In this document: one piece after another, positions 1-64,000 of the stretch | Position numbering within the stretch: position 1 is the stretch's first letter | Layout of the letters: each line of letters opens with the position of its first letter | Assembly: GCF_033807715.1 (NCBI RefSeq) | Contig: NC_084597.1 | Location: 6,369,847 to 6,433,846 of the forward strand | DNA: 64,000 nucleotides | Source: Cololabis saira | Lineage: Eukaryota; Chordata; Actinopteri; Beloniformes; Belonidae | Direction of reading: 5' to 3' | Made by a program: the position numbers and the translations under genes | Notes under the pieces: model-generated | Seen by the model: only the letters and a program-made list of their open reading frames with translations | What the model was told of the DNA's origin: nothing | The model's database searches: none

Positions 1-1056
1 CAATATTTTTAGGTGAGGAGTACGAATGAAACGCCAGACTGTCCTAAAAACTGTTGTAGTGGTCTTCAACCCTGGTCCTCAGGTCCCCTGTCCTGCATCT
101 TTTAGATTTTTCCTTGCTCCAGCACCTTGATAAAAATGACTGTCATTAACAGACTTGCGCAGACCTGGATGACAAGCTGATGATGACCATTAATTAGAAT
201 CAGGTGTGATGATGCAAGGAAACATCTAAAACATGCAGGACAGGGGTCCCGAGGACCAGGGTTGGAGACCACTGCTGTGTACAATCATGTTTTATCCTAG
301 TGGCTTTTCAGCTTTACTCAGAGGCTGTAAATCTCCAACATTGTAGTCCATTATTAATGTGTCTACCTGTTGCTGGGAAATCAACCCCCTGAAGGTGCAG
401 CAGTATTTGGGACTGGGGTCGTTTGGGGCTGTTGGGTCTTCTTGGCCTTTCCTGATGACTTTTTTTTGATTGTCAAGGACTTGCAGATATTTTCTCACAC
501 TGGACAGATGCTTTGACTCCACATGACGTTTTGAATTTAGTAGGCAGACGTTTGGACTTGTTTTCTCAGCGCAGGTGGACATAATTTGCTTAGAAAGGTT
601 AGATTTTTACCTTCGGACTCTTTGGGAGACAATGTGTAAAATTCACGCAAATAATCATAAGCGGAGGCGTCATCTGACGCTGCGTCTGCAACGTCTCTCT
701 CTTCACTGGTCATGTAAAGACTGCACCGAGCTCGGGCCGCTGTTGCCATGGAGCTGGTGCCCATCGTTGTGCTAGTGTGCACTGCATTGTGGGTAGTATA
801 GTGTGAAGTCGTCGTCTCGTCGAGTATTTTAAATGTGCGCGCCACCTGCTGGTGAAATGAGAAGGATTATTCCGTAATAATTGGACCTAAATACTGAAGC
901 TGAAACTCACATAATCTGAACAGTTAAAATTCCAGTTCTTGATTTGCAGAATTAACAAGTTCACGTTCTAGTTCTTTATTTGCAAATACGTTGCGTTCAG
1001 TTCAACGTTCTCACAGAAATGAACGTGTTCAATGAACGCGTTCATGCACAACACTG
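1..1056. mobile_element. Boundary hAT element, right part (copy A)
   Basis: The element ends in the terminal inverted repeat GCACAACACTG at 1046-1056, followed by ctggaaag. Its left end lies before the window. Full copies are at 20083-21259 and 40149-41312. It is rich in paired motifs of the form GTTCA/TGAAC. I see no transposase, so it is non-autonomous. Confidence 0.85.
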
Positions 1057-1945
1057 CTGGAAAGGCAGGAAGCTAAACAAAGTATCAACTTGCGCTCTTG
1101 GGGGGTATTGCACTTAACGTCCTCTTAACGCCGACAATTTTTTTAACGCACGATTACATGCAGGATTAAAAAAAAACGCGCATTATATAACTTCTGGTGC
1201 TTGACGACACCCGTAGTTTGAGGAAAAGTATGGTGAACTGAAAGATGGAGAATGAAAAGAGACTTTTGAACGGCTAGTTCACTTTCAAAAAGATGCCCAG
1301 ATGGTTCGCTGGACAAGACTAAAGTTATTTGCATGTCGATTAGAAATGAATTACCATCGAAGTAGGTCGAGGCCCAACTGCACTTTATAGGTTGAGTTAC
1401 ACTCGCTGCTGTTACATGTACACTTTATTTGTTTGTGATTTATTTTTTGTATCACCCTGTTTTGATCCCACTTAGGAGAAGGGGATATTTTTTTAACCTT
1501 TTATTTTCCTCCGAGTTTAGACATAATTACATGGAAAATTTACCTGAGCAATGCACTTCTTGTACAAGGTTTGTGATGCATATGGTTCATTGTTTTAAAT
1601 TGAGCTGCATAAAAGAAGAAGGAATCTTAAGTTAGTCTTTACAAGTGTTAAGTTGGGGATTACATTGTGTTTGTATTCATGAAGGAATGTTACATTCAGG
1701 TTAAAAGCTTTTTTTTGTGGAAAGTTGAAAAAACATTGGCATAAAGCAGCATATTTGCCCTTTCTCATGTAGTTAACAGTATTAAAAACATTTAAAAAAT
1801 ACCTGAAGGTAATTTAGAAACGCAAAAAATGTGTGAATAAATGTGCGATTAATATGCGATTAATCGCAAGTTAACTATGGACAAAATGCGATTTTAAAAA
1901 AAATAATCGTTTGACAGCCCTAGTATGTAATAATCAAAGCATTAT
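1057..1945. other. Gene-free stretch with a decayed DNA transposon
   Basis: No credible coding region is present. The segment near 1830-1922 ends in TTTGACAGCCCTA beside ATTAATCG-type repeats, which resembles one end of a common fish hAT. The equivalent in unit B is 21260-22160, with scattered point changes. Confidence 0.5.
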
Positions 1946-2303
1946 TGCTAGAGAGAAAAAACACTCAGTGATCTGAAGAAAGAAGCTGAGACATCTTATT
2001 TTCTTGCATGCAAGGGTAGGCGCACGAGCAGCGAACTACAACGGTCCTGCCCCCAGCAAAGTTTATTTAAAGACATGAAAAAATGGGTGTGTATTTACAG
2101 AAGAAAAGTGTGTCGATTTCAGAGTACAATCAGGAAGTAGGTGTGCTGTGGGTGTGGTGTGGATCACATCATCGCACAGTGGATTCAGATGAGGCGACCT
2201 TGACACGGCTCACATGACGCAGCAAAGAATGGTGAGAAAAGCAGATAGATAAAAGAAACAAATCAAACAGGCCACATCATGGGAAAATATTTTCCCTCTA
2301 ACA
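1946..2303 (-). mobile_element. ERV long terminal repeat (unit A)
   Basis: This 358-base block has TG...CA termini with imperfect inverted ends (TGTTAGAGGGAAA on the minus strand). Exact-length copies occur at 22161-22518 and 55438-55795. Read on the minus strand it contains AATAAA. A purine-rich tract, the complement of ttcccccc at 2304-2311, lies immediately upstream in minus orientation, as expected for a 3' LTR. The env relic lies on the same strand. Confidence 0.85.
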
Positions 2304-2506
2304 TTCCCCCCTGTTTATCATTTTAGGATAATGCACATGCGGTATATCAAATCTTTGTAACTTGACAAGCATTTTCTACCAGATCATCATTAATTACACG
2401 TCATCATCCTGCATCGCCTGTTGGAATTTCGCCCCCAGCAGTGCGAGGTCCGAATCTTCAGCAGTGGACGCATAGCATAGCAGTATATTGAATCATGGAG
2501 ACGTTG
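2304..2506 (-). mobile_element. ERV internal 3' end with polypurine tract
   Basis: The complement of ttcccccctg beside the LTR is a plausible polypurine tract. The rest is non-coding ERV sequence between env and the 3' LTR. Most of it (about 190 bases) is deleted in unit B near 22519. Confidence 0.65.
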
Positions 2507-2514
2507 ATCATACA

Positions 2515-3266
2515 CAGTACTCGAGTTGTAAAATAAAATCAGGGGGGATGGTGGATTTTATCATATGGGGACAGATAATTTGTGCTGATTACAAATAATA
2601 TAATATATTACAAATAATAGCAGTGACCAAAACAGCTGCAGAAATACTGCAGGAATGACATAGCAGCAGTTAAATGCAGCCTTTTGTAAGCTTTAAATAT
2701 CCACTGGACTTACATCAAATACATCAAAACACAACAATAAAAAACACTTTTCTGAACTTATCAATATGACTCTGTCCTTCACAGGGTAAGTAAAATGGAT
2801 CACTGCAAAAACTCAAAATCTTAACAAGAATATTTGTCCTATTTCTAGTTAAAATGTCTCATTTTAGTAAAAAAAAAAAAAATCTCATTACACTTAAAAC
2901 AAGACTCATCACTGGAAAAAACAATTTTCATCTGTTTCAAGTAGATTTTCACTTGAAATAAGTAGGAAAATCTGCCAGTGGAACAAGATTTTATTGCTTG
3001 TAATGAGAAGATAAATCTTGTCCCACTGGCAGATTTTTCTACTTATTTCAAGTGAAAATTTACTTGAAACAGGTGAAAATTGTCAAATAAGTTATTTTTC
3101 TGGTGATGACTCTAAATGTTGAAATAGCAGTAAAACCACATTCATTGATGAAATGACATAAGGGATGGAAAGGGGGGATGGCAGTTTTACAGGGGGGATG
3201 ATTTGGACCGTTTTTATTTCAGGGGGGGATGCCATCCCCCCTCATCCCCCCTCAACTCCAGTACTG
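2515..3266. mobile_element. Non-autonomous hAT, CAGTACT family (unit A, first copy)
   Basis: Inverted ends CAGTACTCGAGTTG and its near-complement at 3253-3266 are flanked by the 8-bp TSD ATCATACA at 2507-2514 and 3267-3274. The interior holds a long palindromic module at about 2800-3120 and ggggggatg repeats near the right end. It inserted into the ERV relic before the segmental duplication, because unit B has the same insertion. Confidence 0.93.
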
Positions 3267-3281
3267 ATCATACATGATATC

Positions 3282-3967
3282 ATACAGTGGACACAGGGTA
3301 TGATGCAGCTAATGAACACACAGAATACAATACACTTAAATGGCAAGACATAGTTAATCTGAACACCACTGTGATAATATACAAGGCTTATAACAAATCA
3401 CTTCCGGGCTGCATGCAGGAACTGTTCAAGCCAAGAGAGGGCAAACACGACCTCAGGGGAACAGCAATGTTTGACACAACAGCAATAAGAACAAACACAA
3501 AGGGCCGATGTATATCTGCTTTAGGAGTAAAACTGTGGAACTCATTACACAACGACCTTAAACTAGCAAACTCAATAAAATCATACAAGATATTATTTAA
3601 AGCAAAGGTAATGGACACATATATAGAAACACAATAAGCAAACAAAGAAGAATGTACACATGCATGAGATGACAACTTAAATTGGGTTTGTCGGTTTCCC
3701 CAGCATCTTTTCACTTTCTGTTTTCAGAGCTATCAATATTATTATTATTATCATTATTATTATTATTTTGTGTAGACTTATGATACCTAATTTGTTCTTC
3801 TTGTATATTCTAGTCTTTTAAAAGGTGGGCAAGATAAGCTTTATGCTTCAAGCCCAGACCTTTTCGGTCAAAATAATCACAATGTTGACCAGGGAAAAAC
3901 CTGTGTTAACTTATTTGTTGATTTTTTGTGATTTACCGAAATAAATATTAACTATAACTATAACTTT
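3282..3967 (+). pseudogene. 5'-truncated non-LTR retrotransposon, C-terminal end
   Basis: Codons 3287-3637 encode a reverse-transcriptase C-terminal tail with the pattern ISALGVKLWNSL followed by a short hydrophobic and basic segment, as in CR1/L2-group LINEs. The non-coding tail contains an ATT-rich stretch and ends in AACTATA repeats, a LINE 3' tail. The unit B copy is 23305-23960. Confidence 0.75.
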
Positions 3968-4147
3968 AATAATATGAGAACACTACCAACGGGCATAAGT
4001 AGCTTAATAAGTCCTCCGGACCAGATCCAGGACCATATATCCCAGCCGGAGGCGGATTCATAAGCATCACCTTTTTTCATTTGCGCAAGCAGATCATTCA
4101 TATGACTGATGGTGTCAGAAATATTTGCAGCCGCATCAGAAATGTAA
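3968..4147 (-). pseudogene. ERV env relic, transmembrane-subunit end (unit A)
   Basis: The minus-strand reading matches the end of the TM subunit that is more complete in unit B (23972-24277): a helical heptad-like stretch, then a hydrophobic membrane anchor. In A the frame is cut at about 4147, where a deletion joins it to the middle of a hAT. The envelope is therefore non-functional here. Confidence 0.75.
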
Positions 4148-4412
4148 GATTCTGCCAGTGGACCAAGATTTTTTTTGCTTGTAATGAGAAGATAAATCTT
4201 GTCCCACTGTTGTTCCTACTTATTTCAAGTGAAAATTTACTTGAAAAAGGTGAAAATGGTCAAATAAGTTATTTTTCTGGTGATGACTCTAAATGTTGAA
4301 ATAGCAGTAAAACCACATTCATTGATGAAATGACATAAGGGATGGAAAGGGGGGATGGCAGTTTTACAGGGGGGATGCCATCCCCCCTCATCCCCCCTCA
4401 ACTCCAGTACTG
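4148..4412. mobile_element. CAGTACT-family hAT, left part deleted (unit A, second copy)
   Basis: The right terminus and right TSD (ATCATAAC, 4413-4420) match the intact element at 24506-25269. The left half, plus neighbouring env sequence, is missing. This is a unit A deletion that happened after duplication. Confidence 0.88.
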
Positions 4413-4460
4413 ATCATAACCACAGAGCCACGCAGCGCTGGTGGGGCTGCTGCATCCTTC

Positions 4461-5409
4461 CTGCATCCTAAATGCAGAAAAGACAGAGGTGATAATTTTT
4501 GGCCCTAAAAATGAAAGGGAAAAGATCAGCGCTCACCTTGGCTCCATGTCATTGACAGCTACGAATCAAGCCAGAAATCTTGGTGTAATTATTGACTCAG
4601 ACCTGAACTTCAACAGCCATCTAAAGTTTATCACCAAATCTGCCTATTACCACCTAAAAAACATTGCTAGAATTTAGGGTATTCTGTCTAAACAAGACAT
4701 GGAAAAACTTATTCATGCATTCATTTTCAGTAGGTTGGATTATTGCAATGGCATCTTTACAGGCCTTAACAAGAAATCAATCAGGCAGCTGCAGCTGATC
4801 CAGAACGCTGATCCAGAGTCCTTACAAACACCAGGAAACTGGACCACATTACACCAGGAAACTGGACCACATTACACCAGGAAACTGGACCACATTACAC
4901 CAGTCATGAAATCACTACACTGGCTTCCAGTGAGACAAAGGATAGAGTTTAAAATCTTACTGCTGGTCTACAAAGCACTGAATGGTCTTGGACCAAAATA
5001 CATGCTTGATCTGTTAGTTCCCTATGAAGCTCCCAGACCCCTTAGGTCTTCTGGATCTGGTTTGTTGTGGTTCCAGAACCAGAACCAAGCAAGGTGAGGC
5101 AGCGTTCAGTTATTCTGATCCTCACCGGTGGAACAAACTTCCTGTAGACCTGAGGTCTGCTCCTACTGTAGATCCTTTAAATCAGGCCTAAAAACATTAC
5201 TGTTTACTAAACCTGCTGTACTCTACTCTACTGCCCTTATTTTATTTTATTATTATTTTTTTTTTAACAGCTTGTGCTTTTTATTATTTTACTTCTTTTC
5301 TTATTCTTACCTATTTGTTATTATGTCTTGCCGCTTTTAATGTCAATGTAAAGCACTTTGAATTACCTTGTGTTGAATTGTGCTATATAAATAAATTTGC
5401 CTTGCCTTG
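4461..5409 (+). mobile_element. 5'-truncated L2-like LINE, present only in unit A
   Basis: Readings at 4470-4674 and 4699-5097 encode the end of a reverse transcriptase and the following domain: KTEVIIFGP, NLGVIID, SRLDYCN, ITPVMKSLHWLPV and FKILLLVYKALNG are typical of L2/CR1-group LINEs. An in-frame stop lies at 4674. A 23-bp unit is repeated three times near 4840-4900. The 3' end is a TTGCC tail. The flanking CCTTC is duplicated (4456-4460 and 5410-5414), and unit B has the empty site near 25315. Confidence 0.9.
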
Positions 5410-5414
5410 CCTTC

Positions 5415-5780
5415 ATCAGAAGGCCAGGAAACAGCATCTGTGTCAGAAGAGTTACCTGTCAGGTCACTTACAGAAGCGGCGTTAGCGCGGGGACCGAGGC
5501 AAACCGACTGATTATAAAGAGGCCCTTCACCACACGTGGCGTGGACTGTCATCCGACAGCCGGAAGTGGAGCCTACTGGAACGCTCGGTTTAGCATCCTC
5601 ATATGAACGCCTGAAACAAAGTGGAACGTTTTCAGGAACTTGTGCAGGTTCAATAGACATCACAGGCTGGTTAAGGTCAGGGTGTTCTCTGGCTTCCGTG
5701 CCATTCACTCGGATAAGATTCTGATTCCAGCGAGAACATTCAGATGTATTTTGTGTGAGATTTCCAGCAGATTTATTCAT
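5415..5780 (-). pseudogene. ERV env relic, surface-subunit part (unit A)
   Basis: The minus-strand frame carries several NxS/NxT sites and cysteines typical of a retroviral surface subunit. It matches the unit B relic at 25278-25683. No signal peptide is visible, so the N-terminus is missing. In A the L2 insertion and the deletion near 4147 separate it from the TM remnant. Confidence 0.7.
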
Positions 5781-5998
5781 TTATTGTCACCCCTAAAAAA
5801 TGTATTTTCTGTACTCTTACTACGTCATCTATCTGTATAGAAGCCCTGTTATCCATATTCTTATTTGTTTGTAATGATAAGTTAAAAATGTGAGTTAACG
5901 GTCTGGATTTCCCAATAATGACTTTCTTTTTACTGTTTTCATATCTATATCGTTATAATCAATGGATGTCTTGTTTTTGCAGATGTTTGCAATGTCTA

Positions 5999-6295
5999 TT
6001 ATTTCTTTTCTACGACAGGTTTGAGAAAAATGGAGTTTGAGTTTCTATCTATTAAGTTATCATTATATATTCCTGATTCTTGAATTTCATTAGCTAATTT
6101 AGGTACAATATTTACAAAATAATCATTTAGTCTATTTGCTACTTCATTCATATTGTTTATAATTGTATAATTTTCTATAAAATATTGTGGATAGTTCATA
6201 TGTCTAGTTTTATTTCTACTTATACTATTAAGAATATTCCAAATACCTTTTATATTATTATTTTTACTTTTTTTTTTTTTTAGTATAAAAGGCAC
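5999..6295 (-). pseudogene. LINE fragment, region before the RT domain
   Basis: The reading contains KGIWNILNSI and a later NDYFVNIVPKLANEI, the spacing seen between endonuclease and reverse transcriptase in CR1/L2-group LINEs. It is an isolated 98-codon fragment. The copy in unit B is 25902-26198. Confidence 0.65.
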
Positions 6296-6309
6296 GAGAC
6301 CAGCTGGGG

Positions 6310-6421
6310 TATAAAAGCTGTGGCTGCGCTGAATTCTTCAGTTGGCCGTTATAATATATATTATTATATATTAACACTGGTTGCAGTAAAAGCCACTGAC
6401 GATCAACCGACTTCTTTCAGG
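6310..6421 (+). promoter_or_regulatory. Candidate TATA promoter and first exon of the zinc-finger gene (unit A)
   Basis: TATAAAAG at 6310-6317 is followed about 100 bases later by a good splice donor, CAG|GTGGGT near 6420. A segment resembling the 3' part of this exon recurs at 8413-8453 without the TATA box. No start codon could be assigned. The link to the downstream exons is inferred only from order and strand; an LTR-derived promoter is an alternative. Confidence 0.35.
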
Positions 6422-6850
6422 TGGGTAAATGTTATATAAACATTACTACAGTTGGTCAATATTGTTAGCCTTTTATTTAGTGTACTGTCGCATTATAACG
6501 TGTATTTTGTCAGCGGTATTTGTACTAGTTTGGTTTCCTAAAGCAGCAGCTCGCCGGTTACGGTGAGTTGGTTCTGGTCAAATTAATGTTACAACTGTCA
6601 ATCGGAGTCGGATATAACGTTTGCCTGACTCAACTGGTATATATATATGAGTACGATATAATTTTAGAGTGTTTTGTTGTTTATATTTTCTGTGTTTTAT
6701 TAATTTTCTCCTAACTGTTATTAATTTTCCGCCAGCTGATTATCAGCGCTGTAGTTTACCGTTACCATGGCAACCAAGCAGCGCGCAGGCTGTAATACGT
6801 CACATGTAAACAAAGAGGATAAATGGGAGAGATTGTATTATTCACAGAGG

Positions 6851-7420
6851 TGTCAAAAGTATTCACATTCATTACTCAGGTAGAAGTATAGATACTAGAG
6901 TTTAAAAATACTCCTGTAGAAGTTGAAGTATCAACTCAAGTTTTTTATTCAAGTAAAAGTATAAAAGTACTGGTTTCAAAACTACTTAAAGTATAAAAGT
7001 AAAAGTAATGTAAGGGGGAAAAAAGCCATTAAGGACAAAAGCCATTGAAAATTAATGTATCTTAGTATAATGCAAATATATTAAAGAACCATATATGTGT
7101 ACTATTGAGCATTAACATGTGTTTCAGAGAGCAGCAGATATGATGACTAGTTGCCTATAAGTATTGTAATGGTGCAAAAAGTCAAACTTCAGAGGCATGT
7201 TATCATTTATCCTAACCTTTATTGGAATGTACATCCAAGTTTAGTTGCAGGAATCTGAGGGAACGGATGTAAGAACAAAACTGGACAAGAACATCTGAAA
7301 CAACCACAACCAAATTCACTCTATCCGGATGGAGCAATTTGACATGTCCCACCCAATTTCTGAAAAACATGAATTGTCCCCCCCAATAAAAATACCCTAA
7401 ATTATTCAAAAATAATTACT
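6851..7420. mobile_element. hAT MITE, CAGAGGTGTCAAAAG family (left part)
   Basis: The left end CAGAGGTGTCAAAAGTATTC and the following 500 bases match the complete element at 57892-58605. The matching right end is not found here. The unit B copy starts at 26758. Confidence 0.75.
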
Positions 7421-8584
7421 GGTCAGATTCATGATAAAAAGGGCAACATGGGTACATTTTGTTGATAATTTTCATGATTTTGTTGTCTCTTCTCTAAATG
7501 AATGACTATATAAATGAATGAATATACATCTATTGTCAAGTTGTATTATCCATGAGTTGTCTAGATACAGATAAGAAGATTTATACAGACAAGAAGAGTT
7601 AGCCAATTAAGATACAGGATCTCTTCTTCCAGGGAGTCCTGGAAAATGACAGATGAAAACGAACATGGACATTTATGTAAATAAATTGATGTTGGGTAAA
7701 CTTGGGCTGTGTTTATTGTGCTCTTAGCAATGGGTCCTTTTTTTTTTAGAACTGTTTACCACCATAACTGTGTTAAAACATGATCAGTTAGTTTAAACAA
7801 CTTGTTTAGGGCTCCATATTTCATCCATATATCAATTGATCGTGCATAAAGTAGTCCCATAGGATAAAAGGAAGATGGTGAGAAGAATTTGAGATGAGTA
7901 AACACTACATGCCCAAAACCCTTAAAATTATGATTTACGAATATAAGCAGTGACACACACTGTTGGCTGTTTAGGACAAATAAACAATAGCCTTTACCAA
8001 TTTATGGCATGGTATGAGTTGCATATTGGCAAAAAATTTAAAATTAAAATCACGTTGGTGTCCCCCCCCAATCCTGACATCGGATCTGCACCCCTGATAT
8101 TATTGATGTAATTGTGTGACTAAAGGCATAAGGGGATAATATCATTGTTTTTTATAGATAATAATAAGAATGGTAGATAACATAAATATAGAATTGATCA
8201 TTTTTAATAGCCTACGTTTATTCATAACCACCTATTTTATGTTTATTGTGATGCTATTAGCCTATTGATTTTACATTGAAATACTTAGTGAATGTATTGT
8301 TATTAGCGTATTTTGAAATATTGAGATTTTTATATAATACTGTAATTTGGATATTATATTTTTATTGTTATATTGTCATTTGTATTGGTCCAAATAAGTT
8401 CAGTTAGCAGTTAACACTGGGACCAGTAAAAGCCACTGACGATCAGCCGACTCACATTTCCGTTTTTTATTTATTCTTTCAGAATAAATGATTTTCTAAA
8501 ATATGTCACCCTATGAGTCAGCTTGCACTCTGTGGGTGTAACAGGCGTTTCTTTAAGTATTTCTCAGCCTGTATACTACAACAC
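7421..8584. other. Gene-free A+T-rich stretch
   Basis: No credible gene is present. In unit B most of 7782-8540 is absent and a LINE sits at the equivalent of 7598, so this interval is a hot zone for indels. A segment at 8413-8453 resembles the candidate first exon near 6371-6415. Confidence 0.6.
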
Positions 8585-8905
8585 AGTGGCGTAGGTAGGA
8601 ATATTTTTTTGGGTGGGCCAGGACAAAAATGGGTGGGCCGTATTGTCCCATGAAAAGCGGACTTATAAAAACTTTTAAGCACAAAACATGACAAACATGC
8701 CTGACACAGCTGCTTCCAGTCCACAAAACCCTCTCGCAAGTGGGGCGTCAGCTCCGCTGGAGAAATGTCTATTTTACAGAAAATCACGTCCTTGTTTAAA
8801 CTGTATTCCAACCAAGAAAACTGCCCATACTAAAGTGTACAAAACATGCTACCTAATGGTTTTCTACCTTTGTAGAGCTACAATTTTACTGTGTTTTACT
8901 CCCTA
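8585..8905. mobile_element. Degraded hAT, CAGTGGCGTAGG end
   Basis: The motif CAGTGGCGTAGGTAGGAATA is the start of a widespread fish hAT. The following 300 bases carry only a short unproductive reading (8688-8906). Unit B has the same fragment at 28384-28700. Confidence 0.55.
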
Positions 8906-8910
8906 GCCCA

Positions 8911-9363
8911 GGGGTCGGAAACCCAAAATGTTGAAAGAGCCATATTGGACCAAAAACACAAAAACAAATATGTCTGGAGCCGCAAAAAATGAAAAGTCTT
9001 GTATAAGCCTTAGAATGAAGACGACACATGCTGCATGTAGCTATATTAGTTATGACTGGGTCCTCGGCTGCAAATGTAGCTGCTAATGTCTTTCCACATG
9101 ACTCTTTTTGTTACGCATTTTTTTTTCATTATGCACTTCAAGAAAAAAGTCGAAATGTTTAGAAAAAAGTCAAAATGTCGAGAAAAAAGTCAAAATGTCG
9201 AGAAAAGTCAAAATGTCGAGAAGAAAAAAAGAAAAGAAAAAAAGAGAAAAAATGAAAAAAAAGAAAAAACGAAAAAATGAAAAAAAAAATTTTTTTAAAA
9301 AGCTCCAGGAGCCACTAGGGCGGCGCTAAAGAGCCGCATGCGGCTCTAGAGCCGCGGGTTGCA
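8911..9363. mobile_element. Non-autonomous hAT, ggggtcgg family, unit A only
   Basis: The block is absent from unit B, where the single site reads continuously near 28705. It is flanked by a duplicated CTAGCCCA (8903-8910 and 9364-9371). It contains repeated agtcgaaatgtcgag-like units and an A-rich run, and ends in the GAGCCGCATGCGGCTC palindrome region. A second copy with an exact TSD is at 60160-60744. Confidence 0.88.
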
Positions 9364-9646
9364 CTAGCCCACTTCCTTTTCCCCCAAGTGGTCCTTGTCT
9401 CTTGCCAGGCCGTCATTTTAAACAAGAATGTGTTCTTAATGTCCTGCCTGGTTAATTAAAGTGGAATGACTGAATTAATATCCAATAAAGCGATATAATT
9501 GTTTTTTTTCCCTCTTCATTGTATAATGTTCATAAAGTGTAATGCAATTCATGTCATGGGTCGTGTATTTTGAAGGATCAAATACTACAAATCCATTTTA
9601 AATCAATATTTCTGGGGTAGCATAATTTGATACTTTTGATATTTTA

Positions 9647-9650
<4 letters not shown>

Positions 9651-9703
<53 letters not shown>
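9651..9703. repeat. (ATT)n microsatellite
   Basis: This is a near-perfect trinucleotide run just upstream of the VNTR exon. The unit B equivalent at 28979-29040 has a slightly different length. Confidence 0.95.
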
Positions 9704-9704
<1 letters not shown>

Positions 9705-9730
9705 TTATATATATTTTGATATTCTTACAG

Positions 9731-9999
9731 CCGAGGTTTGCAGACAGACCGGGATCCGAGCCAGGGTGATGGACCGGGATCAGAACCAGGATCAGATCCA
9801 GGACCGGGATCAGAACCAGGACCGGGATCAGAACCAGGATCAGATCCAGGACCCGGATCAGAACCAGGATCAGATCCAGGACCGGGATCAGAACCAGGAT
9901 CAGATCCAGGACCGGGATCAGAACCAGGGTCCGGAGATGGACCGGGATCCGAGCCAGGACTCCAGCAGCAGGACTAAAGCGGACGCTGCTGCTCTGAAG
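9731..9999 (+). CDS. Zinc-finger gene, D/Q/N-rich VNTR exon (unit A)
   Basis: The exon is bounded by an acceptor (TTCTTACAG|CC) and a donor (AAG|GTCAGT at 10000). Its frame starts with two bases completing a codon, then EVCRQTGIRARVMDRDQNQ, and ends in KADAAALK in phase 0. The finger exon also starts in phase 0, so the join keeps the frame. The middle is an imperfect repeat of DRDQNQ and DQIQ units; unit B has 26 fewer codons (191 versus 269 bases). The low-complexity polar stretch has no recognised fold and probably links an upstream domain to the fingers. The upstream exon carrying the start codon was not found. Confidence 0.75.
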
Positions 10000-10269
10000 G
10001 TCAGTGTTCAGGTCCACGAACCCGCTCCTTCTCGGCCCGTCTGTCTCCTGCTGACGAACCAAACCAAAATCGTAAAGACGTCGCACGGAGAGCATTTGCT
10101 CATTGGCAAGACATCACCCAGATGTCGCCCTGGGATCAAATAAGATCCAATTATATGTTTTTAATGGGAGAGCAATTCAATCTTAACTTTAAAAATTAAA
10201 CTAAATAAGTTCCTATTTTGAATGGACTTCATGAATTAATAAATAGATAAATAAATGAATACTAATGAA

Positions 10270-11476
10270 TAGGGCTGGGCGATATATCGAGATTTTAATA
10301 TATATCGATATATTTTCAAACGCGATATGGTACGAGACAATATCGTTTATATTGATTTAAAAAGAATTTATTTTTTTTTAATTTATTTTTTTAATTTGAT
10401 ATAGCTTATTTTGTGACAAATTGACTTGAATGTTTTATTTGAGATTTGCACAAATGTTTTGTTATTGTCAACTGTCAGCCTCAGTGGAAAAGTCTGCCTG
10501 TTACTGTCTACATTGTCTTAATTGCACAGTGTATTTTAATTTAATTGTTATGCAGGAAAGGGATATTTGTTTTATTTTATCCAAGAAGCATTTTTATTCT
10601 ATATATGCAGGCAGTTTATTTTTTATTTCATTTGTTTTATACATTTTGATATTGTGCAGACCTCTGTTAATAAAGGAACCTGTGTGACATTTGGCACGAG
10701 GCTTTGTATTAAAACTGACTGTTTTTTTAAGGGGTTTGTCTCAGAAAAAAATGAAGCTAACAGAGATGCTATGCTATAATGCTTTGGGGGTAGGGTTGCC
10801 ACCCGTCCCGTAAAATACGGAATAGTCCTTTATTTGAGAAAAAAATGTTGCGTCCCGTATTGAACTAATACGGGACGCGATTTGTACCGTATTTTCATTA
10901 ACTTTTACACCATATTCTAGTTGAATTATTGAAATAAATTAACCTTTACACCATATTCTAGTTGAATTATTGAAATAAATTAACTTTTACACCATATTCT
11001 AGTTGAATTATTGAAATAAATTAACTTTTACACCATATTCTAGTTGAATTATTGAAATAAATTAACTTTTACACCATATTCTTCACCTGTAGGCTATATT
11101 ACATCTGGGCTGATGTGGACATACAGTAGCATAGGAGGCTATTTCAGTTGCTAGTATGGTTGGCTGTCTGTACAGTCATGCAAGTTCAATGCTATTAAAG
11201 CACTTTAAACTTGAAATCAAAGCATTTTGTTTTTTTATATAAAAATGTTATATAAAAATAAACACATTTTTATTCAGTTTAGAAGTTTGGGGGCTTTTTT
11301 CTTTTGGCTCCTGCGCTGCTGAAATCAGGGTGTCCCTTATTTCTATTTCTGAAAGGTGGCAACCCTATTTGGGGGAAACCCCAATTATATTATAAAAAAT
11401 ATCGATATATATCGAGTATCGCCATTCAGCTAGAAAATATCGAGATATGACTTTTGGTCCATATCGCCCAGCCCTA
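10270..11476. mobile_element. hAT, TAGGGCTGGGCGAT family, unit A only
   Basis: Inverted ends TAGGGCTGGGCGATAT and ATATCGCCCAGCCCTA carry the exact TSD CTAATGAA (10262-10269 and 11477-11484). Another hAT (10791-11367) is nested in it. No intact transposase is visible. A different hAT occupies nearly the same position in unit B (31323-32089). Confidence 0.93.
10791..11367. mobile_element. Nested hAT, TAGGGTTGCCA family, with 41-bp repeats
   Basis: Ends TAGGGTTGCCACC and GGTGGCAACCCTA carry the exact TSD TTTGGGGG (10783-10790 and 11368-11375). Inside, a 41-bp unit containing ttttacaccatattctag is tandemly repeated four to five times at about 10900-11080. A reverse-oriented relative lies at 16264-16760. 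Confidence 0.93.
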
Positions 11477-11484
11477 CTAATGAA

Positions 11485-12039
11485 TAATAAATGAAGCGAG
11501 GAACCCCCCACCAATGACCAATGAGGGCATCACGACGGGGTCATGGCCCAGATCAGGCCCACAGCCAGGGCTGCAGTGCAGGACTCCCCAGTGACCCGAA
11601 CAGGGCGATCCCCACAGCAACGGCCCCACAGGCCGAGGAGACATAGTCTACGGTGTGGGAGATCCCCAAGAGGAAAAAGCACTGGTGTTAACAACTTAAA
11701 ATATAAAAACAACATTAAAATATACCTAAAAACAAAATAAATACAAAAAGTTAATACAAAAGTATAAGTTCATAATAAAATAATTGAAAAATAAAGTTAA
11801 AGTGATACAAAAAACTAGATAACAATAAACTAAACCACACTAATAAAATAAATAAAACTCAGCTCTGGTAGGATGTTCTACAGGTGAGGTTCTCTGGTAG
11901 GATGTTCCACAGGTGAGGTTCTCTGGTAGGATGTTCTACAGGTGAGGTTCTCTGGTAGGATGTTCCAAGGGTGAGGTTCTCTGGTAGGCGTTTCGGTCAC
12001 AAATTTTCATTTCGGTGCATCACTAATCAGTATAAGGGC
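11485..12039. repeat. Intron segment with a 29-bp VNTR
   Basis: The first part has no credible coding capacity. At 11868-11990 a unit close to ctggtaggatgttctacagg repeats four to five times. Comparison with 32531-32810 shows it derives from a minus-strand LINE C-terminal region that expanded and decayed. Confidence 0.7.
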
Positions 12040-12251
12040 ACATGACTTACTTAAATCAATTAGGCTGGGAGGGGTGGATCACAAGATCTCGCTTTACACG
12101 GACGATATCATACTTTTCATCTGAACCCGAACACTCTACCCCACACCTTCTTCAGCTTGTCATATCCTTGAGTGTGGTTTCTGGGTACACCTTCAATTCG
12201 CATCTTGCAAAGTTTTCCTTCATCAGTGGCAGCTCAGACACTTTGACAAAT
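12040..12251 (+). pseudogene. L1-type LINE reverse-transcriptase fragment
   Basis: The reading around 12075-12120 gives DHKISLYTDDIILFI, the catalytic YxDD block of L1 reverse transcriptases. It soon meets a stop. Unit B has the same fragment at 32860-33060. Confidence 0.7.
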
Positions 12252-12715
12252 TGAGAACTACTCTTTTAGTAGGGGGCTTTGACCTTTGTCATTGGGCAAG
12301 CAATGATCCTGCTGTGATTAACGATTTACCATCTGAGGCAAGATCGGAGATCGGACAGTTGTGAGCTCTGGCTTTCTGAGGCTCAGGCTGATCCTCAGGA
12401 GCAAACACTGGGACTGCTGTGGAACTGCAAGACCAAACGTTACTACATGTAACATTGCGTTACATGTAGTAACTCTGTTGTGTGATCCATTAGGTTAGGT
12501 GATCCCCTTCTTACAGCTTGGAAATCTTTGGAAAAGGAGCTTCGTTATCTTCCTCAAATCAAAATCCCACGCTGCTATTCCTCCAAAGAGATGGACCGTC
12601 CGAGGCATCCATATCTGTTTTGATGCGTCCGAACAAACATATAGTGTTGTTGCATATGTCAGATCTAAGGATGTCAAAGGTCACATCAAGCTAAGTTTCA
12701 TTCTTGCTTGCTCAC
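12252..12715 (+). pseudogene. BEL/Pao pol relic, RT end and RNase H (unit A)
   Basis: Readings include GGFDLCHWAS, DPAVINDLPSE and, further on, LPQIKIPRCY, FDASEQTYSVVAYVRS and KLSFILA, in the order expected of BEL/Pao reverse transcriptase followed by RNase H. Stops and frame changes interrupt it. It continues after the hAT insertion at 12716-13859. The unit B equivalent reads better at 33080-33274. Confidence 0.8.
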
Positions 12716-13859
<1,144 letters not shown>

Positions 13860-13974
13860 TTGCTCACACGTTTCCCTAAGCAACAGCTACCAGCAAGCCC
13901 GGATTACCCAATGGGCATTATGGGCGGGCGCCCAGGGGCCCACGCGCATCAGGGGGCCCGTGGCCGAGCCTCTC

Positions 13975-14006
<32 letters not shown>

Positions 14007-14470
14007 AATTATTTTTTTTTAGGGATTGGGGCAGCTAGAATTTGAGAAACCCGTAGACTGTTTTATAACCAATAAAAATCACGTAGATTTGTTTTTTTTT
14101 TTACTAAAATGGAATGTTTTGATTGGTCAAACAGCTAGCAGTCGGACGTCACTGCCCTTATAAACGCCGCACTGACAGCTCCGAGTTGTGGGAGTGTAGG
14201 AGTTTGATTGGAGAAAGATGAGTGAGAGAAGCGGTTGTGGTAGAAAGCGGAAAAGAGAAAAGGAGGAGAGGGAGGAAACTTTTTTAAAAAGTGTGCCTTC
14301 CATCCAACTTTTTTTCAAAAAGAAGCAGGGATGAGGAGGAAGAGCCGTCGTCGGCTCCGCCGGTACAGCCACCACCGCGCCAGCTCCGCCGGAGCCGGTC
14401 CTGCCGCCGGGTCCTCCGGAGGAGGATGCCGGACAAAGCGCGACACAGCCGGTTGCTAGTTGTAGCCACA

Positions 14471-14541
14471 GCGCGCCGGGGGATGCTGCTTGTTGGATGT
14501 ACACGCCTTGTACATCCAACAAGCAGCATCCCCCGGCGCGC
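14471..14541. repeat. Perfect 33-bp inverted repeat (hairpin)
   Basis: Arms 14471-14503 and 14509-14541 are exact reverse complements around a 5-base loop, CGCCT. It lies inside the hAT just after the remnant transposase start, so any transcript would form a long GC-rich hairpin. Confidence 0.97.
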
Positions 14542-14946
14542 TGATGGCCATTGAGTCTCAGCTCGTCAAGAAGTTGGACTTTGATGAGATTGTGACTGAG
14601 TTTGCGAGTAAGAAAGCAAGAAACTAGTCTTTCTGAGAGAGTGATCATGAGAAAAGAAGATGGGAGTAAAATGGAGAAAGAGCTGAGAAGGAGAAAGAGA
14701 GAGAGATGAATGTGGGAAAAAACATTTAGAAAAAAAGAAGAAAAAAAGAGAGATGAACCAGAAATGAGAACCACATTGAAATACAGAGGAGGAGGAGAAG
14801 AGAGAGAGAGAGAGAGAGACATTGAAACACAGAGGAGGAGGAGAGGAGAGAAAGAGAGTCATTGGAACAAAGAATAGGAGGAGAGGAGAGAGAGACATTG
14901 AAACACAGAGGAGGAGGAGAGGAGAGAGAGAGAGAGACACAGGTAT

Positions 14947-14947
<1 letters not shown>

Positions 14948-15014
<67 letters not shown>
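14948..15014. repeat. (GT)n microsatellite
   Basis: This is a near-perfect dinucleotide run inside the unit A hAT. It follows repeated GAGGAGGAGA-type sequence at about 14770-14940. Confidence 0.97.
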
Positions 15015-15018
<4 letters not shown>

Positions 15019-15611
15019 AGTGTGTTAGGACAACCTATATTACATTTATTTTTCATTTTTATTTAATATCATAAGGCTTTTAGTCTAGTTGACCAGTGCT
15101 ATTTTGCATCCTTTTAGTATTAGCAGAACATGATGACAGCCACACTGAAACACAGATGAGAAGGAGAGGAGAGAGACAGACAGGAATGAGACAGCCACAG
15201 GTATTTTGTGTGTGTGTGGGTTTGTGTGTGAATAATGTAGGAATCTGACTCTGAATCCACAATCTGGACTTGTGGAGATGAAGCAGCTTTTGTTTGCAAA
15301 TGGTAATGAGTAACAATATGCTGATAGTCTTGATATTGTAGCTGCTTGCTGAGGAAAGCATAGTTGCAAGTATGTGTAAATCCTGTATGATGGAGGATAT
15401 CTGCAGGTGCCGATTTTGTCCATTGTAATCATACAGACAGTTCCCTATCAGTGTAAATCCTGTATAAGCTACAGGTGTTTCCAACAAATAGCAGTCCATA
15501 ATTCAAAACCCAGTTTGTTTGCTTGTTTGTGTGTTTTCGGGGGAGAGGGGGGGCCCATCAAGAATTTCTGCCCAGGGGCCCCTGCCCTCTTAATCCGGGC
15601 CTGGCTACCAG

Positions 15612-16130
15612 TACCCAGACTGGATTTACGTGCTCCACTAACTGGTGCACGCCTCTGTGACCTCATCAGGACAGAATTCACTTTGCCAGTCTGAACTATT
15701 ACACTGTGGACTGACTGAACCACTGTGCTCCACTGGTTCGTGCCGATGGTGTTACAAGAGGGTTATCCCTGTCAGATATTTTCCTCCCAAACAGATGGAT
15801 GAATGCCCCAGCATTTTTAGGCGAACCTCCAGATACTTGTCCTGAACCTTGAAACTTTTGCATCTGTTTATGACCAAATTGATTTGAAACAATCTGTCTG
15901 TTACAGTGTTAACGTTGCTGTTACTGTGCCAAATCCTGACAGTTTCAAAACTTACCAAGAATTACTGGATGCCACTGCCCAGTCTCTTTCCAAACAGACC
16001 ACTATAAACAGGGCTGCACATAATTATTTTGGTCTGGTGCTCACAGGAGCCCCTGGATATGTGACTTGGGGCTCCAAAAATGCGGTGACCCGTCTCGCCG
16101 GATCGATTAAAAGAGGGATGCAGGAATAAG
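15612..16130 (+). pseudogene. BEL/Pao pol relic, RNase H to integrase (unit A)
   Basis: After the hAT the BEL/Pao reading resumes: PVPRLDLRAPLTGARLCDLI across the hAT end, then a tryptophan/threonine-rich block, and KTYQELLDATAQSLS near 15940-15985. These are motifs around the RNase H active region and the integrase start. The part after about 15950 is missing in unit B. Stops show it is dead. Confidence 0.75.
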
Positions 16131-16263
16131 TTATAGGCAAAACGATATTTATTCACTTATAAAGATGAATTAACAAATTATGGTGTGTGTTAGTCTGTAG
16201 AGTCAGTATAAAAGTTACAGTTTTTATCAGCCAGATTGGGATGCTCACGGCATATTTTGCACC

Positions 16264-16760
16264 TAGGGTTGCCAACTTTCAGAAATAGAAATAAAGGACG
16301 CCCCGATTTCAGCAGCACAGGAGCCAAAAAAAAAGCCCCAAAACTTCTAAACTGCATAAAAATGTGTTTATTTTATATGAAAAAAACGTGTTCTTTAATA
16401 GCATTGAACTTGCATGACTGTACAGACAGCCAACCATATAGCAGCTGAAATAGCCTCCTATGCTATGTATGTCCACATCAGCCAAGGTGTAGAATATTGC
16501 TACAGGTGAAGAATATGGTGTAAAAGTTAACTTATTTCAATAATTCAACTAGAATTTGGTGTAAAAGTTAACTTATTTCAATAATTCAACTAGAATTTGT
16601 TGTAAAAGTTAACTTATTTCAATAATTCAACTAGAATATGGTGTAAAAGTTAATTTATTTCAATAATCAACTAGAATATGGTGTAAAAGTTAATTTATTT
16701 CAATAATTCAACTTGAATATGGTGTAAAAGTTAATCTATTTCAATAATTCAACTTAAAAG
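16264..16760. mobile_element. hAT, TAGGGTTGCCA family, partial, with 41-bp tandem repeats
   Basis: The left end TAGGGTTGCCAACTTTC is in the opposite orientation to the element at 10791-11367. It is followed by about six copies of a 41-bp unit (ggtgtaaaagttaactta and following) at 16517-16755. The second terminus is missing. Absent from unit B. Confidence 0.8.
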
Positions 16761-17200
16761 GTGAAACTAATACCTCTAATTACCTAGTCTTATTACATGC
16801 AAAGCAAGATATATTGAACCTTTTATTTGTTATAATTTTGATGATGGAATTGTTTATTGATTTAATAAAATATTCTCTTATTTATTTTTTATTTGGGGTT
16901 TTCATAAACTTTGAGCCATAATCAGAGAGCAGCGTCTTGCTGGTGCAGGAAACTGCTGCATGCAGTGACGGACACTGGCTGATTTATGGTTCCGCGTTGC
17001 ACCAACGCAGAGCTTACGGGGTAGGATACGCGGGAACGCGACGTACGGTGCGCGTCGCCGCGTAACATCTTGCAGCCACTTCTCGGCGAACACACGTTTT
17101 CTGTTCGATTCGGGTAGTGGCTCTAAAAAGGCAAACAAAACGATAGCTTTTGGGAGGACACAGCCTGTCTCAAATCACACAAATCACTTCCAACACACAG
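16761..17200. other. Gene-free stretch with a partial Harbinger-type MITE
   Basis: The motif ggctgatttatggttccgcg at 16977-16996 and the CG-rich block after it match one half of the MITE seen whole at 45654-45794. The rest is A+T-rich with no credible coding region. The interval 15950-17145 is missing in unit B. Confidence 0.6.
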
Positions 17201-17244
17201 TCGCTTACTCTGTTTAGCCCAAACTTCTGTACTACATCCAATTG

Positions 17245-17465
17245 TACTGGATCCTACTCACAAGGTGACACAACTAATCATTAAAAATTATAGCAAGATA
17301 TTGTGTCAAGATGGTTTAAAAAGGATCTTTGCTGAAATAAGAACATTTTGGATCTTGAGGGGCGCAAGGCCGTACATAGACATCAGCAGAAGTGTGTTTC
17401 ACGTCAAAAATGGAGAGCTGGTGCCTGAGGGTTCAGCCAATGGGTCAGCACTGCCCTTTCATTAG
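17245..17465 (+). pseudogene. BEL/Pao integrase relic, N-terminal zinc-binding region (unit A)
   Basis: The frame reads LIIKNYSKILCQDGLKRIFA then EIRTFWILRGA, the pattern around the HHCC zinc-binding segment of BEL/Pao integrases, although the expected histidine is replaced (LCQDG). It ends in a stop at 17465. The unit B copy is 35951-36151. Confidence 0.75.
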
Positions 17466-18298
17466 GTAAGAAAAAGATGACACGAGGAAAGAAGGGGGAA
17501 AAAAGCTATCCTGTCAGAGGACATAGTGTTATACGACAAAAAACACCTTAGCAAAAAAAATGTAATGCACTCAGGTAACTTTAACCTACATTGATCCGTA
17601 CTCTGTTCATTAACAACTACAAGATTTCTCCGCACTAGTGTTTTCAAATAACTGACTGAAAGAATTTCTTTATTTATTCCTCACACATTTGCATAACTCA
17701 CAATTAATTTTTTTTATTGCACCGTTTATGTTCAGTCGCCAAATGTTCATCTGTGAGCTATTTGGATCTTATAAGGACTTTAAACTTTCAATTTTATGAA
17801 TTAATTTAATAATTTTAATGCCCAATGAATTTAATTTATTTGTGTTTTTAAATAAGCTAATTGAGCTGAAAGAGTGAATGAAATCATATTTGACATATAA
17901 GACCACAAGCCTTCATGCTGCTTGTCATGTATGTTCATTGAAAGTAGCAACAAATAAATTCAGGTTGCTGAAATGTTGTCTTTGTCTCATGTTGCAGCTT
18001 GTTTTGGGGCTCGTTTATAGCCCAAATTGTTCGTTTTTATGACATCTATCTTGATGAGGACTTGTTTTTGACATAACATTTGTCAGGTAATAAAACTGAG
18101 TTTTCACATCCCGTTCTGAAGTCAAAACTGTTTTAAAGACAACATTTCTAATGAAAGTTTGAGATCAGTCATCTCAAGTGGCTTCGGTAAACAGTTGTTT
18201 CACTGCAAACACCATGATAGAAAGCTATTAAATACAACTGAAAAAACTTTTGACGGGTCAACCGACAACAGGATCTAAGTCTCTTTCTTTCTTTACAG
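17466..18298 (+). other. Last part of the zinc-finger gene intron (unit A)
   Basis: No coding region or transposon end is recognised. It ends in a pyrimidine tract and acceptor, CTTTCTTTCTTTACAG, directly before the finger exon. Unit B carries a hAT inserted at the equivalent of about 17900. Confidence 0.7.
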
Positions 18299-19255
18299 AA
18301 ACGTAAAGGCAAAGAGAGGCCCACAGGTTACCCCTGTGATCAGTGTGAGGAAGTCCTCACCACTTCATCATCCTTGAAGGGACATAAGAAGATTCACACT
18401 GGAGAGAAGCCGCACCTATGTGATCAGTGTGGAGCTGCTTTTGCCAGATTAGATCATTTAAGAAATCACCAACGTATTCACACTGGAGAGAAGCCGTACA
18501 GATGTGATGAGTGTGGGGGAGCTTTTACCACATCAGATGCTTTAACTAAGCACTACCGTGTTCACACTGGAGAGAAGCCGTACAGATGTGATCAGTGTGG
18601 GGCAGCTTTTACCAGCTCAGGGGATTTAACTAGGCACTACCGTGTTCACACTGGAGAGAAGCCGTACAGATGTGATCAGTGTGGGGCAACTTTTGCTCAA
18701 TTGAATGCTTTAACTTCGCACCACCGTGTTCACACTGGAGAGAAGCCGTACAGATGTGATCAGTGTGGGGGAGCTTTTACCACACCAGGTGCTTTAACTA
18801 GGCACAACCGTGTTCACACTGGAGAGAAGCCGTACAGATGTGATCAGTGTGGTGCAGCTTTTACCAACTCAAGTAATTTAACTTCGCACTACCGTGTTCA
18901 CACTGGAGAGAAGCCGTATAGATGTGATCAGTGTGGGGCAGCTTTTACCAGCTCAAGTGAGATAACTACGCACCAACGCATTCACACTGGAGAGAAGCCG
19001 TATAGATGTGAGCAGTGTGGGGCAGCTTTTACCCAAACAAGTGCTTTAACTACGCACCAACGCATTCACACTGGAGAGAAGCCGTACAGATGTGATCAGT
19101 GTGGTGCAGCTTTTACCAACTCAAGTAATTTAACTAGACACTACCGTGTTCACATGGGAGAGAAGCCGTACAGATGTGATCAGTGTGGGGCAGCTTTTAC
19201 CCAATCAAGTAATTTAACTAAGCACTACCGTGTTCACACTGGAGAGAAGCTGTAG
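18299..19255 (+). CDS. C2H2 zinc-finger protein, terminal exon, 11 fingers (unit A)
   Basis: The exon starts in phase 0 after the acceptor, with KRKGKERPTGYPCDQCEE, and needs an upstream exon for its start codon. It encodes eleven C2H2 fingers with TGEKPY linkers (one is MGEKPY), so the protein is a nuclear sequence-specific DNA binder. Helix residues at -1, 2, 3 and 6 from finger 1 on: TSSG, RDHN, TDAK, SGDR, QNAS, TGAR, NSNS, SSET, QSAT, NSNR, QSNK. The frame stops at a TAG (19253-19255) where unit B continues with a final finger, so a point change has shortened the array. No KRAB, SCAN or BTB domain is visible. It may be functional, since ten or more fingers remain. Confidence 0.85.
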   Translation, partial: KRKGKERPTGYPCDQCEEVLTTSSSLKGHKKIHTGEKPHLCDQCGAAFARLDHLRNHQRIHTGEKPYRCDECGGAFTTSDALTKHYRVHTGEKPYRCDQCGAAFTSSGDLTRHYRVHTGEKPYRCDQCGATFAQLNALTSHHRVHTGEKPYRCDQCGGAFTTPGALTRHNRVHTGEKPYRCDQCGAAFTNSSNLTSHYRVHTGEKPYRCDQCGAAFTSSSEITTHQRIHTGEKPYRCEQCGAAFTQTSALTTHQRIHTGEKPYRCDQCGAAFTNSSNLTRHYRVHMGEKPYRCDQCGAAFTQSSNLTKHYRVHTGEKL

Positions 19256-19503
19256 AGATGTGTTCAGTGTGGGGCAGCTTTTGCCGTATCGAGTACTTTA
19301 AGAAAACACCAACGTATTCACATTGAATAAAATGTGTTTATCTGGAAATAAGTTAATTGAAAATAAGTTCAGTTTTATGTTATTTTTTTTTTAAATAGTT
19401 CTGCTTCTGGTTGTAAATTAGTAAACTTTTTTTTATGTTTTTATATATGTTATATATGTTTTTTATTGTAATCTCATTGTTCTGTTATTCTGTTCTGAAT
19501 AAA
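19256..19503 (+). other. Former last finger, 3' UTR and poly(A) signal (unit A)
   Basis: Downstream of the premature stop the old frame continues as CVQCGAAFAVSSTLRKHQ and ends at the TAA used by unit B. AATAAA occurs at 19327-19332 and 19498-19503; the second is followed by a T-rich region and is the likelier signal. Confidence 0.75.
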
Positions 19504-19750
19504 GTTATTCGTTTTTTGTTGGATTTCAGTTTCTTGCTCAGTAACACCATTGTAAACAAACAGGAAGTCAATGTTAGAACAGTGTCCCACAGTAGTGCCT
19601 TGTTCATGTGATTTTATCAATACAGATGAATGATGGTTCTTGATTTAATTTTATCTGAGGGATGTAAGAAAAAAGTGTTTTACTAATGACACCCTCTGCT
19701 TCTGAGACCAGCTGATCAACTGTAAAAGTGAGTGAATGCTGTCATAGACC

Positions 19751-19860
19751 TAAGGCTGAATTATGGTTCTGCGTTAAATCAACGCAGAGCCTACACCGTT
19801 GCGTACGCGGCTACGCGGGAGTCTCTCCGTAGCCTACGCCGTAGCCTGACGTGCACCTCC
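19751..19860. mobile_element. Harbinger-type MITE (unit A)
   Basis: It starts aggctgaattatggttctgc and runs through the CG-rich core typical of the family at 45654-45794. The right end is indistinct. It lies just before the boundary hAT; the unit B copy is at 39828-39935. Confidence 0.6.
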
Positions 19861-20082
19861 CAAAAAATGTAACTATGCGTCGAGGCGACGCAGAGCCAAG
19901 GCAGACCGAGAAGGCTGTGATTGCTTTGCTTGGTAGCAACGCATTTCCGGTTCCGGTTCGTGAAGCAGTAGTGAACCTTCAACGCTCTTTTCTTTGTGTG
20001 TGTGTGATTTTTTTTTTTGGGGTTGTTTTGGTTTTTTGCACAATAGTTGTCCTTATCTCTTTGATCCACTGTGACCGGAGAG

Positions 20083-21259
20083 CGGTGTTGTGCAAGTTCA
20101 TACTTTTCATGAACTAGTTCAAAGTTCAGTTCACATAGTTTAAAAATGAACAGTTCACATTCATAGTTCACCATTTTCACTTTGAACTAAGTTCAAATTC
20201 ATTTAATTTCAATATTTTTAGGTGAGGAGTACGAATGAAACGCCAGACTGTCCTAAAAACTGTTGTAGTGGTCTTCAACCCTGGTCCTCAGGTGCCCTGT
20301 CCTGCATCTTTTAGATTTTTCCTTGCTCCAGCACCTTGATAAAAATGACTGTCATTAACAGACTTGCGCAGACCTGGATGACAAGCTGATGATGACCATT
20401 AATTAGAATCAGGTGTGATGATGCAAGGAAACATCTAAAACATGCAGGACAGGGGTCCCGAGGACCAGGGTTGGAGACCACTGCTGTGTACAATCATGTA
20501 TTGTCCTAGTGGCTTTTCAGCTTTACTCAGGCTGTAAATCTCCAACATTGTAGTCCATTATTAATGTGTCTACCTGTTGCAGGTAAATCAAACCCCTGAA
20601 GGTGCAGCAGTGGGACTGGGGTCGTTTGGGGCTGTTGGGTCTTCTTGGCCTTTCCTGATGACTTTTTTTTGATTGTCAAGGACTTGCAGATATTTTCTCA
20701 CACTGGACAGATGCTTTGACTCCACATGACGTTTTGAATTTAGTAGGCAAACGTTTGGACTTGTTTTCTCAGCGCAGGTGGACATAATTTGCTTAGAAAG
20801 GTTAGATTTTTACCTTCGGACTCTTTGGGAGACAATGTGTAAAATTCACGCAAATAATCATAAGCGGAGGCGTCATCTGACGCTGCGTCTGCAACGTCTC
20901 TCTCTTCACTGGTCATGTAAAGACTGCACCGAGCTCGGGCCGCCGTTGCCATGGAGCTGGTGCCCATCGTTATGCTAGTGTGCACTGCATTGTGGGTAGT
21001 GTAGTGTGAAGTCGTTGTCTCGTCGAGTATTTTAAATGTCCGCGCCACCCGCTGGTGAAATGAGAAGGATTATTCCGTAATAATTGGACCTAAATACTGA
21101 AACTGAAACTCACATAATCTGAACAGTTAAAATTCCAGTTCTTGATTTGCAGAATTAACAAGTTCACGTTCTAGTTCTTTATTTGCAAATACGTTGCGTT
21201 CAGTTCAACGTTCTCACAGAAATGAACGTGTTCAATGAACGCGTTCATGCACAACACTG
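20083..21259. mobile_element. Boundary hAT element, complete (unit A/B junction)
   Basis: The inverted ends are CGGTGTTGTGC and GCACAACACTG. Flanks CCGGAGAG (20075-20082) and CTGGAAAG (21260-21267) match at six of eight bases, a worn TSD. There is no intact transposase; short readings in it are unremarkable. It marks the duplication boundary. Confidence 0.88.
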
Positions 21260-22160
21260 CTGGAAAGGCAGGAAGCTAAACAAAGTATCAACTAGCGCTC
21301 TTGGGGGGTATTGCACTTAACGTCCTCTTAACGCTGACAATTTTTTTAACGCATGATTACATGCAGGATAAAAAAAAAAACACGCATTATATAACTTCTG
21401 GCGCTTGACGGCACCCGTAGTTTGAGGAAAAGTATGGTGAACTGAAAGATGGAGAATGAAAAGGGACTTTTGAACGGCTAGTTCACTTTCAAAAAGATGC
21501 TCAGATGGTTCGCTGGACAAGACTAAAGTTATTTGCATGTCGATTTGAAATGAATTACCATCGAAGTAGGTCGAGGCCCAACTGCACTTTATAGGTTGAG
21601 TTACACTCGCTGCTGTTACATGTACACTTTATTTGTTTGTGATTTATTTTTTGTATCACCCTGTTTTGATCCCACTTAGGAGAAGGGGATATTTTTTTAA
21701 CCTTTTATTTTCCTCCGAGTTTAGACATAATTACATGGAAAATTTAACTGAGCAATGCACTTCTTGTACAAGGTTTGTGATGCATATGGTTCATTGTTTT
21801 ACATTGAGCTGCATAAAAGAAGAAGGAATCTTAAGTTAGTCTTTACAAGTGTTAAATTGGGGATTACATTGTGTTTGTATTTATGAAGGAATGTTACATT
21901 CAGGTCAAAAGCTTTTTTTTGTGGAAAGTTGAAAAAACATTGGCATAAAGCAGCATATTTGCTGCTATTTGCATATTTCTCATGTAGTTAACAGTTTTAA
22001 AAACATTTTAAAAATACCTGAAGGTAATTTAGAAACGCAAAAAATTTGTGAATAAATGTGCGATTAATATGCGATTAATCGCAAGTTAACTATGGACAAC
22101 ATGCGATTTAAAAAAAAATAATCATTTGACAGCCCTAGTATATAATAATCAAAGCATTAT

Positions 22161-22518
22161 TGCTAGAGAGAAAAAACACTCAGTGATCTGAAGAAAGAAG
22201 CTGAGACATCTTATTTTCTTGCATGCAAGGGTAGGCGCACGAGCAGCGAACTACAACGGTCCTGCCCCCAGCAAAGTTTATTTAAAGACATGAAAAAATG
22301 GGTGTGTATTTACAGAAGAAAAGGGTGTCGATTTCAGAGTACAATCAGGAAGTAGGTGTGCTGTGGGTGTGGTGTGGATCACATCATCGCACAGTGGATT
22401 CAGATGAGGCGACCTTGACACGGCTCACATGACGCAGCAAAGAATGGTGAGAAAAGCAGATAGATAAAAGAAACAAATCAAACAGGCCACATCATGGGAA
22501 AATATTTTCCCTCTAACA
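22161..22518 (-). mobile_element. ERV long terminal repeat (unit B)
   Basis: It is 358 bases long with the same ends as the LTR at 1946-2303. The adjacent polypurine tract and about 190 bases of internal sequence are deleted in this unit. Confidence 0.85.
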
Positions 22519-22540
22519 TCATGGAGACGTTGATCATACA

Positions 22541-23290
22541 CAGTACTCGAGTTGTAAAATAAAATCAGGGGGGATGGTGGATTTTATCATATGGGGACAG
22601 ATAATTTGTGCTGATTACAAATAACATAATATATTACAAATAATAGCAGTGACCAAAACACCTGCAGAAATACTGCAGGAATGACATAGCAGCAGTTAAA
22701 TGCAGCCTTCTGTAAGCTTTAAATATCCACTGGGCTTACATCAAATACATCAAAACACAACAATAAAAAACACTTTTCTGAACTTATCAATATGACTCTG
22801 TCCTTCACAGGATAAGTAAAATGGATCACTGCAAAAACTCACAATCTTAACAAGAATATTTGTCTTATTTCTAGTTAAAATGTCTCATTTTAGTAAAAAA
22901 AAAAAAATCTCATTACACTTAAAACAAGACTCATCACTGGAAAAAACAATTTTCATCTGTTTCAAGTAGATTTTCACTTGAAATAAGTAGGAAAATCTGC
23001 CAGTGGAACAAGATTTTATTGCTTGTAATGACAAGATAAATCTTGTCCCACTGGCAGATTTTTCTACTTATTTCAAGTGAAAATTTACTTGAAACAGGTG
23101 AAAATTGTCAAATAAGTTATTTTTCTGGTGATGACTCTAAATGTTGAAATAGCAGTAAAACCACATTCATTGATGAAATGACATAAGGGATGGAAAGGAG
23201 GGATGGCAGTTTTACAGGGGGGATGATTTTGACCGTTTTTATTTCAGGGGGGATGCCATCCCCCCTCATCCCCCCTCAACTCCAGTACTG
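22541..23290. mobile_element. CAGTACT-family hAT (unit B, first copy)
   Basis: TSD ATCATACA at 22533-22540 and 23291-23298 is the same insertion as 2515-3266 in unit A. The central palindrome at about 22960-23080 could fold back on itself. Confidence 0.93.
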
Positions 23291-23304
23291 ATCATACATG
23301 ATAT

Positions 23305-23960
23305 CATACAGTGGACACAGGGTATGATGCAGCTAATGAACACACAGAATACAATACACTTAAATTGCAAGACATAGTTAATCTGAACACCACTGTGATA
23401 ATATACAAGGCTTATAACAAATCACTTCCGGGCTGCATGCAGGAACTGTTCAAGCCAAGAGAGGGCAAACACGACCTCAGGGGAACAGCAATGTTTGACA
23501 CAACAGCAATAAGAACAAACACAAAGGGCCGATGTATATCTGCTTTAGGAGTAAAACTGTGGAACTCATTACACAACGACCTTAAACTAGCAAACTCAAT
23601 AAAATCATACAAGATATTATTTAAAGCAAAGGTAATGGACACATATATAGAAACACAATAAGCAAACAAAGAAGAATGTACACATGCATGAGATGACAAC
23701 TTAAATTGGGTTTGTCGGTTTCCTCAGCATCTTTTCACTTTCTGTTTTCAGAGCTATCAATATTATTATTATTATCATTATTATTATTATTTTGTGTAGA
23801 CTTATGATACCTAATTTGTTCTTCTTGTATATTCTAGTCTTTTAAAAGGTGGGCAAGATAAGCTTTATGCTTCAAGCCCAGACCTTTTCGGTCAAAATAA
23901 TCACAATGTTGACCAGGGAAAAACCTGTGTTAACTTATTTGTTGATTTTTTGTGATAAAT
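23305..23960 (+). pseudogene. LINE C-terminal fragment (unit B)
   Basis: This is the counterpart of 3282-3967; codons 23311-23661 encode the same reverse-transcriptase tail with few changes. The 3' tail is slightly shorter. Confidence 0.75.
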
Positions 23961-23971
23961 ATTAACTACAA

Positions 23972-24497
23972 CTATAACTTTAATAATATGAGAACACTAC
24001 CAACGGGCATAAGTAGCTTAATAAGTCCTCCGGACCAGATCCAGGACCATATATCCCAGCCGGAGGCGGATTCATAAGCATCACCTTTTTTCATTTGCGC
24101 AAGCAGATCATTCATATGACTGATGGTGTCAGAAATATTTGCAGCCGCATCAGAAATGTAAGTACAACCTTTTTCACCAATGACATGACACAAACCTCCT
24201 TGTGAGGCTAAGATCAGCATGGTACGAGTGGCGACCATGACGGGCGGGAGAGTTCTCCAATTGAACATGCACTGCATCTACGCCGTGAGCATTCTTAACA
24301 GCCCCCCACCACGGAAACACACCGGCAAAGAACTTCTCTCCTGCGGTAGTCTGTACTGGAACATCGCCAGCACGCTTCTGCCTGTAGTGGGGATAATGAC
24401 GGGGGGAGTATGTCAACTGGTCGTACAGGATAATAGCAGGTGTGAGTTTAATCAGGGTGCAGGTCCCGATCCAGCCGTAGGGAAGGACCTGATACAC
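23972..24497 (-). pseudogene. ERV env relic, late SU, cleavage site and TM (unit B)
   Basis: Two overlapping minus-strand readings (24497 down to 24174, and 24277 down to 23972) carry a surface-subunit C-terminal part, a furin-type site RQKR, a QGGLC motif followed by a CX6C-type cysteine pair, and a hydrophobic anchor. This is the layout of a gamma/epsilon-type retroviral envelope. A frame change between the readings breaks it. The piece starts at the target site of the hAT at 24506, so the gene is also split. Confidence 0.8.
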
Positions 24498-24505
24498 ATC
24501 ATAAC

Positions 24506-25269
24506 CAGTACTCTAGTTGTAAAAAAAAAATCAGGGGGGATGGTGGATTTCATCATATGGGGACAGATAATTTGTGCTGATTACAAATAATATAATATAT
24601 TACAAATAATCGCAGTGACCAAAACACCTGCAGAAATACTGCAGGAATGACATAGCAGCAGTTAAATGCAGCCTTCTGTAAGCTTTAAATATCCACTGGG
24701 CTTACATCAAATACATCAAAACACAACAATTAAAAACACTTTTCTGAACTTATCAATATGACTCTGTCCTTCACAGGATAAGTAAAATGGATCACTGCAA
24801 AAACTCAAAATCTTAACAAGAATATTTGTCTTATTTCTAGTTAAAATGTCTCATTTTAGTAAAAGAAATCTCATTACACTTAAAACAAGACTCATCACTG
24901 GAAAAAACAACAATTTTCACCTGTTTCAAGTAGATTTTCACTTGAAATAAGTAGAAAAATCTGCCAGTGGAACAAGATTTTTTTGCTTGTAATAAGAAGA
25001 TAAATCTTGTCCCACTGGCAGATTTTTCTACTTATTTAAAGTGAAAATTTACTTGAAACAGGTGAAAATTGTGAAATAAGTTATTTTTCTGGTGTTATTT
25101 TTCTGGTGATGACTCTAAATGTTGAAATAGCAGTAAAACCACATTCATTGATGAAATGACATAAGGGATGGAAAGGGGGGATGGCAGTTTTACAGGGGGG
25201 ATGATTTGGACCGTTTTTATTTCAGGGGGGGATGCCATCCCCCCTCATCCCCCCTCAACTCCAGTACTG
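24506..25269. mobile_element. CAGTACT-family hAT inserted in ERV env (unit B)
   Basis: Ends CAGTACTCTAGTTG and its complement carry the exact TSD ATCATAAC (24498-24505 and 25270-25277). The env reading lies on both sides of it. Two members of one hAT family therefore entered one ERV about 2 kb apart. Confidence 0.95.
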
Positions 25270-25277
25270 ATCATAAC

Positions 25278-25683
25278 CACAGAGCCACGCAGCGCTGGTG
25301 GGGCTGCTGCATCCTTCATCAGAAGGCCAGGAAACAGCATCTGTGTCAGAAGAGTTACCTGTCAGGTCACTTACAGAAGCGGCGTTAGCGCGGGGACCGA
25401 GGCAAACCGACTGATTATAAAGAGGCCCTTCACCACACGTGGCGTGGACTGTCATCCGACAGCTGGAAGTGGAGCCTACTGGAACGCTCGGTTTAGCATC
25501 CTCATATGAACGCCTGAAACAAAGTGGAACGTTTTCAGGAACTTGTGCAGGTTCAATAGACATCACAGGCTGGTTAAGGTCAGGGTGTTCTCTGGCTTCC
25601 GTGCCATTCACTCGGATAAGATTCTGATTCCAGCGAGAACATTCAGATGTATTTTGTGTGAGATTTCCAGCAGATTTATTCAT
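25278..25683 (-). pseudogene. ERV env relic, surface-subunit part (unit B)
   Basis: The minus-strand frame has several N-glycosylation sites and a WLCGYD motif just before the hAT, similar to the conserved WxCG-type element of gamma/epsilon-type envelopes. The N-terminus and signal peptide are absent; neighbouring sequence at 25902 is LINE, not pol. It is a relic. Confidence 0.75.
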
Positions 25684-25901
25684 TTATTGTCACCCCTAAA
25701 AAATGTATTTTCTGTACTCTTACTACGTCATCTATCTGTATAGAAGCCCTGTTATCCATATTCTTATTTGTTTGTAATGATAAGTTAAAAATGTGAGTTA
25801 ACGGTCTGGAATTCCCAATAATGACTTTCTTTTTACTGTTTTCATATCTATATCGTTATAATCAATGGATGTCTTGTTTTTGCAGATGTTTGCAATGTCT
25901 A

Positions 25902-26198
25902 TTATTTCTTTTCTACGACAGGTTTGAGAAAAATGGAGTTTGAGTTTCTATCTATTAAGTTATCATTATATATTCCTGATTCTTGAATTTCATTAGCTAA
26001 TTTAGGTACAATATTTACAAAATAATCATTTAGTCTATTTGCTACTTCATTCATATTGTTTATAATTGTATAATTTTCTATAAAATATTGTGGATAGTTC
26101 ATATGTCTAGTTTTATTTCTACTTATACTATTAAGAATATTCCAAATACCTTTTATATTATTATTTTTACTTTTTTTTTTTTTTAGTATAAAAGGCAC
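25902..26198 (-). pseudogene. LINE fragment, region before the RT domain (unit B)
   Basis: The 98-codon reading is the same as that at 5999-6295. Confidence 0.65.
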
Positions 26199-26212
26199 GA
26201 GACCAGCTGGGG

Positions 26213-26325
26213 TATAAAAGCTGTGGCTGCGCTGAATTCTTCAGTTGGCCGTTATAATATTATTATATATTAACACTGGTTGCAGTAAAAGCCACTGACG
26301 ATCAACCGACTTCTTTGAGGTGGGT
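26213..26325 (+). promoter_or_regulatory. Candidate TATA promoter and first exon (unit B)
   Basis: TATAAAAG at 26213-26220 and the donor GAG|GTGGGT near 26322 correspond to unit A. A second possible donor, ACG|GTGAGT, lies near 26475. Conservation after duplication is no test of function because the whole unit is young. Confidence 0.35.
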
Positions 26326-26757
26326 AAATGTTATATAAACATTACTACAGTTGGTCAATATTGTTAGCCTTTTATTTAGTGTACTGTCGCATTATAACGT
26401 GTATTTTGTCAGCGGTATTTGTACTAGTTTGGTTTCCTAAACCGGGACGAGTTTGCAGCAGCTCGCCGGTTACGGTGAGTTGGTTTTGGTCAAATTAATG
26501 TTACAACTGTCAATCGGAGTCGGATATAACGTTTGCCTGACTCAACTGGTACATATATATGAGTACGATATAATTTTAGAGTGTTTTGTTGTTTATATTT
26601 TCTGTGTTTTATTAATTTTCTCCTAACTGTTATTAATTTTCCGCCAGCTGATTATCAGCGCTGTAGTTTACCGTTACCATGGCAACCAAGCAGCGCGCAG
26701 GCTGTAATACGTCACATGTAAGCAAAGAGGATAAATGGGAGAGATTGTATTATTCAC

Positions 26758-27305
26758 AGAGGTGTCAAAAGTATTCACATTCATTACTCAGGTGGAAGTA
26801 TTGATACTAGAGTTTAAAAATACTCCTGTAGAAGTTGAAGTATCAACTCAAGTTTTTTATTCAAGTAAAAGTATAAAAGTACTGGTTTCAAAACTACTTA
26901 AAGTATAAAAGTAAAAGTAATGTAAGGGGGAAAAAAGCCATTAAGGACAAAAGCCATTGAAAATGAATGTATCTTAGTATAATGTAAATATATTAAAGAA
27001 GCATATATGTGTACTATTGAGCATTAACATGTGTTTCAGAGAGCAGGAGATATGATGACTAGTTGCCTATAAGTATTGTAATGGTGCAAAAAGTCAAACT
27101 TCAGAGGCATGTTATCATTTATCCTAACCTTTATTGGAATGTACATCCAAGTTTAGTTGCAGGAATCTGAGGGAACGGATGTAAGAACAAAACTGGACAA
27201 GAACATCTGAAACAACCACAACCAAATTCACTCTATCCGGATGGAGCAATTTGACATGTCCCACCCAATTTCTGAAAAACATGAATTGTCCCCCCCCAAT
27301 AAAAA
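26758..27305. mobile_element. hAT MITE, CAGAGGTGTC family (unit B)
   Basis: This is the counterpart of 6851-7420; it has only the left end and body. Confidence 0.75.
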
Positions 27306-27513
27306 TACCCTAAATTATTCAAAAATAATTACCGGTCAGATTCATGATAAAAAGGGCAACATGGGTACATTTTGTTGATAATTTTCATGATTTTGTTGTC
27401 TCTTCTCTAAATGAATGACTATATAAATGAATGAATATACATTTATTGTCAAGTTGTATTATCCATGAGTTGTCTAGATACAGATAAGAAGATTTATACA
27501 GACAAGAAGAGTT

Positions 27514-28157
27514 CATTTTTCATTTTTTTTTTCATTTTTATTCTTTATTTCATTCAAAAAACAAAACAATTCAATACAAATACAAATGTTCCTAACTTGT
27601 GAATGAAAAGGGAGCAGAAAGAAGAAGAATCTTATCTGATCTGCCCCTTTCACAAATAACATAAATTAAAAATAATAATAATAAAAAAACAACAACTAAG
27701 TGAATAAAAACAACTAAAGTGAAATAAAATTAAAATAACGTTAAAATAAAATTACCACCGCCTAGGGGTATGTCAATCAAACTCAACATTTTTCGTTGTA
27801 TTTCCTTAACATACAGGCTTTAATTGTTCTTTTGAATGTAATGTTTGATTTGGATTCTTTGTTTTCTTTATTCAGATTGTTCCATAAACTGATTCCTTTC
27901 ACAGAAACACAACGTTCCATTAATTTTGTCCTGAATCTTGGTTTTTTAAAAATCTCTGTTCCTTTTAAGTTATACTTGCTTTCTCTTTTTTCAAATCTTT
28001 TCTGAATGTTGATTGTTTTTTTTTTATGAGCTTTAAAACATAATTTGCAGAATACTATAGTCTACTAGTTCATGAAATTTCAACAAATTTAACTGAAGGA
28101 ATAATGGATTTGTTGGATCTCTATATCGTTTTCTACTGATTATCCTTATGTTATGAG
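27514..28157 (-). mobile_element. 5'-truncated LINE, unit B only
   Basis: Unit A has the uninterrupted site at about 7598. In unit B a T-rich left edge (the reverse-strand poly-A tail) is followed by a minus-strand reverse-transcriptase C-terminal remnant around 27800-28000. The target GAGTT(A) is repeated on both sides. It inserted after the duplication. Confidence 0.8.
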
Positions 28158-28383
28158 TTAGCCTATTAAGATACAGGATCTCTTCTTCCAGGGAGTCCTG
28201 GAAAATGACAGATGAAAACGAACATGGACATTTATGTAAATCATTTGATGTTGGGTAAACTTGGGCTGTGTTTATTGTGCTCTTAGCAATGGGTCCTTTT
28301 TTTTTTTAGAACTGTTTACCACCATAACTGTGTTAAAACATAGGCGTTTCTTTAAGTATTTCTCAGCCTGTATACTACAACAC

Positions 28384-28700
28384 AGTGGCGTAGGTAGAAA
28401 TATTTTTTTGGGTGGGCCAGGACAAAAATGGGTGGGCCGTATTGTCCCATGAAAAGCGGACTTATAAAAACTTTTAAGCAGAAAACATGGCAAACATGCC
28501 TGACACAGCTGCTTCCAATCCACAAAACCCTCTCGCAAGTGGGGCGTCAGCTCCGCTGGGGAAATGTCTGTTTTACAGAAAACCGCGTCCTTGTTTAAAC
28601 TGTATTCCAACCAAGAAAACTGCCCATACTAAAGTGTACAAAACATGATACCTAATGGTTTTCTACCTTTGTAGAGCTACAATTTTACTGTGTTTTACTC
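28384..28700. mobile_element. Degraded hAT, CAGTGGCGTAGG end (unit B)
   Basis: This is the counterpart of 8585-8905. Upstream, the unit A interval 7782-8540 is absent. Confidence 0.55.
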
Positions 28701-28978
28701 CCTAGCCCACTTCCTTTTCCCCCAAGTGGTCCTTGTTTAAAATGACAGCCTGGCAAGCAACAAGAATGTGTTCTTAATGACCTGCCTGGTTAAATAAAAG
28801 CCTGAATGAATATCAAATAAAGTGATATAATTGTTTTTTTTCCCTCTTCATCGTATAATGTTCACAAAGTGTAATGCAATTCATGTCATGGGTCGTGTAT
28901 ATTGAAGGATCAAATACTACAAATCCATTTTAAATCAATATTTCTGGGGTAGCATCATTTGATAGTTTTGATATTTTA

Positions 28979-29040
<62 letters not shown>
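28979..29040. repeat. (ATT)n microsatellite (unit B)
   Basis: A near-perfect trinucleotide run, followed by a small duplication of tcttttatatatatttt before the exon. Confidence 0.95.
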
Positions 29041-29090
29041 TTTTATATATATTTTGATAATCTTTTATATATATTTTTATATTCTTACAG

Positions 29091-29281
29091 CCGAGGTTTG
29101 CAGACAGACCGGGATCCGAGCCAGGGTGATGGACCCGGATCAGAACCAGGATCAGATCCAGGACCAGGATCAGAACCAGGACCAAATCCAGGACCCAGAT
29201 CAGAACCAGGGTCCGGAGATGGACCGGGATCCGAGCCAGGACTCCAGCAGCAGGACTAAAGCGGACGCTGCCGCTCTGAAG
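29091..29281 (+). CDS. Zinc-finger gene, D/Q/N-rich VNTR exon (unit B)
   Basis: The same acceptor and donor as in unit A (TTCTTACAG|CC and AAG|GTCAGT) enclose 191 bases. The frame again begins EVCRQTGIRARVMDPDQNQ and ends KADAAALK in phase 0. It has 26 codons fewer than copy A, all within the DQNQ/DQIQ repeat, so the length change keeps the frame. The hAT at 29296 begins only 14 bases past the splice donor. The donor hexamer itself is intact, but elements near +20 are displaced. Confidence 0.72.
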
Positions 29282-29295
29282 GTCAGTGTTCAGGT

Positions 29296-30927
29296 CAGGG
29301 CTGGACTGGGACAAAAAATCGGCCCGGGCATTTTGAGCCTAGACCGGCCCACCAGGTATTGATGGAAAGAAAATGAAGCCTATGAATGAAAACAAACGTT
29401 CTTGTGACACCGCTTGTACACTGTCTTGTTGGTGTGTATGTTCTTGTCTAATAAACCTAAACCTACACCATCCCCCCCAGTCCCGTTATAGATGTACTTA
29501 GTACTGTTTCTGAGTAGACCAGCGAACTTGTATGGCAAGCCGGTTTAACATTTAATAGCTAGACTGGATATGTGTTGCAGATATCTGTAATTCAATTCTT
29601 CCTAGTCAAAAAGAACATTTCAGATATCTATAATGATATATTAACCCATTTTAAACAGGGGGAACGCATTCTGACAGCGTGAAATACTGCTGTCAGAATG
29701 TGTTCCCCCTCTGTTTATCATGAAGGGATGCTCACACATCTTTCAAATTCATACTGCTGACTTCTTTCACCACCACAGATAAGTACTGTGATTTTCAGGC
29801 TGATATCATCATATTTGACCATTTTAAACAGGGGGAATGCAGCCCTGCCTCTGTTTTTACTAACTAATGACCATGAATTGCCTAAACAGTGGGTTCTTCC
29901 AATATATGTACACAAAGTCTTTGCTGCGATGGCATCACTGTAGGTAAACATTTCTCCAAAAAGATTGATGTATTATTTCACCCACCCACTATTAATCACA
30001 GCATTATTAAAATTTAGTGACAATCAGGAATCCAAACACCACTGTCCCTGTCAAAAAAGCAACTTAAATTTGGAGTTGCTAATTTAGTTTTATAGAATAT
30101 ATAAGATATTGAATATGAACTCATCATTCTTCAAATAGTATCAATAATAATATCAATAATAAGCCACGCGCTCTAATGTTGTGACTACTCCAGCCAGAGC
30201 TGCCTGGGAGACTTGCAAGGCCCTGTGCGGAATGGCCGGGGGGGGGCCAAATTCTTTGGGTTTTTCGGGTCGGATTGGGTGTCTATATGCGCAATTTTAA
30301 CTCTCCAATTAGCAAAATACTTCCCCTGCCTCATCATCATCTCTTGCCTCGACGCGGGGCCCCACGGCTGCTTGAGACCCGGTCGGATCGGTGATTTTTG
30401 TAACAAATTTATCAAACGAGCCTTTCAGAGAGGCATTAAACTCTTCCATTTTCTTTAGTTTTTTTCTTTTTTCATCCCCTGATGGAAATTTCCTGATTCT
30501 GTCTCGTTTGGATCAGAGCAGCTTGTGTCTGCGCTTGGTCTGATCAGTTGTGTTGAACAACAGACACGCGCATCATTGCACATATATTTATTGATATACA
30601 CAGACTAGTACACATTTAGGTCTGTAATGGAACGTGACTGTTGATATTTATAAGGGAAAAAACGAAAAAAATTTGAAAAAAAAAAAAAATTTTGAAAAAA
30701 AAAAAACAAAAAAAAACGGCCCATAGCGCGAGGCCCCTTGGGGCGCGAGGCCCCTTGGGGCGCGAGGCCCCTTGGGGCGCGAGGCCCCGTGTGGTTGCAC
30801 GGTTCACACACCCCTTGCGGCGGCCCTAACTCCAGCCCATCTAACTCATCATAACCAATTGGCCAGTGGTACCAGTTGTTGTCAGGTAAAAAACAAAATC
30901 AAATGGGCCGATGGGCCTGCCCGGGCC

Positions 30928-30986
<59 letters not shown>

Positions 30987-31060
30987 GGCCCGGCCCGGCC
31001 CAAAATCACCATCGGCCCACCGGGAAATGCCCGGTATGCCCGATGGCCAGTCCACCCCTG
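29296..31060. mobile_element. hAT, CAGGGGTGGACTGG-like ends, unit B only
   Basis: Ends CAGGGCTGGACTGGGAC and CCAGTCCACCCCTG carry the exact TSD GTTCAGGT (29288-29295 and 31061-31068); unit A has the empty site near 10007. It contains a hairpin at 29655-29714, a 17-bp CGCGAGGCCCCTTGGGG repeat at about 30726-30785, and an A-run/T-run fold-back at 30929-30986. No transposase remains. Confidence 0.95.
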
Positions 31061-31322
31061 GTTCAGGTCCACGAACCCACTCCTTCTCGGCCCGTCTGTC
31101 TCCTGCTGACGAACCAAACCTAAATCGTAAAGACGTCGCACGGAGAGCATTTGCTCATTGGCAAGACATCACCCAGATGTCGCCCTGGGATCAAATAAGA
31201 TCCAATTATATGTTTTAAATGGGAGAGCAATTCAATCTTAACTTTAAAAATTAAACTAAATACGTTCCTATTTTGAATGGACTTCATGAATTAATAAATA
31301 GATAAATAAATGAATACCTAAA

Positions 31323-32089
31323 TAGGGCTGGGGATCGAAATCAATCAAATGTCAAGAATCAATTCGATTCCGATTCTTAAGATTCAGAATCGATTTTCAA
31401 GATTTGATTCGATTCCGATATTGATTTGGGTTAGTGTTATTAAAACTGTTTTTTGAGCTGTTGCATGAATTATCACTGTAGTTATGCAACATATTACTAC
31501 TAGTATTATATTGAGATTTAACAGCAAGTATTGCAGCTAATGATGCTGTAAGGACCAATCAGCTCCCAGAATGCTGATAGAACTGCTTTAGGAAACATCA
31601 TGTGGGTCAGAATTACCAAACAGATCCAGGGAGGAAACAGAGACGGATGAAATCAGTTTTATTTTTTCCCACATTCCGTTTTTATTTGTTCCATTTTCGG
31701 TCTATTTTGGTTTTTAATTTTTGAGCATTTGGTTTTTAGCATTTTTTGCAAATGTAACCCCAAGACAGTATATAAAGTAATGAAATATAGACAATTTATG
31801 CAATTATAACCTAACACTTTAATGTTTTCATACCTTTAAACATATTTAAAGGCAATAACATGGCACCAGTTATTCTCGTGTCCAACAAAACATTCCTTTT
31901 TTGGGGATAAACAAATAAATAACCAAAAGTTGTAATGTAATGATGAAAAAAAAAACATAAATAAATAAAAGAAAAAAAAAACCCAAAAAATAAAAAAAAA
32001 ATCGATCTTTAGACATATGAATCGATTTTTAGGAATTAATATGAGAATCGATTTAGAATTAGGAAATCAATTTTTTCAACACAGGCCTA
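31323..32089. mobile_element. hAT, TAGGGCTGGGGATCGA family, unit B only
   Basis: Ends TAGGGCTGGGGATCG and ACACAGGCCTA carry the exact TSD TACCTAAA (31315-31322 and 32090-32097). It is rich in AATCGATT motifs and A runs. It sits at nearly the same place as a different hAT in unit A (10270). Confidence 0.92.
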
Positions 32090-32097
32090 TACCTAAA

Positions 32098-32530
32098 TAA
32101 ATATATAAATACGTGGCTTGACGCTGAAGCGAGGAACCCCCCACCAATGACCAATGAGGGCATCACTACGGGGTCATGGCCCAGATCAGGCCCACAGCCA
32201 AGGCTGCAGTGCAGGACTCCCCAGTCCCCAGTGACCCGAACAGGGCGATCCCCACAGCAACGGCCCCACAGGCCGAGGAGACATAGTCTACGGTGTGGGA
32301 GATCCCCACGAGGAAAAAGCACTGGCGTTAACAACTTAAAATATAAAAACAACATTAAAATAAACCTAAAAACAAAATAAATAAAAAAAGTTAATACAAA
32401 AGTATAAGTTCATAATAAAATAATTGAAAAATAAAGTTAAAGTGATACAAAAAACTAGATAACAATAAACTAAACCACTTTAATAAAATAAATAAAACTC
32501 AGCTAAACAAAAAAGGAAGGTCTTGAGCCT
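32098..32530. other. Intron segment without a recognised gene
   Basis: This matches 11485-11867 of unit A. Short plus-strand and minus-strand readings in it have no recognisable motif. Confidence 0.6.
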
Positions 32531-32812
32531 CTTTTTAAAAATGTCAACATTCTGTGGGGCCCTGAGGTTTTTTGGTAAGCTGTTCCACAGGTGAGTTTCT
32601 TTGGTCGTCTGTTCTACAGGTGAGGTTCTCTGGTAGGATGTTCTACAGGTGAGGTTCCCTGGTACGATGTTCCAAAGGTCAGGTTCTCTGGTAGTTTGTT
32701 CTACAGGTGAGGTTCTCTGGTAGGATGTTCCACAGGTGAGGTTCTCTGGTAGTTTGTTCTACAAGTGATGTTCTCTGGTAGGATGTTCCACAGGTGAGGT
32801 TCTCTGGTAGGC
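32531..32812 (-). repeat. LINE C-terminal remnant with a 29-bp VNTR
   Basis: On the minus strand 32531-32590 reads LWNSLPKNLRAPQNVDIFKK, an L2-type LINE end. The part encoding the start of that motif is tandemly repeated about eight times (units like ctctggtaggatgttccaca). Unit A has only about four copies. Confidence 0.75.
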
Positions 32813-32859
32813 TATTTTCGGTTTCGGCCACAAATTTTCATTTCGGTGCATCACTAATC

Positions 32860-33075
32860 AGTATAAGGGCACATGACTTACTTAAATCGATTAGCCTGGT
32901 AGGGGTATCACAAGATCTCCCTTTACACGGACGATATCATACTTTTCATCTGAACCCGAACACTCCACCCCACACCTTATTCAGCTTGTCATATCCTTGA
33001 ATGTGGTTTCTGGGTACACCTTCAATTCGCATCTTGCAAAGTTTTCCTTCATCAGTGGCAGCTCAGACACTTTGA
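32860..33075 (+). pseudogene. L1 reverse-transcriptase fragment (unit B)
   Basis: This is the counterpart of 12040-12251, including the LYTDD block. Confidence 0.65.
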
Positions 33076-33079
33076 TAAA

Positions 33080-33535
33080 TTGAGAACTACTCTTTTAGTA
33101 GGGGGCTTTGACCTTTGTCATTGGGCAAGCGATGATCCTGCTGTGATTAACGATTTACCATCTGAGGAAAGATCGGACAGTTGTGAGCTCTGGCTTTCTG
33201 AGGCTCAGGCTGATCCTCAGGAGCAAACACTGGGACTGCTGTGGAACTGCAAGGCTGAACGTTACTACATGTAACATTGCGTTACATGTAGTAACTCTGT
33301 TGTATGATCCATTAGGTAGGTGATCCCCTTCTTACAGCTTGAATTCTTTGGAAAAGGAGCTTTGTTATCTTCCTCAAATCAAAATCCCACGCTGCTATTC
33401 CTCCAAAGAGATGGACCGTCCGAGGCACCCATATCTGTTTTGATGCGTCTGAACAAACATATAGTGTTGTTGCATATGTCAGATCTAAGGATGTCAAAGG
33501 TCACATCAAGCTAAGTTTCATTCTTGCTTGCTCAC
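33080..33535 (+). pseudogene. BEL/Pao pol relic, RT end and RNase H (unit B)
   Basis: The frame 33080-33274 reads GGFDLCHWASDDPAVINDLP then SCELWLSEAQADPQEQTLGL, the end of a BEL/Pao reverse transcriptase, and is open where unit A has stops. A perfect inverted repeat around tacatgtaac/gttacatgta follows at about 33261-33294. RNase H motifs continue to the hAT at 33536. Confidence 0.8.
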
Positions 33536-35455
<1,920 letters not shown>

Positions 35456-35463
35456 TTGCTCAC

Positions 35464-35830
35464 ACGTTTCACCCAAGCAACAGCTACCAGTACCCAGACT
35501 GGATTTACGTGCTCCACTAACTGGTGCACGCCTCTGTGACCTCATCAGGACAGAATTCACTTTGCCAGTCTGAACTATTACACTGTGGACTGACTGAACC
35601 ACTGTGCTCCACTGGTTCGTGCCGATGGTGTTACAAGAGGGTTATCCCTGTCAGATATTTTCCTCCCAAACAGATGGATGAATGCCCCAGCATTTTTATG
35701 CGAACCTCCAGATACTTGGTCTAAACCTTGAAACTGTTGCATCTGTTGATGACCAAATTGATTTGAAACAATCTGTCTGTTACAGTGTTAGCGTTGCTGT
35801 TACTGTGCCAAATCCTGACAGTTTCAAAAC
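35464..35830 (+). pseudogene. BEL/Pao pol relic, RNase H region (unit B)
   Basis: This is uninterrupted here because unit B lacks the hAT of 13894-15603. It reads PVPRLD..., then breaks at stops. It joins abruptly to the integrase part at 35830 by a deletion. Confidence 0.7.
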
Positions 35831-35924
35831 TTTTTTTGGGAGGACACAGCCTGTCTCAAATCACACAAATCACTTCCAACACACAGTCGCTTACTCTGTT
35901 TAGCCCAAACTTTTGTACTACATC

Positions 35925-36151
35925 CAATTGTACTGGATCCTACTCACAAGGTGACACAACTAATCATTAAAGATTATAGCGAGATATTGTGTCAAGATGG
36001 TTTAAAAAGGATCTTTGCTGAAATAAGAACATTTTGGATCATGAGGGGCGCAAGGGCGTACATAGACATCAGCAGAAGTGTGTTTCATGTCAAAAATGGA
36101 GAGCTGGTGCCTGAGGGTTCAGCCAATGTGTCAGCACTGCCCTTTCATTAG
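35925..36151 (+). pseudogene. BEL/Pao integrase relic (unit B)
   Basis: This is the counterpart of 17245-17465 (TQLIIKDYSEILCQDGLKR), ending in a stop at 36151. Confidence 0.72.
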
Positions 36152-36592
36152 GTAAGAAAAAGATGACACGAGGAAAGAAGGGGGAAAAAAGCATCTCCCA
36201 CACTATGTCCTGTCAGAGGACATAGAGTGATATGACAAAAAACACCTTAGCAAAAAAAATGTAATGCACTCAGGTAACTTTAACCTACATTGATCCGTAC
36301 TCTGTTCATTAACAACTACAAGATTTCTACGCACTAGTGTTTTCAAATAACTGACTGAAAGAATTTCTTTATTTATTCCTCACACATTTGCATAACTCAC
36401 AATTAATTTTTTTTATTGCACCGTTTATGTTCAGTCGCCAAATGTTCATCTGTGAGCTATTTGGATCTTATAAGGACTTTAAACTTTCAATTTTATGAAT
36501 TAATTTAATAATTTTAATGCCCAATGAATTTAATTTATTTGTGTTTTTAAATAAGCTAATTGAGCTGAAAGAGTGAATGAAATCATATTTGA
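36152..36592 (+). other. Zinc-finger gene intron, no recognised feature
   Basis: A+T-rich intron sequence matching 17466-17890 of unit A; nothing else is seen in it. Confidence 0.7.
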
Positions 36593-37117
36593 CATATAAG
36601 CAGTGTTGGGCAAGTTACATCCAAAATATAATACATTATATATTACTAGTTACTGTCATTTGAAAGTAATTAGTTACATTACAATATTACTATATCTGAA
36701 TTGTAATGCGTTACACTACTTGTGTATTACTTTTGAGTTACTTTCAACAAAATAGCCACAGAAATATATGACTAAGCATTTAAAAATGCTAAACTGCAGA
36801 TTGTTATAGCTGATTATGTACATTCAGTGGAGGATGATGTAACATAATGACTGTGTAGGCCCCTAAAGCTACTAATAACTTAATATAATTAGGCACAGTA
36901 AAGGCTCATGGCACAATACAATAAGTAACAATGACAGTTAGAATCATATAAGCAGACAAATGATCAAAGTCTGTAAGTTATGATGGAGATGCTGCAAATA
37001 TTTAAAGTCCTGGCCTATTCATATGAAACAAAATAGAGTTAGAGCCCACTATAACATAGCCTATAGCCTTATAATATGACAAACACACAATCTCTTTTTT
37101 ATTACCGTTTTTATTTC

Positions 37118-37289
37118 AGGGGGGGATGATTTGGACTGTTTTTATTTCAGGGGGAATGATTTGGACCGTTTTTATTTCAGGGGGGATGATTTGGACCGTT
37201 TTTATTTCAGGGGGGGGGTGATTTGGACCGTTTTAATTTCAGGGGGGGGTGCCATCACATCACCCCTCATCCTCCCTCAACTCGAATAC
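37118..37289. repeat. Nested CAGTACT-hAT right end with a ~31-bp VNTR
   Basis: Four units of ggggggatgatttggaccg plus tttttatttcag precede a right terminus ending ctcgaatactg. The same single unit occurs at 3189-3240, so the terminal part of that family was copied here and expanded. Confidence 0.75.
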
Positions 37290-37459
37290 TGCTCACACGG
37301 AACTCAGAACTTCTTCATAAATAACTCCCAAAGAGAAAAAAAACACCAGCAAGCTAACAAACAAACCAATAAAGCTCTCAGAGTTAACAAAACGAACCAG
37401 CAATCAACAACTCGCAGCTGTTTTAACCTCTCCTCCTGATGGGCTGCAGATGTGGTTTA

Positions 37460-37582
37460 AGGCTGATTTATGGTTCCGCGTTACACCAACGCAGGCCTTA
37501 CGCCGTGGGTTACGCGAACTACTGCGTACCCTACGGCGAAAGCTCTGCGTCGATTTAACGCGGAACCATAAATCCGCTCTCA
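37460..37582. mobile_element. Harbinger-type MITE nested in a hAT
   Basis: Near-palindromic: aggctgatttatggttccgc at the left, gcggaaccataaatccgc at the right, with TTA before it. It belongs to the family at 45654-45794. Confidence 0.75.
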
Positions 37583-38479
37583 CAGCGCGACTGACTGTGA
37601 GCCCGGCTCGTACTCGTCGCCGCGCGCAGCTCCTCGCCGACTCCGCGCTCATATATATTTAATAAATGTATAAAGCCCATATATTAATAAAGCCTCACTT
37701 GGCCGAGCCCTAACGCTGAGACCATGGTAGATTTAAGTTACACGCGGACACGCTGCACTGTTGACTTTTCCCTGCCGGCTCTGCTCACTGAACAGTCCCC
37801 ACACAAACAGTGTCCAGCGGCGCTACGTTCCGCCGCACCGCGTTCCCAACGCTTTTTTCTGTTGTCGGGATGTCTCGCGGACGCGGTGTTGGTGAATTAT
37901 TTAAAAAACAACAGCTAAACGGGTTAAAATGCGTTGTAACGTGTGTTACTTAGATTGTAACGAGTAAAATATTACCGAAAATTTATTAGTAATGCGTTAT
38001 ATTACTGCGTTACAGCAAATAGTAATTCATTACTGTAATTGCGTTACTTTTGTAACGCGTTACCCCCAACACTGCATATAAGACCACAAGCCTTCATGCT
38101 GCTTGTCATGTATGTTCATTGAAAGTAGCAACAAATAAATTCAGGTTGCTGAAATGTTGTCTTTGTCTCATGTTGCAGCTTGTTTTGGGGCTGGTTTATA
38201 GCCCAAATTGTTCGTTTTAATGACATCTATCTTGATGAGGACTTGTTTTTGACATAACATTTGTCAGGTAATAAAACTGAGTTTTCACATCCCGTTCTGA
38301 AGTCAAAACTGTTTTAAAGACAACATTTCTAATGAAAGTTTGAGATCAGTCATCTCAAGTGGCTTCGGTAAACAGTTGTTTCACTGCAAACACCATGATA
38401 GAAAGCTATTAAATACAACTGAAAAAACTTTTGACGGGTCAACGGACAAAAGGATCTAAGTCTCTTTCTTTCTTTACAG

Positions 38480-39427
38480 AAACGTAAAGGCAAAGAGAGG
38501 CCCACAGGTTACCCCTGTGATCAGTGTGAGGAAGTCCTCACCACTTCATCATCCTTGAAGGGACATAAGAAGATTCACACTGGAGAGAAGCCGCACCTAT
38601 GTGATCAGTGTGGAGCAGCTTTTGCCAGATTAGATAATTTAAGAAATCACCAACGTATTCACACTGGAGAGAAGCCGTACAGATGTGATCAGTGTGGTGC
38701 AGCTTTTACCAACTCAAGTAATTTAACTAGGCACTACCGTGTTCACACTGGAGAGAAGCCGTACATATGTGAGCAGTGTGGTGCAGCTTTTACCACATCC
38801 AGTGCTTTAACTACGCACCAACGCATTCATACTGGAGAGAAGCCGTACATATGTGATCAGTGTGGTGCAGCTTTTACCACATCAAGTGCTTTAACTACGC
38901 ACCAACGTATTCACACTGGAGAGAAGCCGTACAGATGTGATCAGTGTGGGGGAGCTTTTACCACATCAGGTGCTTTAACTGGGCACTACCGTGTTCACAC
39001 TGGAGAAAAGCCGTACAGATGTGATCAGTGTGGGGCAGCTTTTACCAGCTCAGGGGATTTAACTAAGCACTACCGCGTTCACACTGGAGAGAAGCCGTAC
39101 AGATGTGATCAGTGTGGGGCAGCTTTTACCGGCTCAGGGGATTTAACTATGCACTACCGCGTTCACACTGGAGAGAAGCCGTACAGATGTGATCAGTGTG
39201 GGGGAGCTTTTACCACATCAGGTGCTTTAACTACGCACCAACGCATTCATACTGGAGAGAAGCCGTACAGATGTGATCAGTGTGGTGCAGCTTTTACCAA
39301 CTCAAGTAATTTAACTACGCACTACCGTGTTCACACTGGAGAGAAGCCGTACAGATGTGATCAGTGTGGGGCAGCTTTTGCCGTATCGAGTACTTTAAGA
39401 AAACACCAACGTATTCACATTGAATAA
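38480..39427 (+). CDS. C2H2 zinc-finger protein, terminal exon, 11 fingers (unit B)
   Basis: The exon starts in phase 0 at the acceptor CTTTCTTTACAG and ends at TAA 39425-39427 with KHQRIHIE. It needs an upstream exon for its start codon. It has eleven C2H2 fingers with TGEKPY linkers. Helix residues -1, 2, 3, 6: TSSG, RDNN, NSNR, TSAT, TSAT, TGAG, SGDK, GGDM, TGAT, NSNT, VSTK. Only fingers 1 and 2 are plainly collinear with copy A; the interior is reshuffled, so the two paralogues should bind different DNA. The end is probably ancestral, because the sequence after the stop in copy A still encodes this last finger. It acts as a nuclear DNA-binding protein; no effector domain is seen in the window. 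Confidence 0.88.
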   Translation, partial: KRKGKERPTGYPCDQCEEVLTTSSSLKGHKKIHTGEKPHLCDQCGAAFARLDNLRNHQRIHTGEKPYRCDQCGAAFTNSSNLTRHYRVHTGEKPYICEQCGAAFTTSSALTTHQRIHTGEKPYICDQCGAAFTTSSALTTHQRIHTGEKPYRCDQCGGAFTTSGALTGHYRVHTGEKPYRCDQCGAAFTSSGDLTKHYRVHTGEKPYRCDQCGAAFTGSGDLTMHYRVHTGEKPYRCDQCGGAFTTSGALTTHQRIHTGEKPYRCDQCGAAFTNSSNLTTHYRVHTGEKPYRCDQCGAAFAVSSTLRKHQRIHIE

Positions 39428-39577
39428 AATGTGTTTATCTGGAAATAAGTTAATTGAAAATAAGTTCAGTTTAATGTTAATTTTTTTTAAATAGTTCTGC
39501 TTCTGGTTGTAAATTAGTAAACTTTTTTTTATGTTTTTATCGTAATCTCATTGTTCTGTTATTCTGTTCTGAATAAA
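39428..39577 (+). other. 3' UTR and poly(A) signal (unit B)
   Basis: AATAAA at 39572-39577 is the likely signal, as in unit A. A short TATATATGTT repeat of unit A is missing here. Confidence 0.75.
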
Positions 39578-40148
39578 GTTATTCGTTTTTTGTTGGATTT
39601 CAGTTTCTTGCTCAGTAACACCATTGTAAACAAACAGGAAGTCAATGTTAGAACAGTGTCCCACAGTAGTGCCTTGTTCATGTGATTTTATCAATATAGA
39701 TGAATGATGGTTCTTGATTTAATTTCATCTGAGGGATGTAAGAAAAAAGTGTTTTACTAATGACACCCTCTGCTTCTGAGACCAGCTGGTCAACTGTAAA
39801 AGTGAGTGAATGCTGTCATAGACCTAAGGCTGAATTATGGTTCCGCGTTAAATCAACGCAGAGCCTACGCTGTTGCGTACGCGGCTACGCGGGAGGCTCT
39901 CCGTAGCCTACGCCGTAGCCTGACGTGCACCTCCCAAAAAATGTAACTAGGCGACGCAGACCCAAGGCAGACCGAGAGGGCTGTGATTGGTTTGCTTGGT
40001 AGCAACGCATTTCCGGTTCCGGTTCGTGAAGCAGTAGTGAACCTTCAACGCTCTTTTCTTTGTGTGTGTGTGATTTTTTTTTTTGGGGTTGTTTTGGTTT
40101 TTTGCACAATAGTTGTCCTTATCTCTTTGATCCACTGTGACCGGAGAG
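39578..40148. mobile_element. Intergenic segment with a Harbinger-type MITE (unit B)
   Basis: The MITE occupies about 39828-39935 (aggctgaattatggttccgc and a CG-rich core). The rest is non-coding and matches 19504-20082 of unit A. It ends at the boundary hAT. Confidence 0.6.
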
Positions 40149-41312
40149 CAGTGTTGTGCGAGTTCATACTTTTCATGAACTAGTTCAAAGTTCAGTTCAC
40201 ATAGTTTAAAAATGAACAGTTCACATTCATAGTTCACCATTTTCACTTTGAACTAAGTTCAAATTCATTTAATTTCAATATTTTTAGGTGAGGAGTACGA
40301 ATGAAACGCCAGACTGTCCTAAAAACTGTTGTGGTGGTCTTCAACCCTGATCCTCAGGTCCCCTGTCCTGCATCTTTTAGATTTTTCCTTGCTCCAGCAC
40401 CTTGATAAAAATGACTGTCATTAACAGACTTGCGCAGACCTGGATGACAAGCTGATGATGACCATTAATTAGAATCAGGTGTGATGATGCAAGGAAACAT
40501 CTAAAACATGCAGGACAGGGGTCCCGAGGACCAGGGTTGGAGACCACTGCTGTGTACAATCATGTATTGTCCTAGTGGCTTTTCAGCTTTACTCAGGCTG
40601 TAAATCTCCAACATTGTAGTCCATTATCAGCTTGTCTACCTGTTGCTGGGAAATCAACCCCCTGAAGGTGCAGCAGTATTTGGGACTGGGGTTGTTTGGG
40701 GCTGTTGGGTCTTCTTTGCCTTTCCTGATGACTTTTTTTTGATTGTCAAGGACTTGCAGATATTTTCTCACACTGGACAGATGCTTTGACTCCACATGAC
40801 GTTTTGAATTTAGTAGGCAAACGTTTGGACTTGTTTTCTCAGCGCAGGTGGACATAATTTGCTTAGAAAGGTTAGATTTTTACCTTCTGACTCTTTGGGA
40901 GACAATGTGTAAAATTCCCGCAAATAAGCGGAGGCGTCATCTGTTGCTGCGTCTGCAACGTCTCTCTCTTCACTGGTCATGTAAAGACTGCACCGAGCTC
41001 GGGCCGCTGTTGTTATGCTAGTGTGCACTGCATTGTGGGTAATGTAGTTTGAAGTCGTCGTCTCGTCGAGTATTTTAAATGTCCGCGCCACCCGCTGGTG
41101 AAATGAGAAGGATTATTCCGTAATAATTGGACCTAAATACTGAAGCTGAAACTCACATAATCTGAACAGTTAAAATTCTATTTCTTGATTTGCAGAATTA
41201 ACAAGTTCACGTTCTAGTTCTTTATTTGCAAATACGTTGCGTTCAGTTCAACGTTCTCACAGAAATGAACGTGTTCAATGAACGCGTTGTCAAGTTTCCA
41301 TGCACAACACTG
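40149..41312. mobile_element. Boundary hAT element, third copy
   Basis: Ends CAGTGTTGTGC and GCACAACACTG. The left flank CCGGAGAG is that of copy B. The right flank is CTGGAAAT and then ERV gag, different from copies A and B. A small insertion (tgtcaagtttcc) sits near the right end. This is the outer edge of the array. Confidence 0.88.
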
Positions 41313-41319
41313 CTGGAAA
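40276..41319. repeat. Segmental duplication, partial unit C
   Basis: A third start of the unit follows B directly, but identity stops about 7 bases after the right end of the boundary hAT. The next bases are minus-strand ERV gag. The junction shares the pentamer ctgga with the intact gag sequence near 53513, so a microhomology join or an exchange at the hAT edge is likely. Confidence 0.9.
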
Positions 41320-41489
41320 TTTGCTGCGTCATGTCCAGTGAAGTCACCTTGTACACGTCCAAGTCTGTGCCCATGTTTTTTACTGACTACATGAAGCACC
41401 TCTAAGCCATTCAGGTGAAAGCTGTTCATCAATTCTACTAAGTCAATTGCGAACTGGTCGGCATCCTGAAATGGGTCTGCAAGACCATC
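41320..41489 (-). pseudogene. ERV gag relic, capsid part (left of the retroelement)
   Basis: This is the reverse complement of 53345-53515, identical by eye over about 165 bases. It encodes ADPFQDADQFAIDLVELM and GHRLGRVQGDFTG, resembling the start of a gamma/epsilon-type capsid. It ends at the TSD CCATC (41485-41489) of the LTR element; the rest of gag resumes at 44785. Confidence 0.88.
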
Positions 41490-41823
41490 TATAGGAGCCA
41501 AATATGCTGTTATTCACTGTGTGTGTCCGTGGGTGGCGCTGTGTTTTAGCTGAGCCACAGGTATAAAGGTGACTACGTCACGTCTGCTTGTTAGATGTTT
41601 GGCCCGGAAGGGCAAAAGGTTTTTGACCGGTGTGGCGCTAAACCTGCGAAACTTCATGCTTTGTTTGAGAGCAATAAACACTTTTAATTGCATCAGAAGA
41701 AAGCGTCCTGGCTCGTCCGTCACCGCCGGGGAACGTGGGCAGCAGCAGCCAAAAGCGCGTCGACCAGATCTCCCGGTCAAACATTCTCAGTAGCCTAAAG
41801 CATTGGGCTTGGCTCCTTCAACA
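41490..41823 (+). repeat. 5' LTR of the BEL/Pao-type element
   Basis: It contains TATAAAG (41562-41568) followed by the CRE-like tgactacgtcacg, and AATAAA (41673-41678). It ends TTCAACA. It lacks the initial TG present in LTR2. No clear tRNA primer-binding site was recognised just downstream. Confidence 0.92.
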
Positions 41824-41937
41824 TTAGTCAAAAACTTTCCCGCGCTCCTGTGCAGAGTCCTGCGGAGAACCCTTGTTGTGAAACGGCATTGTGTTTTGGG
41901 GATTTAACTCAGAGATCAGCAGTGGTGTCCTCCAAGC

Positions 41938-44295
41938 GTGCAGGTAACGGCTCTCCAAGCCAGAGGCCTTAGGATAAAGGGGAAAAGCGGCACGAACGAT
42001 GCGTATGCCGTTATACAAGTGGGAAAGGAGAAGTACCAGACGTCTGTGGTGGAAAAGAGCGTTGCCCCGGTGTGGAAGGAGGAGGCCACCTTCGACCTGC
42101 CGCTTCTCCAGCAGGGAGGCGGAGGAGGCGGCGCAGAGCGCTCCAGGCTGCGGGTCCATGTCCTGCACCGGGCTCTGGTAGGCCCAGACAAGCTGCTGGG
42201 GCCGGCTGTCATCAACCTGCTGCAGCTCTGTGAGGACAAAACCCACCTCAAGACGGAATGGTTTAAGTTACTTGACAAGACTGGAAAGCCAGACAAAGAC
42301 CGAGGAGAGGTGCTTCTGGACATCCAGTTTATGAGAAACAACATGAACGCCAGCATGTTTGATCTCTCTGCTGCTGGGAAATCTCGTTCTCGCCTTGGCA
42401 AGTTCAAAGACAAAGTACGTGGCAAGAGAAAGGAATCGGACTCGACGTCCAGTGTACCGTCTTTCACTCAGGTTATCACGGATAGTGAGGAGGAGGGAGA
42501 TGGAAATGCCGAGGGAGCAGCAGGCAAGGATGGCAAATCCAAGAAACACAAGATTAAGTCTTTGTTTTCTCCAAAGTCCAACCTGCAGAGAAACAAGTCT
42601 CAGTCCATGTCTGTTCTGCCTGCGAAAAAACCCTCACTGAGTGGCAGCCAATCATCTGGTCTAAACATTGAGTCCTCTGAAGGAAAAAAGTTCAAGTTTA
42701 TGATCCATAAACGCTCCGGCAGTTCAGGCAACAAGGATTCATCACTGGGTCATCAAAAACAGGTTCCTTCAGAGCAGAGTAACTTGTGCATTAACGGAAG
42801 CCATGTTTACTGTGAAGAGCCGCCACCTCGGACCTCTCGCGTTGGCTCCAACTTCAGTCTGGCCAGTTCAGGACACGGATCAATCGAGGATGTCCCTGAA
42901 AGCTCTCCTCCATCTGTGGATTCACTAAAAGCTGTGAGGCAGTATTCACCCTGGATGGAAGAAGAAGAGGAGGAGGAGGAGGAAGTGAATGGTGAAAGTA
43001 TAAAAGAGGATGTTAATGAATCAAGAAGGGAAGAACAAGAAAGAAACAGGATGCAGGAGGAAATTAAGAATAAAGAGAGAGAAGAGGCTCTAAAGAGACA
43101 ACAAGAGGAGCTTGAGTTATTAACTAAGGAAAAAATTCTGTTTCTGAAAGAAAAGGGGGTTTGCTTTGCATGTTTGGGCGTTGGTCATATGAGTCGTGAG
43201 TGTGAGAGACACTTAACATGCAAGGTATGTGGTCAAACTCACCCCACTGTGCTTCACATCAGAAAGCAACCAGCTCAGGATATGTTGGACGCATCTAGCC
43301 AGACAACACCAAACGAAATATGTGGAAATACAGGGGCCGGTAAGGACCGGTGTGCTTTGTCCATTCTCCCGGCGAAGGTTAAAAGTGTAAAGGGAAATCG
43401 CATCATAAAAACCTATGCCTTCTTGGACCCGGGTAGTTCAGCCACGTTCTGCTCAGAGCATTTAATGCGGAAGCTTAATGTCACAGGCAGAAGAACCAAC
43501 TTCCTGTTGAGCACAATGGGGCAAAAAACTGTTGTTCCAGCCTACTCATTGGCTGGTTTGGAGATATCTGATCTGGACAGCAGTAACTTTCATGATCTCC
43601 CAGAAGTTCTCACCCAGAAGAAAATGCCAGTCACTATTAATAACATGGTGACATCAGAGGAACTGGCAAAATGGCCATATTTGTCCAAGGTGAACATCCC
43701 AAGCGTTAAAGCAAATGTCGACCTGTTAATTGGAACCAATGCTCCCAAGATACTGGAACCTTGGGAGGTTATTAACAGTTGCGGGAAAGGCCTGTATGCC
43801 ATCAAGACAGTGCTGGGATGGGTCGTTAATGGTCCACTGAATGGTAACAGTGGTGCTTCGGAGGCGGAGCGTCCCCAGGAGGAGAAAACGATCGCTGAGC
43901 AGGTGGAGAGCTTCAGACAGGAGAAGTGCAAGCTCGATGCCGAGGTCGCCAAGTGGGATTACAAAGGCAACGATATCATTGTGCTCGCCAAGCAGATGTG
44001 TAGGATCATGATGGAGATGACGGACTTCACCAGAGGCAAAGGCCCCCTGAAGAACTCTTCAGATGTGATCAAAGCAGCCAAGTACCAGAAAGTTTACGGG
44101 ACAGCTGCAGTCAACTCACCTGTGGTGCCGTGGTGCATGAAGACCCTAGGGAAGAAGCCTCTGGTAAAAAGCGTGAAGCCGCAGGAATGCCAGACGCATG
44201 GCCGACGAGGCTTACAAAAAAGACAAAAAAAACCCCCAGATAAACAAGGGCTTGTGCGTTCCGTGAGGCTACAAACAAAGCCAACATTATTATAA
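41938..44295 (+). CDS. Chimeric ORF: Rab11-FIP1-like C2 region, BEL/Pao Gag knuckle and protease, alpha-catenin C-terminus
   Basis: One open frame of 785 codons; it is open from about 41911 but its first in-frame ATG is at codon 132, so N-terminal initiation is unclear. Residues 1-125 are a C2 domain (ARGLRIKGKSGTNDAYAVIQ, APVWKEEATF) that in Rab11-FIP1 binds membrane lipids; FIP1-like sequence runs to ~340 (RNNMNASMFDLS, QSMSVLP, LCINGSHVY). A Glu-rich coiled coil follows. Residues 409-440 hold two zinc knuckles (C409, C412, H417, C422; C428, C431, H435, H440). D497 in FLDPGSSATF is the BEL/Pao protease aspartate. From P646 the sequence is alpha-catenin (KCKLDAEVAKW, GNDIIVLAKQM, MEMTDFTRGKGPLKN). 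At 715/716 about a hundred alpha-catenin residues are skipped. The Rab11-binding C-terminus of FIP1 is absent. The host parts are intronless, so they came from mRNA. Confidence 0.9.
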   Translation: MQVTALQARGLRIKGKSGTNDAYAVIQVGKEKYQTSVVEKSVAPVWKEEATFDLPLLQQGGGGGGAERSRLRVHVLHRALVGPDKLLGPAVINLLQLCEDKTHLKTEWFKLLDKTGKPDKDRGEVLLDIQFMRNNMNASMFDLSAAGKSRSRLGKFKDKVRGKRKESDSTSSVPSFTQVITDSEEEGDGNAEGAAGKDGKSKKHKIKSLFSPKSNLQRNKSQSMSVLPAKKPSLSGSQSSGLNIESSEGKKFKFMIHKRSGSSGNKDSSLGHQKQVPSEQSNLCINGSHVYCEEPPPRTSRVGSNFSLASSGHGSIEDVPESSPPSVDSLKAVRQYSPWMEEEEEEEEEVNGESIKEDVNESRREEQERNRMQEEIKNKEREEALKRQQEELELLTKEKILFLKEKGVCFACLGVGHMSRECERHLTCKVCGQTHPTVLHIRKQPAQDMLDASSQTTPNEICGNTGAGKDRCALSILPAKVKSVKGNRIIKTYAFLDPGSSATFCSEHLMRKLNVTGRRTNFLLSTMGQKTVVPAYSLAGLEISDLDSSNFHDLPEVLTQKKMPVTINNMVTSEELAKWPYLSKVNIPSVKANVDLLIGTNAPKILEPWEVINSCGKGLYAIKTVLGWVVNGPLNGNSGASEAERPQEEKTIAEQVESFRQEKCKLDAEVAKWDYKGNDIIVLAKQMCRIMMEMTDFTRGKGPLKNSSDVIKAAKYQKVYGTAAVNSPVVPWCMKTLGKKPLVKSVKPQECQTHGRRGLQKRQKKPPDKQGLVRSVRLQTKPTLL

Positions 44296-44448
44296 GACCA
44301 GTGACAAAGCTCTGTTTGGTTCATGGAGCATAGATTTGTTTGTCTGCACTGTATTTATCATAACTTGGTTATAACATTTTTGGCTCTTTTCTTTTGTTTA
44401 TTTTTAGAAATTGTTATGTCAGGTCTGCCATTAACAATTAGGGGCCGG

Positions 44449-44784
44449 TGTATAGAAGCCAAATATGCTGTTATTCACTGTGTGTGTCTGTGAGTGGCGC
44501 TGTGTTTTACCTGAGCCACAGGTATAAAGGTGACTACGTCACGTCTGCTTGTTAGATGTTTGGCCCGGAAGGGCAAAAGGTTTTTGACCGCTGTGGCGCT
44601 AAACCTGCGAAACTTCATGCTTTGTTTGAGAGCAATAAACACTTTTAATTGCATCAGAAGAAAGCGTCCTGGCTCGTCCGTCACCGCCGGGGAACGTGGG
44701 CAGCAGCAGCCAAAAGTGCGTCGACCAGATCTCCCGGTCAAACATTCTCAGTAGCCTAAAGCATTGGGCTTGGCTCCTTCAACA
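44449..44784 (+). repeat. 3' LTR of the BEL/Pao-type element
   Basis: It begins TGTATAGAAGCC and ends TTCAACA. TATAAAG is at 44523-44529 and AATAAA at 44634-44639. It is about 98% identical by eye to LTR1. Confidence 0.93.
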
Positions 44785-45150
44785 CCATCAGCAGCTTTCA
44801 TCATTTCATCTTTGGACCACGCTCGAAAAACCATAATGGTCGGGTTGTCATCACCACCTTGACCGTAACGCGTATTAGCCACCTGGATTAATGGACAATT
44901 CAGGTCGGTGGGGGGCGCGGCACATCCTGGGTCAGATTCAGAGTCAGAGTCTGAGCCGGATCCCGAAGACCTCCCGCCGACGCCAAGATAACCACCACTG
45001 AAACCTGTCGACAGTCATCGCTGAATAGCCATCTGCAGTGCCAAAATCCTGGGACGTGAATTCATCCCAGGTCGGTGGCCTTAGTTTGGTCCTCGACGGC
45101 GGTGGGAGGCTGAGGGATCAACGAACTCAAAACCAGTGATCTCGGAAAGG
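44785..45150 (-). pseudogene. ERV gag relic, N-terminal part (right of the retroelement)
   Basis: Minus-strand reading: a serine/aspartate run (SDSDSESDPG), GDDNPTIMVFRAWSKDEMM and, upstream, a PPTW-like region with a frame break. It matches 53170-53345 with about two differences in 170 bases. The homology to 53128 stops near 44975; beyond that it extends further upstream than the plus-strand copy. Confidence 0.8.
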
Positions 45151-45235
45151 GTGAGATGTACAGTATGATTGAAACCGCGCAAAGTTAGTGTTGGAAAAGT
45201 TAGTGTTGCAAAAAGTCCTGCAGGTGAAGTGACGT

Positions 45236-45420
45236 TGAATTGTCAAATTACGGTTGATTCACCGCACGAATTGGCACAGATTACTGTTGTAATACTGTAT
45301 TTGACCCGGTTTTGTACGTTTTGACCGTATAGAAACGTAATTCTCGTCACTTGTGGCATAGAATTGTCAAATTAGGGTTGATTCACCGCACAAATTGGCA
45401 CAAATTACTGTTGTAATACT
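45236..45420. repeat. Tandem ~120-bp duplication, second copy split by a hAT
   Basis: The block with gaattgtcaaattacgg and ctgtatttgacccggttttg occurs at 45236-45344 and again at 45361-45420 plus 46457-46511. The hAT at 45421 interrupts the second copy. Confidence 0.85.
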
Positions 45421-45653
45421 CAGTGTTGGGTGTAACGCGTTACAAAGTAACTCGTTACTGTAACGAGATTACATTCGCCAGTAACGCAGTAATGTAACGC
45501 GTTACAGTTGTAATTTGGGTAATCCCGTTATAGTTACTCTAAGACAAAAAAAACTTTAAGCTTTTCAGCTACATGTAGAACGGGAGAACAGAAAAGAAAA
45601 TCAAACTTGCCTTTCCTGCGTCTTCATGCGTTGCGCAACACTTGTCTGACTTA

Positions 45654-45794
45654 AGGCTGATTTATGGTTCCGCGTTAAATCGACGCAGAGCCTACTGCGT
45701 AGGGTACGCAGCAACGCACACGTACGGTGCGCGTCGCCGCGTACCCTACGCTGTAAGTTCTGCGTTGGTGTAACGCAGAACCATAAATCAGCCT
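45654..45794. mobile_element. Harbinger-type MITE with TTA target duplication
   Basis: Ends AGGCTGATTTATGG and CCATAAATCAGCCT are flanked by TTA (45651-45653 and 45795-45797). The 3-bp TTA duplication is the PIF/Harbinger signature. The element is nearly palindromic with a CG-rich core. Confidence 0.9.
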
Positions 45795-45878
45795 TTAACG
45801 TGATTTTACGGGATTTTTACGGGATTTTACGGGACTTCTGGTGCTGATCTGGGCACTGCAGTAATAAGGTTCCAACTA

Positions 45879-46261
45879 CAGGACTGTCTCAGAAAATTAG
45901 AATATTGTGATAAAGTTCTTTATTTTCTTTAATGCAATTAAAAAACAAAAATGTCATACATTCTGGATTCATTACAAATCAACTGAAATATTGCAAGCCT
46001 TTTATTATTTTAATATTGCTGATTATGGTTTACAGTTTAAAATTAAGATTCCCAGAATATTCTAATTTTTTGAGATAGGATATTTGAGTTTTCTTAAGCT
46101 GTAAGCCATGATCAGCAATATTAAAATAATAAAAGGCTTGCAATATTTCAGTTGATTTGTAATGAATCCAGAATGTATGACATTTTTTTTTTTTTTTTTA
46201 AATTGCATTACAGAAAATAAAGAACTTTATCACAATGTTCTAATTTTCTGAGACAGTCCTG
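45879..46261. mobile_element. Palindromic Tc1/mariner-type MITE
   Basis: Ends CAGGACTGTCTCAGAAAATT and its complement are flanked by TA (45877-45878 and 46262-46263). The two halves are long inverted copies of each other (about 180 bases per arm). Confidence 0.9.
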
Positions 46262-46511
46262 TATATGTTGTTCATTGGCAATGGAGTTATGGTGCAGCTC
46301 AGGTGATATTGCGGAGTAATCCAAAAGTAATGTAACTAGTAATGTAACTAGTTACTTGCAGCAACCAGTAACTAAGTAGTGTAAGGGATTACTTTTTAAA
46401 AAAGTAACTAGTAATATGTAATGGATTACTTTTTTTGAGTAACTACCCCAACACTGGTAATACTGTATTTGACCCGGTTTTGTACGTTTTGACCGTATTG
46501 AAACGTAATTC

Positions 46512-46813
46512 ATGCCATTGTATGAATGAGATGTGTATGATTGGATTGAGTGTTCACGAGCGTGAACATATCAGTCATTTTTTTAATTTTACCTGTCGTA
46601 AAATCACGTACTGACAATTGATGGTTTCAACAGGTTGGGTTTCGTCCCGTAAAATGAGCACCGCTGTATTTTAGATACAGTCTGTTCATGAACCTACTGT
46701 CAATTTGTGTGTCAGTGACATTTTACACAGAACCATGGGTACCTCTAACTCGAAACAGTGTGTATTGACTAAGGATGCTATATATATATATATATATATG
46801 AAAGAGAAACAAA
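46512..46813. other. Gene-free segment with an (AT)n run
   Basis: No feature is recognised except a short (AT)n run at about 46780-46798. Confidence 0.6.
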
Positions 46814-47035
46814 GCCGTTGTCAGTGGTGTAAAGTAACGAAGTACAAGTACTTCGTTATTGTACTTAAGTAAGATTTTTGAGAATTTGTACTTTTATTGA
46901 TACTTTCATTTTTCTGTACTTTTACTTTTACTTCGTTACATTTTCAAGGAAAAAATCGTACTTTTAATCCGCTATATTTAAAATTGGACACGTCGTTACT
47001 CGCTACAAATTAAAGAACAGCACAGCGGGGGCTGA

Positions 47036-47320
47036 TTTTTGGTTCCGCGTTACACCGGCGCAGAGCTACGGCGTAGGGTACGCGGAACCATAAGGCGGAC
47101 GGGAAGGAAGGGGGGCGCGTGAATATACGGAGAAGGAGCCGCAGCTCCCGGGAGAGTTGCGCCGCAGAGGCGGGCCAGAAGGCCGGAGGAACCGCCGTCG
47201 CGTCGAGTACCGATGAGGACTGAAGCCTGAATTATGGTTCCGCGTTAAATCGACTCAGAGCCTCGCCGTAGGGTACGGGGCCCTGCGTTGGTGTAACGCG
47301 GAACCATAAATCAGCCTTGA
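47036..47320. mobile_element. Two short Harbinger-type MITE relics
   Basis: Near-palindromes starting gctgatttttggttccgcg (47037) and gcctgaattatggttccgcg (about 47226) end in gcggaaccata motifs. Both have lost part of the CG-rich core. Confidence 0.7.
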
Positions 47321-47750
47321 GCGGCAGCCGACGCGTGTCCATGCGCACCATTCTTTGATTCCACCCCTTCTAAGGTGGTTTTGACATTTAAAAGTTCAAA
47401 AGTCTCATCCTTTATCAGCTGGAGTTGCTTACTGTTGTCACTGCATACTACAGGCTGGGGGTGGACCTGTCAGCGGGGCCAATGGGGTACAGCAGCAGTG
47501 ATGAGCAAAGGGAGAAATTAAAATTGGGTAATGGAAACAAACGCTAAAGGGGTCAGAATAATATCACCATTATTTAGAGTTGTAAGCAAATTCTTGGATT
47601 CTTCATTTCTTTGCAATCCTTTTGAAAATAATTTTGTACTTTGAATTTTGTACTTAAGTACATTTTACACCATGTACTTTTGGTACTTTATTATATTTAA
47701 GTTGAGGTACTTTTATACTTTTATAAAAGTACCTCAACCAGGACTGGTGA

Positions 47751-48215
47751 GCTAGCACCAGTCCTGCAGCAACTAGCTGGAGCTAGCATCAGTCCTCCAG
47801 CAACTAGCTGGAGCTAGCATCAGTCCTGCAGCAACTAGCTGGAGCTAGCACCAGTCCTCCAGCAACTAGCTGGAGCTAGCAACAGTCCTCCAGCAACTAG
47901 CTGGAGCTAGCAACAGTCCTCCAGCAACTAGCTGGAGCTGGCATCAGTCCTGCAGCAACTAGCTGGAGCTGGCATCAGTCCTGCAGCAACTAGCTGGAGC
48001 TAGCATCAGTCCTGCAGCAACTAGCTGGAGCTAGCATCAGTCCTGCAGCAACTAGCTGGAGCTAGCATCAGTCCTGCAGCAACTAGCTGGAGCTAGCATC
48101 AGTCCTGCAGCAACTAGCTGGAGCTAGCATCAGTTCTGCAGCAACTAGCTGGAGCTAGCATCAGTCCTGCAGCAACTAGCTGGAGCTAGCATCAGTCCTG
48201 CAGCAACCAGCTACC
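47751..48215. repeat. 31-bp minisatellite, about 15 copies
   Basis: The unit contains gctagcatcagtcctgcagc and aactagctgga, with few substitutions among copies. It ends about 240 bases before the LINE start codon, so it is probably the LINE 5' UTR, perhaps a repeated promoter unit. Confidence 0.92.
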
Positions 48216-48457
48216 TGGAGCTAGCTACCAGCAGCAACTAGCTAACAACCAGCCCTGCAGCTAGTTACCATTACTGCTGCAGCTAGCCCCCCAGCTGGCC
48301 TCTAGCCGACCTGCAATAGCTAGCCTGCTCCAGCCTGCTAGTCTACTCCATCTGTGATCCGGCTCTCCATCTGGGCTGGTAGGCTATGCAGAGTTAGTTT
48401 GGCTTGCCTGGTGGCTGCTCTCTTGTTTGCTTTAAGTATTGCCTTAGCTTAGGAACA

Positions 48458-51400
48458 ATGTTGTTCTTTGCTCTTGTCATGCTTTTGTTAACTGGGTGGG
48501 ACTCTACTACTAGTGACAACTGTCAGACATACGACTTGAAAGAAGAAATGTCTCAGTTGGTCACTCCAAGGGGTGAAACCCTTGTTTATGGTGTTCCATC
48601 CCAGTCTCCACTCCATTGTGTCCCTAACACTCTCAGCTACGCAGTCTTTGCAAGTTGGCGGCAGCTTCTCAGCCTCCTTGTCCTAAAAGACTGCTGCACA
48701 ATCACCTCTGTGGACACTCTCCTGGACGTCATAACCTTCAATGACTCCAAACCTCGACTGACCCCTCCATCCATGGCTAAAAAGAGACTGTTTGTCCTTT
48801 TAATGCTTTTGATTTCTGGAAATATTCACTCAAATCCTGGCCCCATGTCTGGTCCTACCATTTGTAACACGCCAGATGATTTTAAAAACATGCATGGGTT
48901 ACGCTTCATTCATATTAATGCACGCAGTCTCCAACCTAAGATGGATATGATGCGTATTTGGGCTGAATCGACTGGTGCACATATTATTGTTGTCTCCGAA
49001 ACCTGGCTCTCAAAGTCCATATTAGATAGGGATGTTGCCATAGATGGGTTTGATATCTACCGCACTGATCGTCCTCGTAGAGGGGGGGGCGTGGCCATCT
49101 ATGTCCATCTATGTTCAGATCATTTCTCGCTGCTCATGTCCTGCTTTCTACATCTGCTAGTAAACAATTTGAACTGTTAGCCTTGAATGTAGATTTGTCT
49201 GGAGGTCAGCACCTAACTGTTGTTGGCTGTTACAGGCCTCCACCAGCCCCCTCAGACACACTGTCTTCTTTAATGCAGCTCCTGTCTCAGCTTCATTCTA
49301 ACGAAATTGTCCTCCTAGGGGACCTAAATTGGGACTGGCTCTCCTCAGCTTCAGATGACTTTAAAGCCCATTGCCTGTCTTTTGATTTCACTCAAATCAT
49401 TGAAGGTCCCACTCGGCTTAATCCCAAACGACTGGACAAATCAACGCTTCTTGACCTACTCATCACTAACAGGCCTCACAAATTCACGGCATCCAGTGTT
49501 TTTGCTAATGATCTCAGTGATCATTGTGTGATCGGAGCTATCAGGGATTGTAAAATCCCCCGTTCTAAGCCCCGTATCGTTCACAAGAGAGATTTGAAGA
49601 ACTTCTCAGAGCAAGCTTTCCTCCACGACCTGCAGCAGTTTCGATGGGACCGCATTTTCCTGATTGGTGATGTTCACCTTGCCTGGAACTACTTTTGTGA
49701 CAGTTTCACCTATCTCATTAACAAGCACGCTCCTTTCCGGCGCTTCAGGATTAAAGGTCGGAACACTCCCTGGTTCTCTAGCGAGCTGTCCTCTCTCCTT
49801 CACGAAAGGAACCGGCTTTGGGCTGTTGCCAGGAAATCCGACTCTGAAACCGATTGGCTTTCTTTTCGGCAGGCTAGAAATAGCTCTACTGCCTCCATCA
49901 AAAAAGCTAAAAATGACTTCTATCTTTCCTGCTCTACTGACAGTTTGAATGATCCTAGAAGATTTTGGAAGACTGTTAAGTCTCTCTCTGCCAACTCTGG
50001 CCCTGCTGAGCTACCTCCTCATATCATCCATGACTCAGTACCAGTGTTCGATAAATCAGAGATGCTTAATTGCTTCAACAAACACTTTATAGCCTCTGGT
50101 TCATTATTTGATTCCTTGCCAGGAGCCAACTCTCCACCCCCCAGTTCTCCTCCTCCTTTGGGGATGGCCTCCGGTAGTCTCCCTGGGCATCACTCCTTCT
50201 CGTTCTGCCATCTCACTGTTGGTGATGTTTGGAAAGTCCTGAGGGAGCTCGACCATAGGAAATCAGCAGGTCCTGATAATCTTCCCCCTTTCTTTCTGCG
50301 CCTTGCTGCAGACTTCATTGCAGAACCTGTTTCGCACATCTTTAACTTATCCATCGCCAACAACGAGATCCCAGAGGTATGGAAATCTGCCTTTGTGGTC
50401 CCACTCCTGAAGGGTGGTGACCCCAAATGTTTGAACAACTACAGGCCAATTTCCAAACTTCCTATTCTTGCTAAGGTTCTTGAGCAATTAATCAATGTAC
50501 AGATCAAGGACTTCCTGGACTTACACAATATCCTTTCACCCTTGCAGTCTGGTTTTAGGAAGCAGCACAGCACAGTATCCGCTGCTCTTAAAGTGGTCAA
50601 CGACATCACTGAGGCCTTGGACAGGAAGAACCACTGTGCCGCACTCTTTGTCGACTTGTCAAAGGCATTCGACACCGTCGACCACTCCATCTTATGTCAG
50701 CGCCTCTCGGACATTGGTTTTTCCTCCCATGCTGTTGGCTGGTTTACAAACTACCTGTCTCAGCGTAAACAGGCTGTGCAGTTTGGTGATCTGTCCTCCA
50801 ACATGCTTACTACCTCTAATGGGGTGCCACAGGGTTCGGTCTTAGGGCCAACCCTATTCACCATTTACATAAATGAAATAGGATCAACCTCAAATGCTGC
50901 TGTTCATCTTTACGCGGATGATACAATTATGTACTGCTTTGCTTCTTCGATCTCCCGTGCCTTGGAGTCTCTACAGACTGCTTTTGACACCCTTCAGTCC
51001 CAGTTGTCTCAGCTTAGACTGGTGGTGAATGCAGGGAAGACCAAGGTCATGCTCTTCTCCAACAGCAAGCAGGCGTCAGCGGCACTTCCTGGCATTGTGT
51101 CTTGTCAGGGTACACCTATTGAGATTGTGTCAAACTACAAATATCTTGGCGTTGTTCTTGACGACACTCTCACCTTCCAACTTCACATCAATATGCTCTT
51201 GAAGAAACTGAAGTTGAAACTGAGCTTTTTCTTCAGAAACAAGTCCTGCTTTTCAGCTCTTGCTAGGAAACGGCTGGTTACTGCCACCTTCTTGCCTCTT
51301 TTGGACTATGGTGATGTCCTCTACATGAATGCATCTGCAAGCTGTCTCCAACTTCTGGATGCTGCGTACCATGGAGCGCTGCGCTTCATAACCGGTTGTA

Positions 51401-52045
51401 AACCACTTACACACCATTGTGTGCTTTACTGTCTGGTTAACTGGCCATCTCTTTCCATCCGCCGAACCCTCCACTGGTACACTCTCATTTACAAATCCAT
51501 TCTTGGTCTGCTCCCACCCTACCTCTCTGTCTACTTTTCACGCAAGCAATCCAGATACGCTCTCCGTACGCAGGATATCATTACTTGCTCCATCCCCTTG
51601 GTCCGCACAGAGAAAGGCAAAAGGGCGTTCTCTTTTGCAGCCCCGTCCGCTTGGAACTCCTTGCAACAGAGTCTGAAGTTGACGAACCTGATTCCCCTTG
51701 CTAGTTTTAAGCTTTTGCTTAGAGACATGGAGAGTGCATCTTTATCTTGTACTTGCACTAGATGACCTCTGCCGCAGCTAAGCATTTAAAGCACATAAGC
51801 TAGTCTGTGTTCTACAAGTTTTATTTTTGTCTGGGGCTAGTGTACTAACCTGATATCTCTATTTTCCAGCTATTTAACGGTTATAGTGTATTGTCATTTC
51901 CACTCTGCATCAGTTTCAAGTGTTATGTCCTGTCATATCTTGTCATGTCTCATTTTTATGTTTTATGCAACTGTGTGGATGTGAACAGGTCACACTTGAA
52001 AATGAGTCTTCGGACTCAAGTGTTTTATCTGTATAAATAAAGGAT
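48458..52045 (+). pseudogene. CR1/L2-group LINE, nearly intact, one frameshift
   Basis: The frame from ATG 48458 runs to about 49110 and carries a hydrophobic start, SGNIHSNPGP and the endonuclease start (FIHINARSLQPKMD, SETWL). It then shifts into a frame ending at 51765: endonuclease end (GDLNWDW, LSDHCVIG), reverse transcriptase (NNYRPISKLP, FVDLSKAFDTVDH, GVPQGSVLGPTLF, YADD encoded at 50911-50922) and the C-terminal domain. The break coincides with an imperfect 10-bp tandem copy, ccatctatgt, at about 49096-49115. The 3' end is an AATAAAGGATAAATAAA tail. Apart from the shift, I noticed no stop in about 1,100 codons, so it is young. It encodes no RNase H. Confidence 0.88.
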
Positions 52046-52174
52046 AAATAAATTTTACTTAAGTAATGTTCTTAATGGGTACTTTTTACTTTTACTTAAG
52101 TAATTTTCAAGCAGAAAATTTGTACTTTTACTTAAGTACAATATTTTTGTACTTTTTCCACCTCTGGCCGTTGT

Positions 52175-52740
52175 GGCCAATGTGTGAGCACAGTGTGTGT
52201 GTGTACTGTGTAACGGCTGCAGCAGCGTGTGTGAAAGCGCGCCCCAAGGTTGCCTGTCTGATGCGCGTTCACGAGAAGCTGCGTAAGTGGGAGGCTTAAT
52301 GAAGCCTGCGAATAGAAATACCCTGTCATTTTAAGACTAGATGTCCATAAGTTAAATGTTAAATTTCCTATGAGGTTCTCTGTTGACATTTTTGTTAAAA
52401 TAATACGAATAACCAGCTCTCTTTGGATGATGTAATCTGTTTGAGACAAGGGAGACTTTTTATCTGGTAAACGACACGTGAGCTTCAGAGAGGACGTTTT
52501 TGTAGATGTGAAGTCGTGTTCAGGACGGTGTTTCACTGCATAAGAACACTCGTGTTTTTAGTTCACTCTGAAAAATTCACTCAAGAATTTAGTTTGAAAA
52601 GAAATAATTCACACATACGCACTGATACACAAACCCACACATAGATGATCTGAAGTTTTTGTTTAATGTTTAGTTAGTTGTTGTTTATGTGTAGTTTAAG
52701 CATCAGAATTTATCCTAAGTTTTGTTTAAGACATTTGAAG
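52175..52740. other. Gene-free segment
   Basis: No recognisable gene or transposon end. A 28-bp direct repeat around ttttgtttaagacatttgaag occurs at 52715-52765 at the start of the gag leader. Confidence 0.55.
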
Positions 52741-53751
52741 TTTTGTTTAAGACATTTGAAGAAGAAAAGAAAAGTAGAATTAAAGGTCCATTATGGATTT
52801 TCTGAGCAGTGGCTGAAGAGACGAGAGGAGGAGGAGAAAAAGAAAGCTGAAAAAATAAATGCAATGATAAAAGACGGAGAAACCGTGATGTTGAGAACAG
52901 TAATAGGGGACGCCCTAATGACCAGTCGGACTCTGACTTAACTGACCAAAACGAACCTGAGACTGCTAAAACGAATACGCGTGACTCCCGTAAGAATTGT
53001 AGGGATTCTGTTAAACTGAAAAAGATCTCGAAACATGCTTTTCCTGCACCATCTCGGGTTCAACAAACCCAAGACGTAAAAACAAAACAAAGTTGAACCT
53101 CGCAAACAGAAGAAAGAGCTGTAACCTGTGTCCGACCTTAAACAAATAAAACAAAAACCTGGATATGGTAAGGCGGATTCAGACTCTGACTCTGAATCTG
53201 ACCCAGGATGTGCCGCGCCCCCCACCGACCTGAGTTGTCCATTAATCCAGGTGGCTAATCCGCGTTACGGTCAAGGTGGTGATGACAACCCGACCATTAT
53301 GGTTTTTCGAGCGTGGTCCAAAGATGAAATGATGAAAGCTGCTGATGGTCTTGCAGACCCATTTCAGGATGCCGACCAGTTCGCAATTGACTTAGTAGAA
53401 TTGATGAACAGCTTTCACCTGAATGGCTTAGAGGTGCTTCATGTAGTCAGTAAAAAACATGGGCACAGACTTGGACGTGTACAAGGTGACTTCACTGGAC
53501 ATGACGCAGCAAATCCTCCAGTGATTTTACCTACTGACTCTCAGGCCTTGACCAAAGCAGTAACACGGTTAAACAATCGCATTATTACGACCTTCTGTAG
53601 GGGAGCAGACTACACCCGTATTGCGGTATGCAAACAAAGGGATCCAGAACATGCTGAAGAATACGTAGTTCGTTTAGAAGCGGTTTTCAGGCATAATTCT
53701 GGCATTCCTTATAACCCCGCTGTTTTAATCAACATCAAACCCAGCTTTTAA
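52741..53751 (+). pseudogene. ERV gag relic (plus strand)
   Basis: A first open piece (52786-52941) encodes a basic, charged segment (QWLKRREEEEKKKAEK) like a matrix region. After stops, 53128-53751 encodes a Ser/Asp run, PTIMVFRAWSKDEMM, the capsid region ADPFQDADQF...LGRVQGDFTG and a later AVCKQRDPEHAEEYVVRLEA block resembling the major homology region. It stops early at 53751. No nucleocapsid, protease or pol follows. It is an almost identical inverted counterpart of the gag split by the LTR element at 41490. Confidence 0.82.
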
Positions 53752-55437
53752 CAAAGAAAAACACCAAAGACTTGGAAATGAGTTTTTAAATGCGCTCTTG
53801 CAAGAGGGGAAGCAAAGCCAGAGCCTTCAGAGCAACAGAGGCTCTCTTGTGAATGCTGCTGATTAGTGCTTCAGTTTTCCCTCTGTGCATCGCCTTTTTA
53901 TTGTAATTTTAAACAGGAAAATGACCATATTTGGTATACAATGAACAATTAGAAGAAGCAGATGGAGAAACAGACATGGTATCAGATGATGGTTGAAAAG
54001 TCACACCTATGACTTTTCAGTTAATAAACAACTTATCTTGTGGTGTGCAAAGCAACAGACATCCCTTTAAGAATCCTTAAATGGTCAAGAGGTTATTGCT
54101 GTCATCAGATGGTCAACTAACAATGGGATAGTTGTTGGACAGCCCAAACTCAGGAAGGGCTGCCCTGTCATCTGTTAACATGTGATAACCAGCAGTCAGG
54201 GTAAAGTCTTTAAGAAACACGAAGGGTCAAAGGGGTCAAATGAGGCCCCTTCTGGACAACAGGAAGTATTGGACAGATGTGTCCAACTGCACAATAGTCA
54301 ACTGTTTAACAGAGCAGACAACCCCCCTAAATACCCTCAGGGAGTGGCCTGTCCTGTGACTTCTGTTAACAATGGTAAGGATGTGAAAAACGCAGCAGTC
54401 AGCTTCTCTGAGCTGACCTAATTAAGCCTATTCTGATAGTTTCATATTTTCACAAGGACAAACTTGTTCAAAAACTCAGATTAATCTCACACCCGCAGAC
54501 AATGGAGCGTCGCTGCAGTCCTGCAATGACCTCGTTCAGCTCAGCCTTCATTTCTTCGAAGTCTTTGGCGGCAGCTTCAACAGGCACCGTTCCCCTCAGA
54601 GCCTCCTGAAGCAGATCCTGTTGATGTGCAAGATGCCAAGTCAAGCCAAGGAGGCCTGCTGAGACACAGTTGGGAGGGCTTCCCAAAAATGTACCATCTT
54701 TAAAGAAAGGAAAAAAAGCAAAAAAAAAAACCAACAAAAAAGCCCCACACATTGTGTCTGTGGATAAACCTTGAGTATTTGTAAGGAACAGGTTTACAAT
54801 CATGTGTTCATTGCCTTTTCTTAAGTCTTTTTGGACCTACAACATCTTTCACCCCACACGCACATGGTGATACGGTGCATCTCGTCTAAATGAAAGAGTG
54901 ACCACAGACAGAAAGAAGAGCCAAGCAGCCTGGCCATATGTGGAGATGATCCAAGTCCCAGGTGATCTGAGATCAGCCAGGTGTCAGTGCAGTCTGCACA
55001 GTGCTCATTCTGAAGCTCAACAATACTACAATAACTTTGCCACATCCTGCTAATTCAAACTAGCCTTAACTCAACTTCAAGAAAGAAAGGAAACAAAAGT
55101 ATAAAAATCTGAACTGCTGCCACTAATCCACACATAGCACATTTGTTGAGAAATAAGCCATCACATTAAATTGCCAGAACAATCAAGACAATGAGAACAC
55201 GCTTCAGTTCCAGGATAAAAGCAAAGCCGGATGGATCACATGTTAGGATCCAGATACAGATTGAGGTTACTGGAAAAGCAGTGGAAATTTGGGGAAAAAT
55301 GTAATCCCAGGTTACAAATTTGAGCTTCACGTTGGCCAACTGATCGCTCAGATGTATGCAGTAACCAGGTGAATCTTTTGTCTAGTGCCCACATTGACAC
55401 TACAAACCAAAACTATCCGGCTCGAAGGACCAATTTA
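53752..55437. other. Mostly gene-free stretch
   Basis: No transposon termini were recognised. Short open frames (54182-54421 plus; 54468-54803 and 54821-55045 minus) are unplaced. One of them includes a possible exon, listed separately. Confidence 0.5.
54491..54617 (-). CDS. Possible single host exon, unknown gene
   Basis: On the minus strand an acceptor (CATCAACAG|GATCTG) and a donor (GT|GTGAGA) enclose a frame reading LLQEALRGTVPVEAAAKDFE then MKAELNEVIAGLQRR, an amphipathic, coiled-coil-like segment. I do not recognise the protein. The frame is also open beyond both splice sites, and no neighbouring exon was found, so this may be chance. Confidence 0.25.
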
Positions 55438-55795
55438 TGCTAGAGAGAAAAAACACTCAGTGATCTGAAGAAAGAGGCTGAGACATCTTATTTTCTTGCA
55501 TGCAAGGGTAGGCGCACGAGCAGCGAATTACAACGGTCCTGCCCCCAGCAAAGTTTATTTAAAGACATGAAAAAATGGGTGTGTATTTACAGAAGAAAAT
55601 GGTGTCGATTTCAGAGTACAATCAGGAAGTAGGTGTGCTGTGGGTGTGGTGTGGATCACATCATCGCACAGTGGATTCAGATGAGGCGACCTTGACACGG
55701 CTCACATGACGCAGCAAAGAATGGGGAGAAAAGCAGATAGATAAAAGAAACAAATCAAACAGGCCACATCATGGGAAAATATTTTCCCTCTAACA
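55438..55795 (-). mobile_element. Solo LTR of the env-bearing ERV
   Basis: It is 358 bases, the same length and ends as the LTRs at 1946 and 22161, with few substitutions. No ERV internal sequence adjoins it. Flanks (aattta and attatt) do not give a clean TSD. Confidence 0.82.
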
Positions 55796-56285
55796 ATTAT
55801 TTAATAGTATTTGAATTAAAGTTGACAGGAAATGATCATAAACTGATTAAATATGTAATTGAAAACATCCATTAAATGTTCTGCAGCTTGTGATTTTCTT
55901 GCATATGTTCAACACAAATCTTCAATTCAGTTTTTCAGACTTTTTGAGACTAATCGTCATGGAAACCTGCCTGGATCCAGGTCAGACCTGAGCCAGCAGC
56001 ACCAACTGGTCCCACCGTCACCGGAAAGAGACCAGAAATGTGTCATGGCAGCATGGAAGCAAAGAGTCAATCAAAACCTTTTACAAATTTTTGAGGGGAA
56101 TAAAAGTGTTATTTAGTTAATAATCTCTGTGAATGAAGAATACCAAAACCTCAGATGTCTTTAGGAGGTTTATTGTTATTTCTCCACAGGAAACAAGTGT
56201 CGCCAGGTTGTTGATACGCCCGCTCCACTTAGTAAGGAGAGAAGTTTGTTTTTGAACAAGAAAGTATTGATTGGATGACTGATTA
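55796..56285. other. Gene-free segment
   Basis: No recognisable gene. One short open frame (55859-56116) has no known motif. Confidence 0.5.
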
Positions 56286-57352
56286 AGGCCCGAGCACCTT
56301 CAGTGCGAAGGCCCTATTGTATCTGTAGGAATTTTTGTTTTCTTTCTTTTTTCTTTCTTCTGACGAAAGGAGGGCCTTTTTGCCCCCCTAAACGTACCCA
56401 AAAAGTCACCAAATTTTGCATGCAAGTCAGGCCTGGCGAAAAATTTGATATTTCATGGTTTGCATTAATGGGCGTGGCAAAATGGCTCAACAGCGCCCCC
56501 TTGAAAACTTTGTGCCTCAAGCCCCACGATACGATTTGACGTACATGCACGAAAATCGGTACACACCTGTATCATGGCGCAATTTAAAGAAAAGTCTCTT
56601 GGCGTCATGCCCGAAACCGAACAGGATGTCGGCCATTTTGAATTAGTCGTGTCATTTTGGCGAAATTTATGCCATTCCTTCGGCAGTTAATACGGCCCGA
56701 ACCGTAATGTGCACCCAGGTGTGTTATACATCAAAATGTGCGTCTCCATCCTGCCACTACGTGCATTACTTTTCTCTTTCAAAAGCGTTACCGTGGCGAC
56801 GCTAGACGCCAAAAAGCCCGCCCACCCTTCATCTGATTGGTCCATATTTGATAGTTCTCCAAAAGTCACCAAATTTTGCATGCAAGCCAGGCCTGGTGAT
56901 AAATTTGATATTTCATGGTTTGCATTAATGGGCGTGGCCTAACGGCTCAACAGCGCCCCCTAGAATACTTTTCTCTGCCATAACTTTGGAAAGGTTTGAC
57001 ATAAAGAGTCGTGGGTGGCGTCATGGGACTCGGTATTGAGTCCTTGACCATAATTGGTGAAAATTAGCCCCGCCCCTTCTTCTGATTGGTTGTCCCGATT
57101 TTCTGCTATAACTTTGGAATGGTTTGACATAGAGAGTCGTGGGTGGTGTCATCAGATTCTGTATGGAGTCCTTGGCCTTCATTGGCCTGAATTAGCCCCG
57201 CCCCTTCTTCTGATTGGTTGTCCCTTTTTTCTGCTATAACTTTTGAGTGGTTTGACATAGGAAGTCGTGGGTGGTGTCATTTCTGATATGCTTATGGGGG
57301 GCGGTGGCCGTGAGTGCGAGGGCCCGTTCATCGCTGCTTGCAGCTTTAATTG
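56286..57352. mobile_element. Interspersed repeat with GGCCCGAGCACC start and internal subrepeats
   Basis: It starts ggcccgagcaccttcagtgc and ends near gcttgcagctttaatt. Two copies of a ~95-bp block (caccaaattttgcatgcaag and following; 56407 and 56868) and three of a ctataactttgga / gtcgtgggtggtgtcat block lie inside. A truncated relative starts at 58613. I do not assign it to a superfamily. Confidence 0.7.
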
Positions 57353-57399
57353 GTTTATAAGTTTTGATTTTCCAATAACTTATATGGTTGGTGTTTTGG

Positions 57400-57740
57400 G
57401 GATGTGGGGGGAAACCGGAGCGTCCCGGAGGAAATCCACGCAACATGGGGAGAAAACAGGCAGCACGGTGGCTTAGTGGTTAGCACTGTTGCCTCACAGC
57501 AAGAAGGTCCCCGGTTCGACTCCCAGGCCCAGCAGGACCTTTCTGTGTGGAGTTTGCATGTTCTCACCGTGCTTGTGTGGGTTTCCTCCGGGTACTCTGG
57601 TTTCCTCCCACAGTCAAAAAACATGCATATTAGGTAAATTGATGATTCTAAATTGCCCGTAGGTGTGAGTGTGTCTGGTTGTTTGTGGGGACTGCGGTTG
57701 GAAACTAGCATTTCTGCTAAAACCTGGTGTATTTACACTG
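57400..57740 (+). mobile_element. tRNA-derived SINE with an inverted partial copy
   Basis: From about 57459 the sequence ggcagcacggtggcttagtg carries an A box (TGGCTTAGTGG, 57469-57479) and a B box (GGTTCGACTCC, 57513-57523), then a conserved body ending near 57700. The stretch 57400-57456 is the reverse complement of about 57560-57618, so an inverted fragment of the same SINE abuts its head. Confidence 0.8.
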
Positions 57741-57891
57741 CTTAATGTAGTGTACATTAATATGCATTGTCCCGTCTAAATAAACTTTGAAACCTGAGTC
57801 CAACCAGAAACAGAGCCACGGGTGGACGGAGCCACGGGTGTAATAAAACAGCTGCCCCTGTTTTATTATGATACGGATTATGATTATTAAG

Positions 57892-58605
57892 TAGAGGTGT
57901 CAAAAGTATTCACATTCATTACTCAGGTAGAAGTATAGATACTAGAGTTTAAAAATACTCCTGTAGAAGTTGAAGTATCAACTCAAGTTTTTTACTCATG
58001 TAAAAGTATAAAAGTACTGGTTTCAAAACTACTTAAAGTATAAAAGTAAAAGTAATGTAAGGGGGAAAAAAGCCATTAAGGACAAAATCCATTGAAAATG
58101 AATGTATCTTAGTATAATGCAAATATATTAAAGAACCATATATGTGTACTATTGAGCATTAACATGTGTTTCAGAGAGCAGAATATACAATGACTAGTTG
58201 CCTATATAAGTATTTTAATGGTGCAAAAAGTCAAACTTCAGAGGCATGTTATCATTTATCCTAACCTTTATTGGAATGTACATCCAAGTTTAGTTGCAGG
58301 AATCTGAGGGAACGGATGTAAGAACAAAACTGGACAAGAACATCTGAAACAACCACAACCAAATTCACTCTATCCGGATGGAGCAATTTAACTGGATAGT
58401 TTTTATTTAAAGGCCGAAATGAAATAGAGTAACGAGGCTGTTTTTAAAATGTAAGGAGTAAAAAGTACAGATAATTGCGTGAAAATGTAAGGAGTAAAAG
58501 TAAAAAGTCGTCTGAAAAATAATTACTCCAGTGAAGTATAGATAACCAAAATTTCTACTTAAGTAAGGTAACGAAGTATTTTTACTTCGTTACTTGACAC
58601 CTCTG
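57892..58605. mobile_element. hAT MITE, AGAGGTGTCAAAAG family, complete
   Basis: Ends TAGAGGTGTCAAAAGTA and TTGACACCTCTG, with flanks TTATTAAG (57884-57891) and TTATTAGG (58606-58613) matching at seven of eight bases. It is about 714 bases and gives the full-length model for 6851 and 26758. Confidence 0.88.
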
Positions 58606-58612
58606 TTATTAG

Positions 58613-58670
58613 GGCCCGAGCACTGACAGTGTGAAGGCCCTATTGTATCTGTAGGAAACCCTCGCTGGCG
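58613..58670. mobile_element. Truncated GGCCCGAGCAC repeat
   Basis: About 55 bases match the start of the repeat at 56286 (gggcccgagcactgacagtg, ccctattgtatctgtaggaa). Confidence 0.7.
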
Positions 58671-58860
58671 TTGGGTTTCCACCCGCCTTCTTCTCCCCTC
58701 TGTGGGGTTGCTGGTGACCTGGGTTTCGGGTTCTTCCTTGTTGCCTCTGGTCTCTCGGGTGGCAGGGTTGCACCCTCCCTCCTCCACTATAGTTACAGCA
58801 TCGTTTTGACACACACCTGCTCGTTCACCTGCATGCTTGCTCCGCAGTTTTGGGGGTTAG

Positions 58861-60027
<1,167 letters not shown>

Positions 60028-60159
60028 ACTAGGCTCACACTAAAGACAAAGAATCAATTTTCACTTACCTCTTATTACAAAACTTTTAATGTAATCATAC
60101 TGTTCTGTATAAACAATTTAAACTGAATGTTGGAAAACTGAAAATCTGTCCATATAGAC

Positions 60160-60744
60160 CAGAGGTCGGCAACCCAAAATGTTAGAATGTTAAAAAAACA
60201 AATATGTCTGGAGCCGCAAAACATGAAAAGTCTTGTATAAGCCTTAGAATGAAGACAACACATGCTGCATGTAGCTACATTAGTTATAACTGGGGGAAGA
60301 TTTTTTTTTCATTATGCACTTTGAGAAAAAAGTGGAAATGTCGAAAAAAAAAGTCGAAATTTAGAGAAAAAAAAGTCGAAATGTCGAGATTAATGTTGAA
60401 GTACAATTTCGAGAAAAAAGTCAAAATGTCGAGAATAAAGTCAAAATGTCGAGGAAATAGTAAAAATTTTGTCAAAAAAGTCGAAATGTCGAGAAAAAAG
60501 TCGAAATGTCGAGATTAAAAAGGAAATTAAAAGGGAAGAAAGAGAAAAAAAGAAGAAAAAAGAAAAAAAGAAGAAAAAAGAAAAGAAGAAAAAGAGGAAA
60601 AAAAGGAAAAAAAAGAGAAAAAAAAGAAAAAAAGGAAACAAAAGAAGAAAAAAATGTCAAACATTTTTGAAAAAGCTCCAGGAGCCACTAGGGCGGCGCT
60701 AAAGAGCCACATGCGGCTCTAGAGCCGCGGGTTGCTGATCCCTG
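60160..60744. mobile_element. hAT, CAGAGGTCGGCAACCC family, with gtcgaaatgtcgag repeats
   Basis: Exact TSD ATATAGAC (60152-60159 and 60745-60752). Inside, a unit like aaaaagtcgaaatgtcgaga repeats about nine times and is followed by an A-rich run. It is a second copy of the element at 8911-9363. Confidence 0.93.
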
Positions 60745-60752
60745 ATATAGAC

Positions 60753-61384
60753 AAATTTAAAAAATGGTAAAAGACAAAAAGAATCTGCATGTACTGGCTT
60801 GTATTCCCCAAGCTGCCAGCGCTGAGCTGCCCAATCAGATCTATACTCGTCAAAACAAGCAGTGTCCTGCAGCCGGCCGCTGCGGCCGCTGCTCCTCTGC
60901 TTCCTGGTTCCATCTGCCTGATGTCATGATGATTATTTGGGCTGGCTGATTTCTTCTATGACTTCCTGTTTTTAATTTCTGTTCTTCATGCATGCAGGGT
61001 TACGTGGGTTACAGTTGAAGGCCCAGTGGCCGGCGGCCTCAGCTCGGCCTCAGGTCGGCCTGAGAGCCGCGGAGGAGGGAGGGGGTTCAGGGGGACGGAC
61101 GGGAGTGAACCAGCGGGACAATCAAAGCTTGCTCCCCTAACTGAAGTCAGTGACGACAGATATTTTTAAGAAAAAATATTAAAATGGAATAAACAATAAC
61201 TCATTTTAGACTTTGTTTCTGGCATGTCAGGTTACTCACTTTACTCCTTTTGTGTTTTTACCTTTTTTGAGGGTGAAGCCTGGGTGGGGGGGGGGGGGGG
61301 GGGGGGGCACTTGAGGCCCTTTGGTAGTGATCCATGTTTTAGATTATCGGAGGGGTTGGGGTGGGTTTTATAGATGATTATATA
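60753..61384. other. Gene-free segment with a poly-G run
   Basis: No gene is recognised. A run of about 30 G occurs at 61279-61308. Confidence 0.6.
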
Positions 61385-62901
61385 CAGTGGGGAGAACAAG
61401 TATTCGATATACTGCCGATTTTGCAGGTTTTCCCACTTGCAAAGCATGTAGAAGTCTGTAATTTTTATCATAGGTACTCTTCAACTGTGAGTGACAGAAT
61501 CTAAAAAAAAAATCCAGAAAATCACATTGTATGATTTTTAAGTAATTAATTTGCATTTTATTGCATGACATAAGTATTTGATCACCTGTCAACCAGTAAG
61601 ACTTCTGGTTCTCACAGACCTGTTAGTTCTTCTTTAAGAAGCCCTCCTGTTCTCCACTCATTACCTGTATTAACTGCACCTGTTTGAACTCGTTACCTGT
61701 ATAAAAGACACCTGTCCACACACTCAATCAAACAAGTTTGATGTGAATATCTCTAAAAGATTATCCAACCAACTATCAGTATACACAGCAGAAATGGTGT
61801 TAGTCTATATTGGGTTACAGTGGGTGGAAGAGGTTAGTCCTGATAAGGTGGTGGTATGCACAGACTCAATAGCTGTATTAGAAAGTATAAAATCAACAAC
61901 AACGTGCAGAGAAGATTTACTCATCGATATTTCTCACAGTTTATTAAGATTACACAGACGTGGCATAGACGTACAGTTCTGTTGGGTACCAGCACATGAG
62001 GGAGTAACAGGGAACGAGGGTGCTGATAAACTAGCAAAAATGGCTCTACATAAGGAAATAACATTACCAGTTCCACTAGGAAAAGGAGAAGGTAAAGCAA
62101 TAATAAAAAAGAAAGGAATGGAAATATGGCAGAAAAGGTGGGAGGAAGATCAGAAAGGACAGGGATATCGCAAAATACAAAAGACTATAATAACAAAGAA
62201 TTATACTGAAAGGAACAGAAGGGAGGAAACGGTCATAACAAGACTCAGACTGGACCACACAGGACTAAATGGCACCTTGCATGTAATGGGAAAAAGGGAT
62301 AGTGATAAATGTGAGAACTGTGGAATAAAAGAAAACAGTGAACATATCCTAATGCACTGTAACAGGTATAAAATAGAAAGAGAGCGGCTACAGGAAAAAG
62401 TGAGAGAGGCAGGACGTGAGTGGAATTTGAAGGGGATCCTGGGAACAGAGGGAGAGGGGGTGAAATCACCAGAAAGGCACTAATTCATTTCCTAAAAAAC
62501 ACTAGGCTGATAAACAGAATTTAAACTGGGCTAAATGAAATAATTTCACACACTCTTGTACAGTAGGTGGCGGTATGCACCTGAAAGTTGCTTGCGATCC
62601 GCCAATAAACTGAGAGAAGAAGAAGAAGAACTCAATCAAACAAACTCCAACCTCTCCACAATGGCCAAGACCAGAGAGCTGTGTAAGGACATCAGGGATA
62701 AAATTGTAGACCTGCACAAGGCTGGGATGGGCTACAGGACAATAGGCAAGCAGCTTGGTGAGAAGGCAACAACTGTTGGCACAATTATTAGAAAATGGAA
62801 GAAGTTCAAGATGACGGTCAATCTCCCTAGGTCTGGGGCTCCATGCAAAATCTCACCTCGTGGGGCATCAATGATCATGAGGAAGGTGAGGGTTCAGCCC
62901 A
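61385..62901 (+). mobile_element. Tc1-type transposon, broken twice
   Basis: It starts CAGTGGGGAGAACAAG after TA. Transposase starts at ATG 62661: [54 protein letters not shown], the paired helix-turn-helix DNA-binding domain of Tc1 transposases. A LINE (61736-62629) sits in its 5' UTR. The frame is cut after about 76 codons by a Harbinger transposon at about 62902; the DDE catalytic domain is not in the window. Confidence 0.9.
61736..62629 (+). mobile_element. 5'-truncated I-clade (Nimb-like) LINE, RNase H end
   Basis: Codons 61743-62483 encode an RNase H (VVVCTDSIAVLESI, WVPAHEGVTGNEGADKLAK) followed by a zinc-finger-like end (CENCGIKENSEHILMHC). This arrangement is found in I-clade LINEs. 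It is flanked by a 14-bp TSD, ACTCAATCAAACAA (61722-61735 and 62630-62643), and ends in a GAA-rich tail. The RT part is missing through truncation. Confidence 0.92.
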
Positions 62902-64000
62902 GGGGTCCGTTTCACAAAGCAGGTTCAACAAACTCTGAGTCTAATCCTGAACTCTTAGTTGATCTACTCTGAGATCGGAAATTCTGAGTTTTCGGTTCCA
63001 GAACAGCGGATTTGAGGTAATTAACTCAACTCTAAGTAGTTTCACCTGGAGTTAATCGCGTGCAATACAACCATAAAAAGCCAGCATCTATGGAGCGCTA
63101 ATACACCGATTCACCATGGCAACGGGGAAGAGGAGGTCCGCGTTCTTCACCCCATTGGAAACTGAAATCCTAATGCGTGCATACGGCGAAAATGAAGAAA
63201 TATTACAAAAAAAGAGTAACACTGCAGCAGCTGCAAAGGAGAGAGAGGCGGCGTGGGAGAACATTGCTGCTCGGGTCAATGCGTAAGTTTAAATCCTTTG
63301 CAATCACAATAATATTTCAGGGGGAAACTGCTTGAATTGTAGCCTATTAATGTAGCCTATAAATTTATTTCATTTAGGTGCAATCCCGCGGGGGAGAAGC
63401 GGACTTGGCAGCAGGTTAGGATGAAATATAAAAACATTGTTCAAACAGGTAAGACTTCGACATAATCTCATAGGGGGGTACCTCATGTTGATCATGTTTT
63501 ACATTGTAAAGTAAATATTAAGTGGTTGTTTGACTGTGCAGTTGTTTTATCCCCAACATAATGCTGTTTTCACACACATAAATGTCTTATCTATATCATG
63601 TCCTGTTAAATAATTAAGCCTATTTAAACTAACAGACTTCTACTCAGCCAACAGAAAGAAGGCAGAGGCCCGTAAAACGGGTGGTGGCCCCGCACCGCCA
63701 CCTCTAACGGAGTTAGAGGAGCTGGCCCTAAGCCAGAATGCAGGAAGGCCAGTGGCTGAGGGAATCCCTGGAGGGAGCTCATCCTCTGAGGCCACCCCCC
63801 AAGACACAAGTGCCTTCATAAAATGTAATATGCCTAGGCCTATATATCTTATTTTGAGCCTCTTCATACAAATATTTATTTCCCTTTCATGTCTTTTTTT
63901 TTTTTTCCTTCTGTCCCAACAGATTCTGATGGTGCTATCTGCCTGGTGGAGCTCCCTCAAGCCACAACAGACCTTGTAACTGTAAGTAGGTAATACTCCA
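62902..64000 (+). mobile_element. PIF/Harbinger transposon, left part
   Basis: It begins near gggtccgtttcacaaagcag, a common Harbinger-type end in fish, and continues through paired ctctgag motifs to a spliced gene. The right end and any DDE nuclease gene lie outside the window. Confidence 0.8.
63116..63981 (+). CDS. Harbinger-encoded Myb/SANT-like DNA-binding protein, four exons, incomplete
   Basis: Exons 63116-63282, 63378-63448, 63636-63824 and 63923-63981 all have GT/AG borders, and the frame holds across three joins (162 codons), the last ending at GTAAGT in phase 0. The N-terminus (KRRSAFFTPLETEILMRAYG, then WENIAARVN, CNPAGEKRTWQQVRMKYKNI) is a Myb/SANT-like fold of the NAIF1/Harbinger accessory type, which in Harbinger systems carries the nuclease to the transposon ends. 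A Pro/Ser-rich linker follows. It starts about 215 bases inside the element. No stop or frameshift is seen, so it may be intact. Confidence 0.85.

Follow-up and report, generated by a model that had tools for sequence, protein, structure and literature searches.

A BEL/Pao-type LTR retrotransposon of Cololabis saira carrying pieces of two host genes

Host-gene capture by LTR elements is already known in plants and animals, and the element described here is a clear further example. The LTR retrotransposon Bs1 of maize is not known to have its own polymerase. In the accounts cited here it carries pieces of three host genes, and the title of one reference speaks of a hybrid open reading frame (PMC13317346, PMC5408686). 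In LTR-mediated retroposition (Tan et al. 2016, Genome Research), as outlined in the cited passages, host mRNA is joined to parts of LTR elements via template switching at short similarity, a process reported in mosquito, zebrafish, chicken and Drosophila (PMC5408686). Crocodilian endogenous retroviruses (ERVs) have also captured host mRNA, with KIT ligand in CrocERV29 and nectin3 in CrocERV31, usually with the loss of viral genes from the internal region (PMC4299795).

The saury element lies in a stretch of 64,000 nucleotides (the window) on C11, the same contig label as the parental Rab11fip1 gene. Like Bs1, as that element is described, it combines fragments of more than one host gene in one frame of a single LTR element, but it differs in belonging to the BEL/Pao superfamily, in its animal host, in the genes captured, and in having a sibling copy from which the sequence of steps can be read; Bs1 is reported to have given rise to a new chimeric gene, whereas none is supported here. 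The likeness to Bs1 was rightly drawn in an initial annotation of this DNA, although the animal host that it offered as a difference is no novelty, such capture having been documented in animals. Relative to LTR-mediated retroposition as the cited passages present it, the saury element combines two unrelated genes and would have been remodelled stepwise. It shares with the crocodilian ERVs the capture of host mRNA by a vertebrate LTR element, but those are retroviruses whose long captured coding sequences are reported, in the portion cited, to be under purifying selection, whereas the saury element is of BEL/Pao type and carries fragments in which no such selection is seen. Its LTRs, 5-bp target-site duplication, zinc knuckle, protease and pol tail are those of fish BEL/Pao retrotransposons, but there is no reverse transcriptase or integrase and the 5' part of gag is replaced by host sequence. 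A partial literature search, made outside the main metazoan survey, returned no printed description of this element. In our preferred reading, to which we assign a probability of about 0.9, it would be a non-autonomous BEL/Pao element built by successive template switches, with an open frame that is no working gene.

Organization of the element and its relatives

The element spans 41490–44784 of the window and its parts are all on the forward strand. The LTRs are 334 bp each (41490–41823 and 44451–44784) and identical at 328 of 334 positions, and they are flanked by the duplication CCATC (41485–41489 and 44785–44789). The initial annotation, which had staked its proposal on the alignment of two LTRs of about 0.33 kb and a 5-bp duplication, is borne out in that both align. 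The 5' LTR starts with TATAGG and ends with AACA, with TATAAA at 41562 and AATAAA at 41673; a mutated LTR start was considered and rejected, as the four BEL relatives compared (L010–L013) also begin TATAGG. An uninterrupted copy of the target, recognized by inverted repeats and alignment, is present at 53.3 kb on the reverse strand (53301–53420) and represents the empty site; chance is excluded for the combined pattern of LTRs, duplication and empty site. The target had been called an ERV gag, for which Pfam offers no support, with no match to the target frame at E up to 10; Rfam likewise had no match on the whole window at gathering scores.

Directly 3' of the 5' LTR is a retained leader, TTAGTCAAAAAC (41824–41835), a presumed primer-binding segment resembling the leaders of BEL copies L010 and L013. 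The captured Rab11fip1 mRNA (41832–43133) comprises the 5'UTR, exons 1 and 2, and part of exon 3, its product being named from protein matches (P0001, Rab11-FIP1 relatives), and is followed by a BEL/Pao gag (zinc knuckles) and protease segment (43126–43875) with 93–94% identity to five BEL copies and weak Pfam matches to CCHC and Asp_protease_2. Next are a piece of spliced alpha-catenin-2 mRNA with internal deletions (43868–44224, the right end uncertain within an A-rich run), identified by a domain match and exon alignment, and a BEL segment (44235–44450) that comparison with BEL copies resolves into the pol C-terminal tail PDKQGLVRSVRLQTK, 3'UTR and polypurine tract GGGGCCGGTG. The domains matched in the open frame, namely C2, CCHC, aspartyl protease and Vinculin/alpha-catenin, fall in the order first annotated (Rab11-FIP1, zinc knuckles, protease, alpha-catenin), with the CCHC and protease matches weak and below the Pfam cut-off.

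Similarity to the host genes is beyond chance (best E 7e-240). The Rab11fip1 piece aligns to three joined parental exons (C11:26480048–26480505, 26487147–26487572 and 26487654–26488115) with 35 mismatches in 1303 aligned bases and two introns absent; a 1-nt step in the alignment is an artefact of the exon 2 boundary as set and not a real indel. Introns are also absent from the catenin piece when aligned to the parental alpha-catenin-2 exons on C1, in agreement with the intronless host parts first described. With six of six candidates scored for each gene in this one assembly, close matches to the Rab11fip1 piece are confined to the window and the parental gene, and catenin is found in BEL elements at two loci only. 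Within the last catenin exon, synonymous differences from the parental gene are clustered and common to both element copies, a pattern for which our preferred reading does not account. A paralogous catenin was rejected as the source of this divergent piece; besides the sibling copy, only the C1 gene matches (84%).

Relatives L010, L012 and L013 have LTR pairs that are 99.7–100% identical. L010, a full-length copy with identical LTRs and an undivided frame of 2039 codons, has Pfam matches to Peptidase_A17 (9.4e-47), DUF5641 and DUF1759 above the cut-off, and to RVT_1, Integrase_H2C2 and rve below it. Peptidase_A17 is Pfam's Pao retrotransposon peptidase, and the homology of the element's internal sequence to L010 and its Pao-type pol (94% identity) supports the BEL/Pao assignment made at the outset. 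Since the only long frame of the element has no Pfam match to reverse transcriptase or integrase, it is a non-autonomous derivative and not a full BEL/Pao member. A survey of LTR matches gave 39 rows besides the element's own two; among the 28 loci examined with 1.5 kb of flank on each side, Rab or catenin sequence lies beside none, and the BEL 3' part is present in five.

In the sibling copy (L009, on C20), catenin is set in the same BEL background, without Rab11fip1; gag is present where the window copy has Rab11fip1, the reading frame is broken, and the left catenin border differs from that of the window copy. Both copies share an internal CCAAG deletion. Other copies with the same junctions had been proposed as a check, and in this one assembly the Rab11fip1 junctions are at the window locus only, whereas the junction of catenin with the BEL 3' part recurs in the sibling, an independent locus.

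Coding capacity of the open frame

The frame of 785 codons (41938–44295) is uninterrupted, as first described, but its tool-assigned start is GTG and we see no convincing constraint on it as a fused gene. It is quite unlikely, in our view, that the element encodes a selected Gag-like fusion in which the Rab11-FIP1 and catenin pieces, with zinc knuckles and protease, serve as components of a novel particle or host gene. All four joins preserve the reading frame (about 1 in 81 if each does so with a chance of 1 in 3), small indels in its Rab, BEL and catenin segments measure 3 or 6 nt (the exon-boundary step aside), and dN/dS of the Rab11fip1 part against the parental gene is 0.28, a figure that mixes the gene's branch with the element's; the in-frame joins and this ratio could count for some constraint. 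The openness of the frame across 785 codons would favor a fusion too, but says little, because by a rough estimate only about one new stop is expected in so young a copy.

Several features weigh against such a product. A 29-nt stretch with the parental Rab11fip1 start codon is deleted, no in-frame ATG occurs before codon 132, and six ATGs precede the first in-frame one at 42331, from which the frame would run for 654 codons with the C2 domain left out. Six Rab11fip1 residues common to the gene and six of six outgroups are changed in the element, and the catenin part has nine nonsynonymous changes to one synonymous on the window branch. The frame also departs from that of L010 and stops inside the pol tail, a single copy bears Rab sequence, and the frame of the sibling is broken. 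It is doubtful that a fused protein is made or used, and the open frame is most likely a young remnant of coding segments linked in frame and no functioning gene. The more specific proposal that a saury BEL/Pao lineage makes a Gag-like fusion from a frame under selection, with the host pieces directing the particle towards recycling endosomes or to cell junctions, strikes us as very improbable.

Similar BEL/host fusions were sought among 240 protein matches (the best 120 of 887 and the best 120 of 1866). Of the BEL matches in this set, 11 extend past residue 670, with 6 to 12 identities in 29 to 44 residues over 646–720 (P0161, 17/75), and four start before residue 370, with 8 to 17 identities in 30 to 75 residues over 320–395. 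These 15 proteins were rejected as fusions of this kind: they show little identity over the host parts, and at E 0.01 neither catenin nor Rab11-FIP1 is matched by any of them.

Joins and the order of captures

The join of Rab11fip1 to BEL is at 43126–43133, that of BEL to catenin at 43868–43875, and that of catenin to BEL pol/3'UTR near 44214–44235. A Rab11fip1/gag border at 42958, where the initial annotation had misplaced the first of these by about 170 bases, was rejected; the E-rich stretch after 42958 still belongs to Rab11fip1 exon 3. The second join had been put close to its actual position, near 43860. A third, near 44080, turns out to be an internal catenin deletion, at which exon C passes into the last exon at a GCAGC repeat (44074–44082, from exon alignment and microhomology comparison), and the true 3' join of catenin to BEL had been missed.

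Microhomology common to both parents is present at three element/host joins: the Rab11fip1 piece has 4 and 8 nt in common with the element at its two ends, and the catenin piece has 8 nt in common with it at its left end. At a random join, at least 8 nt would be expected with a chance of about 1e-4 and at least 4 nt with about 0.016. The internal catenin deletion of the window copy has 5 nt of microhomology, and at the 3' join, where catenin passes into pol, an A-rich run shows no clear microhomology. This arrangement of spliced host mRNA between element sequences supports an origin by template switching, as first proposed.

Absent introns would also be expected had LINE-made processed pseudogenes of Rab11fip1 and catenin been inserted into a BEL element as DNA, or been joined to it by genomic rearrangement, and the A-rich run that ends the catenin piece would fit as well, although it is upstream of the gene's stop codon. 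We regard this origin as highly improbable, given that the Rab11fip1 piece starts right after the element leader and ends in the middle of exon 3, running into BEL gag with no poly-A run, that the catenin piece begins mid exon, that these ends share sequence with the element, and that the assembly, with all candidates scored, yielded no free-standing pseudogene for either gene. An assembly chimera or misjoin might be suspected from the fact that the single assembly searched has the Rab junctions at just one position. It is scarcely credible, because the LTRs (with six differences) and duplication align and an empty site is present, the pieces have diverged from the genes they derive from, and a second, independent locus has the same catenin/BEL 3' junction.

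Under successive template switching, the junction and deletion common to two loci show, on the sequences compared, that the catenin capture came first; Rab11fip1 would most simply have been captured later. A piece of spliced alpha-catenin-2 mRNA thus entered a BEL element, and the chimera copied itself, as these features at two loci show. In the window lineage, comparison shows that the catenin piece lost further sequence at a short repeat, a loss placed next by parsimony. In a step shown structurally, whose position in the series we infer, reverse transcriptase switched from gag onto spliced Rab11fip1 mRNA at AAGGAAAA and returned to the element leader at AAAC; host sequence thereby took the place of the 5' gag region, and the LTRs, the 12-nt leader and the polypurine tract were kept. 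Finally, the chimera inserted, duplicating 5 bp of its target. Both reverse transcriptase and integrase must have been supplied in trans, and could have come from a full-length BEL/Pao relative whose frame is undivided. As one copy in the assembly bears Rab sequence, mobility after the Rab11fip1 capture rests on no second copy. Synonymous divergence of the Rab11fip1 part (14/266) exceeds LTR divergence (6/334; Fisher p 0.022), a weak argument for an interval between capture and insertion, as polymorphism could yield the same excess; all coding differences of this part (28/1197) show no difference from the LTRs (p 0.68).

The saury element is a young case: every segment's parent is present in one genome, together with the empty site, full-length relatives and a sibling that represents an intermediate stage. 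Both the order of capture and the stretches of short similarity where reverse transcriptase switched can therefore be read. It adds a vertebrate BEL/Pao case with two captured genes to the cases from plants and ERVs.

Element ends, target site and relatives

The window corresponds to C11:6369847–6433846. The element lies between two 334-bp direct repeats with six differences, spanning 41490 to 44784 of the window, and is flanked at both ends by CCATC. An element-free copy of the target, to which inverted repeats had pointed, is present in inverted orientation inside 53301–53420, and the paired LTRs with a 5-bp target site duplication reported in the initial annotation are thus borne out. The naming of the target as an 'ERV gag' is not supported, as Pfam gave no match at E up to 10 for its 207-codon frame (53128–53751). 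Elsewhere, region 1–41300 holds near-tandem repeats of about 20 kb (e.g. 1–300, 20210–20509 and 40276–40575 at 99%) with C2H2 zinc-finger frames (18374–19255, 38555–39427), and there are an 884-codon LINE endonuclease/reverse transcriptase-like frame (49111–51765) and a frame with a calmodulin-like EF-hand stretch (59309–59905), all three kinds of frame recognized by eye.

The segment 43126–43875 has 93–94% identity to five places in the same genome (L002–L006; larger stretches L010–L014). L010, a full-length BEL/Pao relative, has an undivided frame of 2039 codons which, searched in Pfam as four pieces, gives matches above cut-off to DUF1759, Peptidase_A17 (the peptidase of Pao retrotransposons; 9.4e-47) and DUF5641, and matches below it to RVT_1, the integrase zinc-binding domain and the integrase core; the L013 frame is split in two parts. 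The paired LTRs are 100% identical in L010 and L013 and 99.7% in L012, with start-to-start distances of 7.4, 7.3 and 6.4 kb, respectively. Target duplications are AATAT in L013 and CTACT in L012, and none was seen at the ends of L010. The 5' LTRs of L010–L013 begin with TATAGG, in agreement with the end of the window element at 41490, and TG, the end of the polypurine tract, stands just before the 3' LTR in L010 and L013, as it does at 44449–44450; because of these two features, the LTR of this BEL family does not start with TG. The BEL remnants in the window element are only the zinc knuckles, protease, last part of pol, 3'UTR and polypurine tract.

The window LTRs have about 83% identity to those of L010–L013, and no other place listed exceeds 90% (41 matches, a lower bound with 40 of 72 candidates scored). 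Eleven of these 41 fall within 3 Mb on chromosome C22 (29.4–32.2 Mb); the BEL 3' part is absent from the 1.5-kb flanks of all eight loci looked at among them, as would be expected of solo LTRs, of 5' LTRs or of a block that had been duplicated.

A tRNA primer site typically starts with TGG, and this start is absent from the leader behind the LTR in the window (41824–41835), L010 and L013. The leader is complementary to GGTTTTTGAC, within the LTR and 3' of the TATA box (41618–41627 in the window), over 9, 9 and 10 nt, respectively; among 2000 shuffles, complementarity of this length arose 51, 7 and 2 times. Tf1 reportedly has a self-priming start, and a similar start is possible for these three elements.

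Two captured host gene pieces

The Rab11fip1 piece (41832–43133) derives from three exons on the same chromosome as the element (C11:26480048–26480505, 26487147–26487572 and 26487654–26488115), and differs from the gene at 35 of 1303 aligned bases. Both intervening GT..AG introns are precisely removed and the catenin piece is spliced, confirming that the host parts lack introns. The gene product, saury protein P0001, has 96% identity across 51% of the 785-codon frame; the name Rab11 family-interacting protein 1 is given to many of the fish relatives listed for it, others carry unrelated automatic names such as trichohyalin, and we use Rab11fip1 without a paralogue letter, sources using both a and b. 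The search for further copies with the same junctions that had been proposed found none with Rab11fip1 in this assembly: the Rab-bearing element appears to be single as far as the search sees, because the whole-genome search (6/6 candidates scored) gave nothing beyond the element itself, the three exons and a further three weak matches.

The alpha-catenin-2 piece (43868 to about 44224) derives from exons on C1, with deletions. The corresponding search (6/6 scored) gave the element, the C1 gene, a more distant place on C7 (81%) and a second element at C20:12260437–12261033, and so the catenin/BEL 3' junction does recur. This sibling, L009, combines gag and protease of BEL with a catenin stretch longer than that of the window (residues 583–838 of protein P0235, gapped; five exons, introns absent) and with a BEL 3' part. 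Its catenin frame holds a stop, its 3' LTR is interrupted and a 5' LTR was not detected; in the LTR alignment it agrees with the window at several sites where L010–L013 differ. Both elements lack the same sequence at CCAAG in the last exon of catenin, both pass from catenin to CAGATAAACAAGGGC of pol by one and the same A-rich join, and they have in common 16 substitutions in 105 codons compared. Since L009 has this catenin join and the deletion but ordinary gag where the window carries Rab11fip1, the catenin capture is the older of the two and has been copied at least once; by parsimony, the Rab11fip1 capture is probably the younger. The left catenin border differs, with BEL sequence extending to 43875 in the window and to about 43615 (by eye) in L009, where catenin starts further upstream, and this needs at least one additional event, either a switch or a deletion.

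Within the 43 codons that remain of the last catenin exon (44083–44200; L009 6880–7020), both elements have in common nine synonymous and three nonsynonymous differences from the gene, compared with two and two in 62 codons of the other catenin exons; no nearer gene copy for this piece was found in the whole-genome search.

The two parental sequences coincide at the joins over AAAC, AAGGAAAA and AGCTTCCC, and an extra catenin deletion in the window falls on GCAGC; at a random join, a common run has a chance of about 1e-4 at 8 nt or more and about 0.016 at 4 nt or more. The catenin/pol join has no such clear run. Template switching predicts host pieces that end within exons, lie in sense orientation, have lost their introns and join the element at short similarity; the pieces found here support the capture mechanism initially suggested. 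Under the model described in PMC5408686, the element reverse transcriptase would switch templates in the particle onto packaged host mRNA. The enzymes would have been supplied in trans, putatively by full-length relatives. The Rab11fip1 piece begins directly behind 12 nt of element leader, and therefore the LTRs, leader and polypurine tract are retained.

Coding capacity and timing

The fused frame (41938–44295) is open across its 785 codons as first described, and all four joins fit the reading frames of both parents (1 in 81 if each is 1 in 3), but a working fusion gene is unlikely. The parental ATG is lost within a missing 29-nt stretch, and the first in-frame ATG, at 42331, is preceded by six others, counted from the TATA box on because we infer the transcription start; a product starting there would not contain the C2 domain. 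The frame also leaves that of L010 and stops within the pol tail, and none of 240 proteins, the best-listed matches of two protein searches, joins the pieces. Some constraint could be reflected in dN/dS, which includes the partner's branch, at 0.28 for the Rab part versus the gene (14 nonsynonymous and 14 synonymous in 398 codons) and 0.38, 0.39 and 0.41 for the BEL part versus L010, L011 and L013. However, six of the 14 Rab residue differences are element changes where the gene and 6/6 outgroups agree, with three that look gene-side and five not assignable to either side. The catenin part has nine nonsynonymous changes and one synonymous on the window branch, versus four and three in the sibling (two three-state sites set aside), and 9:1 does not differ from the share of 0.76 assumed under neutrality (p 0.47).

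The LTRs have diverged by 6/334 (1.8%; interval 0.7–3.9%) and the Rab piece differs from the gene at 14/266 synonymous sites (5.3%; 2.9–8.7%; Fisher p 0.022), whereas all coding differences (28/1197) do not differ from the LTRs (p 0.68). The synonymous excess would fit a capture predating the present insertion, but polymorphism in the Rab11fip1 gene accounts for it equally well.

Relation to reported captures

In the available text of these sources, Bs1 carries pieces of three host genes (PMC13317346, PMC5408686), Tan et al. 2016, as told in PMC5408686, reported LTR-mediated retrocopies from mosquito, zebrafish, chicken and Drosophila, and two crocodilian ERV groups capture host mRNA (PMC4299795). 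The portions available of PMC8277862, on DNA transposons, mention template switching of LTR elements by reference only, and in those of PMC3118150, on BEL/Pao, the sole passage on capture concerns env from retroviruses. Given the reports on Bs1, retrocopies and crocodilian ERVs, the kind of event is already known; within the reach of the literature search, this individual instance is new.
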